NCBI GenBank assembly: GCA_913055155.1
Contig: CAJXJR010000003.1
Span: forward strand, 62,001-126,000
Direction of reading: 5' to 3'
Length of the DNA: 64,000 bases
Source of the DNA: an uncultured Erythrobacter sp.
GTDB lineage: Bacteria; Pseudomonadota; Alphaproteobacteria; Sphingomonadales; Sphingomonadaceae
Shown: piece after piece, positions 1 through 64,000 of the stretch
Layout: each line of letters begins with the position of its first letter
Position numbering within the stretch: the stretch's first letter is position 1
Position numbers and translations under genes: made by a program
Notes under the pieces: model-generated
Told to the model about the DNA's origin: nothing
What the model saw: the letters and a program-made list of their open reading frames with translations, nothing else
The model's database searches: none

Positions 1-287
1 GCTGGGGCATGGTGCAAGGCCTCAACCCCGATGGCGACAATTTCCTTGCCGTGCGGGCTGCGCCCACCACGCAGGCCAGCAAGATGGACGAACTGCACGA
101 AGGCGAGGAAGTGTGGTTCTGCGACAATAGCGAAGACCAGCAATGGGTCGGCATCGTCTACGGCGCCAGTCGCGAACCCGGCGTGGATTGCGAAGTCGGC
201 GCCAACCTGCCTCGTCCCGTTCCCTATCTCGGCCCATGCCGTTCCGGCTGGGTCTCCGCCCGTTATGTCATTCTCCTAGCAGGATAG
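1..287 (+). CDS. SH3-domain protein, 3' part only
   Basis: The gene enters from the left edge: the frame is open from base 3 and the first visible residues are Trp-Gly-Met-Val-Gln. The remaining ~95 residues look like a bacterial SH3 (SH3b) module, with a VRAAP strand followed by a short loop, an LHEGEEVW turn, W-V-G-I-V-Y-G, and the closing GWVSARYV strand. Such modules usually bind peptidoglycan or peptides in exported proteins. Any signal peptide or partner domain would lie upstream of the window. Two cysteine-containing loops (around FCDNSED and GPCRSGW) could form a disulfide, which would fit an exported protein; this is inference. It ends 3 bases before lpdA, so the two are probably co-transcribed. 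Confidence 0.7.
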   Translation, partial: WGMVQGLNPDGDNFLAVRAAPTTQASKMDELHEGEEVWFCDNSEDQQWVGIVYGASREPGVDCEVGANLPRPVPYLGPCRSGWVSARYVILLAG

Positions 288-290
288 ATC

Positions 291-1703
291 ATGAGCAATT
301 CCTACGACGTCATCGTTCTTGGTTCCGGCCCCGGCGGCTATGTCGCCGCCATTCGCTGCGCACAGCTGGGGCTGAAAACCGCCATTGTGGAGCGGGAGAA
401 CCTGGGCGGCATCTGCCTCAACTGGGGCTGCATCCCGACGAAAGCGCTGCTGCGCTCGGCAGAGATCCTGCATTACGCCCAGCATGCCAAGGACTATGGC
501 CTGAAGATCGCGGGCGAAATCGAGGCCGACCTGGAAGCCGTGGTGAAGCGCAGCCGCGGCGTTGCCAAGCAGCTGAACCAGGGCGTGACGCACCTGATGA
601 AGAAGAACAAGATCGCCGTTCACATGGGCGAGGGCACACTAACGGGACCCACCAGCCTGACGGTGAAGGGCGACAAGGGCGAAGAAAAGCTTACCGCCAA
701 GCATGTGATCGTCGCCACGGGTGCACGTGCGCGCGACCTGCCGTTTGCCCCGGCTGACGGCAAGCACATCTGGACTTACCGCGCCGCCATGACTCCGCCC
801 GAAATGCCGAAGAAGCTGCTGGTGATCGGCTCCGGCGCCATCGGTATCGAATTCGCCAGCTTCTACAACGACATGGGCGCCGACGTGACCGTGGTCGAAA
901 TGCTCGACTGTATCGTTCCGGTGGAAGACAAGGACGTGTCCGCCTTTCTCGAAAAGGCGCTGACCAAGCAGGGCATGACGATCATGACCGGCGCCGGCGT
1001 CGAGGAGCTGAAGGCGACGGGCAAGGGCGTCTCGGCCAAGATCAAGGCGAAGGACGGCAAGGCAGCAAGTCACGAATTCACCCATTGCATCGTCGCCATC
1101 GGCATCCAGCCCAACACCGAAAACATCGGTCTGGAAAAGCTGGTGGAGATGGATCGCGGGTTCATCCAGATCGATCCCTATGGCCGCACGAAGTCCAAGG
1201 GCCTGTGGGCCATCGGCGACTGCACGCCTGGCCCGTGGCTGGCGCACAAGGCGAGCCACGAGGGTGTTACCGCCGCGGAAGCGATCGCGCAGGAACTGGG
1301 CAAGAAGGACCTGCATCCGCACCCGCTCAACCGCGATGCCATTCCCGGCTGCACCTATTGCCACCCGCAAATCGCCAGCGTCGGCCTGACCGAGGCCAAG
1401 GCCAAGGAAGCGGGCTACGAGGTGAAGGTCGGCATGTTCCCCTTCATCGGCAACGGCAAAGCCATCGCGCTGGGCGAGGCCGAGGGCTTCACCAAGACCG
1501 TGTTCGACGCCAAGACCGGCGAATTGCTGGGCGCACACATGGTAGGCGCGGAAGTCACCGAGATGATCCAGGGCTATGTCGTGGGCAAGACGCTGGAGAC
1601 GACCGAAGCCGAACTGATGCAGACCGTCTTCCCGCACCCGACCATTTCAGAAAGCATGCACGAAAGCGTGCTGGCCGCGTACGGCCGCGCGCTGCATATC
1701 TAG
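291..1703 (+). CDS. lpdA: Dihydrolipoyl dehydrogenase (E3)
   Basis: FAD-dependent E3 subunit that reoxidises dihydrolipoamide on the E2 core of pyruvate or 2-oxoglutarate dehydrogenase, reducing NAD+. At 470 residues it is normal family length. The N-terminal FAD site GSGPGGYVAA (residues 11-20) is followed by the redox disulfide C42-x4-C47 in GGICLNWGCIPTK. The NAD site is VIGSGAIGIEFASFY, and the second FAD motif is LWAIGDCTPGPWLAHKA. The C-terminal dimer domain carries the catalytic His-Glu pair in FPHPTISESMHE. No E1/E2 gene lies in the window, so which complex it serves cannot be read here. The ATG follows an AGGATAG ribosome site. Confidence 0.97.
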   Translation: MSNSYDVIVLGSGPGGYVAAIRCAQLGLKTAIVERENLGGICLNWGCIPTKALLRSAEILHYAQHAKDYGLKIAGEIEADLEAVVKRSRGVAKQLNQGVTHLMKKNKIAVHMGEGTLTGPTSLTVKGDKGEEKLTAKHVIVATGARARDLPFAPADGKHIWTYRAAMTPPEMPKKLLVIGSGAIGIEFASFYNDMGADVTVVEMLDCIVPVEDKDVSAFLEKALTKQGMTIMTGAGVEELKATGKGVSAKIKAKDGKAASHEFTHCIVAIGIQPNTENIGLEKLVEMDRGFIQIDPYGRTKSKGLWAIGDCTPGPWLAHKASHEGVTAAEAIAQELGKKDLHPHPLNRDAIPGCTYCHPQIASVGLTEAKAKEAGYEVKVGMFPFIGNGKAIALGEAEGFTKTVFDAKTGELLGAHMVGAEVTEMIQGYVVGKTLETTEAELMQTVFPHPTISESMHESVLAAYGRALHI

Positions 1704-1727
1704 CATGAGGTGACAGACCCAGAATTT

Positions 1728-1739
1728 CCCGCTAGCGGG
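1728..1739. repeat. 12-base perfect palindrome upstream of tRNA-Ser
   Basis: CCCGCTAGCGGG is self-complementary and lies 25 bases after the lpdA stop and 14 bases before the tRNA. There is no T-run after it, so it is not a typical intrinsic terminator. It may be a small hairpin marking the end of lpdA mRNA or a protein site; nothing decides between these. Confidence 0.3.
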
Positions 1740-1753
1740 CACGTCGCTCGCGC

Positions 1754-1843
1754 GGACAGGTGGCAGAGCGGTTGAATGCACCGGTCTTGAAAACCGGCAA
1801 GGGTGCAAGCCCTTCGTGGGTTCGAATCCCACCCTGTCCGCCA
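1754..1843 (+). tRNA. tRNA-Ser (anticodon UGA)
   Basis: A 90-base class II tRNA. The acceptor arm GGACAGG (1754-1760) pairs with CCTGTCC (1833-1839), followed by discriminator G and an encoded CCA (1841-1843). The anticodon stem CCGGT/ACCGG encloses loop CTTGAAA, giving anticodon TGA. A long variable arm (GGGTGCAAGCCC) and a T arm with GGTTCGAATCC complete the serine-type fold. No integrase or duplicated 3' end is visible nearby, so there is no sign of use as an attachment site. Confidence 0.97.
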
Positions 1844-1998
1844 GCGAGTTCGCCCGCAAGGCGATGGGCTGGCGCGGTGAGCCACAGGGCCCACCGGGTT
1901 CGGACGCGAAAGCTGCGCTGTAACGGAGAGCGCCCGGAAGACTCCCGCTTCGGGTTTCGAGACTTGTCTTGGCCCTCCATGATCCTAGGCTGCACCCG

Positions 1999-3045
1999 AT
2001 GTCTTTCCGCCCCTCCGCAAACGTACAGGCCCTTGCAGAAGCCATCAGGCCAGCACTCGGCCTTGGCGCCAGCGGAACGCCCCCGCCACCGGACTTGCGG
2101 TTTATCGCGGAGCGCCACCGCGTAACGCTTCTGCTTCACCATGCCTTGGGCCTGCGCGGTCATCGCGAAGACGAAGAACTGCTGTCCCAAATCGCCAGGC
2201 TCGCACAGCTGAACGCGCGCGGGACATTGCTTCAGAAAGCAGCGGGAGCGAGACTGGAACGGCTTCTGGACGAGCGCGGCATCGACAGCATTGAAATCAA
2301 GGGGTGGCGCCTGGGGCACCTGCTCTATGGCGAGAATACCCTCCGGCAATCGCGCGATGTCGATGTCCTCTTGCGGCCGGAGCAGATTTTCGAGGCGGTC
2401 GAAGCGGTTGTGGAGGCCGGCTTCAAGAATATGCGAGGCGAACCGCTCAAGCCGTCAGTTGCGCGGGCCATGCTGCGGTTCCATCGAGAGGTGGAGGTGC
2501 GCGACCCGCGTTCGCGGGTTACGATCGAACTCCATTCGCGGTCTCTGGAAAATCCACCGGCGGGCTGGAGCGACACGACAATGCTGGCAGACCCGCTGGA
2601 CCTCTCCAATCCCGAATACGTCCTGTACCTGATCCTTCATGGAGCCGGATCGAACTGGAACCGGCTGAAGTGGTTGGCCGATCTTGCCATGATCGCCCAA
2701 CGTGTTGAAAGCGATGTCATGCTCCAGGTCGTGGACCTAGCGCGCGCCCTTGATTGCCTTCCTGCAGTTTCAGCCAGTTTCCGCGCCTGCGGCGCGATCT
2801 GGGGGGAAGGCCTTGTTGGCGAATGGCTTGCCGCAGCGGCGCTGCGCGTGGACGATGAACGCACCCAGTTGCACCTCCAGGCATTCGCCCGCGCGCTCAA
2901 TCGTGAAGATTCCCCATCGAAAATGGAATTGACGGCAAGGCGGCTGGAGCTGGTTCGGGATTCGCCAATTTGTGGCGAGAGGCCGCTCCCGCACCTCAGC
3001 TCCATTGGAAAGCGCACGGCGATGTGGCTTCTTCGCCGTGTCTAG
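1999..3045 (+). CDS. Nucleotidyltransferase-fold protein (NTP_transf_5 type)
   Basis: A 348-residue protein resembling the uncharacterised nucleotidyltransferase family PF14907. The core is IEIKGWRLGHLLYGENTLRQSRDVDVLL: a conserved KG, then R..RDVDVL in the place of the paired acidic metal ligands of nucleotidyltransferases. The rest is helical, with FHREVEV and IELH strands in the middle. Family members often sit in polysaccharide or lasso-peptide clusters, but no such genes are near, so substrate and pathway are unknown. I chose ATG 1999 (MSFRPSANV); an in-frame upstream start at 1969 would add ten non-conserved-looking residues. It stands alone between tRNA-Ser and a long gap. Confidence 0.7.
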   Translation: MSFRPSANVQALAEAIRPALGLGASGTPPPPDLRFIAERHRVTLLLHHALGLRGHREDEELLSQIARLAQLNARGTLLQKAAGARLERLLDERGIDSIEIKGWRLGHLLYGENTLRQSRDVDVLLRPEQIFEAVEAVVEAGFKNMRGEPLKPSVARAMLRFHREVEVRDPRSRVTIELHSRSLENPPAGWSDTTMLADPLDLSNPEYVLYLILHGAGSNWNRLKWLADLAMIAQRVESDVMLQVVDLARALDCLPAVSASFRACGAIWGEGLVGEWLAAAALRVDDERTQLHLQAFARALNREDSPSKMELTARRLELVRDSPICGERPLPHLSSIGKRTAMWLLRRV

Positions 3046-3083
3046 CCGCCGGGTGCCACACCGCACGGTGGAAACCGAACGCT

Positions 3084-3105
3084 CCGGGCCTCTTGCTTGG
3101 CCCGG
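3084..3105 (+). terminator. GC hairpin after the nucleotidyltransferase gene
   Basis: CCGGGCC (3084-3090), loop TCTTGCTT, GGCCCGG (3099-3105): a perfect 7-base-pair stem 38 bases after the stop codon. No T-run follows, so termination strength is doubtful; it may only protect the mRNA 3' end. Confidence 0.4.
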
Positions 3106-3424
3106 TCAGGCTGCCTGATAAGCCAATGGATGGTGGGCTACTGAACGGCCGGCTCATGGCCCATTCGAAAAGGGCAAGATCGAATTCGCTGTCGTGCGAT
3201 GGGCTTGACGGTGCGGCCCACCGGCGGCGCCAGCCTTGGCCGTCCTTGGCTGCGGATAGCTACTGACAACAATCCTCCTGTCACTGCACTTTTACCGCCG
3301 GCCTCAACCAAGCCCGGTAAATTCAAACGCATTCGAATGGCTGTAAGGCGGATCAAGGCTCTATCAACTAAAAGGCCGACCTGATTGCGCCCTGGCCGCG
3401 AGAGGCATTTCCCAGCACCAACCA

Positions 3425-3447
3425 CGTGACAGGCCGTAAAGGTCACG
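3425..3447. promoter_or_regulatory. Inverted repeat CGTGAC-N11-GTCACG, possible operator
   Basis: Two 6-base arms in perfect inverted symmetry, centres 17 bases apart, lie 66 bases upstream of the start at 3513. The geometry suits a dimeric regulator, but no second copy was seen in the window and no regulator can be named. Confidence 0.3.
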
Positions 3448-3512
3448 CTAGGAATCGGATGAAGTCAATTTGCCGGAGCTACCGGCGAAACCGTTCGAGA
3501 GGATCGCTACAC

Positions 3513-4382
3513 ATGACTCGCAAGCTTTGCGCCGTTCTTGCTGCCACCACGGCTCTTGCCGTTGCCGCGCCTGCCCATGCACAAGGAGCCTGCACACGCG
3601 ACCAACTGGAAGGCATCGCCGGCGACTGGGTGGAAGCCATCGAGCAGGGCACGATGATGACCATGCAACTGGGCGAATGGGTGGAGTACAACGAGAACTT
3701 CATGCGCGGATCGCTGGGCGGCTTCCTGTCCCCCGCGCGCGAGGTGAACTGGCACCTGGCGCTGCTCGATACCACCACCTGCCAGGTCTTTGTCGAAGCG
3801 GTGATACTGGACGAGGAGCGCCCGCTGGTCACTGCGACTCAGATCAGCAACGGCTTTTTCGGTGTCGGCCCGTTCGACAATATCGTGACCGACGAAGGTG
3901 ACTGGCTGTTCGACGCGCAGGCGACCTACGAATATGCCCGCCGCGAGGACTGGAGCGACATTCCCGAAGGCGAACGCCACACGCGTGACGAACTGATCGC
4001 GGCGGCCGATGCCTATCTCGACCTGTTCAACGATCCCACCGTGGAAGTGCCCTGGGGCACGCCGTGCGCGCGGCTGGAAGGCGGCGTCTACACCGGGCGC
4101 GGGGAGCCTACCGATACCTGCAATGTGGGCGTTCCGTCCGGCGTGGAACTGACCAACCGTCGCTACATCGTCGACCCGGTGAAGGGCGCGGTGAACGTTT
4201 TCCTCGAATTCGGCGAGAACGCCCGGCCCGACAGCCACACCTTCCGCGTGGAAAACGGCAAGATCCGCTATGTCCACACGGTGACCTATTGCGAGGAAGA
4301 AAACTGCGGCTTCCGGCCCTTTGCCGAGATGCTGGCGGAAAACCCCGACATGCAGCCGCCCTACGCCCCGCTGGACGAATAG
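3513..4382 (+). CDS. Secreted protein of unknown function, NTF2-like second half possible
   Basis: A 289-residue exported protein. The signal peptide is residues 1-24 (MTRKLCAVLAATTALAVAAPAHAQ), with AHA-Q as the likely cleavage point. The mature part contains TTCQVF, TPCARLEGG, TDTCNVG and TYCEEENCGF, so several cysteines could pair in the periplasm. The arrangement ADAYLDLFND...VPWGTPCARLEGGVYTGRG...CNVGVPSGV followed by a beta-rich end (RRYIVDPVKGAVNVFLEF..HTFRVENGKIRYVH) recalls NTF2-like proteins of the DUF8021 kind; this is a tentative reading. ATG 3513 is preferred over upstream in-frame starts because it follows GAGAGGATC and opens the signal peptide directly. It precedes the cell-wall operon by 78 bases. 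Confidence 0.65.
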   Translation: MTRKLCAVLAATTALAVAAPAHAQGACTRDQLEGIAGDWVEAIEQGTMMTMQLGEWVEYNENFMRGSLGGFLSPAREVNWHLALLDTTTCQVFVEAVILDEERPLVTATQISNGFFGVGPFDNIVTDEGDWLFDAQATYEYARREDWSDIPEGERHTRDELIAAADAYLDLFNDPTVEVPWGTPCARLEGGVYTGRGEPTDTCNVGVPSGVELTNRRYIVDPVKGAVNVFLEFGENARPDSHTFRVENGKIRYVHTVTYCEEENCGFRPFAEMLAENPDMQPPYAPLDE

Positions 4383-4460
4383 GCCCGGACAGGCGCCAAT
4401 TCGTCGCACCTCTGCATTTGGGGGATTCCATCGCGTGGGGCAGTGCTCTAGCATTGCCGC

Positions 4461-5495
4461 ATGATGTTCAAGACCTTGCGCCGCATGGGCGCGCTCGCCG
4501 CTGCCACCATCCTCTGCACCACGCCTGCCGCCGCGCAGGTGGAGCCGTTTGACGAATATCTGGCCACCGTGGCGCAGCATGCCCGCGCCGAAGGGGTGAG
4601 CCAGGCGACCATCGATGCGGTGTTCACCGGCCTTGTGCCCAACGACCGGGTAATCGCGCTCGACAACCAGAACGTATCTTCCGGTGGCAACGTGAACCCC
4701 GCCACCGGCTTTGCCTGGATGTCCAGCTACTTGCGCCGCCACAATACCGCCTCGCGCATCCGTGGCGGTGTACGCAAGCTGGCCGAAGTGCGCCCCATCG
4801 CTGCCGAGGTCGAGCGTGAATACGGCGTTCCGGCTGAAATCATCGTTGCCATCTGGGGGCACGAGACCGCCTATGGCGCGGTCATGGGCAGTTTCGACCT
4901 GCCGCGATCGCTGGCCACGCTGGCCTGGGAAGGGCGCCGCCGCGAGCTGTTCGAAAGCGAACTGATCGACGTGCTCAAGATGGTCGACCAGGGCGTGCCG
5001 CAGTCGCAGCTGGTGGGCAGCTGGGCCGGCGCCTTCGGCAACGGCCAGTTCCTGCCCAGCGTATACTTGCGCCTGGCGGTGGACGGCGATGGCGACGGAG
5101 ACCGCGATATCTGGAATTCCGATGTCGATACCATGCATTCCATCGCCAACTACTTCCGCGATGCCGGCTGGCGTCCGGGAGAGCCGTGGGCGGTTCGGGC
5201 GTATGTGCCCAATTCGGCAGATCGCACGGGGATCGAGAATCGCGTGGATTCCCCCGTCTGCCCCCGCGTGCACGAACGCCACAGTCGCTGGATGACAGTG
5301 CGCGAATGGCGCGAACGGGGCGTGGAACCGCGCGCGCCCATCGGCGATGACGTGATGGCATCGCTGTTCGAACCCGATGGTCCGGCGGAACCCGGCTACC
5401 TCTTAACCCAGAATTATAGGGTTATCCTCGAATATAACTGCTCGAATTACTACGCGATGAGTGTGGGATTGCTTGCAGATGAGATCAGTAGATAG
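4461..5495 (+). CDS. Lytic murein transglycosylase, MltB-like
   Basis: Periplasmic enzyme cleaving the MurNAc-GlcNAc bond of peptidoglycan to give 1,6-anhydro ends. The 344 residues begin with a cleavable signal peptide (about 1-26, ending PAAAQ) rather than a lipobox. The fold is SLT_2/MltB: the catalytic glutamate is E135 in IWGHETAYG, followed by GSFDLPRSLATLAW, then GAFGNGQFLPSVYLRLAVDG and the DGDGDGDRDIW loop typical of this family. It has no C-terminal peptidoglycan-binding repeat. It is the first gene of a long forward operon and overlaps the next gene by 17 bases, linking glycan cleavage with a SPOR protein that recognises cleaved glycans. Confidence 0.9.
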   Translation: MMFKTLRRMGALAAATILCTTPAAAQVEPFDEYLATVAQHARAEGVSQATIDAVFTGLVPNDRVIALDNQNVSSGGNVNPATGFAWMSSYLRRHNTASRIRGGVRKLAEVRPIAAEVEREYGVPAEIIVAIWGHETAYGAVMGSFDLPRSLATLAWEGRRRELFESELIDVLKMVDQGVPQSQLVGSWAGAFGNGQFLPSVYLRLAVDGDGDGDRDIWNSDVDTMHSIANYFRDAGWRPGEPWAVRAYVPNSADRTGIENRVDSPVCPRVHERHSRWMTVREWRERGVEPRAPIGDDVMASLFEPDGPAEPGYLLTQNYRVILEYNCSNYYAMSVGLLADEISR

Positions 5496-6696
5496 CTCCA
5501 AGACCCGGTTCCAGGCGCGCGCCCTGGTAACCATTTTCCTTGCCTCTGGCCTTGCTGCCTGCGGATCGGCGGGCGGGGGCGGTGTGGCCTCGGTCGCTTC
5601 GCTGCCGGTAAACGGACCGCAGGATGACTATCCCATCCTCGTGGGGGAACCCTTCGAAGTGGCAGGCACGCATTACACGCCTGCCGACGTGCTGAATTAT
5701 GACGAAGTGGGCTATCTCACCCTCGATCCCGGCACCATGGGCTATACCGGCGCGCACCACACGCTGCCGGTGCCGAGCTATGCCGAAGTCACCTCGCTCG
5801 AAACGGGCCGCACGGTGCTGGTGCGGCTGGAACGGCGCGGTCCGATGGACAGCAACCACCTGGTGGCGTTGTCGCCTGCCGCCATGGCGCAACTGGGCGG
5901 CAACACGGAAACGCCCGTCCGCGTTCGCCGCGTGAACCCGCCCGAGGCACAGCGCATGATGCTGCGCCGGGGCGATGCCGCACCCTTGCGGATGGATACG
6001 CCCAGCTCGCTGCTGACCGTGCTGCGTCGCCGCTTACCCGAAAGCGGCTCTGCCTCGCTGGCCGCGAATGCCGCGCCTCCGCAGGCGATCGAGACGGTGG
6101 AGGTGGCGGCTTCGGCGGCAACGCCTGCAGCCGCGCAGCTTCCTGCCACGGAACCTGCCGTCGATGCCGCAACGCCTACGCCGGCAGGCGAACTGGCGGC
6201 CGCGGAGCCCGTTTCGGAAATGCCTGCGGCGCCTGCTGGCGAGACTCCTCCCGAGGTCGCTGCCGCGGAGCCGGTCGCACCGGTGGCGCCCGTGCCAGCA
6301 CCTGCCGACCCGGCCGCCGAAGAAGAGACCTTCGCCGCGGTGTTCGAAACCGAACAGCCCGCGCAGGCGGTTGCGGTAGCCGAAGCAGTCCAACCTCCCG
6401 AAGCGGTCGAACCCGCCGAGGTGGTCGAAGCCCCGGAAGGCGAAGCTGCGGAAGGCGAAGCCGTGGCCCAGGCACCGCAGGTGCTCGAAGGCGGATTCCT
6501 CGTTCAGGCGGCTACCTTCGCCAATTCCGATAACGCGCAGCGGGCGGCCAATGCGCTGGGCGGGCAAATCAGCCAGTCCGGCGAGTATTACCGCGTGCGC
6601 ACCGGCCCCTTCGCCACTCGTGGAGAAGCCGAGGCCTCGCTCGCCAATGTCCGGCGCGCGGGTTATAGCGATGCACGAATCCTGACCAGCGGCTGA
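5479..6696 (+). CDS. RlpA-like SPOR lipoprotein with degenerate catalytic domain
   Basis: A 405-residue outer-membrane-type lipoprotein. The lipobox is LAAC with Cys28. Residues ~45-165 match RlpA (YDEVGY, TLPVPSYAEVTSLETGRTVLVR, ALSPAAMAQLG), but the segment that in RlpA carries ASWYG..FHG..TANGE is missing, and the catalytic NDRGPF is replaced by ERRGPM. A ~140-residue Ala/Pro/Glu-rich linker leads to a C-terminal SPOR domain (GGFLVQAATFANSDNAQRAANAL ... YYRVRTGPFATRGEAEASL), which binds septal peptidoglycan lacking stem peptides. I infer a binding or scaffold protein rather than an active transglycosylase. ATG 5479 is chosen over GTG 5461; it overlaps the transglycosylase gene. Confidence 0.8.
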   Translation: MRSVDSSKTRFQARALVTIFLASGLAACGSAGGGGVASVASLPVNGPQDDYPILVGEPFEVAGTHYTPADVLNYDEVGYLTLDPGTMGYTGAHHTLPVPSYAEVTSLETGRTVLVRLERRGPMDSNHLVALSPAAMAQLGGNTETPVRVRRVNPPEAQRMMLRRGDAAPLRMDTPSSLLTVLRRRLPESGSASLAANAAPPQAIETVEVAASAATPAAAQLPATEPAVDAATPTPAGELAAAEPVSEMPAAPAGETPPEVAAAEPVAPVAPVPAPADPAAEEETFAAVFETEQPAQAVAVAEAVQPPEAVEPAEVVEAPEGEAAEGEAVAQAPQVLEGGFLVQAATFANSDNAQRAANALGGQISQSGEYYRVRTGPFATRGEAEASLANVRRAGYSDARILTSG

Positions 6697-6734
6697 GCCT
6701 TGTGGCTCCGCCGCGTCCAAGCGGTGGAGAACGC

Positions 6735-7892
6735 GTGCAGCAAAGGAAATTCCTGGCCCTGGCAACGGCGGCGCTGTGCCTTGCCGCCAGTCCTGCCGCA
6801 CCTGCATCCACGCCCGCGCCTGTCCCGCAGGACATACCCGTCGCCTTGTTAGTGGACCTGTCCACCGGGCAGACGCTCTATGCGCGGGAGGAAAACCGGC
6901 GGTTCGTGCCTGCGTCGGTCACCAAGGTGATGACCGCCTACACCGCCTTCAAGCTGATCGACGAGGGCGAACTGCGCCCCGAAATGCGCTTCGAATACTC
7001 GCAGGAACTGGAGGACGAGTGGTACGCCGAAGGCTCCAACATGTTCCTGCGCGCGGGTGAGCAGCCCACCGTGGGGCAGTTGCTGCTGGGCATCACCACC
7101 GTTTCGGGCAACGATGCCAGCGTGGCGCTGGCCATCGCCGCCACCGGATCGCTCGAAAGCTGGCTGGCGCTGATGAACGCAAATGCTGCCGAACTGGGCA
7201 TGCGTGACACGCATTTCGGTTCCCCCAACGGCTATCCCGATGGCGGGCAGACCTACACCTCCGCACGTGACCTGGCCCTGCTGGGCGAGGCGATCACGCA
7301 GGACTATCCCGGTCTCTACGCCCGTTATTTCGGCCATCGATCGCTGCGCTGGCGCAATATCGCGCAGGAAAACCACGACCCCGTGACGGGCCGGGTGGAT
7401 GGCGCCGACGGCCTGAAGACCGGCTACACGCGCGAGGCGGGTTTCACCTTCCTCGGTTCGGCAGAGCGCGATGGGCGGCGGCTGGTAGAAGTGCTGGCAG
7501 GCGCGCCTGACAGCGACACGCGCGACAATGCCGCCCGCGCCTTACTGGAATGGGGTTTCGATGCGTTCCGCCAGGAAATGATCGTGCCTGCGCGCACAAC
7601 GCTGGGCAGTGCGCAAGTTCAGAACGGCGCGAGCGCCAGCGTGGCCCTGCGCACGCCCCAGGCCGTGGTGGCGGCCTTGCCCGTGGGCGCCGACGAGACA
7701 CGCTGGACCATGGAGATCGTCTATCGCGGCCCGGTGCAGGCACCCGTAATCGTGGGTGATCGTATCGCGCGCCTACGGCTAAGCGTGGATGGTGAAGTGG
7801 CCATGGAAGTACCGCTGGAAGCAGCGGATTCGGTGCCCGAAGCCAATGTCGCCCAGCGGATCATCAATGCATGGAGGAAATGGCTGGCATGA
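6735..7892 (+). CDS. dacC: D-alanyl-D-alanine carboxypeptidase (class C low-mass PBP)
   Basis: Serine peptidase S11 that removes the terminal D-Ala from peptidoglycan stem peptides in the periplasm. From GTG 6735 it has 385 residues, with a signal peptide (MQQRKFLALATAALCLAAS). The three penicillin-binding motifs are present: S61-V-T-K64, S124-G-N126 and K228-T-G230. The C-terminal beta-rich PBP5_C-like domain (VVAALPVGADETRWTMEI...) and an ending RIINAWRKWLA suggest an amphipathic anchor. GTG 6735 follows GGTGGAGA; an in-frame GTG at 6702 would add eleven residues before the signal peptide. Its stop overlaps the tmk start (ATGA). Confidence 0.92.
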   Translation: MQQRKFLALATAALCLAASPAAPASTPAPVPQDIPVALLVDLSTGQTLYAREENRRFVPASVTKVMTAYTAFKLIDEGELRPEMRFEYSQELEDEWYAEGSNMFLRAGEQPTVGQLLLGITTVSGNDASVALAIAATGSLESWLALMNANAAELGMRDTHFGSPNGYPDGGQTYTSARDLALLGEAITQDYPGLYARYFGHRSLRWRNIAQENHDPVTGRVDGADGLKTGYTREAGFTFLGSAERDGRRLVEVLAGAPDSDTRDNAARALLEWGFDAFRQEMIVPARTTLGSAQVQNGASASVALRTPQAVVAALPVGADETRWTMEIVYRGPVQAPVIVGDRIARLRLSVDGEVAMEVPLEAADSVPEANVAQRIINAWRKWLA

Positions 7893-8524
7893 CGCGGGGA
7901 CGCTTCATCTCTTTCGAAGGCGGCGAAGGCGTCGGCAAGTCGACACAGGCACGCATGCTGGTGGACGCGCTGAAGGGTCGCGGGCTCGACGTGGTGCAAA
8001 CGCGCGAGCCGGGCGGCACGCCGGGGGCCGAAGCGATCCGCGAGCTGTTGCTGGACAACCGCTTCAACTGGGGCACGCGCGCCGAAGCGCTGTTGTTCGC
8101 CGCTGCCCGGTCAGACCATGTCGCCAACCTGATCCACCCCGCACTGGACCGCGGGGCGTGGGTGGTTTGCGATCGCTTCGTCGATTCCTCGCGCGCATAC
8201 CAGGCCGGGGGAGGGGGCTGGTCGGACGATGCCATCCTCTCGCTCCACACGCTGGGCTCGAACGCGCTGATGCCCGACGTTACCTTCCTGCTGCAGGCGC
8301 CGACGGACGCCATCGCCCAGCGGCTGCACGAGCGTGACGGCGACAATTCCGACCGTATCGGCGGCAAGCCCGCCAGCTATCACGCGCGCGTGGCCGAGCA
8401 TTTCCGCCGCCTGGCCGCCATCGATCCCGAACGCTTTGTGCTGATCGACGCCAACGGCACGCCGAACGAGGTGCACGAGCGCGTGATGCGCGCCATGGCA
8501 CCATTCACCGGGGAGGGCGGGTGA
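7889..8524 (+). CDS. tmk: Thymidylate kinase
   Basis: Phosphorylates dTMP to dTDP with ATP. 211 residues from ATG 7889, which overlaps the preceding stop codon. The P-loop is GGEGVGKST (residues 11-19), the substrate-binding stretch includes REPGGTPGAEAIRELL, and the DR motif is VVCDRFVDSSRAYQ. The lid contains RDGDNSDR. It is followed by holB with a GTGA overlap; the tmk-holB-metG-tatD order is common in alphaproteobacteria. Confidence 0.96.
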   Translation: MTRGRFISFEGGEGVGKSTQARMLVDALKGRGLDVVQTREPGGTPGAEAIRELLLDNRFNWGTRAEALLFAAARSDHVANLIHPALDRGAWVVCDRFVDSSRAYQAGGGGWSDDAILSLHTLGSNALMPDVTFLLQAPTDAIAQRLHERDGDNSDRIGGKPASYHARVAEHFRRLAAIDPERFVLIDANGTPNEVHERVMRAMAPFTGEGG

Positions 8525-9483
8525 GCTATATCGGTCATGACGAGGCCTGGGCCGACTGGCGCCGGGCGCTGGCGGGCGAACGCATGCACCACGGCTGGAT
8601 CCTTGCCGGTCGCCGGGGCGTGGGCAAGAGCGCCTTTGCCATGGCCGCCGCGCGCGAACTGGTGGCGGAAGGCGGCATCCCGCAGCCCGAAGGCGAACAT
8701 CCCGATATCCGTTACGTCAGCCACCCCCCGAAGAACGATGCCGAGGCGAGGAAGCGCGACGACGGCAAACCGTATGAGCTGGCGCGCAATATCAAGGTGG
8801 ACCAGATCCGCGAACTGCAGCGCCGCCTGACCACCCGCCCGACGCTGGGCAGCCGCCGCGCGATCATCATCGATCCGGCAGACGACATGGAAACCAGCGC
8901 CGCCAACGCACTGCTGAAAAGCCTGGAAGAACCGCCTGCCGGCACCTACTTCCTGCTGATCGCGCACCGCATGGGGCGGCTGCTGCCGACGATCCGCTCG
9001 CGCTGCCGCGTGCTCAACTTCCCGCGCGTTTCCGATATCGACATGGACGCGATCCTCGCCCGCGAAAGCCCGCAGGCCAGCGCAGAGGAGCGCGCCGCCG
9101 CCATCGCCGCTGCCAGCGGATCGCCCGGCGCGGCGATCGATTTCGTCGAGCTGGACCTGGGCAAGATCCACGCGCTGATGAAGCAGGTGGTAGAGCGCGG
9201 CGATCCCGATTTCGCCCTGCGCGGCAAGCTGGCTGGCGCGATGGGGCAGCGTCCGAGCCGCGAGAAACAGCTGGCCGCCATCGAACTGGCCCGCGCCGTC
9301 GTGGCCGACAGGATGCATGACGTCAGCCACGCCCAAATCCCCGCCATGGTTGAAACGCACGGCGAACTGGTCCGGCTGGCGGGCCAGGCACCGACATACA
9401 ATTTCGATCCCGGCCTGCTGGTGATGGAAATCGGCACCTTGCTCGCCCGCCTCGCCGCTTCTAGGGAAGCCGCCCATGGCTGA
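8521..9483 (+). CDS. holB: DNA polymerase III delta-prime subunit
   Basis: Clamp-loader subunit of the AAA+ family, 320 residues, starting at GTG 8521 in a GTGA overlap with tmk behind a GGAGGG ribosome site. The Walker A is GRRGVGKS (30-37). The sensor-1 region and SRC-like motif appear in ANALLKSLEEPPAGTYFLLIAHRMGRLLPTIRSRCRVL. The four-cysteine zinc module of enteric delta-prime is absent, as in many alphaproteobacterial versions. It ends inside the first codons of metG (8-base overlap). Confidence 0.93.
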   Translation: MSYIGHDEAWADWRRALAGERMHHGWILAGRRGVGKSAFAMAAARELVAEGGIPQPEGEHPDIRYVSHPPKNDAEARKRDDGKPYELARNIKVDQIRELQRRLTTRPTLGSRRAIIIDPADDMETSAANALLKSLEEPPAGTYFLLIAHRMGRLLPTIRSRCRVLNFPRVSDIDMDAILARESPQASAEERAAAIAAASGSPGAAIDFVELDLGKIHALMKQVVERGDPDFALRGKLAGAMGQRPSREKQLAAIELARAVVADRMHDVSHAQIPAMVETHGELVRLAGQAPTYNFDPGLLVMEIGTLLARLAASREAAHG

Positions 9484-11050
9484 CACCTTCTATCTCACCA
9501 CCGCGATTCACTATCCCAACGGCAAGCCGCACATCGGCCATGCCTACGAGACCATCGCGGCCGACGTTCTCGCCCGTTTCCACAGGCAAATGGGGCGCGA
9601 CGTGCGCTTCCAGACCGGCACTGACGAACACGGCCTGAAAATGGCCCAGAAGGCCCGCGACCTGGGCATGACCCCGCGCGAGCTGGCAGACGAAATGTCC
9701 TGTTATTTCCGTGACCTGTTCGACAAGCTTGATATCTCGTATGACCGCTTTATCCGCACCACGGAAGAAGAGCATTACCGCGCCAGCCAGGCGATCTGGA
9801 AGGCGATGGACGCCAATGGCGACCTTTACCTCGATCGCTACGAAGGCTGGTACTCCGTACGCGACGAGGCCTATTACGACGAAAGCGAACTGGTCGAAGG
9901 TGAGGGGGGAGAGAAGCTTTCTCCGCAAGGCACCCCGGTGGAATGGACGGCCGAGGAGACGTGGTTCTTCCGCCTGTCTGCCTATGGCGACAAGCTGCTA
10001 GCACTCTACAAGGAAAACCCGGATTTCATCCGCCCTGAAAGTCGTCGCAACGAGGTGATGCGGTTCGTCGAGGGTGGCCTGCGCGATCTTTCGGTCAGCC
10101 GCACCAGCTTCGACTGGGGCGTACCGGTGCCGGATAGCCCGGGCCATGTGATGTACGTATGGGTCGATGCGCTCACCAATTACATAAGCGGCCTTGGCTA
10201 TCCCGACGCCACCGAGGAAATGGCCAAGTACTGGCCGGCTGACCTGCACCTGATCGGCAAGGATATCGTGCGCTTCCACGCGGTCTATTGGCCAGCCTTC
10301 CTGATGAGCGCCGGTGTGGCAACGCCCAAACAGGTGTTCGGCCACGGGTTCCTGCTCAACAAGGGGCAGAAGGAATCGAAGTCGCTGGGCAATGTCACCG
10401 ATCCTTCGGACCTGGTGGATGTCTATGGCGTGGACGTGCTGCGGTACTTCCTGCTCCGCGAATTCTCCTTCGGACAAGATGGTAGCTATTCCCGTGAAGC
10501 CATTGTCAGTCGTGCAAATTCCGAACTCGCCAACAGCTTCGGCAACCTGGCGCAGCGCACCCTTTCGCTGTTGTTCAAGAACTGCGAGGGCCACCTGCCG
10601 CCGATCGCCGGACACACCGACGAAGACAACGCCCTGTTAGCGCATGTCGACCGGGTGATCGGCGAAGAAATGCCCGCCGCCTATGCCGACTTGGCCTTTG
10701 CCCAGGCGCTGGAGGCATGGATGGGCGCGGTCTTCGCCTGTAACGCCTATATCGACGCAGCTGCGCCGTGGGCGCTGAAGAAAACCGATCCGGAGCGTAT
10801 GAAGACCGTTCTCGCCACGTTGTACGTCTGCATCGCGCAGTTGGCCGTGGCGGTGATACCGGTCATGCCGACGAGCATGGGCAAGCTGCTCGATGCCATC
10901 GGCGTGGCGCCGGACCTGCGTACGGTCGATGGCATTCGTTCGCAATGGTATTCGCCGCTGGCGGAAAGCGAGTTCCGGCTGGAGAAACCGCGAGGTATTT
11001 TCCCCCGCCTCGAACTGCCGGAGGCTGCCGAGGGGGAGGGCGCACAATGA
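9476..11050 (+). CDS. metG: Methionyl-tRNA synthetase
   Basis: Class I synthetase charging initiator and elongator tRNA-Met, 524 residues. The HIGH motif is H19-I-G-H22. The connective peptide lacks zinc cysteines, and there is no C-terminal tRNA-binding domain, so this is the short MetG2-like form. The KMSKS loop reads K299-E-S-K-S303 (NKGQKESKSLGN): the methionine is replaced by glutamate, while both lysines and the serines remain. The anticodon-binding helical domain is at ~395-500. The 3' end overlaps tatD (ATGA). Confidence 0.95.
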   Translation: MADTFYLTTAIHYPNGKPHIGHAYETIAADVLARFHRQMGRDVRFQTGTDEHGLKMAQKARDLGMTPRELADEMSCYFRDLFDKLDISYDRFIRTTEEEHYRASQAIWKAMDANGDLYLDRYEGWYSVRDEAYYDESELVEGEGGEKLSPQGTPVEWTAEETWFFRLSAYGDKLLALYKENPDFIRPESRRNEVMRFVEGGLRDLSVSRTSFDWGVPVPDSPGHVMYVWVDALTNYISGLGYPDATEEMAKYWPADLHLIGKDIVRFHAVYWPAFLMSAGVATPKQVFGHGFLLNKGQKESKSLGNVTDPSDLVDVYGVDVLRYFLLREFSFGQDGSYSREAIVSRANSELANSFGNLAQRTLSLLFKNCEGHLPPIAGHTDEDNALLAHVDRVIGEEMPAAYADLAFAQALEAWMGAVFACNAYIDAAAPWALKKTDPERMKTVLATLYVCIAQLAVAVIPVMPTSMGKLLDAIGVAPDLRTVDGIRSQWYSPLAESEFRLEKPRGIFPRLELPEAAEGEGAQ

Positions 11051-11856
11051 CGCTGTCCGCAACGCTTGGCGCCCCGCTGATCGACAGCCATTGCCACCTG
11101 AACTACGAAGGCCTGGCAGAGCGGCAGGACGAAGTGCTCAGCCATGCCCGCAAGGCCGGTGTTACCGGCTTTCTCAACATCTCCACACGCGAACGCGAGT
11201 GGCGCGACGTGGTGGCCACCGCCGAGCGTGAGCCGGACGTATGGGCGACGGTGGGCATCCACCCGCACGAGGCCGACCGCCACGCAGACCTCGGCCGCCA
11301 GGTGCTGCGCGCGGCCACCGATCATCCACGGGCGATCGGCATCGGCGAAAGCGGGCTCGATTACTATTACGACAAGTCCGATCGTGCGGTGCAGCGCGAC
11401 CTGTTCCGCATGCATATCGACGTGGCGCGGGAAACCGGCCTGCCACTGGTGATCCACACCCGCGACGCCGATGACGATACGGCGAATATCCTGACAGACG
11501 AAATGGGGAAGGGCGAGTTCCCGGCGCTGATCCATTGTTTCACCGCCAGCGCCGCCTTCGGGCGCACGGTGCTGAACTTGGGGCTGACGATCTCGCTTTC
11601 CGGCATCGTTACCTTCAAGAACGCGCGCGACCTGCAGGACTTCGCGAAGGAAATTCCCGCCGACAAGCTGCTGGTGGAAACGGACAGCCCGTTCCTGGCG
11701 CCGGTGCCGCACCGCGGGAAAACCTGCGAGCCTGCCTTCGTGCGCAATACCGCCGAATTCCTGGCCGAGCTGCGCGGCGAGGATATCGAGGAACTGGCGG
11801 CAACCACGTCGCGCAACTTCTTCAATCTCTTCACGAAAGCGAAGGACGCTTCGTGA
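11047..11856 (+). CDS. TatD-family metal-dependent DNase
   Basis: 269-residue TIM-barrel hydrolase. Metal ligands are visible in order: DSHCHLNY at the N-terminus, the glutamate of IGESGLDYYYD, the histidine of LVIHTRDA, HCFTAS, and the aspartate of VETDSPFLAP. TatD enzymes show Mg2+-dependent 3'-5' exonuclease activity; the cell role in this lineage is not settled. ATG 11047 overlaps the metG stop (ATGA), and its own stop overlaps the next start (GTGA), so it is translationally coupled on both sides. Confidence 0.92.
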   Translation: MTLSATLGAPLIDSHCHLNYEGLAERQDEVLSHARKAGVTGFLNISTREREWRDVVATAEREPDVWATVGIHPHEADRHADLGRQVLRAATDHPRAIGIGESGLDYYYDKSDRAVQRDLFRMHIDVARETGLPLVIHTRDADDDTANILTDEMGKGEFPALIHCFTASAAFGRTVLNLGLTISLSGIVTFKNARDLQDFAKEIPADKLLVETDSPFLAPVPHRGKTCEPAFVRNTAEFLAELRGEDIEELAATTSRNFFNLFTKAKDAS

Positions 11857-12620
11857 AGCTACTGGTGCTCGGATGCGGCACTTCCACCGGTGTGCCGCGC
11901 ATCGGCAACGACTGGGGCGATTGCGACCCGAACGAGCCGAAGAACCGCCGCAGCCGAGTCTCGATCATGGTCGAAAGCAAAGAGGGCAAGCGGTTGCTGG
12001 TCGACACCTCGACGGACCTTCGCCAGCAGCTGCTCGCCAACGATATCGGCAGCGTCGACGGGGTATTCTGGACTCACGATCATGCAGACCACTGTCACGG
12101 CATCGATGACCTGCGACCCATGCGATACGGACGCGGCGGGCCGATTGCCGGGTTTGCCTCTACCGAATGTTGCAGGCGACTGCGCAACCGGTTCGGCTAT
12201 GTCTTCGCCGGGCAATATGGCTATCACACAATCGTGGAACTTAACACGCTGGATTCACTGCGAATTCATGCCGGATTTGCGGTCGAAAGCGTGGAAATGC
12301 CGCACGGACCGATCACCACGACGGCCTACCGCTTCGAAGCTGACGGTAAATCAATTGGTTACGCCACCGACTTTAGCGAAATTACCGATGACATGGTCGA
12401 CCTATTCGACGGCGTCGATATTCTCGTGACCGATTGCCTGCGCCGCGAACCGCATCCCACGCACGCGCACCTTGGCATGGCGCTGGAGCTGGCCGAGCGG
12501 GCCGGAGCGCGCACAACCGTGCTGTCGCATCTCGACAAGAGCATGGATTATGCCACGCTGAGCGCCGAAGTGCCGGCCAATGTGTTGGTCGGCTTTGACG
12601 GCATGGAGCTGGTGGCATGA
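11853..12620 (+). CDS. Metallo-beta-lactamase-fold hydrolase, PhnP-like
   Basis: 255 residues with the metal motif THDHADHCHGID, an early CGTSTGVPRIG segment typical of PhnP/cyclic phosphodiesterase-like members, and later ligands in SVEMPHGP, GYATDFSE and VLSHLDKS. PhnP cleaves cyclic ribose phosphates, but no phosphonate genes are near and the substrate here is unknown. The consistent position next to tatD suggests nucleic acid or nucleotide turnover; this is inference. GTG 11853 overlaps the tatD stop. Confidence 0.88.
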   Translation: MKLLVLGCGTSTGVPRIGNDWGDCDPNEPKNRRSRVSIMVESKEGKRLLVDTSTDLRQQLLANDIGSVDGVFWTHDHADHCHGIDDLRPMRYGRGGPIAGFASTECCRRLRNRFGYVFAGQYGYHTIVELNTLDSLRIHAGFAVESVEMPHGPITTTAYRFEADGKSIGYATDFSEITDDMVDLFDGVDILVTDCLRREPHPTHAHLGMALELAERAGARTTVLSHLDKSMDYATLSAEVPANVLVGFDGMELVA

Positions 12621-12784
12621 ACGAATACACGCTCGTTTCGACAATCGCGCTGGTCGGCTGGTTGATCCTGGTGCTGGGTGCATATCGCTCGCACAAGGTC
12701 GATGCGTCGAAGACAATCCGCATGGCGTTGATATGGGCGGTCATTTTCACCGGGCTGGCGATCTTCTTCACCTTGGTGATTTGA
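12617..12784 (+). CDS. 55-residue two-helix membrane protein
   Basis: A small frame starting at ATG 12617 in an ATGA overlap with the preceding hydrolase and ending TGA at 12784. It contains two hydrophobic stretches (STIALVGWLILVLGAY and MALIWAVIFTGLAIFFTLVI) joined by a basic loop (RSHKVDASKTIR), predicting a helical hairpin with the loop on the cytoplasmic side. The coupling to the operon is the main support for it being real. No family recognised. Confidence 0.7.
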   Translation: MNEYTLVSTIALVGWLILVLGAYRSHKVDASKTIRMALIWAVIFTGLAIFFTLVI

Positions 12785-12825
12785 GGGGTACGCCTTGAGA
12801 CCACATTCCCAGGCCTAATGTTTAT

Positions 12826-12856
12826 TTTACATAATATATATTATCATTCCTATATT
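12826..12856 (+). promoter_or_regulatory. AT-rich promoter of mazG with a 14-base palindrome in the spacer
   Basis: The palindrome ATAATATATATTAT (12831-12844) lies in an unusually AT-rich island. A possible -35 TTTACA (12826-12831) and -10 TATATT (12851-12856) flank it, with a 19-base spacer. A dimeric repressor bound there would block the promoter; an alternative is simple AT-richness of a strong promoter. The -35/-10 assignment is by eye. Confidence 0.4.
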
Positions 12857-12891
12857 CTCGAGCGCCTGATCCGACCCAAAGAGCCCCGCCT

Positions 12892-13653
12892 ATGTCCGAA
12901 CAATTGAATCGCCTCCTCTCGATCATGGCGCGCCTGCGTGACCCCGAGCGCGGTTGCGAATGGGATGTCGCGCAAACCTTCGAGACCATCGCGCCGTACA
13001 CGTTGGAGGAAGCCTACGAAGTAGCCGACGCCATCGAGCGCCAGGATATGGCGGACCTGCGCGGCGAACTTGGCGACCTGCTGCTGCAAGTCGTCTTCCA
13101 CGCCCGCATGGCCGAGGAAGCCGGACATTTCAGCTTCGACGACGTTGCGCGCGCCATTTCCGACAAGATGGAGGCGCGCCATCCGCACATCTTCGGCGAC
13201 GAAGGCGGCGTGATGGACGGCCAGCGCTGGGAAGACCTGAAAGAGGCAGAGCGGCACGCAGAAGGCGCCAAAAGCGCGATGGACGGCGTTGCCAGGGCGC
13301 TGCCGGCGTTGCTGCGCTCGGAAAAGCTGCAGAAACGCGCGGCGCGGGTCGGTTTCGAGTGGCACGATGTGAAAGGTCCGCGCGACAAGTTGCTGGAAGA
13401 GTTGCAGGAACTGGACGAAGCGAGCGAAGAAGAACGCCTTGTCGAAGCAGGCGACGTGCTGTTCGTCGCGGTCAACATCATCCGCCGTTATGGCGTGGAT
13501 GCCGAGCAGGCGCTGAAAGCCTCCAACACCAAGTTTGAAAAGCGTTTTCGCTGCATGGAAGACCTTGCCGCGGCCGATGGCGAGGATTTTGCGAAGCTTT
13601 CGCTCGACGAGCAGGAGGCATACTGGCAGCGCGCCAAGAAGACGGTCGGCTAG
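12892..13653 (+). CDS. mazG: Nucleoside triphosphate pyrophosphohydrolase
   Basis: House-cleaning enzyme hydrolysing (d)NTPs to NMP and pyrophosphate. 253 residues with two MazG modules: N-terminal LEEAYEVADAI...DLRGELGDLLLQVVFHA carrying the EExxE...ELGD metal motif, and a C-terminal LLEELQELDEA..EERLVEAGDVLFVAVNIIRRYG copy. The sequence CEWDVAQTFETIAPYTLEEAYE opens the enzyme as usual. It is monocistronic: 107 bases of AT-rich DNA upstream, and only 4 bases before the opposing hflX. Confidence 0.95.
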   Translation: MSEQLNRLLSIMARLRDPERGCEWDVAQTFETIAPYTLEEAYEVADAIERQDMADLRGELGDLLLQVVFHARMAEEAGHFSFDDVARAISDKMEARHPHIFGDEGGVMDGQRWEDLKEAERHAEGAKSAMDGVARALPALLRSEKLQKRAARVGFEWHDVKGPRDKLLEELQELDEASEEERLVEAGDVLFVAVNIIRRYGVDAEQALKASNTKFEKRFRCMEDLAAADGEDFAKLSLDEQEAYWQRAKKTVG

Positions 13654-13657
13654 CGCG

Positions 13658-14953
13658 TCAAAGCGTCGCGAAGCGGCCCCATTCCTTCTCGGTCAGCCGC
13701 ACCTCTATATGCCGCATCGGGCCATCCGGCCCCTGTCCGCCGTCGTTGTCTGACAGAACTTCGCCGTGGGCATGCAGCCAGGCGATGCGTGCGCCGTCGC
13801 CCGCCGGGATCATCAGCGAATGCAACCGCGCGCCTTCGGTCAGCACGGCACCCAACTTTTCCCGCAGTGCCTCCACGCCTTCGCCGGTCACGGCGGAAAT
13901 CGGCAGGACCTTGTCGTCATGCTCTGCCACCGCGCCCAGTTCCTCGCGCGCGTCTTCGTCCAGCAGGTCCCACTTGTTCCAGACTTCCAGGATGGTGGTG
14001 GGCTCCCCTTCCCCCTCTTCCTCGTCGGTAACGCCAAGATCGGCCAGCACCTGCAGCACCTGGCGTTTCTGCGCCGCGCTGTCGGGGTTGGCGATATCGC
14101 GCACGTGCAGCACGATATCGGCGGCGGTCACCTCCTCCAGCGTGGCGCGGAAGGCAGCCACGAGCTGCGTCGGCAAGTCGGAGATGAAGCCGACCGTGTC
14201 CGACAGGATGGCCTTTTCCACCCCCGGCAAAGTGATGGCGCGCATGGTCGGATCGAGGGTGGCGAAGAGCAGGTCTTCCGCCATCACGTCCGCGCCGGTC
14301 ATGCGGTTGAAAAGCGTGGATTTCCCGGCGTTGGTATAGCCCACTAGCGCGATAACGGGCCACGGTGCCCTGCCCCGCCGCTTGCGATGCAGTTCGCGCG
14401 TCTTGCGCACCTGTTCCAGCTCGCGGCGCAGCTTGGCCATGCGATCGCGGATCATCCGGCGGTCGGCCTCGATCTGCGTTTCGCCGGGGCCGCCGAGGAA
14501 GCCGAAGCCGCCGCGCTGGCGTTCAAGGTGAGTCCAGCTGCGCACCAGGCGACTGGCCTGGTAATCGAGGTGCGCCAGTTCCACCTGCAGGCGGCCTTCC
14601 GCCGTGGCCGCGCGTTCCCCGAATATCTCCAGGATCAGGCCGGTGCGGTCGATGACCTTGCGGCCGATCTTCTCTTCCAGGTTGCGCTGCTGGATCGGCG
14701 ACAGCGCGCCGTCGACGATGACCAGCTCTGCCTCGTTCAGTTCGCAATCGGTGGCGATGCGCTGCACCTGCCCTTCCCCGAACAGCGTGTTCGGCCGCAC
14801 GTCGCGCACGGGCAGGATATAGGCTTCGGCCACCACGATGCCGATGGCCAGCGCCAGCCCCCTGGCCTCTTCCAGGCGTGCATCGGGGTCGTCATCGCGG
14901 CGGTGGGCGCGGATATCCGGGCACACGACAAGCGCCCGCGCCCCGCGGGTCAC
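13658..14953 (-). CDS. hflX: Ribosome-associated GTPase HflX
   Basis: GTPase that binds the 50S subunit and splits or rescues stalled ribosomes. 431 residues: N-terminal HflX domain (ARLEEARGLALAIG...NTLFGEGQVQRI), the family linker GGPGETQIEADRR, then the G domain with G1 GYTNAGKST, G3 DTVGFI, and G4 NKWD. The C-terminal part closes with HIEVRLTEKEWGRFATL. The start is GTG 14953, 26 bases after the hfq stop, matching the hfq-hflX order seen in enterics. No ATG is available in frame upstream before a stop codon, although an ATT at 14980 remains possible. Confidence 0.95.
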   Translation of the reverse strand: MTRGARALVVCPDIRAHRRDDDPDARLEEARGLALAIGIVVAEAYILPVRDVRPNTLFGEGQVQRIATDCELNEAELVIVDGALSPIQQRNLEEKIGRKVIDRTGLILEIFGERAATAEGRLQVELAHLDYQASRLVRSWTHLERQRGGFGFLGGPGETQIEADRRMIRDRMAKLRRELEQVRKTRELHRKRRGRAPWPVIALVGYTNAGKSTLFNRMTGADVMAEDLLFATLDPTMRAITLPGVEKAILSDTVGFISDLPTQLVAAFRATLEEVTAADIVLHVRDIANPDSAAQKRQVLQVLADLGVTDEEEGEGEPTTILEVWNKWDLLDEDAREELGAVAEHDDKVLPISAVTGEGVEALREKLGAVLTEGARLHSLMIPAGDGARIAWLHAHGEVLSDNDGGQGPDGPMRHIEVRLTEKEWGRFATL

Positions 14954-14979
14954 TTCGCCTTCGATGTCGTCGTCTACAA

Positions 14980-15555
14980 TCAGTCGAGGTCGCCTTCGTC
15001 GTCGTCCCCGTCCAGTTCGTCGTCGGTCAGGTCGACCGGGCGATCGGGCTGGATGGTGGATACGGCGTGCTTGTAGGCGAGCTGGACGTATCCGTCACGC
15101 TCCAGCAGCATGCAGAACAGGTCGAAACTGGCGATCCGGCCCTGCAGCATCACGCCGTTGACAAGGAACATGGTCACCGAAACCCCGGCATCGCGCACGC
15201 GGCTGAGGAATATATCCTGCAGCAGGCGCATCTTCTTGCCGCCATCGGGACCCGGGCCGAACTGGTCGGCATCGACAGGGTTACCCGGCATGATGGTGGA
15301 GATCGCGTGCTTGTAGACCAGCTGCGACTGGCCGTCCCGACGCAGAAGGATGGAGAAATTGTCGAACCAGGTGACGATGCCCTGCAGCTTCACCCCCTTC
15401 ACCAGGAACATGGTGACCGGCATCTTCTCGCGCCGCAGGTGATTGAGGAACACGTCCTGCAGGTTGGCGCTCTTGCCCCCGGCGCCAGGTTTGGTGGCGC
15501 TCGGCGCGGGTTCCGGCGCGGGGCGCGGACGTGCGGAAAGGGTACCCTTGGTCAT
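14980..15555 (-). CDS. hfq: Tandem-domain Hfq RNA chaperone
   Basis: RNA chaperone for small RNA-mRNA pairing. At 191 residues it is about twice the usual size because it holds two complete Sm domains: residues ~31-90 ([16 protein letters not shown]...YKHAISTI) and ~111-170 ([16 protein letters not shown]...YKHAVSTI), exactly 80 residues apart. Both keep the proximal-face LQD and YKHA motifs. Only the first keeps the RRE rim patch (residues 41-43); the second reads RDA. The tail (172-191) is very acidic. I expect three chains to form a six-domain ring with alternating rims. It has its own 182-base upstream gap, so it can be transcribed apart from ntrX. Confidence 0.96.
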
Positions 15556-15670
15556 TGTTCTGACTCCATCGTTCTTGGCGGGCCGTGAACCCGCAATCTG
15601 GCAATCTCCATGTCACACAGATGATGTGACACGCATGAGACTCACCGGCTGCGCATTTGTGCAGTGCAGC

Positions 15671-15700
15671 GATATATAGAGACAAGACCCGGCTCGGCAA
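15671..15700 (-). promoter_or_regulatory. Possible sigma-70 promoter for hfq-hflX
   Basis: On the reverse strand TTGCCG (15700-15695) is followed 16-18 bases later by a TATATA/TATATC stretch (15678-15671). The predicted start would leave a leader of roughly 100 bases before hfq at 15555. Assigned by eye only. Confidence 0.35.
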
Positions 15701-15706
15701 ATGGTT

Positions 15707-15729
15707 CCTAGCTGGACAAAAGTCCTAGG
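15707..15729 (-). repeat. Imperfect hairpin between ntrX and hfq
   Basis: GGAC-AAAA-GTCC stem-loop (15714-15725) flanked by CCTA/TAGG arms with a 3-base bulge. It lies directly after the ntrX stop in the direction of transcription. There is no T-run, so it is at most a weak terminator. Confidence 0.3.
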
Positions 15730-15737
15730 GCGCAGGC

Positions 15738-17123
15738 TTAGTCGTCGTCGGTACCGGAATTGCGCTCGTTCATGCCCAGCAGTTTCAGCTTCCGGTGCAG
15801 GGCCGAACGCTCCATGCCGATGAAGCCCGCGGTCTTGGAAATGTTGCCCGAGAACCGGCGGATCTGGATCCGCAGGTACTCACGCTCGAAGCTTTCGCGC
15901 GCCTCGCGCAAGGGAACGCCCATCAGCGAGGACATGCCGCCGCCGCTCTCGTCGGACCCGCCGGTAATCTCCGGCGGCAGCATGTCCGGCGTGATCGTCT
16001 TGAAATCCTCGCGCGGGGCCAGGATCACGGTGCGTTCGATAACGTTGCGCAGCTGGCGCACGTTGCCGGGCCAGTCGTAAGCCTGCATGGCGGCCAGCGC
16101 CTCGGGCGCCACGGTAGGCGGCTCCAAACCCTGTTCGCGGGCGTAGCGGGTGAAGAAATGATCGGCCAGCGCGGGGATATCGTCGCGCCGATCCGCCAGT
16201 GGCGGGATCTCGATCGGCACCACGTTGAGGCGGTAGAACAGGTCTTCGCGAAAACGCTTTTCCTCGATCTCCTTCAGCAGGTCGCGCGCGGTGGAGGAAA
16301 CGACGCGCACGTCCACGCCCACCTGGCGGTTGCCGCCCACACGCACGAAGCCCTGGTCGGTCAGCACGCGCAGGATTCGGGCCTGCGTGCTTTCGGGCAT
16401 GTCGGCCACTTCATCGAGGTAAAGCGTGCCGCCGTCCGCCAGTTCAAGCAGGCCGGCGCGTACCAGCTTGCCATCGGCTTCCTCGCCGAACAGTTCGTGC
16501 TCGAACCGCTCGGGCGTGATGCGCGCCGAGTTGACGGTGACAAAGGCCTTGTTGGCGCGCGGGCTCCAGGCGTGCAGCAGCCGTGCGGCCACTTCCTTGC
16601 CTGCGCCGGCCGGGCCGCTGATCAGCACCCGGCTGCCGGTATTGGCCACCCGCTTCAGCGTGGCGCGCACGGCGTTGATGGCGCTGGAATTGCCGGTGAA
16701 CTCGTCGGGCGAGGTCATCCCTTCGCGCAGCCGTTCGTTCTCGCGGCGCAGGCGCTCGGTCTCTGTCGCGCGTTCGACCAGGTGCAGCAGCTTCTCCGCC
16801 TCGAACGGCTTTTCGATAAAGTCCATCGCTCCGCGGCTGACGGCGGAGACGGCGGTATCCACGTTGCCGTGGCCGGAGAAGATGATGACCGGCAGGTTGG
16901 GCTCGCGCTGCTTGATCGCGTCGAGCACTTCCAACCCGTCCATCGGGCTGCCGTGCAGCCACACGTCCAGCAGCACCAGGCTGGGCCGCCGTTCGTCGAC
17001 CATGGCCAGCGCGCTGTCGCTGTCGCCGGCGGTGCGGCAGTCATAGCCTTCATCGCTCAGCACGCCGGCCACGAGATCGCGAATATCGCGCTCGTCATCG
17101 ACTACTAGGATATCGAGTGCCAT
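15738..17123 (-). CDS. ntrX: Response regulator NtrX
   Basis: Response regulator paired with NtrY, linked to nitrogen, envelope and redox control in alphaproteobacteria. 461 residues: receiver domain with phospho-acceptor D53 (LVLLDVWLHG) and the EKPF lysine; AAA+ domain with a Walker A written GPAGAGKE and Walker B LYLDEVADMP; and a Fis-type helix-turn-helix at the end (SKTAGFIGMERSALHRKLKLLG). The GAFTGA loop used to contact sigma-54 is missing: ELFGEEADGKLVRAGLLELADGG is found where ELFGHEKGAFTGA would be. It therefore probably acts as a sigma-70-dependent regulator. It lies 20 bases after ntrY. Confidence 0.95.
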   Translation of the reverse strand: MALDILVVDDERDIRDLVAGVLSDEGYDCRTAGDSDSALAMVDERRPSLVLLDVWLHGSPMDGLEVLDAIKQREPNLPVIIFSGHGNVDTAVSAVSRGAMDFIEKPFEAEKLLHLVERATETERLRRENERLREGMTSPDEFTGNSSAINAVRATLKRVANTGSRVLISGPAGAGKEVAARLLHAWSPRANKAFVTVNSARITPERFEHELFGEEADGKLVRAGLLELADGGTLYLDEVADMPESTQARILRVLTDQGFVRVGGNRQVGVDVRVVSSTARDLLKEIEEKRFREDLFYRLNVVPIEIPPLADRRDDIPALADHFFTRYAREQGLEPPTVAPEALAAMQAYDWPGNVRQLRNVIERTVILAPREDFKTITPDMLPPEITGGSDESGGGMSSLMGVPLREARESFEREYLRIQIRRFSGNISKTAGFIGMERSALHRKLKLLGMNERNSGTDDD

Positions 17124-17143
17124 TCAATGCTCTCCTGCATGTC

Positions 17144-19372
17144 TCATTCAGCCGCCTCGCTGCCTTCATCCAGTGCCCCCGGATGGATGGCAAAGCGCAG
17201 CGTTGCCCGCGTGCCGCCTTCGGGCAGCGCGGCAAATTCGAGGTCGCCGGCGTGTTCCTCGACAATTTTCTTCACGATCGCGAGGCCAAGGCCGGTGCCT
17301 TTCTCGCGCGTGGTGACATAGGGTTCGATCACGTTTTCGCCGCCCTTGGGCAGGCCGATGCCATTGTCGCTCACCTGGATTTCCACGTGGTCGCCAACAA
17401 GGCGCATCGCCACGTCGATACGGCCGCGCCAGTCGGCGCTGGCATCGGGGATGCGGGCATCCACCGCTTCGGCGGCGTTTTTCAGAACGTTGGTCATCGC
17501 CTGGCCCAGCTGGTGGCGATCGCATTCGATCGGCGGAATGTCGCTGGCGGCGGTAAATCCGTAGGTGATTTCCTGGTGTGCGACTTCCTGCAGGAACAGC
17601 GCCTGGCGCACCAGGTCGACAGCGTCCTCGCTGCGGAAGACGGGCTTGGGCAGGCGGGCGAAGCTGGAAAACTCGTCCACCATCTTCCTCAGGTCGCCGA
17701 CCTGGCGGATGATCGTGCCGGTCAGTTCGTCGAACAGCTCCACGTCCTTGTCGATCTGCCGGGCATAGCGGCGCTTCAGCCGTTCGGTCGCCAGCTGGAT
17801 GGGTGTGAGCGGGTTCTTGATCTCGTGCGCGATGCGCCGCGCCACGTCGGACCACGCGGCCTGGCGCTGGTCCAGCAGCTGGCGGGTAATATCCTCGAAG
17901 GTGATGACGAAGCCGCCCGTGGCCGGTGCCAGCTGCACCGCCAGCGTCAGCAATTCGCCTGCACGGCTGATCTGGATGATCTCGTGCGTCTTGCCCTCGC
18001 TCACCAGCTGGGCCAGCTGCGGGGCGACATCCTCCAGCGGCATGTCCACCGGCACCGGGCCTTCCTTGTCGAGCAGCAGGCGCTGGGCAGAGCTGTTCAT
18101 CAGCAAAATCCGCCCTTCCCCGTCGATCGAGACGATACCGGCAGTAATCGATTGCAGCACGGCCTCGATAAAGGCGCGGCGCTCGTCCAGCTGCTGGTTG
18201 GCACCCAGCAACGCGTCGGTCTGGCGCTGGATCTGCGCGGTCATGCGGTTGAAGGCGCGGTTCAGCAGGCCGATCTCGTCCGGCCCGGTGCGCCCCTCAA
18301 CCCGCATGGCATAGTTGCCGGAACCGATTTCCTGTGCGGCTTCGGCCAGTTCGGCCAGCGGCTTCACCTGCCTGTCGGCAAAGCGCAGCGCCGCCCACAC
18401 GGCCAGGGCAACCAGTGCCAGCGACACGCCGAAAAGGGCGAAGTTGAATTGTAGCTGGAGGACTCGCGCCTGTTCGGTCAGCTCCTCGTAACTGTCCACC
18501 ACGTCCTGCGCACGCTGGTAGCGCGAAAGGGCCTCTGCATCGGAATCGCGTGCTGAATAAAGGTAGATGCCCAAGTCGCGATCAAGCGGGACGATCGCCT
18601 CTGTTCGGTCCACGGTCGCGCGCACAGAGACTGTTTCGCCGCTTTGCAGTTGTGCCAATGCCTCGGGGGTGACGCGGGTGCGTTCGGTGTCTTCATCGGG
18701 GTCGACAATCACCAGCACGCGCATCTCGCCATCGGGCGCCTCTTGCAGGATCGCGCTTTCACTCAGTTCCCGCGAATATATCTGCAGCGAATATTGCTCG
18801 GCGAACTCGGGGCTGGTGATGGCCATGCTCTGCAGGAAGAACTGCAGGTCGTTCGCCATCGCCAGCGTGTTGTCGCCCACGAAGCGCAGGTTGTCGTCGT
18901 AATAACCGCGCGCCAGTTCGTTGGCATTGTCCAGGATGCCGCGCGAATCGTCGCTGAACCAGAATTGCACGCCGGACTGGAACAGGATGGAGGCGAACAC
19001 CGCCACGAACAGCGTGGGAATTGCCGCCAGCAGCGAGAAGAAGAATACCAGGTTCACGTGCAGCCGAGCGGTGGTGCCCCCTGCCCTGCGGATGGCGATG
19101 CGACGCCCCCACAGCACGATTAGCCCCAGCGCAGGCAGCAGCGTACCAACCAGCAGCGTGGCCGATTGCCATGAGGGAATCGGCTCACCATCGCTGGGAC
19201 GCCCGGCCAGCATGAACCACACCGTGACGAGCATCAGGGCCAAGGCAGCGTAGCAGGCGAATTCCAGCCACAGGAACAGGTTCAGGCGGCGCGAGGCCAC
19301 CGCCGCCCGGCGCAGGAAGCGCGAGCGCTTGGGCATCGAATTCGCCTGTTCGGAGTGTGGCACTTCAGTCAC
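17144..19372 (-). CDS. ntrY: Sensor histidine kinase NtrY
   Basis: Membrane sensor kinase for NtrX, 742 residues. Three hydrophobic segments near the N-terminus (LWLEFACYAALALMLVTVW, ATLLVGTLLPALGLIVLW, LVFFFSLLAAIPTLFVAVFA) precede an extracytoplasmic domain of ~200 residues, then a fourth segment (FALFGVSLALVALAVWAAL), HAMP, PAS, a HisKA box ([17 protein letters not shown]) and an HATPase with NVLKNAAEAV, DNGIGLP and GTGLGLAI. The start is uncertain: GTG 19372 gives the length stated, but ATG 19336 (MPKRSRFLRR) directly before the first basic patch is equally plausible. It lies about 60 bases after ntrC. Confidence 0.95.
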   Translation of the reverse strand: MTEVPHSEQANSMPKRSRFLRRAAVASRRLNLFLWLEFACYAALALMLVTVWFMLAGRPSDGEPIPSWQSATLLVGTLLPALGLIVLWGRRIAIRRAGGTTARLHVNLVFFFSLLAAIPTLFVAVFASILFQSGVQFWFSDDSRGILDNANELARGYYDDNLRFVGDNTLAMANDLQFFLQSMAITSPEFAEQYSLQIYSRELSESAILQEAPDGEMRVLVIVDPDEDTERTRVTPEALAQLQSGETVSVRATVDRTEAIVPLDRDLGIYLYSARDSDAEALSRYQRAQDVVDSYEELTEQARVLQLQFNFALFGVSLALVALAVWAALRFADRQVKPLAELAEAAQEIGSGNYAMRVEGRTGPDEIGLLNRAFNRMTAQIQRQTDALLGANQQLDERRAFIEAVLQSITAGIVSIDGEGRILLMNSSAQRLLLDKEGPVPVDMPLEDVAPQLAQLVSEGKTHEIIQISRAGELLTLAVQLAPATGGFVITFEDITRQLLDQRQAAWSDVARRIAHEIKNPLTPIQLATERLKRRYARQIDKDVELFDELTGTIIRQVGDLRKMVDEFSSFARLPKPVFRSEDAVDLVRQALFLQEVAHQEITYGFTAASDIPPIECDRHQLGQAMTNVLKNAAEAVDARIPDASADWRGRIDVAMRLVGDHVEIQVSDNGIGLPKGGENVIEPYVTTREKGTGLGLAIVKKIVEEHAGDLEFAALPEGGTRATLRFAIHPGALDEGSEAAE

Positions 19373-19432
19373 GTTGCAGGCTTACAACAACGCTGTTGCA
19401 GCTTTGCAAGTTAAAAGCGCTGTTATCCCCTG

Positions 19433-20839
19433 TCAGCGGGAAAAACTCTCGGGATCGATGTCCAGTTCGGACAAGCGTTTGCGCAGGGTGTTACGGTTGA
19501 TCCCCAGCAGGTTTGCCGCCTTCAGCTGGTTTCCTCCGGTGCGCGCAAGGGCGTGGCGGAATACCGGGCGTTCCAGTTCAGCCAGGGCATCATGATACAA
19601 TGTGCCTTCGGTGAAATTGCGCTGTTCCAGCCAGTGGGTTACTGCCTCCGCAATATCGCCCGATGCAGGTCCGGGCTGCGCATCGGGTGCCGTATCGAGC
19701 AGCGAGCGGATGCAGTCGGCATCGATCACGTCATCGCGCGACAGCAAGGCCGCGCGATAGACCAGGTTCTGCAATTCACGCACGTTGCCGCGCCACGGCT
19801 GCTGCGAGAGCAGTTGCGCCGCTTCTTCGCTTAGCGAACGCTTTGGCAGGCCTTCACTGGCCGCGCGGGCAAGGAAGTGCAGCGCCAGCGGCGGCACGTC
19901 GCCTTCTCGATCGCGCAGCGGCGGCAGTTTGATCGGCACCACGTTGAGGCGGTAATACAGGTCTTCGCGAAATTCGCCGGCAGCGATCAGCGGCATCAGG
20001 TCGCGATTGGTGGCGGCGATGATGCGCACGTCGACTTCGATTTCGTCGCTGCCGCCCACGCGGCGGATACGCCCCGATTGCAACGCACGCAGCAGGCGGG
20101 TCTGGGCTTCGGCGGGCATGTCGCCGATCTCGTCGAGGAACAGCGTCCCGCCGTGTGCCTGTTCGAACTTGCCGATGGAACGCGCGGTAGCACCGGTGAA
20201 GGCGCCTTTCTCGTGCCCGAACAGCTCGCTTTCGATCAGCTCGCGCGGGATCGCCGCAGTGTTGACCGCCACGAACGGGCCGTTCTTGCGCGAACCCAGG
20301 TTGTGGATCGCCTCGGCCACCAGTTCCTTGCCCGTACCGCTTTCGCCCAGCACCAGTACGGTCAGGTCGTTGTGCAGCACGCGGGTTATCAGGCGATAGA
20401 CATCCTGCATCGCCTGGCTGCGGCCGATCAGCGGCAGGCCCTGGCCCGGATCCTCGTCCCCGGAGAGGCCGGTCTTGCGGCTCTCCACCGCCTGGCGCGT
20501 GGCGCGCACCAGGTCGTCGAGGTCGAAAGGCTTGGGGAAATATTCGAAGGCACCGCGATCGGTGGCGCGCACGGCGGTATCGAGGGTATTCTGCGCCGAA
20601 AGGATGATAACCGGCATGTCCGGGTAGGCATCGCGCACTTCGCCCAGTGTCTCGATCCCGTCACCGTCCAGCAGCATGACGTCAGTCAGCATGACGCCAT
20701 AGTCGTTCGCCGCCAGTGCGGCATCGCGGCCAGCGACGGTATCGGTGCTGTCGATCTCGAAACCCTCGTCTTCCAGCGCGGCACGGATCACCGTGGCGAT
20801 GGCGTTGTCGTCCTCTACCAGCAGGGCGCGGTGTGCCAT
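19433..20839 (-). CDS. ntrC: Nitrogen regulator NtrC
   Basis: Sigma-54 enhancer-binding response regulator of nitrogen-limitation genes. 468 residues from ATG 20839, which follows a GAGGGAGGG ribosome site. Receiver domain with D53 (VMLTDVMLLDGDG); AAA+ domain with GESGTGKE, the intact sigma-54 loop GAFTGA, and LFLDEIGDMP; C-terminal Fis helix-turn-helix GNQLKAANLLGINRNTLRKRL. Contrast with NtrX, which lacks the GAFTGA loop. It lies 14 bases after ntrB in the dusB operon. Confidence 0.96.
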   Translation of the reverse strand: MAHRALLVEDDNAIATVIRAALEDEGFEIDSTDTVAGRDAALAANDYGVMLTDVMLLDGDGIETLGEVRDAYPDMPVIILSAQNTLDTAVRATDRGAFEYFPKPFDLDDLVRATRQAVESRKTGLSGDEDPGQGLPLIGRSQAMQDVYRLITRVLHNDLTVLVLGESGTGKELVAEAIHNLGSRKNGPFVAVNTAAIPRELIESELFGHEKGAFTGATARSIGKFEQAHGGTLFLDEIGDMPAEAQTRLLRALQSGRIRRVGGSDEIEVDVRIIAATNRDLMPLIAAGEFREDLYYRLNVVPIKLPPLRDREGDVPPLALHFLARAASEGLPKRSLSEEAAQLLSQQPWRGNVRELQNLVYRAALLSRDDVIDADCIRSLLDTAPDAQPGPASGDIAEAVTHWLEQRNFTEGTLYHDALAELERPVFRHALARTGGNQLKAANLLGINRNTLRKRLSELDIDPESFSR

Positions 20840-20853
20840 GCTCTTTCCCTCCC

Positions 20854-21918
20854 TCAGCGCGCCATCGGCAGGTTGATGCGGAAATGCGTCCACCCACCGG
20901 CATCGTCGCGTTCGTGGCTGACGCGCCCGTCCATGTCGCGCACCAACTTTTGCACCAGAGCAAGCCCCAGCCCCTGACCGTTGGTCTTGCTGGAAACAAA
21001 GGGCTCGAAAATATCGTCGCGGATAGCCGGGTCTATGCCCGGCCCGTTGTCGCTGACAGTGATTTCGATGGGCAGCCTTACCGGGCGCCCCAGGCGAATG
21101 ACGTTCATCACCATGCCGCTGACGAAGCGCGTGCGCACCGTCACTTGCGGCGCCACCACCCCGGCACAGGCATCGCGGGCATTGGCCATCAGGTTCACCA
21201 GCACCTGCACCAGCGCGCCTTCGTTGGCCAGCACCGGCGGCAACGAAGGATCGAATTCTTCGCGCCAGGCGACGGTGGCGTCGCTGGTCAGGCGCACGGT
21301 TTCATGCGCGCGGCGAATGGCGGCGTGCAGGTTGACCGGCCCGACCGGCTCGGCCCGCTCGCGGCCCAGGCGCTGCATGCGGTCGATCAGTTGGGCGATG
21401 CGGTCCACTTCGTCGGCGATCAGGGTGGTGAGCGGGGCCTCCCCCTCCCCCACCTTGCGCGCCAGCAGTTGCGAGGCACCACGAATGGCCGCCAGCGGAT
21501 TCTTGATCTCGTGCGCCAGCACGGCAGGACCGCGCAGTTGCCCGCGCCGTTCGTATTCTTCGAAGCGTTCGCCCTGGCTGGCATCCGACAGCGTGGCCAT
21601 GCGCCAGCCCGGATGATTGGAAAGCGTCGACATGGTGATGTTCAGCCGCAGGTCGCGCTCTCCCACCGTCACGTCGATACCGCGCGCCACCAGTTGCCGA
21701 TCGTTATCGCGCAGGCGTTCGAGCACGTCAGGCTGGGCAAAGTCGAGGATTTCGAGGAAGCTCTTGCCCTGCATCCGCCGGAAACTCATGCCCAGCAGGC
21801 TTTCCGCCGACGGGTTGGCTTCCTGGATCACGTGATCGGGCGACAGCAGCAGCATCCCGAAAGACAGGCCGTTCAGCTGTTCGCGCGCGGCCGGAAGCGC
21901 GGGGGTGTTCTCGCTCAC
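20854..21918 (-). CDS. ntrB: Nitrogen sensor kinase/phosphatase NtrB
   Basis: Cytoplasmic histidine kinase that phosphorylates NtrC under control of PII. 354 residues from GTG 21918, whose bases overlap the dusB stop (GTGA). It has a PAS domain ([21 protein letters not shown]), the phospho-acceptor histidine in [19 protein letters not shown], and an HATPase with [17 protein letters not shown] and GQGLGLALV. No transmembrane segment is seen. The reading frame is open much further upstream through dusB, but that extension is only a shadow of dusB. Confidence 0.95.
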
Positions 21919-22934
21919 GCGGCCCGGCGCCTCAGGAAGGGATCGTAAAAACGCTCCAGTTCGCCCAGCACCTGCTGCGAATCGTCGACGAAGTTCACCT
22001 TGTTGCGGAAGTCGGCACTGCCGTGCATCCCCTTGGTGTACCAGCCCAGGTGCTTGCGCGCGATCTTCACGCCCACGTCCTCGCCGTAATGGTCCAGCAT
22101 GGCCTTGTAGTGTTCGACGACGCTCTCGTACTGCTCGTCGAAGCTGGGGCTCTCCAGCACCTCGCCGGTGCGCCACCAGTGCATGACCTGCCCCAGCAGC
22201 CACGGCTTGCCATAGGCACCGCGCCCGATCATCAGCCCGTCCGCGCCCGATTGTTCCAGCGCAGTGGCGGCATCGTGGATCGAGCAGATATCGCCGTTGA
22301 CGATCACCGGAATGGAGACCGCATCCTTCACCTTGCGGATGAACGACCAGTCGGCATGCCCCTTGTACATCTGGTTGCGCGTGCGACCGTGGACGGTGAT
22401 CATCTTCACGCCCAGGTCTTCGGCAATGCGGCTGAGTTCCGGCGCGTTCAGGCTGGCGTGGTCCCAACCCATGCGCATCTTCACGGTAACCGGCACGGAG
22501 ACGGCCTTCACCGTGGCTTCCATCAGCTTCGTCGCCAGCCCCACTTCGCGCATCAGTGCAGAGCCTGCCAACTGGCCGACCACCTTGCGCACCGGGCAAC
22601 CGAAGTTGATGTCGATCACCGCCGCGCCGTTGTCTTCCTGCAGTTTCGCCGCTTCGCCCATCGATACAGGGTCGCAGCCGACCAACTGCATTGACACCGG
22701 CTCTTCGGTGGGATGCCATTCGGCCTTCTGGATCGACTGGCGCGTTTCGCGGATCGCGGCTTCGCTGGCGATCATCTCGGTGACGTTGAGGCCCGAGCCA
22801 TAGCGCCGCACCAGGGTGCGGAAGGGCAAGTCCGTCACGCCCGTCATCGGCGCAAGCACGACCGGGCAATCGATCCGCACGGGACCGATTTCGATCGGCG
22901 TAATCGCCGGAGGAGTGGGAATTTCGCTGCTCAT
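21915..22934 (-). CDS. dusB: tRNA-dihydrouridine synthase B (NifR3)
   Basis: FMN-dependent enzyme reducing uridine in the tRNA D-loop. 339 residues. The phosphate/FMN barrel opens with [21 protein letters not shown], the catalytic cysteine lies in [13 protein letters not shown], and [11 protein letters not shown] and [10 protein letters not shown] complete the barrel. It is the first gene of the reverse nitrogen operon; the historical name nifR3 reflects this linkage. An 82-base gap separates it from the divergent ispDF. Confidence 0.95.
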
Positions 22935-23016
22935 AGGAGTGTGTTGCTTAAAATATGGGCAGGCGCATAGTGGATTGCGAGGGGCGGCTCAAGCGGCTAG
23001 CGCGAGGCCCGTGTCC

Positions 23017-24183
23017 ATGACCGCTGCCCCAACCCCGGAAACAGGCGCACTGGCAGCCGTGATCGTGGCCGCCGGCAAGGGGCTGCGCGCGGGCCAGGCG
23101 GTGCCCAAGCAGTTCGCGCCTTATCGCGGCTCCACCGTGCTGCGTCATGCTGTCGAAGCGCTGGTGCGCGGCGGTGTGACGCGATTTGCGGTGGCCATTC
23201 CCGAAGGCGCAGATTCGATTGTCCATGAATGCCTTGGCGGGATCGACGGCGTGACGCTGGTAACCGGCGGCGCTTCGCGGCAGGAAAGCGTGGCGCGCGC
23301 GCTGGAGGCGCTGGCCGATACCCCGCCCGACCTCGTGCTGGTCCACGATGCGGCGCGGCCCGATTGCCCGCCGAAGGTGATCGCGCGATTGGTCGATGCG
23401 CTGGATGCCCATCCCGGCGCGATTCCGGTTCTGCCGGTGGTCGATTCCATGGTCGTTGCCGAAAACGGCCTTATGGCAGCCGATGCCAGGCGCGAGAGCC
23501 TGCGCCGGGTGCAGACGCCGCAAGCCTTTCGCTTTGCCGATATCCTTGCCGCTCACCGCGCGTGGGACGGCGAAGCGACCGCGGGCGACGATGCCCAGGT
23601 GCTGCGCGCAAGCGGCGGCGAAGTGGCGCTGGTCGATGGTGACGAGCGCTTGCGCAAACTGACTTTTGCGGAGGATTTCATGACTGCAAAGCCGACCGTC
23701 CTGCCCGTGCGCGTGGGATCGGGATACGACGTCCACCGGCTCGTGCCCGGCGAGGAACTGTGGCTGTGCGGTGTTCAGGTCGAGCATGACAAGGGGCTGG
23801 CCGGTCATTCGGATGCCGATGTGGGACTGCACGCCGTGGTCGATGCCATCCTCGGGGCCTGCGCGCAGGGCGATATCGGCCAGCACTTCCCGCCCAGCGA
23901 CCCGCAATGGAAAGGCGCGCCATCTTCCCGCTTTGTGGAACACGCGGTGAAGCTGGCGGCTGAGGCAGGCTATGCCATCGGCAATGTCGACCTGACGCTG
24001 ATCTGCGAAGCGCCCAAGATCGGCCCCCACCGCGATGCCATGCGTGCACGCCTGGCGGAACTGCTGGGCGTGGACGTGGGTTGTGTCAGCGTGAAAGCGA
24101 CAACGACAGAACGACTGGGCTTTACCGGCAGAGGCGAAGGCATAGCGGCGCAGGCCGTGGCAACCCTGGTGACGACGGCATGA
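23017..24183 (+). CDS. ispDF: Bifunctional IspD-IspF of the MEP isoprenoid pathway
   Basis: One 388-residue chain carries 2-C-methyl-D-erythritol 4-phosphate cytidylyltransferase (IspD; VAAGKGLRAGQAVPKQF, VHDAARP, VQTPQAF) and 2-C-methyl-D-erythritol 2,4-cyclodiphosphate synthase (IspF; GSGYDVHRL, GHSDADVGLHAVVDAILGA, TTTERLGFTGRGEG). The join is near residue 225. The intermediate IspE step is not encoded here. The fusion is common in alphaproteobacteria. ATG 23017 has a GAGG site nine bases upstream; GTG 23011 is an alternative. The stop overlaps the pncC start (ATGA). Confidence 0.95.
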   Translation: MTAAPTPETGALAAVIVAAGKGLRAGQAVPKQFAPYRGSTVLRHAVEALVRGGVTRFAVAIPEGADSIVHECLGGIDGVTLVTGGASRQESVARALEALADTPPDLVLVHDAARPDCPPKVIARLVDALDAHPGAIPVLPVVDSMVVAENGLMAADARRESLRRVQTPQAFRFADILAAHRAWDGEATAGDDAQVLRASGGEVALVDGDERLRKLTFAEDFMTAKPTVLPVRVGSGYDVHRLVPGEELWLCGVQVEHDKGLAGHSDADVGLHAVVDAILGACAQGDIGQHFPPSDPQWKGAPSSRFVEHAVKLAAEAGYAIGNVDLTLICEAPKIGPHRDAMRARLAELLGVDVGCVSVKATTTERLGFTGRGEGIAAQAVATLVTTA

Positions 24184-24677
24184 CCGACGCGCTGCTTCCC
24201 GATGATATCGTGCAGCTGGCCCGCCGCGTGGTGGAGGAAAACGCCGCTGCCGGGCGCAAGGTGGCGCTGGCGGAAAGCTGCACGGGCGGGCTGGTTGCTG
24301 CAGCCTTGACCGAAATTCCCGGCAGTTCGTCGGTACTCGATCGCTCTTTCGTCACCTATTCGAACGAAGCCAAGCAGGAATTGCTGGGCGTGGAACGGGA
24401 TATCATCGAAGCCTTCGGCGCGGTTTCGGTCGCCTGCGTCTACGCCATGGCACGCGGTGCGCTGGAACGCAGCGATGCCGACGTAGCCGTTGCCATCAGC
24501 GGCATTGCCGGCCCCGGTGGCGGCAGCGAAACCAAGCCAGTCGGCACGGTGGTCTTCGCGCGGCTGGAAAAAGGGCAGGACGAGCCCGAAGCGGAAGACA
24601 AGCTGTTCGCCGATACCGGCCGTTCGGGCGTGCGCCGTCAGGCGACGCTTTGCGCGCTCGAACTGCTCTTGCCGTAA
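24180..24677 (+). CDS. pncC: Nicotinamide-nucleotide amidase (CinA C-terminal domain)
   Basis: 165-residue CinA_C protein, deamidating NMN to nicotinate mononucleotide in the bacterial pyridine nucleotide cycle. The hallmark stretch LAESCTGGLVAAALTEIPGSS and the later AISGIAGPGGGSETKPVGTVVFA are both intact. The N-terminal MoCF-like domain of full-length CinA is absent. ATG overlaps the ispDF stop. Its 3' end runs 40 bases into the opposing COQ10-like gene, so the two genes converge with overlapping coding ends. Confidence 0.9.
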   Translation: MTDALLPDDIVQLARRVVEENAAAGRKVALAESCTGGLVAAALTEIPGSSSVLDRSFVTYSNEAKQELLGVERDIIEAFGAVSVACVYAMARGALERSDADVAVAISGIAGPGGGSETKPVGTVVFARLEKGQDEPEAEDKLFADTGRSGVRRQATLCALELLLP

Positions 24678-25099
24678 AGCTCTTCCGCGCGAGCCTCGAA
24701 CGCGGTCACCATCTTGCGAAAGGCGCGGTCGATGTACTGGCCCGCCAATGTTTCGAACATGATGTTCTTGAAGCTGAAATCGACTGCGAAATCGATCTCG
24801 CAGCAACTCTCCCCGCAGCTGCGGAAGGTCCAGTTGTTGTCGAGATCGCGCAGCGGCCCGTCGATATAGTGCACGTTGATCGTGTTCGGGCGATCCTTCA
24901 CCACCTTGCTGGTAAACTTCTCGCGCAGGGCCTTGAAGCCGACCAGCATGTCGGCCGTCATCTCTGTCTCGCTGTCGTTGCGCACGCGCGTGGCGACGAC
25001 CCACGGCAGGAATTCGGGGTACTTGTCGACATCGGCGACAAGGTCGAACATCTGCTCTGCCGTGTAGGGCAGGCGATGGGTTTCGCGGATGGAGGGCAT
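24638..25099 (-). CDS. COQ10/RatA-like START-domain protein
   Basis: 153-residue protein of the polyketide cyclase/COQ10 family, which binds hydrophobic molecules such as ubiquinone. Typical sequence: HRLPYTAEQMFDLVADVDKYPEFLPWVVATRV at the start and DFSFKNIMFETLAGQYIDRAFRKMVTAFEARAEELYG at the end. Some databases call the same family RatA toxin, but no antitoxin-like partner is seen and the position behind lipA favours a quinone/respiratory role. The start codon shares one base with the lipA stop. Confidence 0.87.
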   Translation of the reverse strand: MPSIRETHRLPYTAEQMFDLVADVDKYPEFLPWVVATRVRNDSETEMTADMLVGFKALREKFTSKVVKDRPNTINVHYIDGPLRDLDNNWTFRSCGESCCEIDFAVDFSFKNIMFETLAGQYIDRAFRKMVTAFEARAEELYGKSSSSAQSVA

Positions 25100-26046
25100 C
25101 AGGCCTTCGCCTTCTGCTTCTCGAGCTTCGCCTCCCGCGCGGCGCTCATTTCGGCGAAATCATCGCCCGCATGATAGCTGGAACGTGTCAGCGGGCTGGA
25201 TGCGACCTGCAGGAAACCCTTGGCCCGTGCGATGGAACCGAAGGCATCGAAGGCCTTTGGCGTGACGAAATCCTCGACCTTGGCGTGCTTGGGCGTGGGC
25301 TGGAGGTACTGGCCCATGGTGATGAAATCGACATCGGCGCTGCGCATGTCGTCCATCACCTGGTGCACTTCCAACCGCTGTTCGCCCAGGCCCAGCATGA
25401 TGCCGGACTTGGTGAAAATCATCGGATCGTGGCTTTTCACCTCTTCCAGCAGCCGCAGCGAAGCATAGTAGCGCGCACCCGGACGGATCGTGGGATAGAG
25501 GCGCGGCACGGTTTCCAGGTTGTGGTTGTACACATCCGGCCCGGCCTCGCAGATCGCTTCCACCGCCGCGCGCATCTTGCCGCGGAAATCGGGGGTCAGG
25601 ATCTCGATCGTGGTGTCGGGCGTCTCGCGGCGCAGTGCCTTGATGACCTTCACGAACTGGCCGGCGCCACCGTCCGGCAGGTCGTCACGATCGACACTGG
25701 TGATGACGATATGCTGCAGCCCCATCTTGGCAGCAGCAATCGCGGTGTTCTCCGGCTCCAGCGGGTCGACCGTGCGCGGCATGCCGGTCTTGACGTTGCA
25801 GAACGCGCAGGCGCGCGTGCACACGTCGCCCAGGATCATCACCGTGGCGTGCTTCTTAGTCCAGCATTCGCCGATATTCGGGCAGGCCGCCTCTTCGCAC
25901 ACCGTATTCAGGTTAAGGTCGCGCATCAGCTTGCGCGTTTCCTGGTAACCCTTGCTGACAGGCGCCTTCACGCGGATCCAGTCCGGCTTGCGCTGGCGGG
26001 CGGGGCGATCACCGTCGGGGGCCGGTGCAGAGGAAAGGTCGTTCAT
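25099..26046 (-). CDS. lipA: Lipoyl synthase
   Basis: Radical-SAM enzyme inserting two sulfurs into octanoyl chains on E2 and GcvH proteins. 315 residues from ATG 26046. The auxiliary cluster cysteines are C50, C55 and C61 ([12 protein letters not shown]); the radical-SAM cluster is C76-x3-C80-x2-C83 (CTRACAFC). The C-terminal serine ligand region RSSYHAG is present. An in-frame GTG at 26058 would add four residues. It serves, among others, the complex in which LpdA (291-1703) works. It is transcribed with the COQ10-like gene and divergent from sbtA. Confidence 0.96.
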
Positions 26047-26129
26047 TACCCGGTCCACTTAGGCAAGGGGCGGGATAACCGCAATGGGGGTGCTTGTCCG
26101 ATTTTGCCCCCTGCCCTAAGCGATTGGTC

Positions 26130-27113
26130 ATGGACGCAATGGGCATACAGGCGCTGACCTCACCGGTAGTGCTGTTCTTCGTGCTGGGCCTGCTTGCGGC
26201 CTTTGCCCGGTCCGACCTCGAAATTCCCGAAGCGATCGCCAAGGGCATGTCGCTGTACCTGATGGCAGCCATCGGCCTGAAAGGCGGGATCGAGGTGGCC
26301 GAATCGGGCCTTGACGGCACCGTGCTGGCCGCGCTGGCCGCCGGCGTGGGCGCGGGCCTGTTGATGCCGGTCTATGCCTACTGGCTGCTCAAGGGGCTTG
26401 GCAGGCTGAGCCGCATCAACGCATCGGCCGTGGCCGCACACTACGGATCCATCAGCGTCGTCACCTTCGTCACCGCGGTGGAGATCTACACCCTGCAAGG
26501 CAATCCGCCGCAGGGATACATGGTGGCGGTGATGGCATCGATGGAAAGCCCGGCAATCCTGGCCGGCCTGCTGCTCGCCCGCGGACTTGGCTCGGGCGAC
26601 GCGCAGGACCGGAAGGCCCTGGCCCAAGAGGTGCTGCTGAATCCCTCGGTCGTGCTGCTGCTGGGCGCCTTTGCGATCGGGGTGATTGCCGGCCCGCAAG
26701 GCTTTGCCGATGTAAGGCCATTCTTCGACGGCATCTTCAAAGGCGTGCTGTGCCTGTTCCTGCTCGACATGGGCCTGATCGCCGCACGCCGCATCATGGA
26801 TGCCCGCGCCATGACGTGGCGGCTGGTTATCATCGCCATCCTGCTGCCGCTGGTAAACGGCGCGATCGGTACTTCGCTGGGCGTGGCCATCGGGCTTGAT
26901 ACGGGCTCTGCCGCTGCACTGGGCGTGCTGTGCGCCAGCGCCAGTTACATCGCCGTGCCTGCCGCCATGCGGCTGGCGCTGCCCGAAGCCGATCCCGGCA
27001 TCTACCTCACCATGTCGCTCAGCATCACCTTCCCCTTCAACGTCCTGATCAACATCGGCCTGATCGGAAGCCTGGCGGCCTATCTAACCGGTGGAGGAGT
27101 TGCCGCGCCATGA
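26130..27113 (+). CDS. sbtA: Sodium-dependent bicarbonate transporter SbtA
   Basis: 327-residue inner-membrane protein with ~10 hydrophobic helices in two inverted halves (SPVVLFFVLGLLAAFARSDLEIPEAIAKGMSLYLMAAIGLKGG first; NPSVVLLLGAFAIGVIAGP opening the second). AHYGSISVVTF and MASMESPAILAGLL are characteristic of SbtA, the high-affinity Na+/HCO3- symporter first known from cyanobacteria. Overlap with the PII-like gene and then carbonic anhydrase supports a role in inorganic carbon supply. ATG 26130 is chosen because upstream in-frame codons are non-hydrophobic and lack a start with a ribosome site. Confidence 0.9.
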   Translation: MDAMGIQALTSPVVLFFVLGLLAAFARSDLEIPEAIAKGMSLYLMAAIGLKGGIEVAESGLDGTVLAALAAGVGAGLLMPVYAYWLLKGLGRLSRINASAVAAHYGSISVVTFVTAVEIYTLQGNPPQGYMVAVMASMESPAILAGLLLARGLGSGDAQDRKALAQEVLLNPSVVLLLGAFAIGVIAGPQGFADVRPFFDGIFKGVLCLFLLDMGLIAARRIMDARAMTWRLVIIAILLPLVNGAIGTSLGVAIGLDTGSAAALGVLCASASYIAVPAAMRLALPEADPGIYLTMSLSITFPFNVLINIGLIGSLAAYLTGGGVAAP

Positions 27114-27418
27114 TCGAAACCGTCATCCGCAAGCGCATCGAGATCCTGGCCGACCAGGCGCAGGCTCGCCGCGTCACCGATATCATCGACAAGACCGGCA
27201 TCACCGGATGGACGATCACCCCCGTCACATCGGGCAAGGGCCGCGAAGGCCGCTGGCGCGAAGAACGGGTGATGGGCACGGACAAGGTCTTCATCCTCAC
27301 CATCGCCTCGCAGGAAAACGCCGCAGCCCTGGCGGAAAAGCTCGCCCCCATCCTCACCTCGCACGGCCTGCTGCTCACCATGTGGGATGTCGAGGTAATC
27401 CGGGGTGAGCGTTTCTGA
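27110..27418 (+). CDS. SbtB-like PII signalling protein
   Basis: 102 residues of the GlnB-like fold: KRIEILADQAQARRVTDIIDKTGITGWTI opens with the PII beta-alpha-beta, a short arginine-rich T-loop follows (SGKGREGRWREERVMGTDK), and FILTIASQENAAALAEKLAPIL closes the second half. PII-like SbtB proteins bind adenine nucleotides and gate SbtA from the cytoplasmic side. The cysteine-containing C-terminal extension of some cyanobacterial SbtB is absent; the chain ends VIRGERF. ATG overlaps the sbtA stop (ATGA), and its own stop shares a base with the next start. Confidence 0.85.
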   Translation: MIETVIRKRIEILADQAQARRVTDIIDKTGITGWTITPVTSGKGREGRWREERVMGTDKVFILTIASQENAAALAEKLAPILTSHGLLLTMWDVEVIRGERF

Positions 27419-28053
27419 TGCCCGAGTTTCGCAAGCTCCTCGAAGGCTACAAACGGTTCCGCGACGGTGACTGGCAGCACCAGCACGACCGCTGGGAAAT
27501 GCTGCGCGAAGGCCAGGCGCCGGAAATCATGGTGATCGCCTGTTCCGACAGCCGCGTGGACCCGGCACAGATCTTCGACGTGTCGCCGGGCGAGATCTTC
27601 GTCGTCCGCAATGTCGCCGCGCTGGTGCCGCCGTTCGAAACCTCGCCCGGCCAGCACGGTGTCTCGGCCGCGCTGGAATTCGCGGTGCAGTTCCTGAAGG
27701 TGAAGTACCTGGTCGTCATGGGACACGGCATGTGCGGCGGCTGCCGCGCGGCGCTGACACAGGAATTGCATGGCAACCGGCTGGGCGAAGGCGGTTTCGT
27801 GGCCAACTGGATCGACATGCTGGACGAGGTGCGCGAACCGATTGCCAACGAGCTGGGCACCGACGGTCGCCCCGCCGAAAGGGCGATGGAGCAGGCCGCG
27901 GTAAAGGTGAGCCTGGACAACCTGCGGACGTTTCCCTGCGTCAGGGAGAAAGAGGCTGCGGGCGAACTGACGGTGCGCGGAACCTACTTCGCCATATCCG
28001 ATGGCGTGCTGCACCTGCTGAACGAGGAAATCGGCGAGTTCAAACCGGCCTGA
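27418..28053 (+). CDS. can: Beta-class carbonic anhydrase
   Basis: Zinc enzyme interconverting CO2 and bicarbonate. 211 residues with zinc ligands C42 (ACSDSRVD, with the D44-R46 dyad), H103 and C106 (GHGMCGGC). No signal peptide, so it is cytoplasmic. The start overlaps the SbtB-like gene by one base (TGATG). With SbtA importing bicarbonate, the enzyme would set its balance with CO2 for carboxylases; this is inference from the operon. Confidence 0.94.
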   Translation: MPEFRKLLEGYKRFRDGDWQHQHDRWEMLREGQAPEIMVIACSDSRVDPAQIFDVSPGEIFVVRNVAALVPPFETSPGQHGVSAALEFAVQFLKVKYLVVMGHGMCGGCRAALTQELHGNRLGEGGFVANWIDMLDEVREPIANELGTDGRPAERAMEQAAVKVSLDNLRTFPCVREKEAAGELTVRGTYFAISDGVLHLLNEEIGEFKPA

Positions 28054-28057
28054 CCTG

Positions 28058-28258
28058 CTATTTTTCCCGGAAGCCGACCAGCGCAACCAGGGCAAGCATG
28101 CCAACCGCGACAGACATCGACGCGGCATAATTGATGGCAATGCTGTTCGAAGGCATTTCCACGTTGCGGATGGCGTAGCGGATGAACGGCGCAGTCGTAC
28201 CGATGGTGGCAAGTCCAACGACTGCCAGCGTGGGCGGCAATTCTTCCCTGCGCGGCAT
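28058..28258 (-). CDS. Small membrane protein, unknown
   Basis: 66 residues from ATG 28258 with two hydrophobic segments (LAVVGLATIGTTAPFIRYAI and SIAINYAASMSVAVGMLALVALV) and a short basic C-terminus FREK. A longer frame from 28321 exists but its extra residues do not look conserved. It ends 4 bases from the opposing carbonic anhydrase gene. No family recognised. Confidence 0.5.
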   Translation of the reverse strand: MPRREELPPTLAVVGLATIGTTAPFIRYAIRNVEMPSNSIAINYAASMSVAVGMLALVALVGFREK

Positions 28259-28375
28259 GGTGGCCCCATCGATCAGCACGGACACGACGACAGCGGCGCC
28301 TTGCCGTCCATGTGTCTGCAACTGCCATTGACAGCGAACTTGCCTTCCCCCGCCCTACTCGCCATCTAGGCGCGC

Positions 28376-29089
28376 ATGCCAGAAGCAAACTTGAAAAATA
28401 TCGCCCTGCTGATCGACGCGGACAATGCCAGCCACCACGGGATCGACCCTGTGCTGACGGTGCTCGCCGAATTGGGGCAAGTGAACATTCGCCGGGCCTA
28501 TGGTAACTGGGCGAAGCCCGCGCTTTCCAACTGGAACAAGATCTCCCACCGCTATGGCCTGCAACCGGTGCAGCAGTTCGACCTCACCAAGGGCAAGAAC
28601 GCCACCGATATCGCCATGACCATCGATGCCATCGACCTGCTGAACGCAGGCAAGGTGGACGGTTTCGGCATCATGAGCAGCGACAGCGACTTCACCCCGC
28701 TCGTCACACGTCTGCGGCAGGACGGCCTGATCGTCTATGGCTTTGGCAGCGACAAGGCGCCCAATGCCTTCAAGACGGCCTGCACCCGCTATATCGATGT
28801 CGACCAGCTGATCCGCACCTCGTCAGACGAGGACGGCAAGCCCGATGCCGGCAGCCCGATCGACGCCGAGCTGATCGAACTGCTGGGCGCCGCGTGGAAG
28901 GCCGCCAGCCGCGACGACGAAGGCTATGCCCGCCTCCACGAAGTGGGCCAGATCGCCGGCAACCGATCCAGCTTCGACGTACGCAACCACGGGTTCAAGC
29001 GCCTGTCGGACCTGATCCGGGCGGCCAGCGACAACTTCAAGATGGAACGCCGCGACGACAACCAGCTGTATGTAAAACGCCTGCGCTAG
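28376..29089 (+). CDS. NYN-domain nuclease-like protein with LOTUS/OST-HTH domain
   Basis: 237 residues. The N-terminal ~140 form a NYN (PIN-like, LabA/DUF88) domain with the acidic motifs LLIDADNAS, NATDIAMTIDAIDLL and MSSDSDFTPLV, which would bind Mg2+ for RNA cleavage. The C-terminal ~75 residues (LIELLGAAWKAA...YARLHEVGQIAG...FGVRNHGF-like, RLSDLIRAASDNFKMERR) look like an OST-HTH/LOTUS domain, known to bind RNA. I infer an RNA-processing or RNA-degrading enzyme; its targets are unknown. It stands alone between a divergent small gene and a 240-base gap. Confidence 0.82.
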   Translation: MPEANLKNIALLIDADNASHHGIDPVLTVLAELGQVNIRRAYGNWAKPALSNWNKISHRYGLQPVQQFDLTKGKNATDIAMTIDAIDLLNAGKVDGFGIMSSDSDFTPLVTRLRQDGLIVYGFGSDKAPNAFKTACTRYIDVDQLIRTSSDEDGKPDAGSPIDAELIELLGAAWKAASRDDEGYARLHEVGQIAGNRSSFDVRNHGFKRLSDLIRAASDNFKMERRDDNQLYVKRLR

Positions 29090-29329
29090 GCGGCTGTGCC
29101 AGCGCTTTCCTACCGCCCCGATTGCGGGGCATGCGACGGTTATGGACCGGTCGCCCTGCTTCGCCCCAAAACTGTCGCAAAGCCATGTTCTGGCACGATT
29201 TCGTGCGTCGTCGTTTTTTGCTCCAGTACAGTGCTCCATGTGCTCCAAATTAGCCCGCGGGCACGCCGTTCGGCACAATCGCCATGCCTGCTCGTTGTGA
29301 TGCCAGGGTTACACGGGAAAATGTGCGCG

Positions 29330-30181
29330 ATGGTAGACAAGTCCGAGAAGTTCAGCTGGCTGGTGCGCGTCGGCTATTTCAGCCGCGCGATCCTCTATGC
29401 CGCCGCGGGCCTGATCGCGCTTGGCAGTTCGGGCACGATGGCCGATGGGACAAGCGATATTTTCGCCGCCCTGCGCGCGGTCCCGTTCAGCACGGCGATC
29501 TTCCTGACGATGGCCGTAGGCCTTGCGGCCTATGGGCTGTTTCGGCTGGCGTCGCCGGTGTTCGACATCGAGAACGAAGGGTCCGACGCCAAGGGCTGGG
29601 GCAAGCGACTGGGCCATGCCGGCAGCGGGATCGGGCATTTCGCCCTAGCCTGGTCGGCCTGGCAATTCGCCACCGGCGATGCTCCCTCCGGCGGCGGTGC
29701 GCAGGAAGCGGCAGCAGGCGTGCTCTCGCTGCAATTCGGCGGCTTCGTGATCGGATTGCTTGGCCTGGCCTTCTTCATCGCCGCCTTAAATCAGGCGAAA
29801 AAGGGCCTTTCCGGAGACTTCATGCAGCGCATTTCGCCAAGCGCCCCCAGGCACACCCGCACCCTGGGCGCGATAGGATACCTTGCGCGCGCCGTGGTCT
29901 TTGCCGTGATCGGCTGGTCGTTGGTGCAGGCGGGCTTTGCCGGCAGCGGCAGCGAGCGCGTCAGGACGCTGGGGGGCGCAGTAGCCAGCCTGGCAGACAA
30001 TGGCGCGGTGTTCACGCTGGTCGCCGTCGGCCTGCTGGCCTTTGGCCTGCTCAGCCTGATCCTTGCACGCTATCGCATCATTCCCGAGCTTGACGAAAGC
30101 GCAGGCGTGCCCAGTTTCCGCACATTACCACACAAACGCCCCCTGCAAACGGCAGGTCCGCACGCCTCTATCGCATGGTGA
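29330..30181 (+). CDS. DUF1206 integral membrane protein
   Basis: 283 residues, about six transmembrane helices arranged as three repeats of a two-helix unit, each opening with a G-Y/H-x-(S/A)-R/G pattern: VGYFSRAILYAAAGLIAL, LGHAGSGIGHFALAWSAW and IGYLARAVVFAVIGWSLV. This is the DUF1206 pattern; function unknown. ATG 29330 (MVDKSEKFSW) is chosen; ATG 29321 is three codons upstream. The last seven bases overlap the glutaredoxin-MauE gene, suggesting joint expression. Confidence 0.8.
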   Translation: MVDKSEKFSWLVRVGYFSRAILYAAAGLIALGSSGTMADGTSDIFAALRAVPFSTAIFLTMAVGLAAYGLFRLASPVFDIENEGSDAKGWGKRLGHAGSGIGHFALAWSAWQFATGDAPSGGGAQEAAAGVLSLQFGGFVIGLLGLAFFIAALNQAKKGLSGDFMQRISPSAPRHTRTLGAIGYLARAVVFAVIGWSLVQAGFAGSGSERVRTLGGAVASLADNGAVFTLVAVGLLAFGLLSLILARYRIIPELDESAGVPSFRTLPHKRPLQTAGPHASIAW

Positions 30182-30891
30182 TGGACAAGCACGTCTGTCC
30201 TTATGGCCTGAAAGCCAAGTACCTGCTGGAAAGCGAGGGCTACACGGTGGAGGACCATCACCTCACCACGCGCGAGGAAACCGATGCCTTCAAGGAAGAG
30301 CATGACGTCAAGACGACGCCGCAGACTTTCATCGAAGGCAAGCGGATCGGCGGTTATGACGACCTGCGTGCGCATCTGGGCAAGCCGCTGCCCGATCCTG
30401 ACGCGACCAGCTATCGCCCGGTGCTGGCGGTGTTCGCCGTTGCGCTGGGCCTGGCGCTTTCGCTGAGCTGGTGGTCATTCGGTTCGCCGTTGACGGTGCG
30501 TGCGGCGGAGTGGTTCGTCGCCTTCTCGATGGCCATGCTGGCGATGCTGAAGCTGCAGGATGTGGAGAAGTTCTCCGGCATGTTCCTGGGCTATGACCTG
30601 CTGGCCCGGCGCTGGGTGCCCTATGCCTATCTCTACCCATACCTGGAGGCGCTGGCAGCCATCCTGATGGCGGGACGCGTGTTGCCGTGGCTCTCCATTC
30701 CCGTGGCCCTGTTCATCGGCACGATCGGCGCGGTCAGCGTCTTCTACGCGGTCTATGTGCAAAAGCGCGAGATCAAGTGCGCCTGCGTGGGCGGCAGCGC
30801 CAGCGTGCCGCTGGGCTTCGTCTCGCTGACGGAAAACCTGGCCATGATGGCCATGGGTGTATGGATGCTGCTGCGCCCGGCGCTGACCTAG
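30175..30891 (+). CDS. Glutaredoxin-like/MauE-like fusion membrane protein
   Basis: 238 residues. The first ~75 are a glutaredoxin domain with a single active-site cysteine (CPYG), plus TTPQTFIEGKRIGGYDDL, the glutathione-binding cis-Pro/TFI..IGG part. The rest has four transmembrane helices of the MauE/DoxX type and a late CACVGG motif. MauE-like proteins support periplasmic disulfide or methylamine dehydrogenase maturation; here the exact role is unknown. The coding frame continues upstream as ARLYR, which seems to complete the first glutaredoxin strand, but no ATG, GTG or TTG lies between the preceding stop (30091) and 30175. Translation may start at an ATT (30124) or the strand is truncated. 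Confidence 0.75.
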   Translation: MVMDKHVCPYGLKAKYLLESEGYTVEDHHLTTREETDAFKEEHDVKTTPQTFIEGKRIGGYDDLRAHLGKPLPDPDATSYRPVLAVFAVALGLALSLSWWSFGSPLTVRAAEWFVAFSMAMLAMLKLQDVEKFSGMFLGYDLLARRWVPYAYLYPYLEALAAILMAGRVLPWLSIPVALFIGTIGAVSVFYAVYVQKREIKCACVGGSASVPLGFVSLTENLAMMAMGVWMLLRPALT

Positions 30892-30892
30892 C

Positions 30893-31402
30893 TCAGGCGC
30901 CGCAGTCCACCGCGCCGGTGCCCTGGTAGATCACCCGGTCCCAGCGGTCGCGCAGCCACACGGTGCCTTCGTACAGCAGCGCGCCGCCATCGCCCACCTG
31001 CTCGCCGGGCTGCTTGTCCTGGATATCCAGACGCAACGAGTACTCGCGGCCGTTGTAGAGCGAGCGGGTATTGGCAGGTAGTTCGCGCGAACCGGGATCG
31101 GCGGCGAAGCGGATCATCTCGCCGTCGACCTTGACGAAGGCATCGGCCTCGCGGGCAATCACCCGCGCGCCCATGCTGGTGCCGGGGGCATAGGAACAGG
31201 CAAGGCCGAACAGGTCATTTGCCTCGATATCGGGATAGAGGATCGGCTCCGGCACGACTTCCAGCAGCGGCGGCGCGGTATCGTTCGCCTCGCGCACGCG
31301 TTCCACCAGCACGCGGTCTTGCTCCTCCTTCTCGGCTTCGCTCATCTCCTCGCCGCAGCTGGCCAGCGCAGCGCCAATGCAGATGATAACAGGCCAGCGC
31401 AT
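30893..31402 (-). CDS. Small lipoprotein, unknown
   Basis: 169 residues from ATG 31402, with lipobox ALASC (Cys16) after MRWPVIICIGAA. A charged helix follows (EEMSEAEKEEQDRVLVERVREAN), then a beta-rich domain with ACSYAPGTSMGARVIAREADAFVKVDGEMIRFAAD and a final WLRDRWDRVIYQGTGAVDCGA. Two cysteines (near residues 68 and 167) may form a disulfide. It starts on the last base of the mutL stop (TGATG), so it is co-translated with mutL although no functional tie is evident. No family recognised. Confidence 0.7.
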   Translation of the reverse strand: MRWPVIICIGAALASCGEEMSEAEKEEQDRVLVERVREANDTAPPLLEVVPEPILYPDIEANDLFGLACSYAPGTSMGARVIAREADAFVKVDGEMIRFAADPGSRELPANTRSLYNGREYSLRLDIQDKQPGEQVGDGGALLYEGTVWLRDRWDRVIYQGTGAVDCGA

Positions 31403-33222
31403 CAGTGCCTCCCGAACAGTTTCTCGACGTCGTCCATCGACAGCTTCACCCACGTGGGACGGCCATGGTTGCACTGCCCTGAACGCGGCGTCGCTTCCAT
31501 CTCGCGCAGCAGGGCGTTCATCTCGGCAACGTTCAGGCTGCGTCCCGCGCGGACAGAGCCGTGACAGGCCATGGTGGCCAGCACGTGTTCGATCTTCTCG
31601 CCGAGCAGCAGCGATGCACCGTGCTTGGCCAGATCGTCGGCAAGGCCAATCAGCAGTTTTTCGGGGTCGGCGCGCTTCAGGGTGCCGGGCAGCGCACGCA
31701 CCAGCATGGCGCCGGGGCCGAAGCGTTCGATCACCAGGCCAAGGCTGGCGAAGTGGTCGATCTGCTCTTCCAGCCTATCGCAGGCGGGCTCGTCCATCTC
31801 CACCACTTCGGGGATCAGCAGCGCCTGGCTGGCGGCGACCTTGTCAGACGCACCGGCGGCGCGCAGGCGTTCGAGTACGATACGTTCGTGCGCGGCGTGC
31901 TGGTCCACCAGTACCAGCCCGTCAGCCGCCTCGGCCACGATATAGGTGTTGGCGACCTGCCCGCGCGCGATACCCAGCGGGTACTGCTCGGCATCGTCGG
32001 GCAAGGGTTGCGCCGCCTCCGCCCTGCCCTGCGGCGCAGCGAGCACTTCGGCATCGCTGCCCCAGTCCATGCGCGGTTCGGAAACGTGCGACACGCCGGG
32101 CGACGGCGCTGTCCAGTCGCGCCCAGCAAAGATCGAGCGCAGCGCCGGGGCCGGTTCTTCGCGCGTCGGTTCCTGCTGCCAGCGGCCCATCGCGCCCGTA
32201 TCGGGGGCCTGCGCGCTGCGACGGTCGCCGGTGGAGAGAGCCTGTCGCAGGCCGGAGACGATAAAGCCGCGCACCGCCTGCGCATCGCGAAAGCGCACTT
32301 CGGTCTTGGCCGGGTGCACGTTCACGTCGACATCGGCGTGAGGAATCTCGAGGAACAGGGCCAGCACCGCATGGCGATCGCGCGCCAGCATGTCGGCATA
32401 GGCACCGCGCACGGCGCCTGTCAGCAGGCGATCCTTAACCGGGCGACCGTTGACGAACAGGTACTGGTGATCGGCAATCCCGCGGTTGTAGGTCGGCAGG
32501 CCCGCAACCCCGGTCAGCCGCATCGTTCCTTCGCTGCTGGGCCGTTCGAGATCTATCGAGACGCCATTGTCGGCCAGTTCGCGCGCCACGATCTGCGCCA
32601 CGCGCGCTTCGGTGCCCTCGCCTGCCTGCACCTGGAAGATGCGCCGCCCGCCATGCTCGAAGGAAAGCCCGATATCGGGCCGCGCCATGGCCAGGCGCCG
32701 CACCACATCCAGGCAGGCGGCATATTCGCTGCGCGGCGTGCGCAGGAACTTGCGCCGCGCGGGGATCTTGCCGAACAGGTTTTCCATCCGCACCCGCGTG
32801 CCCGGCGGGAGGGCGGCAGGTCCTTCCTCCACCAGCGCGCCGTGGTCGACCACGCGACGCCAGCCTTGCTCGGCCCCGCGCACGCGGCTTTCCAGCGTCA
32901 GGCGCGAGACGCTGGCGATGCTGGGCAAGGCCTCTCCGCGAAAGCCCAGCGTGGCGACCTGTTCGATCGCTTCGTCGGGCAATTTCGAGGTGGCGTGACG
33001 CTCCAGCGCCAGCGTCATCTCGTCTGCCGACATGCCGCAGCCGTCGTCGGTGATCTCTATCGATCCCAGCCCGCCATCGACGATCGACACCGCGATGCGC
33101 GTCGCGCCTGCGTCGATGGAATTCTCCACCAGTTCCTTCAGGGCGGAAGCAGGGCGCTCCACCACTTCGCCCGCGGCGATACGGTTAACCAGCGTTTCGG
33201 GAAGGCGGCGTATTTGCGGCAT
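31402..33222 (-). CDS. mutL: DNA mismatch repair protein MutL
   Basis: 606 residues. GHKL ATPase motifs are at the N-terminus: ELVENSIDAGATRI, DDGCGM and GFRGEALPSIASVSR. The C-terminal half contains DQHAAHERIVLE, matching the DQHA(X)2E(X)4E endonuclease motif, and QCNHGRPTW corresponding to the CPHGRP metal loop (Pro replaced by Asn). It is therefore probably a nicking MutL that does not need MutH. The middle (~340-400) is a variable linker. The start faces mreB across a 183-base gap. Confidence 0.95.
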   Translation of the reverse strand: MPQIRRLPETLVNRIAAGEVVERPASALKELVENSIDAGATRIAVSIVDGGLGSIEITDDGCGMSADEMTLALERHATSKLPDEAIEQVATLGFRGEALPSIASVSRLTLESRVRGAEQGWRRVVDHGALVEEGPAALPPGTRVRMENLFGKIPARRKFLRTPRSEYAACLDVVRRLAMARPDIGLSFEHGGRRIFQVQAGEGTEARVAQIVARELADNGVSIDLERPSSEGTMRLTGVAGLPTYNRGIADHQYLFVNGRPVKDRLLTGAVRGAYADMLARDRHAVLALFLEIPHADVDVNVHPAKTEVRFRDAQAVRGFIVSGLRQALSTGDRRSAQAPDTGAMGRWQQEPTREEPAPALRSIFAGRDWTAPSPGVSHVSEPRMDWGSDAEVLAAPQGRAEAAQPLPDDAEQYPLGIARGQVANTYIVAEAADGLVLVDQHAAHERIVLERLRAAGASDKVAASQALLIPEVVEMDEPACDRLEEQIDHFASLGLVIERFGPGAMLVRALPGTLKRADPEKLLIGLADDLAKHGASLLLGEKIEHVLATMACHGSVRAGRSLNVAEMNALLREMEATPRSGQCNHGRPTWVKLSMDDVEKLFGRH

Positions 33223-33390
33223 CAGGCCATACTATCGGCCACTCGCCGCATTTTCGAGGCGAACCGGGGCAAAACTGCGCCTTTGTCGACAAATTTTTTG
33301 GCCTTTCCCGGCATGAGACGCTAAAGACGCGCCACTTTTCCGACACCATTGGCGGATGCGCGGAGTCTCTCCGTGACGAAGCTTACCTAA

Positions 33391-34452
<1,062 letters not shown>

Positions 34453-34483
34453 GAGGCAGGCAGCAGGGAAGGAAACGGCGGTT

Positions 34484-35386
34484 ATGGCGCCGCCCACGAC
34501 AAAGCGATCGGGATCGGACAAGAAGGCGCAGCTGGGGCTGTTCGCCGGTTATCTGGCTGCCGGCCTGGGCGCCACACTGGGTGCGCTGCTGCTGGCGATT
34601 TCGCTCTGGCGACCGGAAACCTTTGCCGGCTTGCGCTCGATGGCCAGCGATGCTGCGGCGCCGGTCGGCGAAGTCGGCGCGGCTGGCCGCGTGGGTTCGC
34701 GCAACTTCTTCGAGGCGATCGCAGGTTACTACGACGCCGGCACCAAGAATGCCGAGCTGGAGGAAGAGATCCGCATTGCCCGCGTGCGCCTGGCCGAAGC
34801 CCGCGCGCTGGAGCAGGAAAACGAACGCCTGCGCGCGGTGCTGGAACTGGCCGAAGGCGATATCGCACCGGTCGCCACGGCGCGGCTGATCGGCTCCACC
34901 TCCACCAGCGCGCGGCGTTATGCCTACCTGTCCGCCGGCCGGCGCGACGGGGTAGAGCCGGGCATGCCCGTCACCTCACCGCTTGGGCTGGTGGGCCGCG
35001 TGCTGGAAGCCGGGCGCAACACCTCACGCGTGTTGCTGCTGACCGATACCGACAGCGTGGTGCCGGTGCGCCGTGCCACCGATAACACCGTGGCCTTTGC
35101 CGAGGGGCGCGCCGATGGTTCGCTGCGCATCCGCCTGATCAACCTTGGCATCAACCCGCTGGAAGTGGGCGATATTTTCGTAACCTCCGGCGCGGGCGGA
35201 CTGTTCCATCCAGGCACCGCAGTCGCCATGGTCAGCGAAGTGACCGACGACGGCGCCATCGGGCAATTGCTCAGCAACCCGGCGGCCACCGACGTGGTGA
35301 TCGTGAAGCCAATCTGGCAAGGCAATGTGCTGGAAGAGATCGAGGAACCCCTCGACGCCGAAGACCCTGCGGACGCGGACGAATAA
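34484..35386 (+). CDS. mreC: Rod-shape determining protein MreC
   Basis: Periplasmic scaffold that activates PBP2-RodA. 300 residues: one N-terminal membrane helix (LGLFAGYLAAGLGATLGALLLAISLW), a coiled coil (ELEEEIRIARVRLAEARALEQENERLRAVLEL) and the two-barrel C-terminal domain (ATARLIGSTSTSARRYAYLSAGRRDGVEPGMPVTSPLGLVGRV ... NPLEVGDIFVTSGAGGLFHPGTAVAMV). The acidic tail DAEDPADADE is unusual but not striking. The stop shares a base with mreD (TAATG). Confidence 0.94.
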   Translation: MAPPTTKRSGSDKKAQLGLFAGYLAAGLGATLGALLLAISLWRPETFAGLRSMASDAAAPVGEVGAAGRVGSRNFFEAIAGYYDAGTKNAELEEEIRIARVRLAEARALEQENERLRAVLELAEGDIAPVATARLIGSTSTSARRYAYLSAGRRDGVEPGMPVTSPLGLVGRVLEAGRNTSRVLLLTDTDSVVPVRRATDNTVAFAEGRADGSLRIRLINLGINPLEVGDIFVTSGAGGLFHPGTAVAMVSEVTDDGAIGQLLSNPAATDVVIVKPIWQGNVLEEIEEPLDAEDPADADE

Positions 35387-35940
35387 TGGAGCGGCTGGCA
35401 GCAACCGCGCGGCGTGACGCCTACGGCAGCAAGATCAACCGCGATCATTCGCCGGTGCTGGCCTACGGCGTGCCGTGGGTCACCATCATGCTGGCTTCGC
35501 TCGTGCCGCTGCTGCCGGTCATCGCGCCAGCCCCGATCCTGCCGCCGTTCGGATACCTGTTGCTGCTGGCCTGGCGCATGGACCGACCCGGCCTGCTGCC
35601 GATGTGGGCGGGCCTGCCTTTGGGGCTGTTCAACGATCTTTATTCCGGGCAGCCCATCGGCAGCGACGTGCTGCTGTTCTCGCTGACGATGATCGCGCTT
35701 GAAGTGCTGGAGCTGCGCTTTCCCTGGCGCAATTTCTGGCAGGACTGGGCCATCGCAGCGCTGTTCATCCCGGTCTACCTGCTGGCGGGCGCGTTCCTGT
35801 CAGGTTCATCCTTGTCTGTTACACAGCTGCCGCTGCTGGTACCGCAGCTGTTGCTTTCGATCATCGTGTTCCCAATCGTTGCCAAAATGGTTTCCCTTCT
35901 CGACAGGCTGCGGCTGACCCGCGTGAAGCGCATCGGCTAG
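35386..35940 (+). CDS. mreD: Rod-shape determining protein MreD
   Basis: 184-residue inner-membrane protein with about five hydrophobic segments (VTIMLASLVPLLPVIAPAPILPPFGYLLLLAW; GLPLGLFNDLYSGQPIGSDVLLFSLTMIALEVL; WAIAALFIPVYLLAGAFL; LVPQLLLSIIVFPIVAKMVSLL). The pattern GL..GLFNDLYSGQPIG is typical of MreD. The N-terminal ~25 residues (ERLAATARRDAYGSKINRDHS) are hydrophilic and cytoplasmic. It ends three bases before mrdA. Confidence 0.9.
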   Translation: MERLAATARRDAYGSKINRDHSPVLAYGVPWVTIMLASLVPLLPVIAPAPILPPFGYLLLLAWRMDRPGLLPMWAGLPLGLFNDLYSGQPIGSDVLLFSLTMIALEVLELRFPWRNFWQDWAIAALFIPVYLLAGAFLSGSSLSVTQLPLLVPQLLLSIIVFPIVAKMVSLLDRLRLTRVKRIG

Positions 35941-35943
35941 CCC

Positions 35944-37971
35944 ATGGATCGCAAACTCACGTCGAATACCCTCAAGCAGACCTTTGAAAGGCGCAGTTTC
36001 GTTGTCGGCTCGATACAGGGAGGCATCGGGCTGCTGCTGGCTGCGCGCATGGGCTACATCGCCGTAGCCGAGAACGAGAAGTACGAGATGGAGGCGGAGA
36101 GCAACCGGGTGAACCTTACCCTGATCCCGCCACGGCGTGGCTGGATCCTCGATCGCAACGGCTCCCCCCTCGCCTCCAACCGCGCCGATTTTCGCGTCGA
36201 TATCATCCCCGAACGGCTGGAAGACCCCGATGCCACAGTGGAGGTGCTGGGTAACCTGCTGGGCTTCTCGGAGCCGGAAAAGGCCGACCTGCGCGACCGG
36301 CTGGAAAACTCTGCCGGATTCGCCGCCGTGCCCGTCGCCAATGGCCTCGATTACGAGAAATTCGCGGCCGTCAGTGTGCGGATTCCCGAATTGCCCGGCG
36401 TGATCCCGCAGCGCGGCTATTCGCGGTTCTACCCCACCGGGCCATCGGTCGGGCACCTGATCGGTTATGTCGGCGCGCCCAGCCGCGAGGAGTACGAGGA
36501 AGACCCGCAGCCGCTGTTGCTGACCCCGGGTTTCAAGCTGGGCAAGGACGGGATCGAAAAGCAGTTCGAACAGCGCCTGCGCGGCGAACCCGGTGCCCGG
36601 CGCGTGGAAGTCACCGCTTCGGGCCGCATTGTGCGCGACCTGGAGACGCGCGACGATGTGCAGGGCGATCCCGTACAACTGACCATCGACGGCCCCTTGC
36701 AGGACTATGCCGCGCGCCGGATCGGGCTGGAGAGCGGTTCCGTCGTGGTGATGGACTGCCTTACGGGCGACCTGTTGTGCATGGCATCCATGCCCAGCTT
36801 CGATCCCAACAGCTTTTCCGACGGGATCGGCCGCGTCGAGTATTCGATGCTGAGCGAGAGCGAGCGCGTGCCGCTGCGCAACAAGGTACTGCAAGGCCTC
36901 TACCCGCCCGGCTCCACGGTGAAGCCGACAGTGGGCATGGCGCTGCTGGCCGCTGGCGTCGATCCGGACGAGACCGTCTATTGCGGCGGCGGCCTGCAGG
37001 TCGGCAATCGCCGCTTCGGTTGCTGGAACCGCAGTGGCCACGGCCCGGTGGACCTGGCCAAGGGCATCTACCAGAGCTGCGACGTCTATTTCTATGCCAT
37101 GGCCCAACGCACCGGCATGTGGCCGATTGCCGAGACCTGCCGTCGATACGGGATGCAGGAACAGTTCGACCTGCCCGTCGTCAGCCAGTTTTACGGCACC
37201 GTGCCCGATCCCGACTGGAAGATGGAGAAGTATGGCCGCGAGTGGCAGGCTTTCGACACTGTCAACGCCACCATCGGCCAAGGCTACATGCTTGCCAGCC
37301 CGCTGCAACTGGCGGTGATGGCCTCTCGCCTCGCCACGTCCAACCAGGTGATGCCCCGGCTGCTGCTGGACGGCCAGGCGCCAAGCTTCCAGCCCATGGG
37401 CGTGAGCGCGGAATACAAGGCATACATCCGCCAGGCGATGAGCGACGTCGTCAACGGCCCCGGTACGGCTGGCCGCGCGCGCCTGCCGGTCGACGACGTG
37501 CTGATGGCCGGGAAAACCGGCACCGCGCAGGTGGTCGGACTGAACCTGTCGGACGGTCGGTCCGGCCCCTGGCGTTTCCGAGACCACGGCCTGTTCATCT
37601 TCTTCGCTCCTTATGACAACCCGCGCTATGCCGGTGCGGTGGTGATCGAACATGGTGGCGGATCAGGCGCAGCCTATCCGGTGGCACGCGACGTGATGAC
37701 ATTCCTGTTCGACCCGCAGAAGGGCCTCGACGCGCTGCATGCGCTGGAACGGCAATGGGGCGGCACCGCGCAGCAGCGACTGGATGCGCAATATGCCGCC
37801 TATGCCGCCGCAGCGGGTGTCGACCTGCCCCCTGCCCCGCCACCCGTCACCCTGGCCGAGCAGGTCGACGCCGAAGCCCGCGCCGCCTACGAAGGACCGC
37901 AGCAGGCCGACGACCGCGTGTTCACCCCGCGCGACGAAGCCAACCCGCGTGCAGAAGGCACAACGACGTGA
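35944..37971 (+). CDS. mrdA: Penicillin-binding protein 2 (elongasome transpeptidase)
   Basis: DD-transpeptidase of the rod complex, 675 residues. One N-terminal membrane helix (residues ~18-40), the dimerisation domain (RGWILDRNGSPLASNRADFRVDI, GRLIGYVG-like GHLIGYVGAPSREEY), then the transpeptidase with S324-T-V-K327, S378-C-D380 (the SxD form normal for PBP2) and K524-T-G526. The C-terminus extends ~90 residues beyond the fold as an Ala/Pro/Asp-rich tail (PPAPPPVTLAEQVDAEARAAY...). Its stop overlaps the rodA GTG start. Confidence 0.95.
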   Translation: MDRKLTSNTLKQTFERRSFVVGSIQGGIGLLLAARMGYIAVAENEKYEMEAESNRVNLTLIPPRRGWILDRNGSPLASNRADFRVDIIPERLEDPDATVEVLGNLLGFSEPEKADLRDRLENSAGFAAVPVANGLDYEKFAAVSVRIPELPGVIPQRGYSRFYPTGPSVGHLIGYVGAPSREEYEEDPQPLLLTPGFKLGKDGIEKQFEQRLRGEPGARRVEVTASGRIVRDLETRDDVQGDPVQLTIDGPLQDYAARRIGLESGSVVVMDCLTGDLLCMASMPSFDPNSFSDGIGRVEYSMLSESERVPLRNKVLQGLYPPGSTVKPTVGMALLAAGVDPDETVYCGGGLQVGNRRFGCWNRSGHGPVDLAKGIYQSCDVYFYAMAQRTGMWPIAETCRRYGMQEQFDLPVVSQFYGTVPDPDWKMEKYGREWQAFDTVNATIGQGYMLASPLQLAVMASRLATSNQVMPRLLLDGQAPSFQPMGVSAEYKAYIRQAMSDVVNGPGTAGRARLPVDDVLMAGKTGTAQVVGLNLSDGRSGPWRFRDHGLFIFFAPYDNPRYAGAVVIEHGGGSGAAYPVARDVMTFLFDPQKGLDALHALERQWGGTAQQRLDAQYAAYAAAAGVDLPPAPPPVTLAEQVDAEARAAYEGPQQADDRVFTPRDEANPRAEGTTT

Positions 37972-39086
37972 GAGGCGAGATCGCCCTTCCCAGGCCGATC
38001 GCGGAATTTCCGTGGCGCGTGGTCATCCCGCTGACGCTGCTGGTGGCCTTCGGTGCCGCCGTGCTGCATTCGGCAGCCGGCGGCTCTTTCAGTCCCTATG
38101 CCGATTCCCACCTGCTGCGCTTTGGCGTGTTCCTGGTGATGGCACTGGTGATGTCCTATTTCCCGGAAGACTGGGTCCGCATGATCGCCATCCCCGGCTA
38201 TGTCGCGGTCCTGCTGCTGCTTATCGCGGTGGAAGCGGTGGGGCAGCTGGGCGGCGGCAGCCAGCGGTGGCTGGAACTGGGCTTCATGCGCCTGCAACCC
38301 TCGGAATTGATGAAGCCCGGCATCGTGCTGATCGTGGCCGCCTTCTTCCATTCGCTGCCCGCCGCCATGATCGGCAGCTGGCGTGCGCTGCTGGTGCCAC
38401 TCGGCCTGATCGCCATGCCCATGGGGCTGGTGCTGCTGCAACCCGATCTGGGCACCTCGCTGGCGATCGGCTTTGGCGGCATCGTAGTGATGTTCCTGGC
38501 GGGCATACCGCAGAAATGGTTCATCGGCGGCGGTGTTGCAGCCGTTTTCGCCATTCCGCTGGCCTACTTCTTCGTGCTGCAACCCTACCAGCAGCAGCGC
38601 GTGCTGACCTTCCTCGACCCGGCCAGCGATCCGCAGGGCAGCGGCTACCACATCATCCAGTCGAAAATCGCCATCGGGTCGGGCGGCCTGTTCGGCAAGG
38701 GCTTTGGCGAAGGCTCGCAAAGCCAGCTCAATTACCTTCCCGAACCACACACAGACTTCGTCTTTGCCACCATGTCCGAAGAATGGGGCCTGATCGGCGG
38801 ACTGTTCGTGCTGCTGGTGTTCGGTATCGTGCTGCGCTGGGGCCTGATCGTGGCGCGCGAGGCAAAGACCCGCTTTGCGCGGCTGCTGGCCGGGGGGCTG
38901 ACGGCAACCATGTTCTTCTATGTGGCAGTCAACCTGATGATGGTGATGGGGCTGGCACCGGTGGTCGGCATCCCCCTGCCCTTCATGAGCCACGGCGGCT
39001 CTTCGATGATGACCAACATGATCTGCGTGGGCGGTTTGATGATGGTGGAACGGTGGAACCGCCGCGCTACGGCATCGGGATTGTAA
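37968..39086 (+). CDS. rodA: Peptidoglycan polymerase RodA
   Basis: SEDS-family glycosyltransferase that polymerises lipid II and works with PBP2. 372 residues from GTG 37968, overlapping the mrdA stop (GTGA). About ten transmembrane helices; hallmark segments are GGGSQRWLELGFMRLQPSELMK, LQPDLGTSLAIGFGG (with the catalytic-region Asp), FVFATMSEEWGLIGG and PLPFMSHGGSSMMTNM. The frame is open further upstream inside mrdA, but that part is mrdA sequence in another frame. Confidence 0.95.
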   Translation: MRGEIALPRPIAEFPWRVVIPLTLLVAFGAAVLHSAAGGSFSPYADSHLLRFGVFLVMALVMSYFPEDWVRMIAIPGYVAVLLLLIAVEAVGQLGGGSQRWLELGFMRLQPSELMKPGIVLIVAAFFHSLPAAMIGSWRALLVPLGLIAMPMGLVLLQPDLGTSLAIGFGGIVVMFLAGIPQKWFIGGGVAAVFAIPLAYFFVLQPYQQQRVLTFLDPASDPQGSGYHIIQSKIAIGSGGLFGKGFGEGSQSQLNYLPEPHTDFVFATMSEEWGLIGGLFVLLVFGIVLRWGLIVAREAKTRFARLLAGGLTATMFFYVAVNLMMVMGLAPVVGIPLPFMSHGGSSMMTNMICVGGLMMVERWNRRATASGL

Positions 39087-39136
39087 CGCACCCCCTTTAC
39101 ACACCCGCAACAATCGCTATTTGAGCGCCTCCCGGC

Positions 39137-39154
39137 GATTCGCAGGCGCGAATC
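39137..39154. repeat. 7-base-pair hairpin between rodA and tRNA-Lys
   Basis: GATTCGC (39137-39143), loop AGGC, GCGAATC (39148-39154), 50 bases after the rodA stop. No T-run follows on the forward strand. It may mark the operon end. Confidence 0.35.
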
Positions 39155-39183
39155 ATCGGTCACCAGCGACACATCGCCGGTAT

Positions 39184-39259
<76 letters not shown>

Positions 39260-39332
39260 TCCCCTCTCTTCCCTTGTTGACTTAGTCCTCCCTCATTCGG
39301 CAACAGGCGAATGAATAGGGAGAACATTGCAC

Positions 39333-40061
39333 ATGAGCATTCTTGAAGGTCGCGTTGCCGTCGTCACCGGCGCAAGTTCGGGCATTGGCGAGGCGTGCGC
39401 CGTCGAATTCGTGAACAAGGGCGCCAAGGTGGTGCTGGCCGCGCGGCGGCAGGAGCGGCTCGACCAACTGGTCGCCAGGATCGAAGGCATGGGCGGCGAA
39501 GCGCTGGCCGTCGTCACCGACGTGACCGACGAAGACGCCATGGCCAATCTGTTCGCCAAGGCGGTGGAACGTTTCGGTACGGTCGACGTGCTGATCAACA
39601 ACGCCGGGATCGCCGAGAACACCCCCGTGCACGAGGCTTCGCTGGAGCATTGGCACAAGGTAATCGACACCAACCTGACCAGTGCCTTCCTGGGCGCCAA
39701 GCATGCCTGGCCGATCTTCCTGAAGGGCGGCCACGGGCGCATCGTCAATGTCGGCTCGATCTCGGCCAAGGTGCCGCGCAGCGAATGCCCCAGCTATACC
39801 GCCAGCAAGTTCGGCCTGCAGGGCCTGACCCATGCGCTGGCCGTGGACGGGCGCGACCACAACATCGCCGTGTCGATCTTCCACCCCGGCATCGTGGCAA
39901 CGGAAATCATGCCCGGGTCGGTCAAACTGCCGGAAAACTTCGCCGCCACGCCAGAGGAGATTGCAGAGGTCATCGTGCACATGTGCGACCTGCCCGACCA
40001 TCTCAACTTCTACGAAGCGCTGGTGGTGCAGAACAAGCTGCCCTTCCTCGGCAGGGGATAA
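39333..40061 (+). CDS. Short-chain dehydrogenase/reductase
   Basis: 242-residue classical SDR. Cofactor motif TGASSGIG (12-19), acidic-strand residues LAARRQ suggesting NADP preference, NNAGIAE, catalytic S and Y-x3-K in VGSISAKVPRSECPSYTASKFG. The late segment FHPGIVATEIMPGSVKLPENFAATPEEIAEVIVHM is typical of the group. ATG 39333 follows AGGGAGAA; a TTG two codons upstream is less likely. The stop shares a base with the FMN dehydrogenase start (TAATG), so substrates may be linked, but none can be named. Confidence 0.88.
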   Translation: MSILEGRVAVVTGASSGIGEACAVEFVNKGAKVVLAARRQERLDQLVARIEGMGGEALAVVTDVTDEDAMANLFAKAVERFGTVDVLINNAGIAENTPVHEASLEHWHKVIDTNLTSAFLGAKHAWPIFLKGGHGRIVNVGSISAKVPRSECPSYTASKFGLQGLTHALAVDGRDHNIAVSIFHPGIVATEIMPGSVKLPENFAATPEEIAEVIVHMCDLPDHLNFYEALVVQNKLPFLGRG

Positions 40062-41209
40062 TGGGCGACACGCTAGATTGCTGGAACATTGCCGACCTGC
40101 GCGAAAAGGCGCGGCGGCGGCTGCCGCTGGGCGTGTGGGAATACCTTGAACGCGGCGTGGAAGACGAGACCGGTATGGCCCGCAATCGCGAAGGCTTCGA
40201 GCGGCTGACCTTCCGTCCGCGCGTGCTGCGCAAGGTCGACCGTATCGACCTGCGGACAGACATGCTGGGCAGCGAGAGCGCCCTGCCCTTCGCCATCGCG
40301 CCGACGGGTGCGGCCGGGATGATGTGGTACAAGGGCGACCTGGCGCTGGCCCGCGCGGCAGCCAAGGCGGGCGTGCCGTTCTGCATCTCCTCTGCCAGCA
40401 CGATGGACGTGGAGGAGTTCGCCGGGATCGAGGGGACGCGCTGGTTCCAGCTCTACATGTGGGAGGATCGCGAGCTTTCCTACCAGGTGGTGCAACGCGC
40501 GCACGACGTCGGGTGCGAGGCGCTGTTCGTCACGCTTGACCTGCCGGTACCGCCCAACCGCGAGTACCTGTGGCGCAATGGCTTCGGCATGCCGTTCCAG
40601 CTCAATGCGAGCAACGTGCCCGATATCATCACCCACCCGCGCTGGCTGGCAGGCGTCGTCGGGCGCTACATGCTCGATGGCGGGTTGCCGCAGCAGGCGA
40701 ACCTGCCGAAAGCGTTGAAACACTCGGTCGCGCGCGGCGCCAAGCCCGGGGCGCTGTTCAAACAGGACAACCTCGACTGGGACGGGGTCAAGAAGCTGCG
40801 CGACCTGTGGCCGGGCAAATTCGTGCTGAAAGGCGTGTTGCACCCGGAAGATGCACGCCTGGCGCTGGACATGGGCGCGGACGGCGTGGTCGTTTCCAAC
40901 CACGGCGCGCGCGCTATCGACCATGCGATTGCCGCCATCGATGCGCTGCCCGCCATCGTGGAGGCCGTGGGCGGCAGGATGAACGTGCTGCTCGACAGCG
41001 GGATCCGGCGCGGCAGCGACGTGGTGAAGGCCCTGGCGCTGGGTGCCGACGGCGCGATGGTAGGCCGCGCGACGCTGTATGGCATGGCCGCAGCCGGAGA
41101 GCCCGGCGTGACCCGCGCCATCGATTTGCTGGGCAGTGAAACATCGCGCACCATGGCCATGCTGGGCCTCACCGCGGTCGACCAGATTGACGAGGCCGTG
41201 CTCGCATGA
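40061..41209 (+). CDS. FMN-dependent alpha-hydroxy acid dehydrogenase
   Basis: 382-residue TIM-barrel flavoenzyme of the L-lactate/mandelate dehydrogenase family. N-terminal ADLREKARRRLPLGVWEYLERGVEDE, PFAIAPTGAAGMMWYKGDLALARAA, the FMN-phosphate region GKFVLKGVLHPEDA, and the active-site histidine H281 with R284 in SNHGARAID (SNHGGRQLD in most family members). LLDSGIRRGSDVVKALALGADGAMVGRATLYG closes the barrel. It may be lldD, but lactate, mandelate and glycolate enzymes cannot be separated by eye. Confidence 0.88.
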   Translation: MGDTLDCWNIADLREKARRRLPLGVWEYLERGVEDETGMARNREGFERLTFRPRVLRKVDRIDLRTDMLGSESALPFAIAPTGAAGMMWYKGDLALARAAAKAGVPFCISSASTMDVEEFAGIEGTRWFQLYMWEDRELSYQVVQRAHDVGCEALFVTLDLPVPPNREYLWRNGFGMPFQLNASNVPDIITHPRWLAGVVGRYMLDGGLPQQANLPKALKHSVARGAKPGALFKQDNLDWDGVKKLRDLWPGKFVLKGVLHPEDARLALDMGADGVVVSNHGARAIDHAIAAIDALPAIVEAVGGRMNVLLDSGIRRGSDVVKALALGADGAMVGRATLYGMAAAGEPGVTRAIDLLGSETSRTMAMLGLTAVDQIDEAVLA

Positions 41210-42162
41210 GGACGCTGCTCGCAGCCATCGCGGTGATGCTGGCTGTGGTGCTGCCTGCGCAAGCGCAAACGTCCGAAGAGCTTTCCGCACAGGACCTGCG
41301 CCTTGCCCGCATTGCCGATGCCATGCTGCTGGCCAATGCCCGGCTATGCCGACAGACCATGCCGGTAACCGGCATGATACTGCACAGCGCAGACCAATAT
41401 GGCGAAGACGCCCAGGCGCTGTTTGCCAACAGTTCGCTGGCAGTTGCCTCGGTGGTTCCGGGATCGGCGGCGGACCTGGCAGGGCTGCGCGCCAATGACG
41501 GTATCGTCGGGATTTCAGGTCGGGAGGTAGCCGCCATGCACCCGAATGGAGGCGACCATCTGCGTGAAGTCGCTTTCTTCGATTTGACGAGCCTGCCCGA
41601 AGAGAGCACTGTCGATCTTGTCGTTTCACGGGCAGGAGACCGCTTTGCGGTCAGTCTTGCGGCGCCACGCGGCTGCCGCTCGCTGGTCGAAATCCTTGTT
41701 GCCGATGGACCTAACGCGCGTTCTGATGGCCGCGTGATCCAGCTGCAATATCACTTTGCCGCCAGCCTGACCGATGAACAGATCGCCGTGGTGCTGGCGC
41801 ACGAACTGGCGCACACGGTGTTGGAACATCGGCGTCGCAAGGAAGCCGCCGGCATCGATAACGACAGCATCATGCGCCACGTCGGGCGCAACCAGCAGGT
41901 CAACCGGCAGGCAGAGGTTGAGGCAGACAGGCTGTCCGTCCACCTGCTGGCCAATGCCGGTTACGATCCGGCCATCGTCGCCAATTTCTGGCGTTCAGCC
42001 GAAGGCGAAGAGGCGGGCGGCGGGTCGATGCCGAGTTTCGTCTACCCTTCGCAAGCCGCACGGGCAGAAATCGCCGGCCGCGAAATCGCCATGTACCTGC
42101 CGCTGCGACAGGGGCCTACATGGCCAGGACACCTGCTGGAACTGCGTGATCGCGCCTTCTAA
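41206..42162 (+). CDS. Secreted M48-type metalloprotease with PDZ domain
   Basis: 318 residues with a signal peptide (MRTLLAAIAVMLAVVLPAQAQ), a PDZ-like module (~75-150: SLAVASVVPGSAADLAGLRANDGIVGISG) and a zinc protease domain with H199-E-L-A-H203 and the downstream glutamate in AEVEADRLSVHLLANAGYDP. It resembles periplasmic M48 proteases involved in envelope quality control, but the PDZ lies before, not after, the protease domain. It overlaps the preceding gene (ATGA), though a metabolic link is not obvious, and its last four bases overlap the opposing flavin reductase. Confidence 0.85.
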   Translation: MRTLLAAIAVMLAVVLPAQAQTSEELSAQDLRLARIADAMLLANARLCRQTMPVTGMILHSADQYGEDAQALFANSSLAVASVVPGSAADLAGLRANDGIVGISGREVAAMHPNGGDHLREVAFFDLTSLPEESTVDLVVSRAGDRFAVSLAAPRGCRSLVEILVADGPNARSDGRVIQLQYHFAASLTDEQIAVVLAHELAHTVLEHRRRKEAAGIDNDSIMRHVGRNQQVNRQAEVEADRLSVHLLANAGYDPAIVANFWRSAEGEEAGGGSMPSFVYPSQAARAEIAGREIAMYLPLRQGPTWPGHLLELRDRAF

Positions 42163-42680
42163 TCCTCGCGGCGGGAGCGTTGCGGCGCTTCGCTGATATC
42201 GATGTAATTGCGGTCGAAATAGGTCAGCGGCGTGGCGTCATGACGATGCTTGGCCGCCAGCAGTTCGCCGATGAAGATCGTATGCGTGCCGAACTCGTGG
42301 CGATGCACGGTCTTGCACACCAGGCTGGATTGCGCGGAAGCGAGTACCGGAACCCCGTGGTCGTCGGTCCAGTCGCCTACCGCGAAGCGATCGGCGTCGG
42401 GCTGCATGAAGTGCTCCGCCACGTCGCGATTGCCCAGTCCCAGCACGTTGACGCAGAAGCGCTCGGCCCGTTCCAGCGGGTCATGCAGCGATGCAGCGCG
42501 ATTGACACAGACCAGCAGCGAAGGCGGCTCGAAACTGAGCGAACTCACTGCGGTGGCAATGATTCCGTAGCGTTGCCCGGCGTGACTGGTGGTAACGGCA
42601 TAGACCGTCGCGGCGACGTGGCGCATCGATTCCCGGAAGGCTTCGACCAGCTCTTCGTGGCTCTGTCCTGCATCGCTCAT
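42159..42680 (-). CDS. Flavin reductase (FMN-binding split-barrel)
   Basis: 173-residue flavin reductase-like protein, which uses NAD(P)H to reduce free or bound FMN/FAD for partner oxygenases. Typical sequence: FRESMRHVAATVYAVTTSHAGQRYGIIATAVSSLSFEPPSLLVCVNRAASLHDPL, then FCVNVLGLGNRDVAEHF and a metal-like C-terminal IFIGELLAAKHRHDATPLTYFDRNY. The 104 bases between its start and the opposing HTH-RibB gene contain a single palindromic site, so both promoters are likely controlled together. No oxygenase is in the window. Confidence 0.9.
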   Translation of the reverse strand: MSDAGQSHEELVEAFRESMRHVAATVYAVTTSHAGQRYGIIATAVSSLSFEPPSLLVCVNRAASLHDPLERAERFCVNVLGLGNRDVAEHFMQPDADRFAVGDWTDDHGVPVLASAQSSLVCKTVHRHEFGTHTIFIGELLAAKHRHDATPLTYFDRNYIDISEAPQRSRRED

Positions 42681-42733
42681 GCGTGCTCTTTGCGGTTTCG
42701 CGAGTCGCGGCGCAAGGGGGAATTTGCAGGCCC

Positions 42734-42741
42734 AATGTGAT
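42734..42741. promoter_or_regulatory. Extra half-site AATGTGAT
   Basis: Repeats the right arm of the palindrome at 42756-42773 in the same orientation, 32 bases (about three helical turns) away. The matching left arm is absent here. It may be a weak second site for the same protein, placed on the same DNA face. Confidence 0.4.
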
Positions 42742-42755
42742 ATGCCGGACTTGCG

Positions 42756-42773
42756 ATCACATTATAATGTGAT
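42756..42773. promoter_or_regulatory. 18-base perfect palindrome and two-way -10 element
   Basis: ATCACATTATAATGTGAT is fully self-complementary and lies 11 bases before the HTH-RibB start and 75 bases before the flavin reductase start. Its centre ATTATAAT contains TATAAT on the forward strand (42763-42768) and on the reverse strand (42766-42761), so it can serve as the -10 of both divergent promoters; -35 sequences are poor on either side. A protein bound here would cover both. The fused HTH domain of the downstream gene product is the obvious candidate ligand; this is inference. Confidence 0.65.
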
Positions 42774-42784
42774 ACACCGACGGC

Positions 42785-44089
42785 ATGAACGACATCACCA
42801 TCGCCCGAGTCCGCGAAATCATCGCGGAAGGAAAGATGACCCGCGCCGGACTTGCCCGCGCTGCCGGTCTGCACGCAAACACCCTTCGCGACTGCAACGA
42901 AGACGGCTGGAATCCCACTGCCGACACGCTGGGCAAGCTCGACCGCTTCTTGACGGAGAACGACGATTCGCCCGTGCTCGTCGGGATCGAGGAAATTATC
43001 GAGGAAGCGCGCAACGGCCGCATGTACATCCTTGTCGATGACGAGGACCGCGAGAACGAGGGCGACCTCATCATCCCGGCGCAGATGGCAACGCCCGATG
43101 CGGTCAATTTCATGGCCACCCATGGCCGCGGCCTGATCTGCCTTGCCCTTACCCGCCAGCGAGTCGATGCGCTGGGCCTGGAACTGATGAGCCGCAAGAA
43201 CCGCACGCGGCACGAAACCGCCTTCACGGTTGCCATCGAGGCGCGCGAAGGCGTGACAACCGGCATCAGTGCCGCAGACCGTGCCCGCACCGTCTCGGTA
43301 GCCATCGATGCCAGCAAGGGGCCGGACGACATCGTCACCCCCGGCCACGTCTTCCCGCTGGTGGCGCGCGAAGGCGGCGTGCTGGTACGCGCCGGCCACA
43401 CCGAGGCTGCGGTGGACATCTCGCGCCTTGCCGGCCTCAACCCCAGCGGCGTGATCTGCGAGATCATGAACGAGGACGGGTCGATGGCGCGGCTGGAAGA
43501 CCTGATCGGCTTCGGACGCAAGCACGGCCTGAAGATCGGCACCATCCGCGACCTAATCGCCTATCGCCGCAAGCACGATCACATCGTGGAAAAGCGGGCG
43601 GAGGAACGCTTCACCAGCAACTGGGGCGACGATTGGCGCGCGGTCGCGTTCTACAACACCGCGACAAAGGGTGAGACCATGGCGCTGGTGAAAGGCCATA
43701 TCGACTCATCCACCCCTACGCTGGTGCGCATGCACGCGCTGTCGATCTTCGACGATGTCTTCGCCCGCAAGTCGGAACGCAGCGGCCTTCTGGAAGGCGC
43801 GATGAAGATGATCGCGGAGGAGGGATCCGGCGTGGTCGTGCTGATCAACCGGCCCAATGCCGATTTTGCCTCGCGTTCGGTCAAGGCGCTGGGCAAGCAG
43901 GCGCCGCGTGAAGCCAACCCCATTTCCGAGGAACAGCGCGACTATGGCGTTGGTGCGCAGATCCTGACAGAACTGGGGGTCAGCGACATGATCCTGCTTA
44001 CCAACACCAGCCATTCCCTTGTCGGGCTGGATGGCTATGGCTTGTCCATCGTCGGCGAGAAGCCGATTCGTATCGAGGAGAACGCCTGA
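42785..44089 (+). CDS. ribB: HTH - DHBP synthase (RibB) - degenerate RibA-like domain fusion
   Basis: 434 residues in three parts. Residues ~5-58 form a helix-turn-helix of the lambda-repressor kind ([53 protein letters not shown], shown in overlapping parts: [19 protein letters not shown] is the core). Residues ~65-270 are 3,4-dihydroxy-2-butanone-4-phosphate synthase, with R89-E90...D94 in [11 protein letters not shown]205 (AGHTEAAVD) and E226 (CEIMNEDG) as active-site residues. Residues ~275-434 look like GTP cyclohydrolase II, but the three zinc cysteines are gone: SECLTGD and RCDC positions read ALSIFDD and SERS. So only the RibB reaction is expected. Coupled to ribH by TGATG. The N-terminal HTH is the odd part. 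Confidence 0.9.
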
Positions 44090-44508
44090 TGGCCCGCTTT
44101 CTGATCGTCGAGGCCCGGTTCTACGGCCACCTGAACGACATGCTGGTCGCAGGTGCAACGGCCGCACTGGAAGATGCCGGCCACCAGGCCGATGTCATCA
44201 CCGTGCCCGGCGCGCTGGAAGTGCCCGGTGCCATCGCCCTGGCAGCCGAAAGCGGGCAGTATGACGGCTTTGTCGCCATCGGCGTGGTCATCCGTGGGGA
44301 AACCTACCATTTCGAAATCGTGGCCGGGGAAAGCGCGCGCGCCATCATGGCATTGACCATGGATGGCATCGCCATCGGCAATGGCATCCTGACCACCGAG
44401 AAGGAGGCCCAGGCGCTGGTGCGCGCCGACCCGGCGCAAAAGAACAAGGGCGGCGAGGCGGCACAGGCCGCGATCCGCCTGCTGGAACTGCGGGAGCAAT
44501 TCGCATGA
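44089..44508 (+). CDS. ribH: 6,7-dimethyl-8-ribityllumazine synthase
   Basis: 139 residues. Condenses the RibB product 3,4-dihydroxy-2-butanone 4-phosphate with the ribityl-aminouracil from RibD. Substrate motifs [17 protein letters not shown] and the [23 protein letters not shown] segment with the catalytic histidine are intact. It shares a base with the RibB stop and overlaps the aldo/keto reductase start (ATGA). ribD, riboflavin synthase and an active RibA must be elsewhere. Confidence 0.95.
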
Positions 44509-45458
44509 GTGAGCAGACCTTCATCGCCGGCCTTCCCCTGGTGCTGGGTGGCAACGTTTTCGGCTGGAGCGCTTCGGGCGAGGAAGGCTTTGCCGTGCTC
44601 GATGCCTTTTACGAGGCAGGCGGCCGCATGATCGACACCGCCGATGTCTATTCGGCCTGGATACCCGGCCATGTCGGCGGCGAATCGGAAACCTACCTCG
44701 GCAAGTGGCTGGCCTCTCGCGGCGTGCGCAAGGACATGCGCATCCACACCAAGACCGGCATGTGGACCGGCAAGCCCGGCGCCCCTGGCGAAATGGGCGA
44801 TCCCGAACTTTACAAGCCCGAGAAGGTGCTGGCCCATCTCGATGGGTCGCTGGAACGGCTGCAAACCGACTACGTCGACCTGTATTATGCTCATCGCGAC
44901 TACGAGGAACTGGCAATAGGCGCCATTGTCGATGCCTTCGAAGGCGCGGTGCAGACCGGCAAGGTGCGCGCGCTGGGCGCATCGAACTTCCAGGCCGAGC
45001 GCCTGGGTGCGGCGCTGGATTATGCCGAAAAGGAAGGCAAGACGCCCTTCACCGCCCTGCAGAACGAATACAACCTCGTCGCGCGCGGTTCCTATGGTGC
45101 AGACTTGCAGGCGCTATGTACCTCGCGCGGAATTGCGATGCTGCCATTCTTCGGCCTCGCTGCGGGCTATCTCACGGGCAAGTACCGCAAGCCGGAAGAT
45201 TTCGAGGCCAACACGCGCGGCTATCGCACGAAGGACTATGCCGAAGTCGGCCCGCCGGTGCTGGCCGTGATGGACGAGATTGCTGCCGATACCGGCGCCA
45301 GCCTGCCGGCCATCGCGCTGGCCTGGCTGGTGCGCCAGCCCGGCATCCCTGCCCCCATCGCCAGCGCCCGCAACACGGAACAGCTGAAGACGCTGCTGGA
45401 ATTCACCAGCCTGGAGCTGACCGACGAACAAGTGACCCGGCTGACCGACGCGCTCTGA
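44505..45458 (+). CDS. Aldo/keto reductase
   Basis: 317-residue NADPH-dependent AKR. Barrel motifs: [18 protein letters not shown], the catalytic DTADVYSAW tyrosine region, HTKTGMW lysine, [10 protein letters not shown] histidine, and the cofactor part [27 protein letters not shown]. Most similar in style to the YajO/auxin-responsive group. It is the third gene of the RibB operon; whether it acts on pyridoxal, a sugar or a flavin-related aldehyde cannot be told. Confidence 0.9.
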
Positions 45459-45603
45459 CAATCAAAACCGACCACATCGGAATGTGAACTTGTTGGACAA
45501 TGTTGGAAGGGGCAGGCCGGGAACGCGCCGATTCCATCCGCCTGCAACAGGGCCTTAAAGGCACCCAGGGGAACCGAGGCGCCCCGAACGCGCTCATTCG
45601 GGC

Positions 45604-47201
<1,598 letters not shown>

Positions 47202-47210
47202 CTATCGCCC

Positions 47211-47235
47211 GGAACTTTGCACTGCAACATGCGTT
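47211..47235 (+). promoter_or_regulatory. EcfG-type general stress promoter
   Basis: GGAAC (47211-47215), a 16-base spacer and CGTT (47232-47235) fit the alphaproteobacterial EcfG consensus GGAAC-N16/17-cGTT. It points at the membrane-stress operon whose first ATG is at 47314, giving a leader of about 70 bases. The genes downstream are of a kind often induced in stationary phase. Match found by eye; consensus knowledge is established. Confidence 0.55.
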
Positions 47236-47241
47236 GATATC

Positions 47242-47269
47242 TTGAACGGGGGTGTCTTACCCCCATAAT
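47242..47269 (+). promoter_or_regulatory. Second possible promoter overlapping a G5/C5 hairpin
   Basis: TTGAAC (47242-47247) and CATAAT (47264-47269) with a 16-base spacer could be a sigma-70 promoter. The spacer is itself GGGGG-TGTCTTA-CCCCC, which would form a hairpin at the very 5' end of an EcfG-driven transcript. Either reading is possible. Confidence 0.3.
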
Positions 47270-47313
47270 ACGATTTGAGGGACACTCAAGTGAACCCAGG
47301 AAGGGAAACGACA

Positions 47314-47850
47314 ATGGCAGCAAAGAAGCCCGCAACGCCCAAGAAAACCGCCGCCGCCGCCGAAGCCGAAACGGTCGAGGCCCCCGCCGCGGAAACCACT
47401 TCCAGCAACACCGCCGAAGCCAAGTCGCGTTTCAATGCCGCGATCGAGGAAGCGAAGGCCGGCGCCGTCGCGCTTGGCGACGAAGCCAAGCAGCGCGCCT
47501 CCAGCTATCGCGACGAAGCAAAGGCGCGCGGTGAGGACTGGGCCGGAGACGCGAAGACCAAGGCCGGCGAACTGGCGCAGGAAGGCAAGCATAAGGCCAG
47601 CGAGGCCTTGACGGGCCTGTCGCGCGTGATCGACGAGAACGCACCGACGCTGGATGAAAAGCTTGGCCCGAAATACGGCGAATATGCCCGTTCGGCCTCG
47701 CGCAGCCTGCAGGACAATGCCCGCAAGCTGGAAGAAAAGAGCTTCGACGAACTGGCAGAGGAATCGCGCGAAGCGATCCGCAAGAGCCCGGCCACGGCTG
47801 TCGGCCTGGCCGCGCTGGTCGGTTTCCTGTTCGCCCGACTGTTCCGCTAA
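47314..47850 (+). CDS. DUF883/ElaB-YqjD-like membrane-anchored protein
   Basis: 178 residues: a Lys/Ala/Glu-rich N-terminus, a long amphipathic helical region with regular AKxxA/DEAK patterns (ARGEDWAGDAKTKAGELAQ and similar), and one C-terminal membrane helix (PATAVGLAALVGFLFARLFR) with a dibasic end. This is the form of ElaB/YqjD proteins, inner-membrane tail-anchored proteins of stationary phase that in enterics bind ribosomes. ATG 47314 follows AAGGGAAA. First of four closely spaced genes. Confidence 0.8.
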   Translation: MAAKKPATPKKTAAAAEAETVEAPAAETTSSNTAEAKSRFNAAIEEAKAGAVALGDEAKQRASSYRDEAKARGEDWAGDAKTKAGELAQEGKHKASEALTGLSRVIDENAPTLDEKLGPKYGEYARSASRSLQDNARKLEEKSFDELAEESREAIRKSPATAVGLAALVGFLFARLFR

Positions 47851-47856
47851 TCCCCT

Positions 47857-48333
47857 GTGCAGGGACGGGACGAGCAAACCGGCTTTGCCCCGCTAGCCGA
47901 TAGCGGCGAAGCCCAGGCCCCCGCGCATCCGCAGAACGATCCGGCGCCACCCGCCGGTGAGCCTGCGGAGACGCGGTCGCTGGCTGACGACCTTGAAGCG
48001 CTGGTTGATGATGCCCGCACCTACATGGATGCGGAGCTGAATTACCAGAAGACTCGCGCCAGCTTCGCCGCTGACCGGGTCAAGAAGACCATCGCCTTTG
48101 GCGCAGTTGCCGCATTTCTGGCCGTGCTGGCACTGATCGGCCTGACCATGGGCCTCATCATCGCGCTCACCCCGCACCTGACCGCGTGGGGTGCAACAGC
48201 CGTAGTGGTGCTTGGCCTGCTGTTGATCGCCGCCATCCTTGCGAGCAAGGCGGGCAAGGCGTGGAACGGCATGATGGCCGAGTTCAAGAGCGAGGATGAC
48301 CAGACCGAAAAGGACCGGGCGGACCATGGCTGA
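47857..48333 (+). CDS. Phage-holin-3_6/YqjE-like membrane protein
   Basis: 158 residues from GTG 47857, six bases after the previous stop. Hydrophilic Pro/Ala-rich start, a helix (DDLEALVDDARTYMDAELNYQKTRASFAADRVKK), then two transmembrane helices (TIAFGAVAAFLAVLALIGLTMGLIIAL and WGATAVVVLGLLLIAAILA) and a charged end. Fits the putative Actinobacterial holin-X/YqjE family; in spite of the name there is no phage context. Overlaps the next gene by eight bases. Confidence 0.8.
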   Translation: MQGRDEQTGFAPLADSGEAQAPAHPQNDPAPPAGEPAETRSLADDLEALVDDARTYMDAELNYQKTRASFAADRVKKTIAFGAVAAFLAVLALIGLTMGLIIALTPHLTAWGATAVVVLGLLLIAAILASKAGKAWNGMMAEFKSEDDQTEKDRADHG

Positions 48334-48703
48334 CATCGAACAGCAGCTTCGCGAAGACCGCGCGCTGCGCGATGCAGCCAAGCGGCTGGTGACCGCCGGC
48401 ATCGACCATGTGAAGGGCGACATGGCGGAGAAAGGCGTTGGCAGTCGCTTGTTCGAACGCGTGAAAGACGGTGCAGCCGAAATGGCCGAGAGTTCCGCCG
48501 ACTATGCCAGCAGCAATCGCTCGCAGGTCGGTACCGGCATCGCTTTCGGCCTGCTGGCTTTCGTTGGCTGGCTGTTCCGCGACCAGCTGGCCGATGCCAT
48601 CAACGCCGCACTCGAAGAAGCGGGCGAGCTCGAGAGCGAAAGCGCCGCCCAAGCCCTGACAGAAGACCCCTCAGAAACCCCGGAGAGCCCCCATGACCGA
48701 TAG
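48326..48703 (+). CDS. Single-pass membrane protein of the stress operon
   Basis: 125 residues from ATG 48326. Helical N-terminus (ADIEQQLREDRALRDAAKRLVTAGIDHVKGDMAEKGVGSRL in overlapping segments; no family match), a membrane helix (VGTGIAFGLLAFVGWLF), and an acidic C-terminus (EEAGELESESAAQALTEDP). Located between the YqjE-like and the last gene with overlaps on both sides, so it is probably part of the same membrane assembly. Function unknown. Confidence 0.75.
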   Translation: MADIEQQLREDRALRDAAKRLVTAGIDHVKGDMAEKGVGSRLFERVKDGAAEMAESSADYASSNRSQVGTGIAFGLLAFVGWLFRDQLADAINAALEEAGELESESAAQALTEDPSETPESPHDR

Positions 48704-49217
48704 CAAACGCGAAGAGATCAAGAGCCGCATCGAAGCCGCACAGGCGCGCGAAGCCGCGCTGGCAGAGCCGACCACCACGCAGCGCGTCGCCGAAAAGGCG
48801 TCCGAAGCCGGCGATGCCTTTACCAGTTTCGTGAAGGAGCACCCGCTTGCAGCAGCCGCAGGCGGCGTTGCCTTGGGCATCCTGGTCGCAAGCATGTTCA
48901 AGGGCCCGCGCCGTGCCGCGGCCCGTGGCGGCGCAAGGGCCGTCAGCCTCGCCACGATCGGCGCGGAAATGGCCAGTTCGTTTGCCGAAGAACTGCTCGA
49001 CGATGCGAAGGACCTGGGGCGCGAAGGCATACGCCGCGCAGAGGATCTTGGCCGCGAAGGCGCGCACAAGGTGGAAGACTTCAGCGATTCCGTGGGCGAC
49101 CGCGCCCGTTCGATCCGCCGCGATGCCACCTACAACGCCAGCCGTGCCGGCGATGCCGCCCGCATCGCCGGCCGCGAGACCGGCAAGCGCATTGCCCGTG
49201 CCTTCAAGGCTCGCTGA
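48693..49217 (+). CDS. Membrane-anchored helical repeat protein
   Basis: 174 residues. A charged N-terminal helix, one membrane segment (PLAAAAGGVALGILVASMF), then a long basic and amphipathic C-terminal region with repeated REGxxRAEDLGREGxxK and SRAGDAARIAGRE patterns, likely a coiled coil lying in the cytoplasm and possibly binding nucleic acid or membrane; this is inference. Eleven-base overlap with the previous gene. Followed by a terminator-like hairpin. Confidence 0.75.
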   Translation: MTDSKREEIKSRIEAAQAREAALAEPTTTQRVAEKASEAGDAFTSFVKEHPLAAAAGGVALGILVASMFKGPRRAAARGGARAVSLATIGAEMASSFAEELLDDAKDLGREGIRRAEDLGREGAHKVEDFSDSVGDRARSIRRDATYNASRAGDAARIAGRETGKRIARAFKAR

Positions 49218-49240
49218 CACCCTTCGCAAATGCACAAAAG

Positions 49241-49292
49241 GCCCCTTGCGCTCCGGGCACTTTCGCCTAGAGCCCAAGGGGCATTTTGTTTT
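49241..49292 (+). terminator. Long-loop intrinsic terminator after the stress operon
   Basis: GCCCCTTG (49241-49248) pairs with CAAGGGGC (49275-49282), then ATTTTGTTTT. The 26-base loop is large, but the T-rich tail and the place 24 bases after the last stop support termination. It also lies just upstream of the DUF4170 gene start. Confidence 0.6.
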
Positions 49293-49318
49293 CACCTGAT
49301 ACCGAAAGGGCGATCCGC

Positions 49319-49558
49319 ATGTCTGAAGAATATGAAAACCAGCTCCTCCACATGGTGATCGGTGGCCGTGTGCGGGATCCGCGCGGCCTGGATTTCCAGG
49401 ACCTGAAAGATATCCACGTCGTCGGCTTCTTCCCCGATTATGCCAGCGCGGAAGAGGCATGGCGCGGCTGGGCCCAGCGCACCGTGGACGATGCCGAGAT
49501 GAAATACGTCATCGTGCACCTTCACAAACTGCTTGAGCCCGACCTTCCGGGCGCCTGA
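49319..49558 (+). CDS. DUF4170 small protein
   Basis: 79-residue soluble protein: LLHMVIGGRVRDPRGLDFQDLKDIHVVGFFPDYASAEEAWRGWAQRTVDDAEMKYVIVHLHKLLEPD, here cited in part. This compact alpha/beta pattern with GGR, HVVGFFPDYASAEEAWR and the YVIVHLH strand matches DUF4170, found mainly in alphaproteobacteria; function unknown. ATG 49319 is chosen because the preceding frame runs through the terminator stem. Confidence 0.78.
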   Translation: MSEEYENQLLHMVIGGRVRDPRGLDFQDLKDIHVVGFFPDYASAEEAWRGWAQRTVDDAEMKYVIVHLHKLLEPDLPGA

Positions 49559-49570
49559 TTTCCCGAACAA

Positions 49571-49597
49571 AAAAGCCCCGCGGCCTGCGGGGCTTTT
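49571..49597. terminator. Bidirectional intrinsic terminator
   Basis: AAAAGCCCCGC (49571-49581), loop GGCCT, GCGGGGCTTTT (49587-49597): an 11-base-pair stem with A-run and T-run on the two sides, so it can end transcription of both the DUF4170 gene (forward) and greA (reverse). Confidence 0.85.
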
Positions 49598-49619
49598 CGT
49601 ATCCGGCGATGCAGGCCGA

Positions 49620-50087
49620 TCAGATGAATTCGATCTTGTCGATCAGGTAGAACTTCTCGCCCGAAGGCACGGTCACTTCTACCTCTTCACCCACGCTCTT
49701 GCCGATCAGGGCGCGTGCCAGCGGGCTTTCGTAGGAAATGCGACCGCGCTTGGCATCGCTCTCCGCCTGGCCCACGATCTGATACGTCAGCGGTTTGTCG
49801 TCCTCGTCCAGCACGGTGACGGTGGCGCCGAACACCACCTTGTCACCCGAAAGCGTGGCGGGATCGATGATCTGCGCACGGCTGGTCTTGTCTTCCAGCT
49901 CGGCAATCTGCGCTTCCACCTGGCCCTGGCGTTCCTTGGCCGCGTGGTATTCGGCGTTTTCGGAAAGATCGCCATGCGCGCGCGCCTCCTCGATCGCGTC
50001 CACGATCCGGGGGCGCTCCTCGCGCAATGCCTTCAAATCGGCGGTCAGCTTTTCATAGCCTTCCGCAAGCATCGGCACTTTCTGCAT
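49620..50087 (-). CDS. greA: Transcript cleavage factor GreA
   Basis: Rescues backtracked RNA polymerase by stimulating transcript cleavage. 155 residues: N-terminal coiled coil with the acidic tip GDLSENAEY (D40, E43), and C-terminal FKBP-like domain ending in [35 protein letters not shown]. It sits 100 bases after carB, in the same direction, with no obvious strong terminator between, so some read-through is possible. Confidence 0.96.
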
Positions 50088-50187
50088 TGTATTCCCTGCT
50101 TTCTGAGACTCTCGTCAAAACGGCCCTGCCCCGCCCTTCATGGGCGGCTATTGGAGCCGAACTGGGGGGAGAGGTGCGGTTTAAATC

Positions 50188-53510
<3,323 letters not shown>

Positions 53511-53511
<1 letters not shown>

Positions 53512-53861
53512 TAGTCGCCTTTGAAGAGTGCAAAGATTGAGACGATTAGGGCACCGAATGCGATCCAGTCGCTTCGTTGAATTGACTTAAGCCGCCCTCT
53601 GAACGTCCGCGAAGCGCGCCGCTGCTTGATCTCAGTGACGTGATCTCGGCCCGCCCTATTCAAATCGAAAAAGTAGCCTGCGATTGCAGTTCCGCTTCCG
53701 AATTCCTTGTTTTCATTAATGAAGCGAATGAGCCAATCCTCATTCGCAGAGATGCCTTTTGCTGCACAATCTTTCTCGAGGTCGGAGCCAGTTGACCCAG
53801 TAGCCTCCTCGAGCTCGAAAATGCCCACGAAGAGCTCTTCTGACCAAGAATCGAAGTTCAC
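53511..53861 (-). CDS. Unknown 116-residue protein between carA and carB
   Basis: Starts at GTG 53861 overlapping the carA stop (GTGA) and ends on TAA overlapping the carB ATG (TAATG), so it is translationally coupled on both sides. The sequence is acidic at the start ([28 protein letters not shown]), mixed in the middle ([29 protein letters not shown]), basic near the end ([19 protein letters not shown]) and finishes with a membrane-like helix [15 protein letters not shown] before KGD. Base composition is visibly lower in GC than carA and carB (near half by eye). No family recognised. It looks acquired and then fitted into the operon. Confidence 0.65.
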
Positions 53862-55042
53862 CCCAACATCCCCACAAACTTCTCGAACAGGTAGAAGCTG
53901 TCCTGCGGCCCCGGGCTCGCTTCCGGGTGGTACTGCACCCCGAAAGCCTTCTTGCCGCTGATCGAAATGCCGCAGTTCGAACCGTCGAACAGCGACACGT
54001 GCGTCTGCTCTACGCCCGCAGGCAGGGTGTCGGCGTCGACCGCAAAACCGTGGTTCATCGAGGTGATCTCGACAAGGCCCGAAGTTGCGCCCCAGCCCTC
54101 GCCCACGCGCTGGACCGGGTGGTTCGCGCCGCGGTGGCCCTGGTGCATTTTCACCGTCTTCGCGCCCGCTGCCAGCGCCAGCATCTGGTGGCCAAGGCAG
54201 ATGCCGAACAGCGGAATGTCCTTGTCCAGCAGCGCCTTGATCACCGGCACGGCATATTCACCCGTTGCCGCCGGGTCGCCGGGGCCGTTGGAAAGGAACA
54301 CGCCGTCGGGCTTGAGCGCGAGAATTTCCTCCAGCGAAGTCCTGGCCGGAACCACAGTCACCTTGGCACCAGCGCGCACGAGGTTGCGGAAGATGTTGTC
54401 CTTCGCGCCGAAGTCCATGGCGACCACGTGCGGGCGGCCATCGCCCTCCCCCGTGCCGTAGCCGTGGCCAAGGCGCCAGTAGGAGCCTTCCCAATTTTCC
54501 TGCTTCTCGCGCGTCACGCGCTGGGCCAGGTCCATGCCTTCCAGCCCCGGCCATTCCTGCGCCTGCTGCAGCAGCGCGTCGAGGTCGAACTTGCCCTCCG
54601 GCGAGTGTGCGATCACCGCGTTGGGCGCGCCGGACAGGCGGATGCGGCGGGTCAGCGCGCGGGTATCCACGCCCGCCAGGCCGATCTTGCCGTTCTTCGC
54701 CAGCCAGTCGCCGAATTCGCCCTGCGCGCGAAAGTTGCTGGAGAGCGTCACGTCCTCGCGCACCACGCAGCCCACGGCGCTTTCCACATCGTGGCTTTCC
54801 ACGTCTTCGGCATTGGTGCCGACGTTGCCGATGTGCGGGAAGGTGAAGGTGACGATCTGCCCGGCATAGCTGGGGTCCGTCATCACTTCCTGGTAGCCGG
54901 TCATGGCGGTGTTGAAGCACACCTCGCCCACCGCAGAGCCGGTGGCGCCGAAGCCCTTGCCCCAGACCACGGTTCCGTCGGCCAGGACGAGGCAACCCGT
55001 GGCCCCTTTAGGTTGCGCGCGCGAAGAGGCGGAAAAGGCCAT
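53858..55042 (-). CDS. carA: Carbamoyl-phosphate synthase small subunit
   Basis: Glutamine amidotransferase subunit that feeds ammonia to CarB. 394 residues: N-terminal CPSase_sm domain (LVLADGTVVWGKGFGATGSAVGEVCFNTAMTGYQEVMTDPSYAGQIVTFTFPHIGN in parts) and class I glutaminase with the nucleophile cysteine in FGICLGHQMLALA and the His-Glu in VQYHPEASPGP. The 152 bases to the divergent yqeY should hold its promoter. Downstream coupling goes to the unknown 116-residue gene rather than directly to carB. Confidence 0.97.
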   Translation of the reverse strand: MAFSASSRAQPKGATGCLVLADGTVVWGKGFGATGSAVGEVCFNTAMTGYQEVMTDPSYAGQIVTFTFPHIGNVGTNAEDVESHDVESAVGCVVREDVTLSSNFRAQGEFGDWLAKNGKIGLAGVDTRALTRRIRLSGAPNAVIAHSPEGKFDLDALLQQAQEWPGLEGMDLAQRVTREKQENWEGSYWRLGHGYGTGEGDGRPHVVAMDFGAKDNIFRNLVRAGAKVTVVPARTSLEEILALKPDGVFLSNGPGDPAATGEYAVPVIKALLDKDIPLFGICLGHQMLALAAGAKTVKMHQGHRGANHPVQRVGEGWGATSGLVEITSMNHGFAVDADTLPAGVEQTHVSLFDGSNCGISISGKKAFGVQYHPEASPGPQDSFYLFEKFVGMLG

Positions 55043-55194
55043 GGTGGCTCCCGTTGAATCAATGGACCGGCAATGTGTGCTAAGTCCCAGCCGCTAGAGG
55101 CGGTCCTGCCCTGCGTCAAGCGGAACACTTGGCTTTATTTGCAGGGAGCCTACATGGGGCCTCGAAACATCCACAGGATAGATACGAGAACACC

Positions 55195-55647
55195 ATGCTG
55201 CGCGACACGATCAAGGCCGAAACCGTCACCGCCATGAAGGCGAAGGACAAGGAACGCACCGCCGCGCTGCGGCTGATCGCGGCCAAGATCAAGGACCGCG
55301 ATATCGAGATGCGCACCAGGGAAAACGCCGGCGACGACGATGCGCTGGTGATCGACGTGTTGCAGAAGATGGCCAAGCAGCGCCGCGAATCGATCCAGAT
55401 GTACGAAGACGGTGGCCGCACCGAACTTGCCGAACAGGAAAAGGGCGAGCTGGCGGTGATCGAGGAATTCCTGCCCCAGCAGATGAGCGAGGAAGAAACC
55501 AAGGCCGCGATCGAGGCGATCAAGGCCGAAGTGGGCGCCGAAGGCATGAAGGACATGGGCAAGGTGATGGGCCAGCTGAAGGCGAAGCACGGCACCCAGC
55601 TGGACATGTCCAAGGCCAGCGGGTGGGTGAAGGAATCGCTTTCCTGA
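55195..55647 (+). CDS. GatB/YqeY-domain protein
   Basis: 150-residue helical protein of the YqeY family, related to the tRNA-binding tail of GatB. MLRDTIKAETVTAMKAKDKERTAALRLIAAKIKDRDIE opens it (cited in part: AMKAKDKERTAALRLI), and QMSEEETKAAIEAI and GMKDMGKVMGQLKAKHG are typical. Its exact role, perhaps in tRNA-dependent amidation or as an rpoD-linked factor, is not settled. It commonly lies upstream of dnaG and rpoD, as here. ATG 55195 is chosen over in-frame starts upstream lacking conservation. Confidence 0.88.
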   Translation: MLRDTIKAETVTAMKAKDKERTAALRLIAAKIKDRDIEMRTRENAGDDDALVIDVLQKMAKQRRESIQMYEDGGRTELAEQEKGELAVIEEFLPQQMSEEETKAAIEAIKAEVGAEGMKDMGKVMGQLKAKHGTQLDMSKASGWVKESLS

Positions 55648-55721
55648 GCGCTATCCCCAGCCCTCCACAGTTAATCTGCCGCGCCCTCGCGGCGAATCGC
55701 CAGTTTGGCTAGGATGCCGCC

Positions 55722-57608
55722 ATGGCGCTTTCACCCCAATGGCTGGACGAACTGAAGTCGCGGATCACGCTGTCCGCGCTTATCCAGCGCACGGTGAAGC
55801 TGCAGCGCGCCGGGCGTGAGTGGAAGGCGTGTTGTCCGTTCCATTCCGAGAATACGCCCAGCTTCTACGTCAACGACCAGAAGGGCTTCTACCACTGCTT
55901 CGGCTGCCAGCAGCACGGCGGCGCGATCGACTGGATGATGGAGCAGCACGGCCTGCCCTTCATGGACGCGGTGAAGGAACTGGCGGCGGAGGCGGGGATG
56001 GAAGTGCCCGCGCCCGATCCGCAAGCCGCAAAACGGGCCGAGGAGCGCGCAACCCTGCACGATGTCATGGCGGCAGCGCAGGAGTGGTTCATCGCGCAGC
56101 TGGCCTCTCCCGGCGGCGCAGAAGCGCGCGCCTATCTCGAACGGCGGGGCCTCAATGAACACACCATCCGCCGCTTCGGCTTTGGCTGGGCTCCCGACGA
56201 CAAGCAGGCGATCAAGACAGCGCTCTCGCAGTTCGACGAGAAGCTGCTGGTCGAGGCCGGCCTGCTGATCGAAGTCGAGGACAAGATCCCCTATTCGCGT
56301 TTCCGTGGCCGGGTCATGCTGCCGATCCAGGATGCGCGCGAACGGGTGATCGCCTTTGGCGGGCGTATCCTGGCTGATCGTGATGGCGTCGCCAAGTACC
56401 TCAACAGCCCGGACACGCCGCTGTTCGACAAGGGGCGCACGCTCTATAATCTGCACCGCGCGGCTGCGGCTTCGCGCAAGAGCAATCGCGTAATCGTGGC
56501 CGAAGGCTACATGGACGTTATCGCGCTAGCAGCGGCCGGGATCGAGGATGCCGTCGCGCCCATGGGCACCGCGCTGACCGAGCAACAGATCGAACTGCTG
56601 TGGCGCATGGCGGACAAGCCGGTGCTGTGTTTCGACGGCGACAAGGCCGGCACCCGCGCCGCGATGCGCGCGGCAGAGCGTGCCCTGCCCCTGCTGCGCC
56701 CCGGCCATTCGCTGCAGGTGGTGCAATTGCCCGCCGGGCTCGATCCCGACGACCTGATCAAGCGTGACGGGCGCGGCGGCATGGACAAGCTGCTCGAAGC
56801 GCCCAAGTCGCTGCTCGACCTGGTGTGGGAGCACGAGCGCGACGCCGCGCCCCTCGCCTCGCCCGAGGACAAGGCCGGCCTGAAAGCGCGGCTGCTGGAG
56901 CATGTCGATGCCATCCAGCATCCCGACATTCGCTCGCTCTACCGCCGCGAACTGCTCGACCGTTATGGCGCCTTTGCCTTCCCTCCACGTCCGCCGCGCG
57001 ATTTCCAGCAGGGGCGCGGTGGCTTTCAGAAGGCCATGCCCGTGCGCACCCCGCCGCACGTCGCGCAGCGGCTGCGCAAGGCGACGGCAGGGGCTTTTCG
57101 CGACATGCTCACGGGCGCCGTCCTCAACGGGCTGGCGCGCCATCCGGGAGAGATTCACCGCCACGCCGATGCCCTGCTGGGCCTGGCCAAGGGTGATGCG
57201 CGATTGGCGCAGGCTGTGGATTTCCTGCTGGATAATGCGCAAGAGCTTGAAGCTGCCGATAATTCGCCCATATCAGGGAAAGACATCCTGCCGCCTGCAC
57301 CGGATAACACCCGTTTTTCCTTCCTGTTGGAAGGCTCCGATCCGGATGAGGCGCGAGAGGACCTGGCTGAAGCCGTTGCCCTGCTGGTCGAAAGGCCTGC
57401 GCTGGAGGAAGCAATTGCTGCGGCCACCCGTCGCTTCGATACAGATCCGGAAGGCGCCTTTGCGGAGCAGCAACGCTTGCGCAAACGAAAACTGGAAATC
57501 GATTCGCGACTCGGGCAAATGGCAAGAAAACGCGCCGCATCAGAGGCGTTCGAAACAGATCAAACGGACACCGGCGAATGGCCGGTCGCCGAACAGGAAA
57601 CGGATTGA
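55722..57608 (+). CDS. dnaG: DNA primase
   Basis: 628 residues. Zinc-binding domain with C38, H41, C59 and C62 (CCPFH...CFGC), RNA polymerase/TOPRIM core with EGYMDVIAL, FDGDKAGTRAA and LDPDDLI, and a helical C-terminal domain (~440-628) for DnaB helicase contact. Initiation-specific FGWAPDD and NSPDTPLFDKGRTLYNL segments are in place. It is 9 bases before rpoD; the dnaG-rpoD pair is the conserved macromolecular-synthesis unit without rpsU. Confidence 0.97.
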   Translation: MALSPQWLDELKSRITLSALIQRTVKLQRAGREWKACCPFHSENTPSFYVNDQKGFYHCFGCQQHGGAIDWMMEQHGLPFMDAVKELAAEAGMEVPAPDPQAAKRAEERATLHDVMAAAQEWFIAQLASPGGAEARAYLERRGLNEHTIRRFGFGWAPDDKQAIKTALSQFDEKLLVEAGLLIEVEDKIPYSRFRGRVMLPIQDARERVIAFGGRILADRDGVAKYLNSPDTPLFDKGRTLYNLHRAAAASRKSNRVIVAEGYMDVIALAAAGIEDAVAPMGTALTEQQIELLWRMADKPVLCFDGDKAGTRAAMRAAERALPLLRPGHSLQVVQLPAGLDPDDLIKRDGRGGMDKLLEAPKSLLDLVWEHERDAAPLASPEDKAGLKARLLEHVDAIQHPDIRSLYRRELLDRYGAFAFPPRPPRDFQQGRGGFQKAMPVRTPPHVAQRLRKATAGAFRDMLTGAVLNGLARHPGEIHRHADALLGLAKGDARLAQAVDFLLDNAQELEAADNSPISGKDILPPAPDNTRFSFLLEGSDPDEAREDLAEAVALLVERPALEEAIAAATRRFDTDPEGAFAEQQRLRKRKLEIDSRLGQMARKRAASEAFETDQTDTGEWPVAEQETD

Positions 57609-57617
57609 CGGGCAATT

Positions 57618-59636
<2,019 letters not shown>

Positions 59637-59653
59637 TGGCGTGAAACGATCAG

Positions 59654-59682
59654 ACGGCCGCGACACATTGTCGCGGCCGTTT
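59654..59682 (+). terminator. rpoD terminator hairpin
   Basis: ACGGCCGCGACA (59654-59665), loop CAT, TGTCGCGGCCGT (59669-59680): 12 perfect base pairs 17 bases after the rpoD stop, followed by TT only. The stem is strong and the tail short. It may also serve the opposing lipoprotein gene ending at 59685. Confidence 0.65.
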
Positions 59683-59684
59683 GG

Positions 59685-60116
59685 CTATTCGGGCTGCACC
59701 AGTTGCCCGGTCACGACCTGGTAGGCCTGCGTGCCCGCAATCGGCGGCATGGTGATGCGCAACTCGAATGCATCCGGGCGATACCAGCCCAAGACTTCCT
59801 GCCGGTGCGCGGGAAACGGTGCGACGGCCTGCTGGTCGAGAAAGCCCGAGATTTCGCCGTTCTCGAAGACGACGTTCTCGCCCGTCTGGCCGTGATAGAA
59901 TTTCGAGAAGGTCACCGCCTGCACACTGAAACCCACCATCTCGGGCGTGATCCTGACGGTATCCGTCTGTCGCTGCCCGGTTTCACCGTGCCCATCGACT
60001 TCCATCCACCCTTCGAGTTCCCACGTGCCGGGCAGGTACCTTTCCTCAGCCGCTCCACAGCCTGCAAGCACCATGCATGCTCCCAACGCCTGGCCCACGA
60101 TGATCTGCCTGTTCAT
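59685..60116 (-). CDS. Lipoprotein of unknown function
   Basis: 143 residues from ATG 60116, after a GAAGG ribosome site. Lipobox LAGC in MVLAGCGAAEERYLPGTWE. The mature part is beta-rich and looks like a small barrel that opens with PGTWELEGWMEVDG and carries SGFLDQQAVAPFPAHRQEV and ITMPPIAGTQAYQVVTGQLV. The DUF3617-like pattern (PGxWE...) is suggestive but not firm. Divergent from the next gene across 123 bases. Confidence 0.72.
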   Translation of the reverse strand: MNRQIIVGQALGACMVLAGCGAAEERYLPGTWELEGWMEVDGHGETGQRQTDTVRITPEMVGFSVQAVTFSKFYHGQTGENVVFENGEISGFLDQQAVAPFPAHRQEVLGWYRPDAFELRITMPPIAGTQAYQVVTGQLVQPE

Positions 60117-60239
60117 GCCTTCGGGATAGCAACGAACCTTGAAGAAAATCTTGTTTTCAGAAGGAATACCGGCGCTATGCTGTCGGGAGAGACACTGGTT
60201 GCACGCAGACGGAAATCTTCGTGCTAATAGGGGAATACC

Positions 60240-60782
60240 ATGAGGATCGTCATTGCCATCGCTGCTGCCGCAATCGGGCTTGCCATGCCCATGCAGGGAC
60301 ATGCCCAGAGCGAGCCAACCGCCGCTCTCGACGATGGAAAGCTGGCCTTGGCAACCGAGATCATCGACAGCGGCTTTCCGCCGGATACCCGCATGGGCAT
60401 GTTCGATGACGTGATCAACCAGCTGCTGGCACAGATGCGCACGGCGATCCCCAATGTCGACAACGACCCGGAGATGGCCGAGGTGTTCGATCGGCACGTG
60501 GAACGGGTCCGCGCGACCAGCATGGAAGTGCTCTCAGAGCATATCGACCCGCTGATGAATGCCATGGCCATCGCCTATGCCGACGAGTTCACGCTGGAGG
60601 AATTGCAGGCGCTGCACGCCTACGTCACCTCGCCGCAGGGCCACGGGTTTCTTGCGCGAACAGCCGCCATCAATGCTCACCCCGCCTTCAGCGCGGCGAA
60701 CCAGGCCTACATGCAGGACTATCTCTCGCACATGCCGCAACTGATGGAGCAACTGCGCGAGGACGCGGAGAACATGCGCTGA
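60240..60782 (+). CDS. Secreted DUF2059-like protein
   Basis: 180 residues: a signal peptide (MRIVIAIAAAAIGLAMPMQGHAQ), then an all-helical domain with LALATEIIDSGFPPDTRMGMFDDVINQLLAQM and the DUF2059 segment MAIAYADEFTLEELQALHAYVTSPQGHGFLARTA in parts. DUF2059 proteins are periplasmic and of unknown function. The ATG follows AGGGGAA. It is 13 bases before the pseudouridine synthase gene, so the two are probably co-transcribed. Confidence 0.8.
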   Translation: MRIVIAIAAAAIGLAMPMQGHAQSEPTAALDDGKLALATEIIDSGFPPDTRMGMFDDVINQLLAQMRTAIPNVDNDPEMAEVFDRHVERVRATSMEVLSEHIDPLMNAMAIAYADEFTLEELQALHAYVTSPQGHGFLARTAAINAHPAFSAANQAYMQDYLSHMPQLMEQLREDAENMR

Positions 60783-60795
60783 AGGCTGACGGGCG

Positions 60796-61347
60796 ATGGC
60801 CCGCCTGATCCTGTTCAACAAGCCGATGAACGTGCTATCCCAGTTTACCGACCGCGGCAGCCCCACCAAGCGTGCCACGCTTTCCGATTTCATCGACGTG
60901 CCTGGCGTCTATCCCGCGGGCCGGCTGGACCGCGACAGCGAGGGGCTTCTGCTGCTGACCGACGACGGCAAGTTGCAGGCGCGCATTGCCGATCCGAAGT
61001 TCAAGCTGCCCAAAACCTACCTGGTACAGGTGGAAGACGAGCCTGACGATGGCGCCATCGCCCAGCTGCAACGCGGCGTGCAGCTGAAGGACGGTGTCAC
61101 CCGCCCTGCCCGCGCCGAACGCATTGCCGATCCGCAGCTTTGGCCGCGCGATCCCCCGGTGCGATTTCGCAAGAGCGTGCCCGACACATGGCTGCGCCTG
61201 ACCATTCACGAGGGGCGCAACCGACAGGTGCGCCGGATGACCGCCGCCGTGGGCCATCCCACGCTGCGACTGGTGCGCTGGTCCATCGGCGACTGGAGCC
61301 TGGATGGCCTTCAGTCCGGCCAATGGTGCGATGCAGCAATCAAGTGA
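60796..61347 (+). CDS. rluE: 23S rRNA pseudouridine synthase, RluE-like
   Basis: 183-residue RsuA-family synthase without an S4 domain. [16 protein letters not shown] opens it; the catalytic aspartate lies in [28 protein letters not shown] and the [23 protein letters not shown] motif complete the fold. Length and domain content fit RluE, which modifies U2457 of 23S rRNA in E. coli; the exact target here is inferred. Confidence 0.9.
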
Positions 61348-61423
61348 TGGACGCACCTTGAATCCGATGACATAATGCTCGCCGAGAGGAGAGACCGAAA
61401 ACCTTTTCCAGGAGCGTTCTCTC

Positions 61424-62059
61424 GTGCCCCAATCGAATCCCAAGGTTATCGCCATCGTCAGCCAGAAGGGTGGCAGCGGCAAGACCACGCTTGCGCTGCA
61501 TCTGGCCACCACGGCGGTGCAGAAGGCAATGACGGCCTGCGTGATCGACACCGATCCGCAAGCCACCGCGGCCGCTTGGGGTGACTGGCGCGGCGATTTC
61601 CTACCCGCCGTCGTCACCAGCCCGCCTGCCCGCCTTGCCCGCACCATAGAGAATGCCGCGCGCGAAGGCGTGGATCTGGTGGTGATCGACACCCCGCCCC
61701 ATGCCGAGGCGGCCATGCGCGAGGCCGTGAAAGCAGCGGATATCGTCCTTATTCCCACCCGCCCGCGCGCGTTCGACCTGCACGCGCTGGAAGGCATCGC
61801 CGACTTGGTGCAATTCACCGGCACGCCAGCGCATGTCGTGCTGAACGGTGTTCCCGCGAGGGCAACGAAGATGGTGGAGGAAGCAAAAGCTGCGGTGGCC
61901 GATCTGGGTCTCGACACCTGCCCCGTCACCTTCGGCGAGCGCGCCGATTTCCACCGGTCTTCCTCCAAGGGCGAAGTCGCCAGCGAGATCGACGCCAATG
62001 GCAAGGCCGCCAAGGAAGTGAAGGCCCTGTGGAAATGGATGAAGAAGGCGCTGGCCTAA
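61424..62059 (+). CDS. Orphan ParA-family ATPase
   Basis: 211 residues from GTG 61424, preceded by AGGAG at nine bases. Deviant Walker A KGGSGKTT, Walker A' region VIDTDPQATAAAW, Walker B VVIDTPPHAEA, and a final AKEVKALWKWMKKALA helix. The short form without an N-terminal helix-turn-helix resembles plasmid ParA/IncC-like or cargo-positioning (MipZ/PpfA-type) ATPases. No parB or centromere-like repeats are near, so it is an orphan; cargo positioning is a guess. An inverted repeat CGAGAG...CTCTCG surrounds its ribosome site (61383-61424). Confidence 0.85.
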   Translation: MPQSNPKVIAIVSQKGGSGKTTLALHLATTAVQKAMTACVIDTDPQATAAAWGDWRGDFLPAVVTSPPARLARTIENAAREGVDLVVIDTPPHAEAAMREAVKAADIVLIPTRPRAFDLHALEGIADLVQFTGTPAHVVLNGVPARATKMVEEAKAAVADLGLDTCPVTFGERADFHRSSSKGEVASEIDANGKAAKEVKALWKWMKKALA

Positions 62060-62101
62060 CGCTGCTGGACTAACACCGCGCTTCTCGCCAGAACTCCCCG
62101 G

Positions 62102-63709
62102 ATGGGGAGAGGATACGACTACATCGTCATCGGCGCGGGTTCGTCCGGCGCGGTGGTGGCCGCGCGGCTGAGCGAGGATCCGGCCATATCGGTGCTGCTG
62201 GTGGAAGCGGGCGGGCCCAACCGCCACCCGCTGCAACTGATGCCGCTGGCCTTCCCGCGCGTGGCACTGGGCAATGTCGGCACCTGGCAGTTCGAAAGCG
62301 AGCCCGAGCCTGCCCTCAATGGTCGCAGCCTGGGCTTGCCGCGCGGACGCACCTTGGGCGGCACCTCGTCGATCAACGCCATGATCGCGGTGCGCGGCAA
62401 CCGGCGCGACTTCGACGACTGGGCCGCGGCGGGCCTCGACGGCTGGGCCTTCGACGACGTGCTGCCCTATTTCCGCAAGCTGGAAAGCCACTGGCGCGGC
62501 GAGAGCGAATGGCATGGTGGCAACGGGCCTGTCGGTATCACGCGGATGCATGGGCCGGACTTGCTGTTCGAAGCCCACCGGGCAGCCGCCGAAATGGCCG
62601 GCATTGCCTATTGCGAAGACCCCAATACCGCCGAACAGGATGGTATATCCCACATGGAATCGACCGTGTCCGGCGGTCGCCGCGCCAGCGCCTCGCGCGC
62701 TTACCTCGACCCGGCGAAGGGGCGTCCCAACCTGACGGTGATGACCGACGCGCTGGTGACGCGCATCGTGGTGGAAAATGGCCGGGCAACGGGCATCGAA
62801 GTCGCCAGGAATGGCGCGAGCGAGACGATCACCGCCGACAGCGAAGTGATCCTCAGCGCGGGCGCCTATGGCTCGCCGCAAGTGCTAATGCTGTCGGGCA
62901 TCGGCAACCCCAACGAACTGCGCACCTTGGGAATCGACCCGGTGCATGCCCTGCCCGGCGTCGGTAGCGACCTGGCCGACCATCCGGTGGTGATCCACGA
63001 ATATGAACTCAAGGAAGACCTTGGCCTCACCCGCCACTTGCGCATCGACCGGGCAGCCATCGCTGCCGCGCGCTGGTTCCTGAATGGCAGCGGCCCCTTC
63101 GCTTACACCGGCACGCTCGCCAACGTCTTCATGCGCACCAGCCCGGAAGCAGACCGGCCCGACATGCAGCTGATGTGCCTGCCGATGAGCGGCAATGCAC
63201 GGCTGTGGGTGCCCGGCTTGCAGCGGAAACCGCAGTCTTACCTCTCGGTGCGCACCGGCTACCTGCCGCTGAAATCGCGCGGCTGGGTGAAGCTGCGCAG
63301 CGCCGACCCGCGCGATCCGCCGCGCATTTTCCTCAACATGTTCTCGGCGCCGGGAGACATGGCTGGGATGATCCGCTCGATCCGCCTGACACGCGAGATC
63401 TACGCGCAGGACCCGCTGGCCAGCCTGATAACGCAGGAGACCATGCCAGGCGAAGAGTTACAGAGCGATGCGCAGCTGGAGGCCTTCGTCCGTGAAAACG
63501 CCACCCACCGCGCGCATCCGGCCTGCTCGTGCCGCATGGGCCTGGACGAAGGCGCTGTAGTGGATGCCCAGCTACGCGTGCACGGGATAGAAGGTTTGCG
63601 CGTCGCCGATGCCAGCGTGATGCCCGCCCTTCCGCGCGGCAACCCCAACCTTGCCTGCATGATGATCGGCGAGAAGCTGGCCGACCTTATCCTTCGCCAT
63701 CGGGCATAG
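62102..63709 (+). CDS. GMC-family FAD oxidoreductase (choline-dehydrogenase-like)
   Basis: 535 residues. FAD site IGAGSSGAVVAARLSED with LLVEAGG; GMC signature GRTLGGTSSINAMIAVRG; second signature ILSAGAYGSPQVLMLSGIG; C-terminal HPACSCRMG (usually HPVGTCRMG) with the catalytic histidine, then VADASVMPALPRGNPNLACMMIGEKLADLI. Substrate probably a primary alcohol, but which cannot be read. No partner gene such as betaine aldehyde dehydrogenase is near. Its 3' end overlaps the opposing partial gene by 23 bases. Confidence 0.88.
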   Translation: MGRGYDYIVIGAGSSGAVVAARLSEDPAISVLLVEAGGPNRHPLQLMPLAFPRVALGNVGTWQFESEPEPALNGRSLGLPRGRTLGGTSSINAMIAVRGNRRDFDDWAAAGLDGWAFDDVLPYFRKLESHWRGESEWHGGNGPVGITRMHGPDLLFEAHRAAAEMAGIAYCEDPNTAEQDGISHMESTVSGGRRASASRAYLDPAKGRPNLTVMTDALVTRIVVENGRATGIEVARNGASETITADSEVILSAGAYGSPQVLMLSGIGNPNELRTLGIDPVHALPGVGSDLADHPVVIHEYELKEDLGLTRHLRIDRAAIAAARWFLNGSGPFAYTGTLANVFMRTSPEADRPDMQLMCLPMSGNARLWVPGLQRKPQSYLSVRTGYLPLKSRGWVKLRSADPRDPPRIFLNMFSAPGDMAGMIRSIRLTREIYAQDPLASLITQETMPGEELQSDAQLEAFVRENATHRAHPACSCRMGLDEGAVVDAQLRVHGIEGLRVADASVMPALPRGNPNLACMMIGEKLADLILRHRA

Positions 63710-64000
63710 CAGGGGGCTCCGGCACCCACACCGCGCCCTTTATGTAGCGGATCAGGCCATTATCGCTGAGCAGGTAGTGGATGTAGAACTCCACTGGCAC
63801 GCTGACGCCCACAGGCACCGGCGTCATCCCCGGATAGCCGCGCCTGTCCAGCTCCTCCTGCGACAATTCCTTAAGCCCGGTAAAATGGATGACCACGTTG
63901 GCAACGAAACCCTGCTTGCCGGGAAAGAACTCCTTGAACTCCACTTCCTCGCGGCAGAATTCGTGGAAGAAGCGATAGAAATCGCGGAAAGCCGCCTTGC
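63687..64000 (-). CDS. Unknown protein, 3' part only
   Basis: The reverse frame is open to the right edge; it reads KAAFRDFYRFFHEFCREEVEF before continuing with FKEFFPGKQGFVANVVIHFTGLKELSQEELDRRGYPGM in parts and ends WVPEPPAMPDGEG. The start lies beyond the window. An inner GTG at 63944 is not needed since coding continues upstream of it. Aromatic-rich and soluble-looking; no family recognised. Confidence 0.6.
   Translation of the reverse strand, partial: KAAFRDFYRFFHEFCREEVEFKEFFPGKQGFVANVVIHFTGLKELSQEELDRRGYPGMTPVPVGVSVPVEFYIHYLLSDNGLIRYIKGAVWVPEPPAMPDGEG

Follow-up and report, generated by a model that had tools for sequence, protein, structure and literature searches.

The open reading frame at 42785..44089 on the forward strand of the window (the whole stretch of 64,000 nucleotides of Erythrobacter DNA that was analysed) encodes a protein of 434 residues, in which a helix-turn-helix (HTH) domain precedes a DHBP synthase domain (RibB) and a GCHII-like tail, and which is called HTH-RibBX here. 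We consider it quite probable that HTH-RibBX is a bifunctional enzyme-repressor of ribBX-ribH, with DNA binding and repression predicted from sequence comparison and with a possible ligand. An enzyme that represses its own operon is expected to have a conserved operator in its promoter that goes together with its DNA-binding domain, and a putative operator of just this kind is found at ribBX. The features of the locus are collected in Table 1.

Table 1. Features at the HTH-RibBX locus; positions are those of the window.
Feature	Position	Strand	Basis and remarks
Flavin reductase-like gene	42159..42680	-	Pfam PF01613, E 6e-40; divergent, common intergenic region with ribBX
Upstream half-site CAATGTGAT	42733..42741	+	spaced by 32 bp, roughly three turns of the helix, from the putative operator's right half
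Putative -35 element TTGCGA	42751..42756	+	directly ahead of the core; last base common with the 18-bp palindrome
Putative operator	42756..42773	strand-neutral	perfect 18-bp palindrome ATCACATTATAATGTGAT
Putative operator core TCACATNNNNATGTGA	42757-42772		16 bp within ATCACATTATAATGTGAT
Putative -10 element TACACC	42773..42778	+	directly after the core; first base common with the palindrome
Cro/C1 (XRE)-type HTH	42785..42976	+	about residues 1-64; sub-threshold Pfam matches, invariant residues, AF2 model, fold search
Presumed recognition helix	about residues 29-37		LHANTLRDC; within the HTH domain
DHBP synthase (RibB) domain	42989..43564	+	residues 69-260; Pfam PF00926, E 6e-84
X domain (GCHII-like tail)	43595..44059	+	residues 271-425; PF00925, E 6e-35
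ribH (lumazine synthase)	44089..44508	+	Pfam PF00885, E 4e-41; start codon overlaps the ribBX stop codon

Domain architecture and spread of HTH-RibBX

The RibB domain covers the PF00926 profile from position 1 to 191 of 191, and the reading frame scores above the cut-off of the RibB model TIGR00506 (NCBIfam) and far below that of the RibA model TIGR00505 (NCBIfam). Two 10-residue RibB motifs, an acidic one and one containing HTE, are both intact; we presume their residues to have a catalytic role. In an alignment of 32 rows the acidic motif is invariant, and RAGHTEA.VD is invariant or nearly so. PDB entries matching the domain are 6mnz, 4i14 and 1g57, and the sole PF00926 match in the 3.1-Mb genome, which is rated 100% complete, is this reading frame. 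Judged by its full-length domain and conserved motifs, the RibB part is a DHBP synthase, with predicted catalysis on ribulose 5-phosphate.

In the tail, S320, E331 and S333 occupy the three cysteine positions which we take to be the zinc ligands of GCHII, and among the 32 rows a single Cys at these positions occurs in one row only. A separate GCHII (RibA) is encoded on another contig of the same genome. Since the zinc cysteines are replaced in the fusion and kept in this separate RibA, the tail is assigned, by its residues, as an X domain as in RibBX. The separate RibA (contig C7, locus L002, about 119777-120280, minus strand) carries approximately 150 residues without a Pfam match ahead of its GCHII domain. 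An earlier note, made from this DNA alone, had read the protein as an HTH in front of an intact DHBP synthase with a degenerate RibA-like tail, and our analysis confirms the order of the domains as well as the degeneration of the tail.

The evidence for the N-terminal domain is of several kinds. Residues 1-67 give Pfam HTH hits below the curated cut-offs, and a minority of the 32 relatives matches HTH families at E 0.01, with 4.4e-6 as the best value, while most stay sub-threshold. A regulator family of PHROGs is matched at E 0.00088, and relatives differ very little in the presumed recognition segment. The predicted model of the domain resembles lambda-repressor-like folds with modest scores and has no helix assigned at residues 27-45; the model of the full-length protein is poor (mean pLDDT 68.1), and the HTH profile matched no solved structure among the PDB sequences. 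The search of the N-terminus against HTH families, suggested in the same note, gave sub-threshold scores in the window protein and better ones in some relatives, with folds that match modestly.

Within the family Sphingomonadaceae, a RibBX match was obtained in 196 of 199 genomes. Among the 150 matches listed, 143 begin at residue 1-8 and hence include the HTH, and seven begin at residue 65-68; of the 46 matched genomes beyond these 150, four (G007, G091, G114, G187) were seen by other searches. The survey of RibB proteins for this architecture, likewise proposed beforehand, thus recovered it in most of the family matches listed. A wrong start codon as the source of the N-terminal domain is ruled out by the conservation of this part at the protein level in the same 143 of the 150 matches listed.

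Outside the family, the matches listed in 386 class genomes begin at residue 20 or later, mostly at about 55-68, and no HTH was found at RibBX in the eight early-starting class genes checked (L122, L218-L222, L216, L217), two of which, L216 and L217, are HTH-less genes directly after ribE. Searched in the order, a profile of the HTH domain alone had matches in 22 of the 26 genomes from the family and weaker ones in 3 of 73 others. In 397 phylum genomes its strong matches (E <1e-25) were confined to the family, and eight further genomes matched at E 2.9e-6 to 7.7e-4.

A scan of named genomes yielded at least 582 relatives among 594 stretches, and the best 80 of these at least 582 form our named set. 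They are mostly labelled Erythrobacter, Aurantiacibacter, Altererythrobacter, Qipengyuania, Croceibacterium, Novosphingobium or other Sphingomonadaceae, with one labelled Actinobacteria; the nearest relatives among these best 80 belong to Erythrobacter/Aurantiacibacter.

In another family of the order, two genomes encode CoaBC (Flavoprotein + DFP), an FMN enzyme in the synthesis of coenzyme A, as a fusion with a related HTH (L212, 1988-3481, and L214, 2305-3789, both on the minus strand). In 196 order genomes, these two are the only ones among the matches listed that align from residue 1-7, and no operator is recognisable ahead of HTH-CoaBC. Another family of the order also encodes an unfused HTH protein, about 84 residues long (L213, about 3000-3260, minus strand; HTH_31, E 0.0021) that is akin to the fused domain and a possible source of it.

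A candidate operator in the ribBX promoter

The intergenic region ahead of ribBX contains a single perfect 18-bp palindrome, and across the 3.1-Mb genome this 18-mer has no second match within three mismatches. Its core at up to two mismatches lies upstream of 63/63 HTH-bearing genes, namely 30/30 in L004-L033 and 33/33 among L035-L074, where L064 was recognised by inspection only. In the named set it precedes all 79 HTH-bearing genes, 51 without mismatch, 22 with one and six with two; L188 was left out of these 79 because it has too little upstream DNA, and the 63-gene and 79-gene sets partly overlap in genomes. The core is missing upstream of the seven HTH-less loci L035-L041.

Taken alone, the degenerate 16-mer is not rare, as two copies at up to two mismatches occur in the window where 1.22 are expected. 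Chance as the origin of the palindrome is ruled out: it is unique in the genome, it is absent from 100 shuffles of the window, and shuffled upstream regions of the named set contain the core at up to two mismatches in 49 of 3950 cases, against 79 of 79 real ones.

The flanks of the core resemble promoter elements. In 79 aligned upstream regions, the bases T, T and G directly before the core occur 69, 57 and 59 times, and T and A directly after it 71 and 61 times. An ATG lies exactly 29 bases from the core start in about half of the regions (A 41, T 41, G 39 of 79). A simple sigma-70 scan recognised no promoter in the ribBX upstream region. We infer that the putative operator would form the spacer between the -35 and -10 elements of the ribBX promoter. 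As the A of the window's ATG is the seventh base after the putative -10, the ribBX mRNA is possibly leaderless or nearly so, and such an mRNA would have no space for a riboswitch.

The upstream half-site, together with the operator, suggests cooperative binding; many relatives, though not all, have such a half-site or a second full site at a comparable distance. In L022, L024, L025, L026 and L027, two near-palindromes 19 bp apart are found, not a site and half-site at 31-32 bp, so that the operator layout is rearranged in some lineages. Further upstream, several close relatives share with the window a GGCGCAAG block (42709-42716) that is located about 70-75 bp ahead of the ribBX start.

Since the ribH start overlaps the ribBX stop codon, both genes probably share one transcription unit, and ribH is located directly downstream of ribBX in 72 of 80 named loci (76 of which are long enough to tell). 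The flavin reductase-like gene lies divergently within 400 bp in just 30 of 73 named loci, and it is therefore dispensable for explaining the operator. The intergenic region of 104 bp between this gene and ribBX contains the operator, and in close relatives both genes may be co-regulated.

Joint occurrence, regulon size and the FMN riboswitch

To compare the presence of the HTH with that of the operator, we used a maximum-likelihood tree built from 84 RibBX cores; six of 90 loci were dropped from it (L109 and L110, which were too short, and L120, L125, L129 and L130). Both features agree in all 84 rows. The operator is present at 66/66 HTH-bearing family genes and missing at 8/8 HTH-less family genes (best 4-6 mismatches) as well as at all ten outgroup genes of the tree. 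With L120, L125, L129, L130, L216 and L217 added to these ten, it is missing at 16/16 outgroup genes (best 3-5 mismatches). On the tree, the HTH label requires seven changes, at least five of which are forced by well-supported branches. The six dropped loci, checked separately, are all consistent: L109 and L110 have both HTH and exact operator, and both features are missing from L120, L125, L129 and L130.

All eight HTH-less family genes lie directly behind ribE, against none of 73 named HTH-bearing loci, so that loss of the HTH and loss of the own promoter are in part confounded. Of ten family genes in this position, L109 and L110 bear the HTH and an exact operator, and the eight HTH-less ones have no operator. 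Only L109 and L110 separate the position behind ribE from the presence of the HTH.

Of the 199 family genomes, 85 have the exact core and none has its control, the core read backward. From 72 of these 85 genomes, 75 exact sites are listed, and exact sites amount to about one per genome where present. Of the listed sites, 70 lie just upstream of HTH-RibBX (67 within 160 bp and three directly upstream). The remaining five are found about 1.5 kb past the 3' end of ribBX (G103), ahead of a glycine-zipper-like gene (G165), within an open reading frame (G104), in a region that looks phage-like (G101) and within ribBX (G152), where these assignments are our own readings of the open reading frames. 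No large regulon was found among the 75 listed exact sites, and weaker sites were sought in the own genome. With 70 of 75 listed exact sites upstream of HTH-RibBX, the predicted regulator looks close to single-target.

The FMN riboswitch (RF00050) was found neither in the window, nor in its own genome, nor in 118 family genomes searched with stricter filters, in which each of 96 genera is represented by one genome or more; HTH-less family members likewise showed none in this 118-genome search. Among 386 class genomes it occurs in 71, and in none of the six family genomes of that draw. Fusion and riboswitch were found together in no genome examined. As most class genomes without the fusion have no FMN riboswitch either, to say that HTH-RibBX replaces the riboswitch is a proposal about evolution. 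The earlier note had proposed that the enzyme also acts in transcription, controlling flavin supply and replacing the riboswitch. The agreement of operator and HTH and the absence of RF00050 from the family genomes speak for this proposal; its breadth has to be reduced to about one site, at ribBX-ribH, rather than all flavin genes.

Proposed mechanism, alternatives and related systems

According to the mechanism we propose, the RibB domain would produce DHBP, and, RibB being a dimer, it would present two N-terminal HTH domains to the palindrome TCACATNNNNATGTGA in its own promoter. Seated between -35 and -10, the protein would block RNA polymerase and thereby limit transcription of ribBX-ribH; the second half-site lies about three turns further upstream. 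A flavin or pathway metabolite would modulate this action via the RibB or X domain; candidate inputs are the X domain as sensor, ribulose 5-phosphate at the RibB site, or plain protein dose. The X domain makes an attractive sensor, since it has lost the catalytic metal ligands and since, in PMC10012899, it is reported to control RibB activity in Shewanella without having GCHII activity. For physical binding, for repression rather than activation, for the transcription start and for modulation by a metabolite, we infer the arrangement given here.

A separate transcription factor could bind the palindrome, leaving the HTH of RibBX with another role at DNA or none. Other XRE-type regulators are surely present in these genomes, and the tie between HTH and operator is one predicted by comparing genes. 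Such a factor would have to be a single-target regulator that always vanishes together with the HTH, as exact sites number about one per genome, and the agreement of both features in the 84 tree genes and the six dropped ones extends across several independent changes; we regard this explanation as very unlikely. Even further from likely, to a degree that makes it hardly credible, is an N-terminal domain that serves as structural or protein-interaction extension and merely resembles an HTH. The sub-threshold Pfam scores of the window protein and most of the 32 relatives would fit such an extension, as would the stretch of the model without assigned helix, but some relatives do reach 4.4e-6 with HTH families, the recognition segment hardly varies, and the palindrome tracks the domain.

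Binding by HTH-RibBX itself would also be expected if the protein were an activator, or an autorepressor that senses its own dose without a ligand. Negative autoregulation is common in bacterial regulators, as stated in PMC5343134, yet the position of the operator within the putative -35/-10 spacer is that of a repressor, and the X domain, a reported regulator of RibB in Shewanella (PMC10012899), offers a possible sensor. Taken together, an activator or ligand-free dose sensor appears rather unlikely. Beyond the enzyme-repressor of ribBX-ribH that we favour, we tentatively consider a wider reading, possible though short of probable: a family-wide one-gene protein switch that controls the supply of vitamin B2 by feedback, in which the enzyme would sense its own pathway at the RibB site or X domain (flavin, GTP or an intermediate) and repress its own leaderless promoter, whereby the catalytically dead X domain would gain a function, and in which a related HTH would have been fused independently to CoaBC.

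HTH-RibBX shares features with several known systems. RbkR, an archaeal HTH-riboflavin kinase (Rodionova et al. 2017), is described as acting both as gene regulator and as enzyme. Like RbkR, the window protein joins an HTH to a flavin-pathway enzyme; unlike it, the protein is bacterial and has RibB and GCHII-like domains (Pfam) and no riboflavin kinase, the comparison being one of architecture. The FMN riboswitch exerts feedback control of riboflavin genes and differs from HTH-RibBX in being RNA-based, with RF00050 in 0/118 family genomes. PutA, proline dehydrogenase and put repressor, is catabolic and has a ribbon-helix-helix domain, and its substrate drives release from DNA. Both PutA and HTH-RibBX are enzymes at their own operon, which PutA represses according to PMC6978683 and which HTH-RibBX is predicted to repress. 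BirA, biotin ligase and bio repressor, is described in PMC5343134 as a vitamin enzyme with an N-terminal DNA-binding domain and a small regulon; the same paper states that alphaproteobacterial BirA has lost this domain and that BirA autoregulation occurs in Desulfovibrionales only. BirA and HTH-RibBX are alike as vitamin enzymes with an N-terminal DNA-binding domain and differ in enzyme and ligand.

HTH-RibBX also resembles the RibBX proteins of Shewanella oneidensis, Aeromonas salmonicida and Bradyrhizobium, which consist of RibB and a GCHII-like tail without zinc ligands and rely on a separate RibA for GCHII, as far as the available part of PMC10012899 describes them. The window protein likewise has RibB and a GCHII-like tail lacking the zinc cysteines, with a separate RibA in the genome, but adds the N-terminal HTH and the putative operator, neither of which is mentioned for known RibBX in that part of PMC10012899. 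That the earlier note knew of no described HTH-RibB-X agrees with our search of the open-licence literature, where neither an HTH-RibB nor such an operator was found.

Control of riboflavin synthesis in bacteria without an FMN riboswitch is a largely open question. Here, a defined protein, a 16-bp site and a natural control, i.e., family members with neither, make the proposal directly testable, and the pair of operator and HTH might work as a compact flavin-pathway sensor. If the proposal is true, a bacterial flavin-pathway enzyme would join the short list of enzymes that repress their own operon, and the puzzling X domain of RibBX would gain a possible role.
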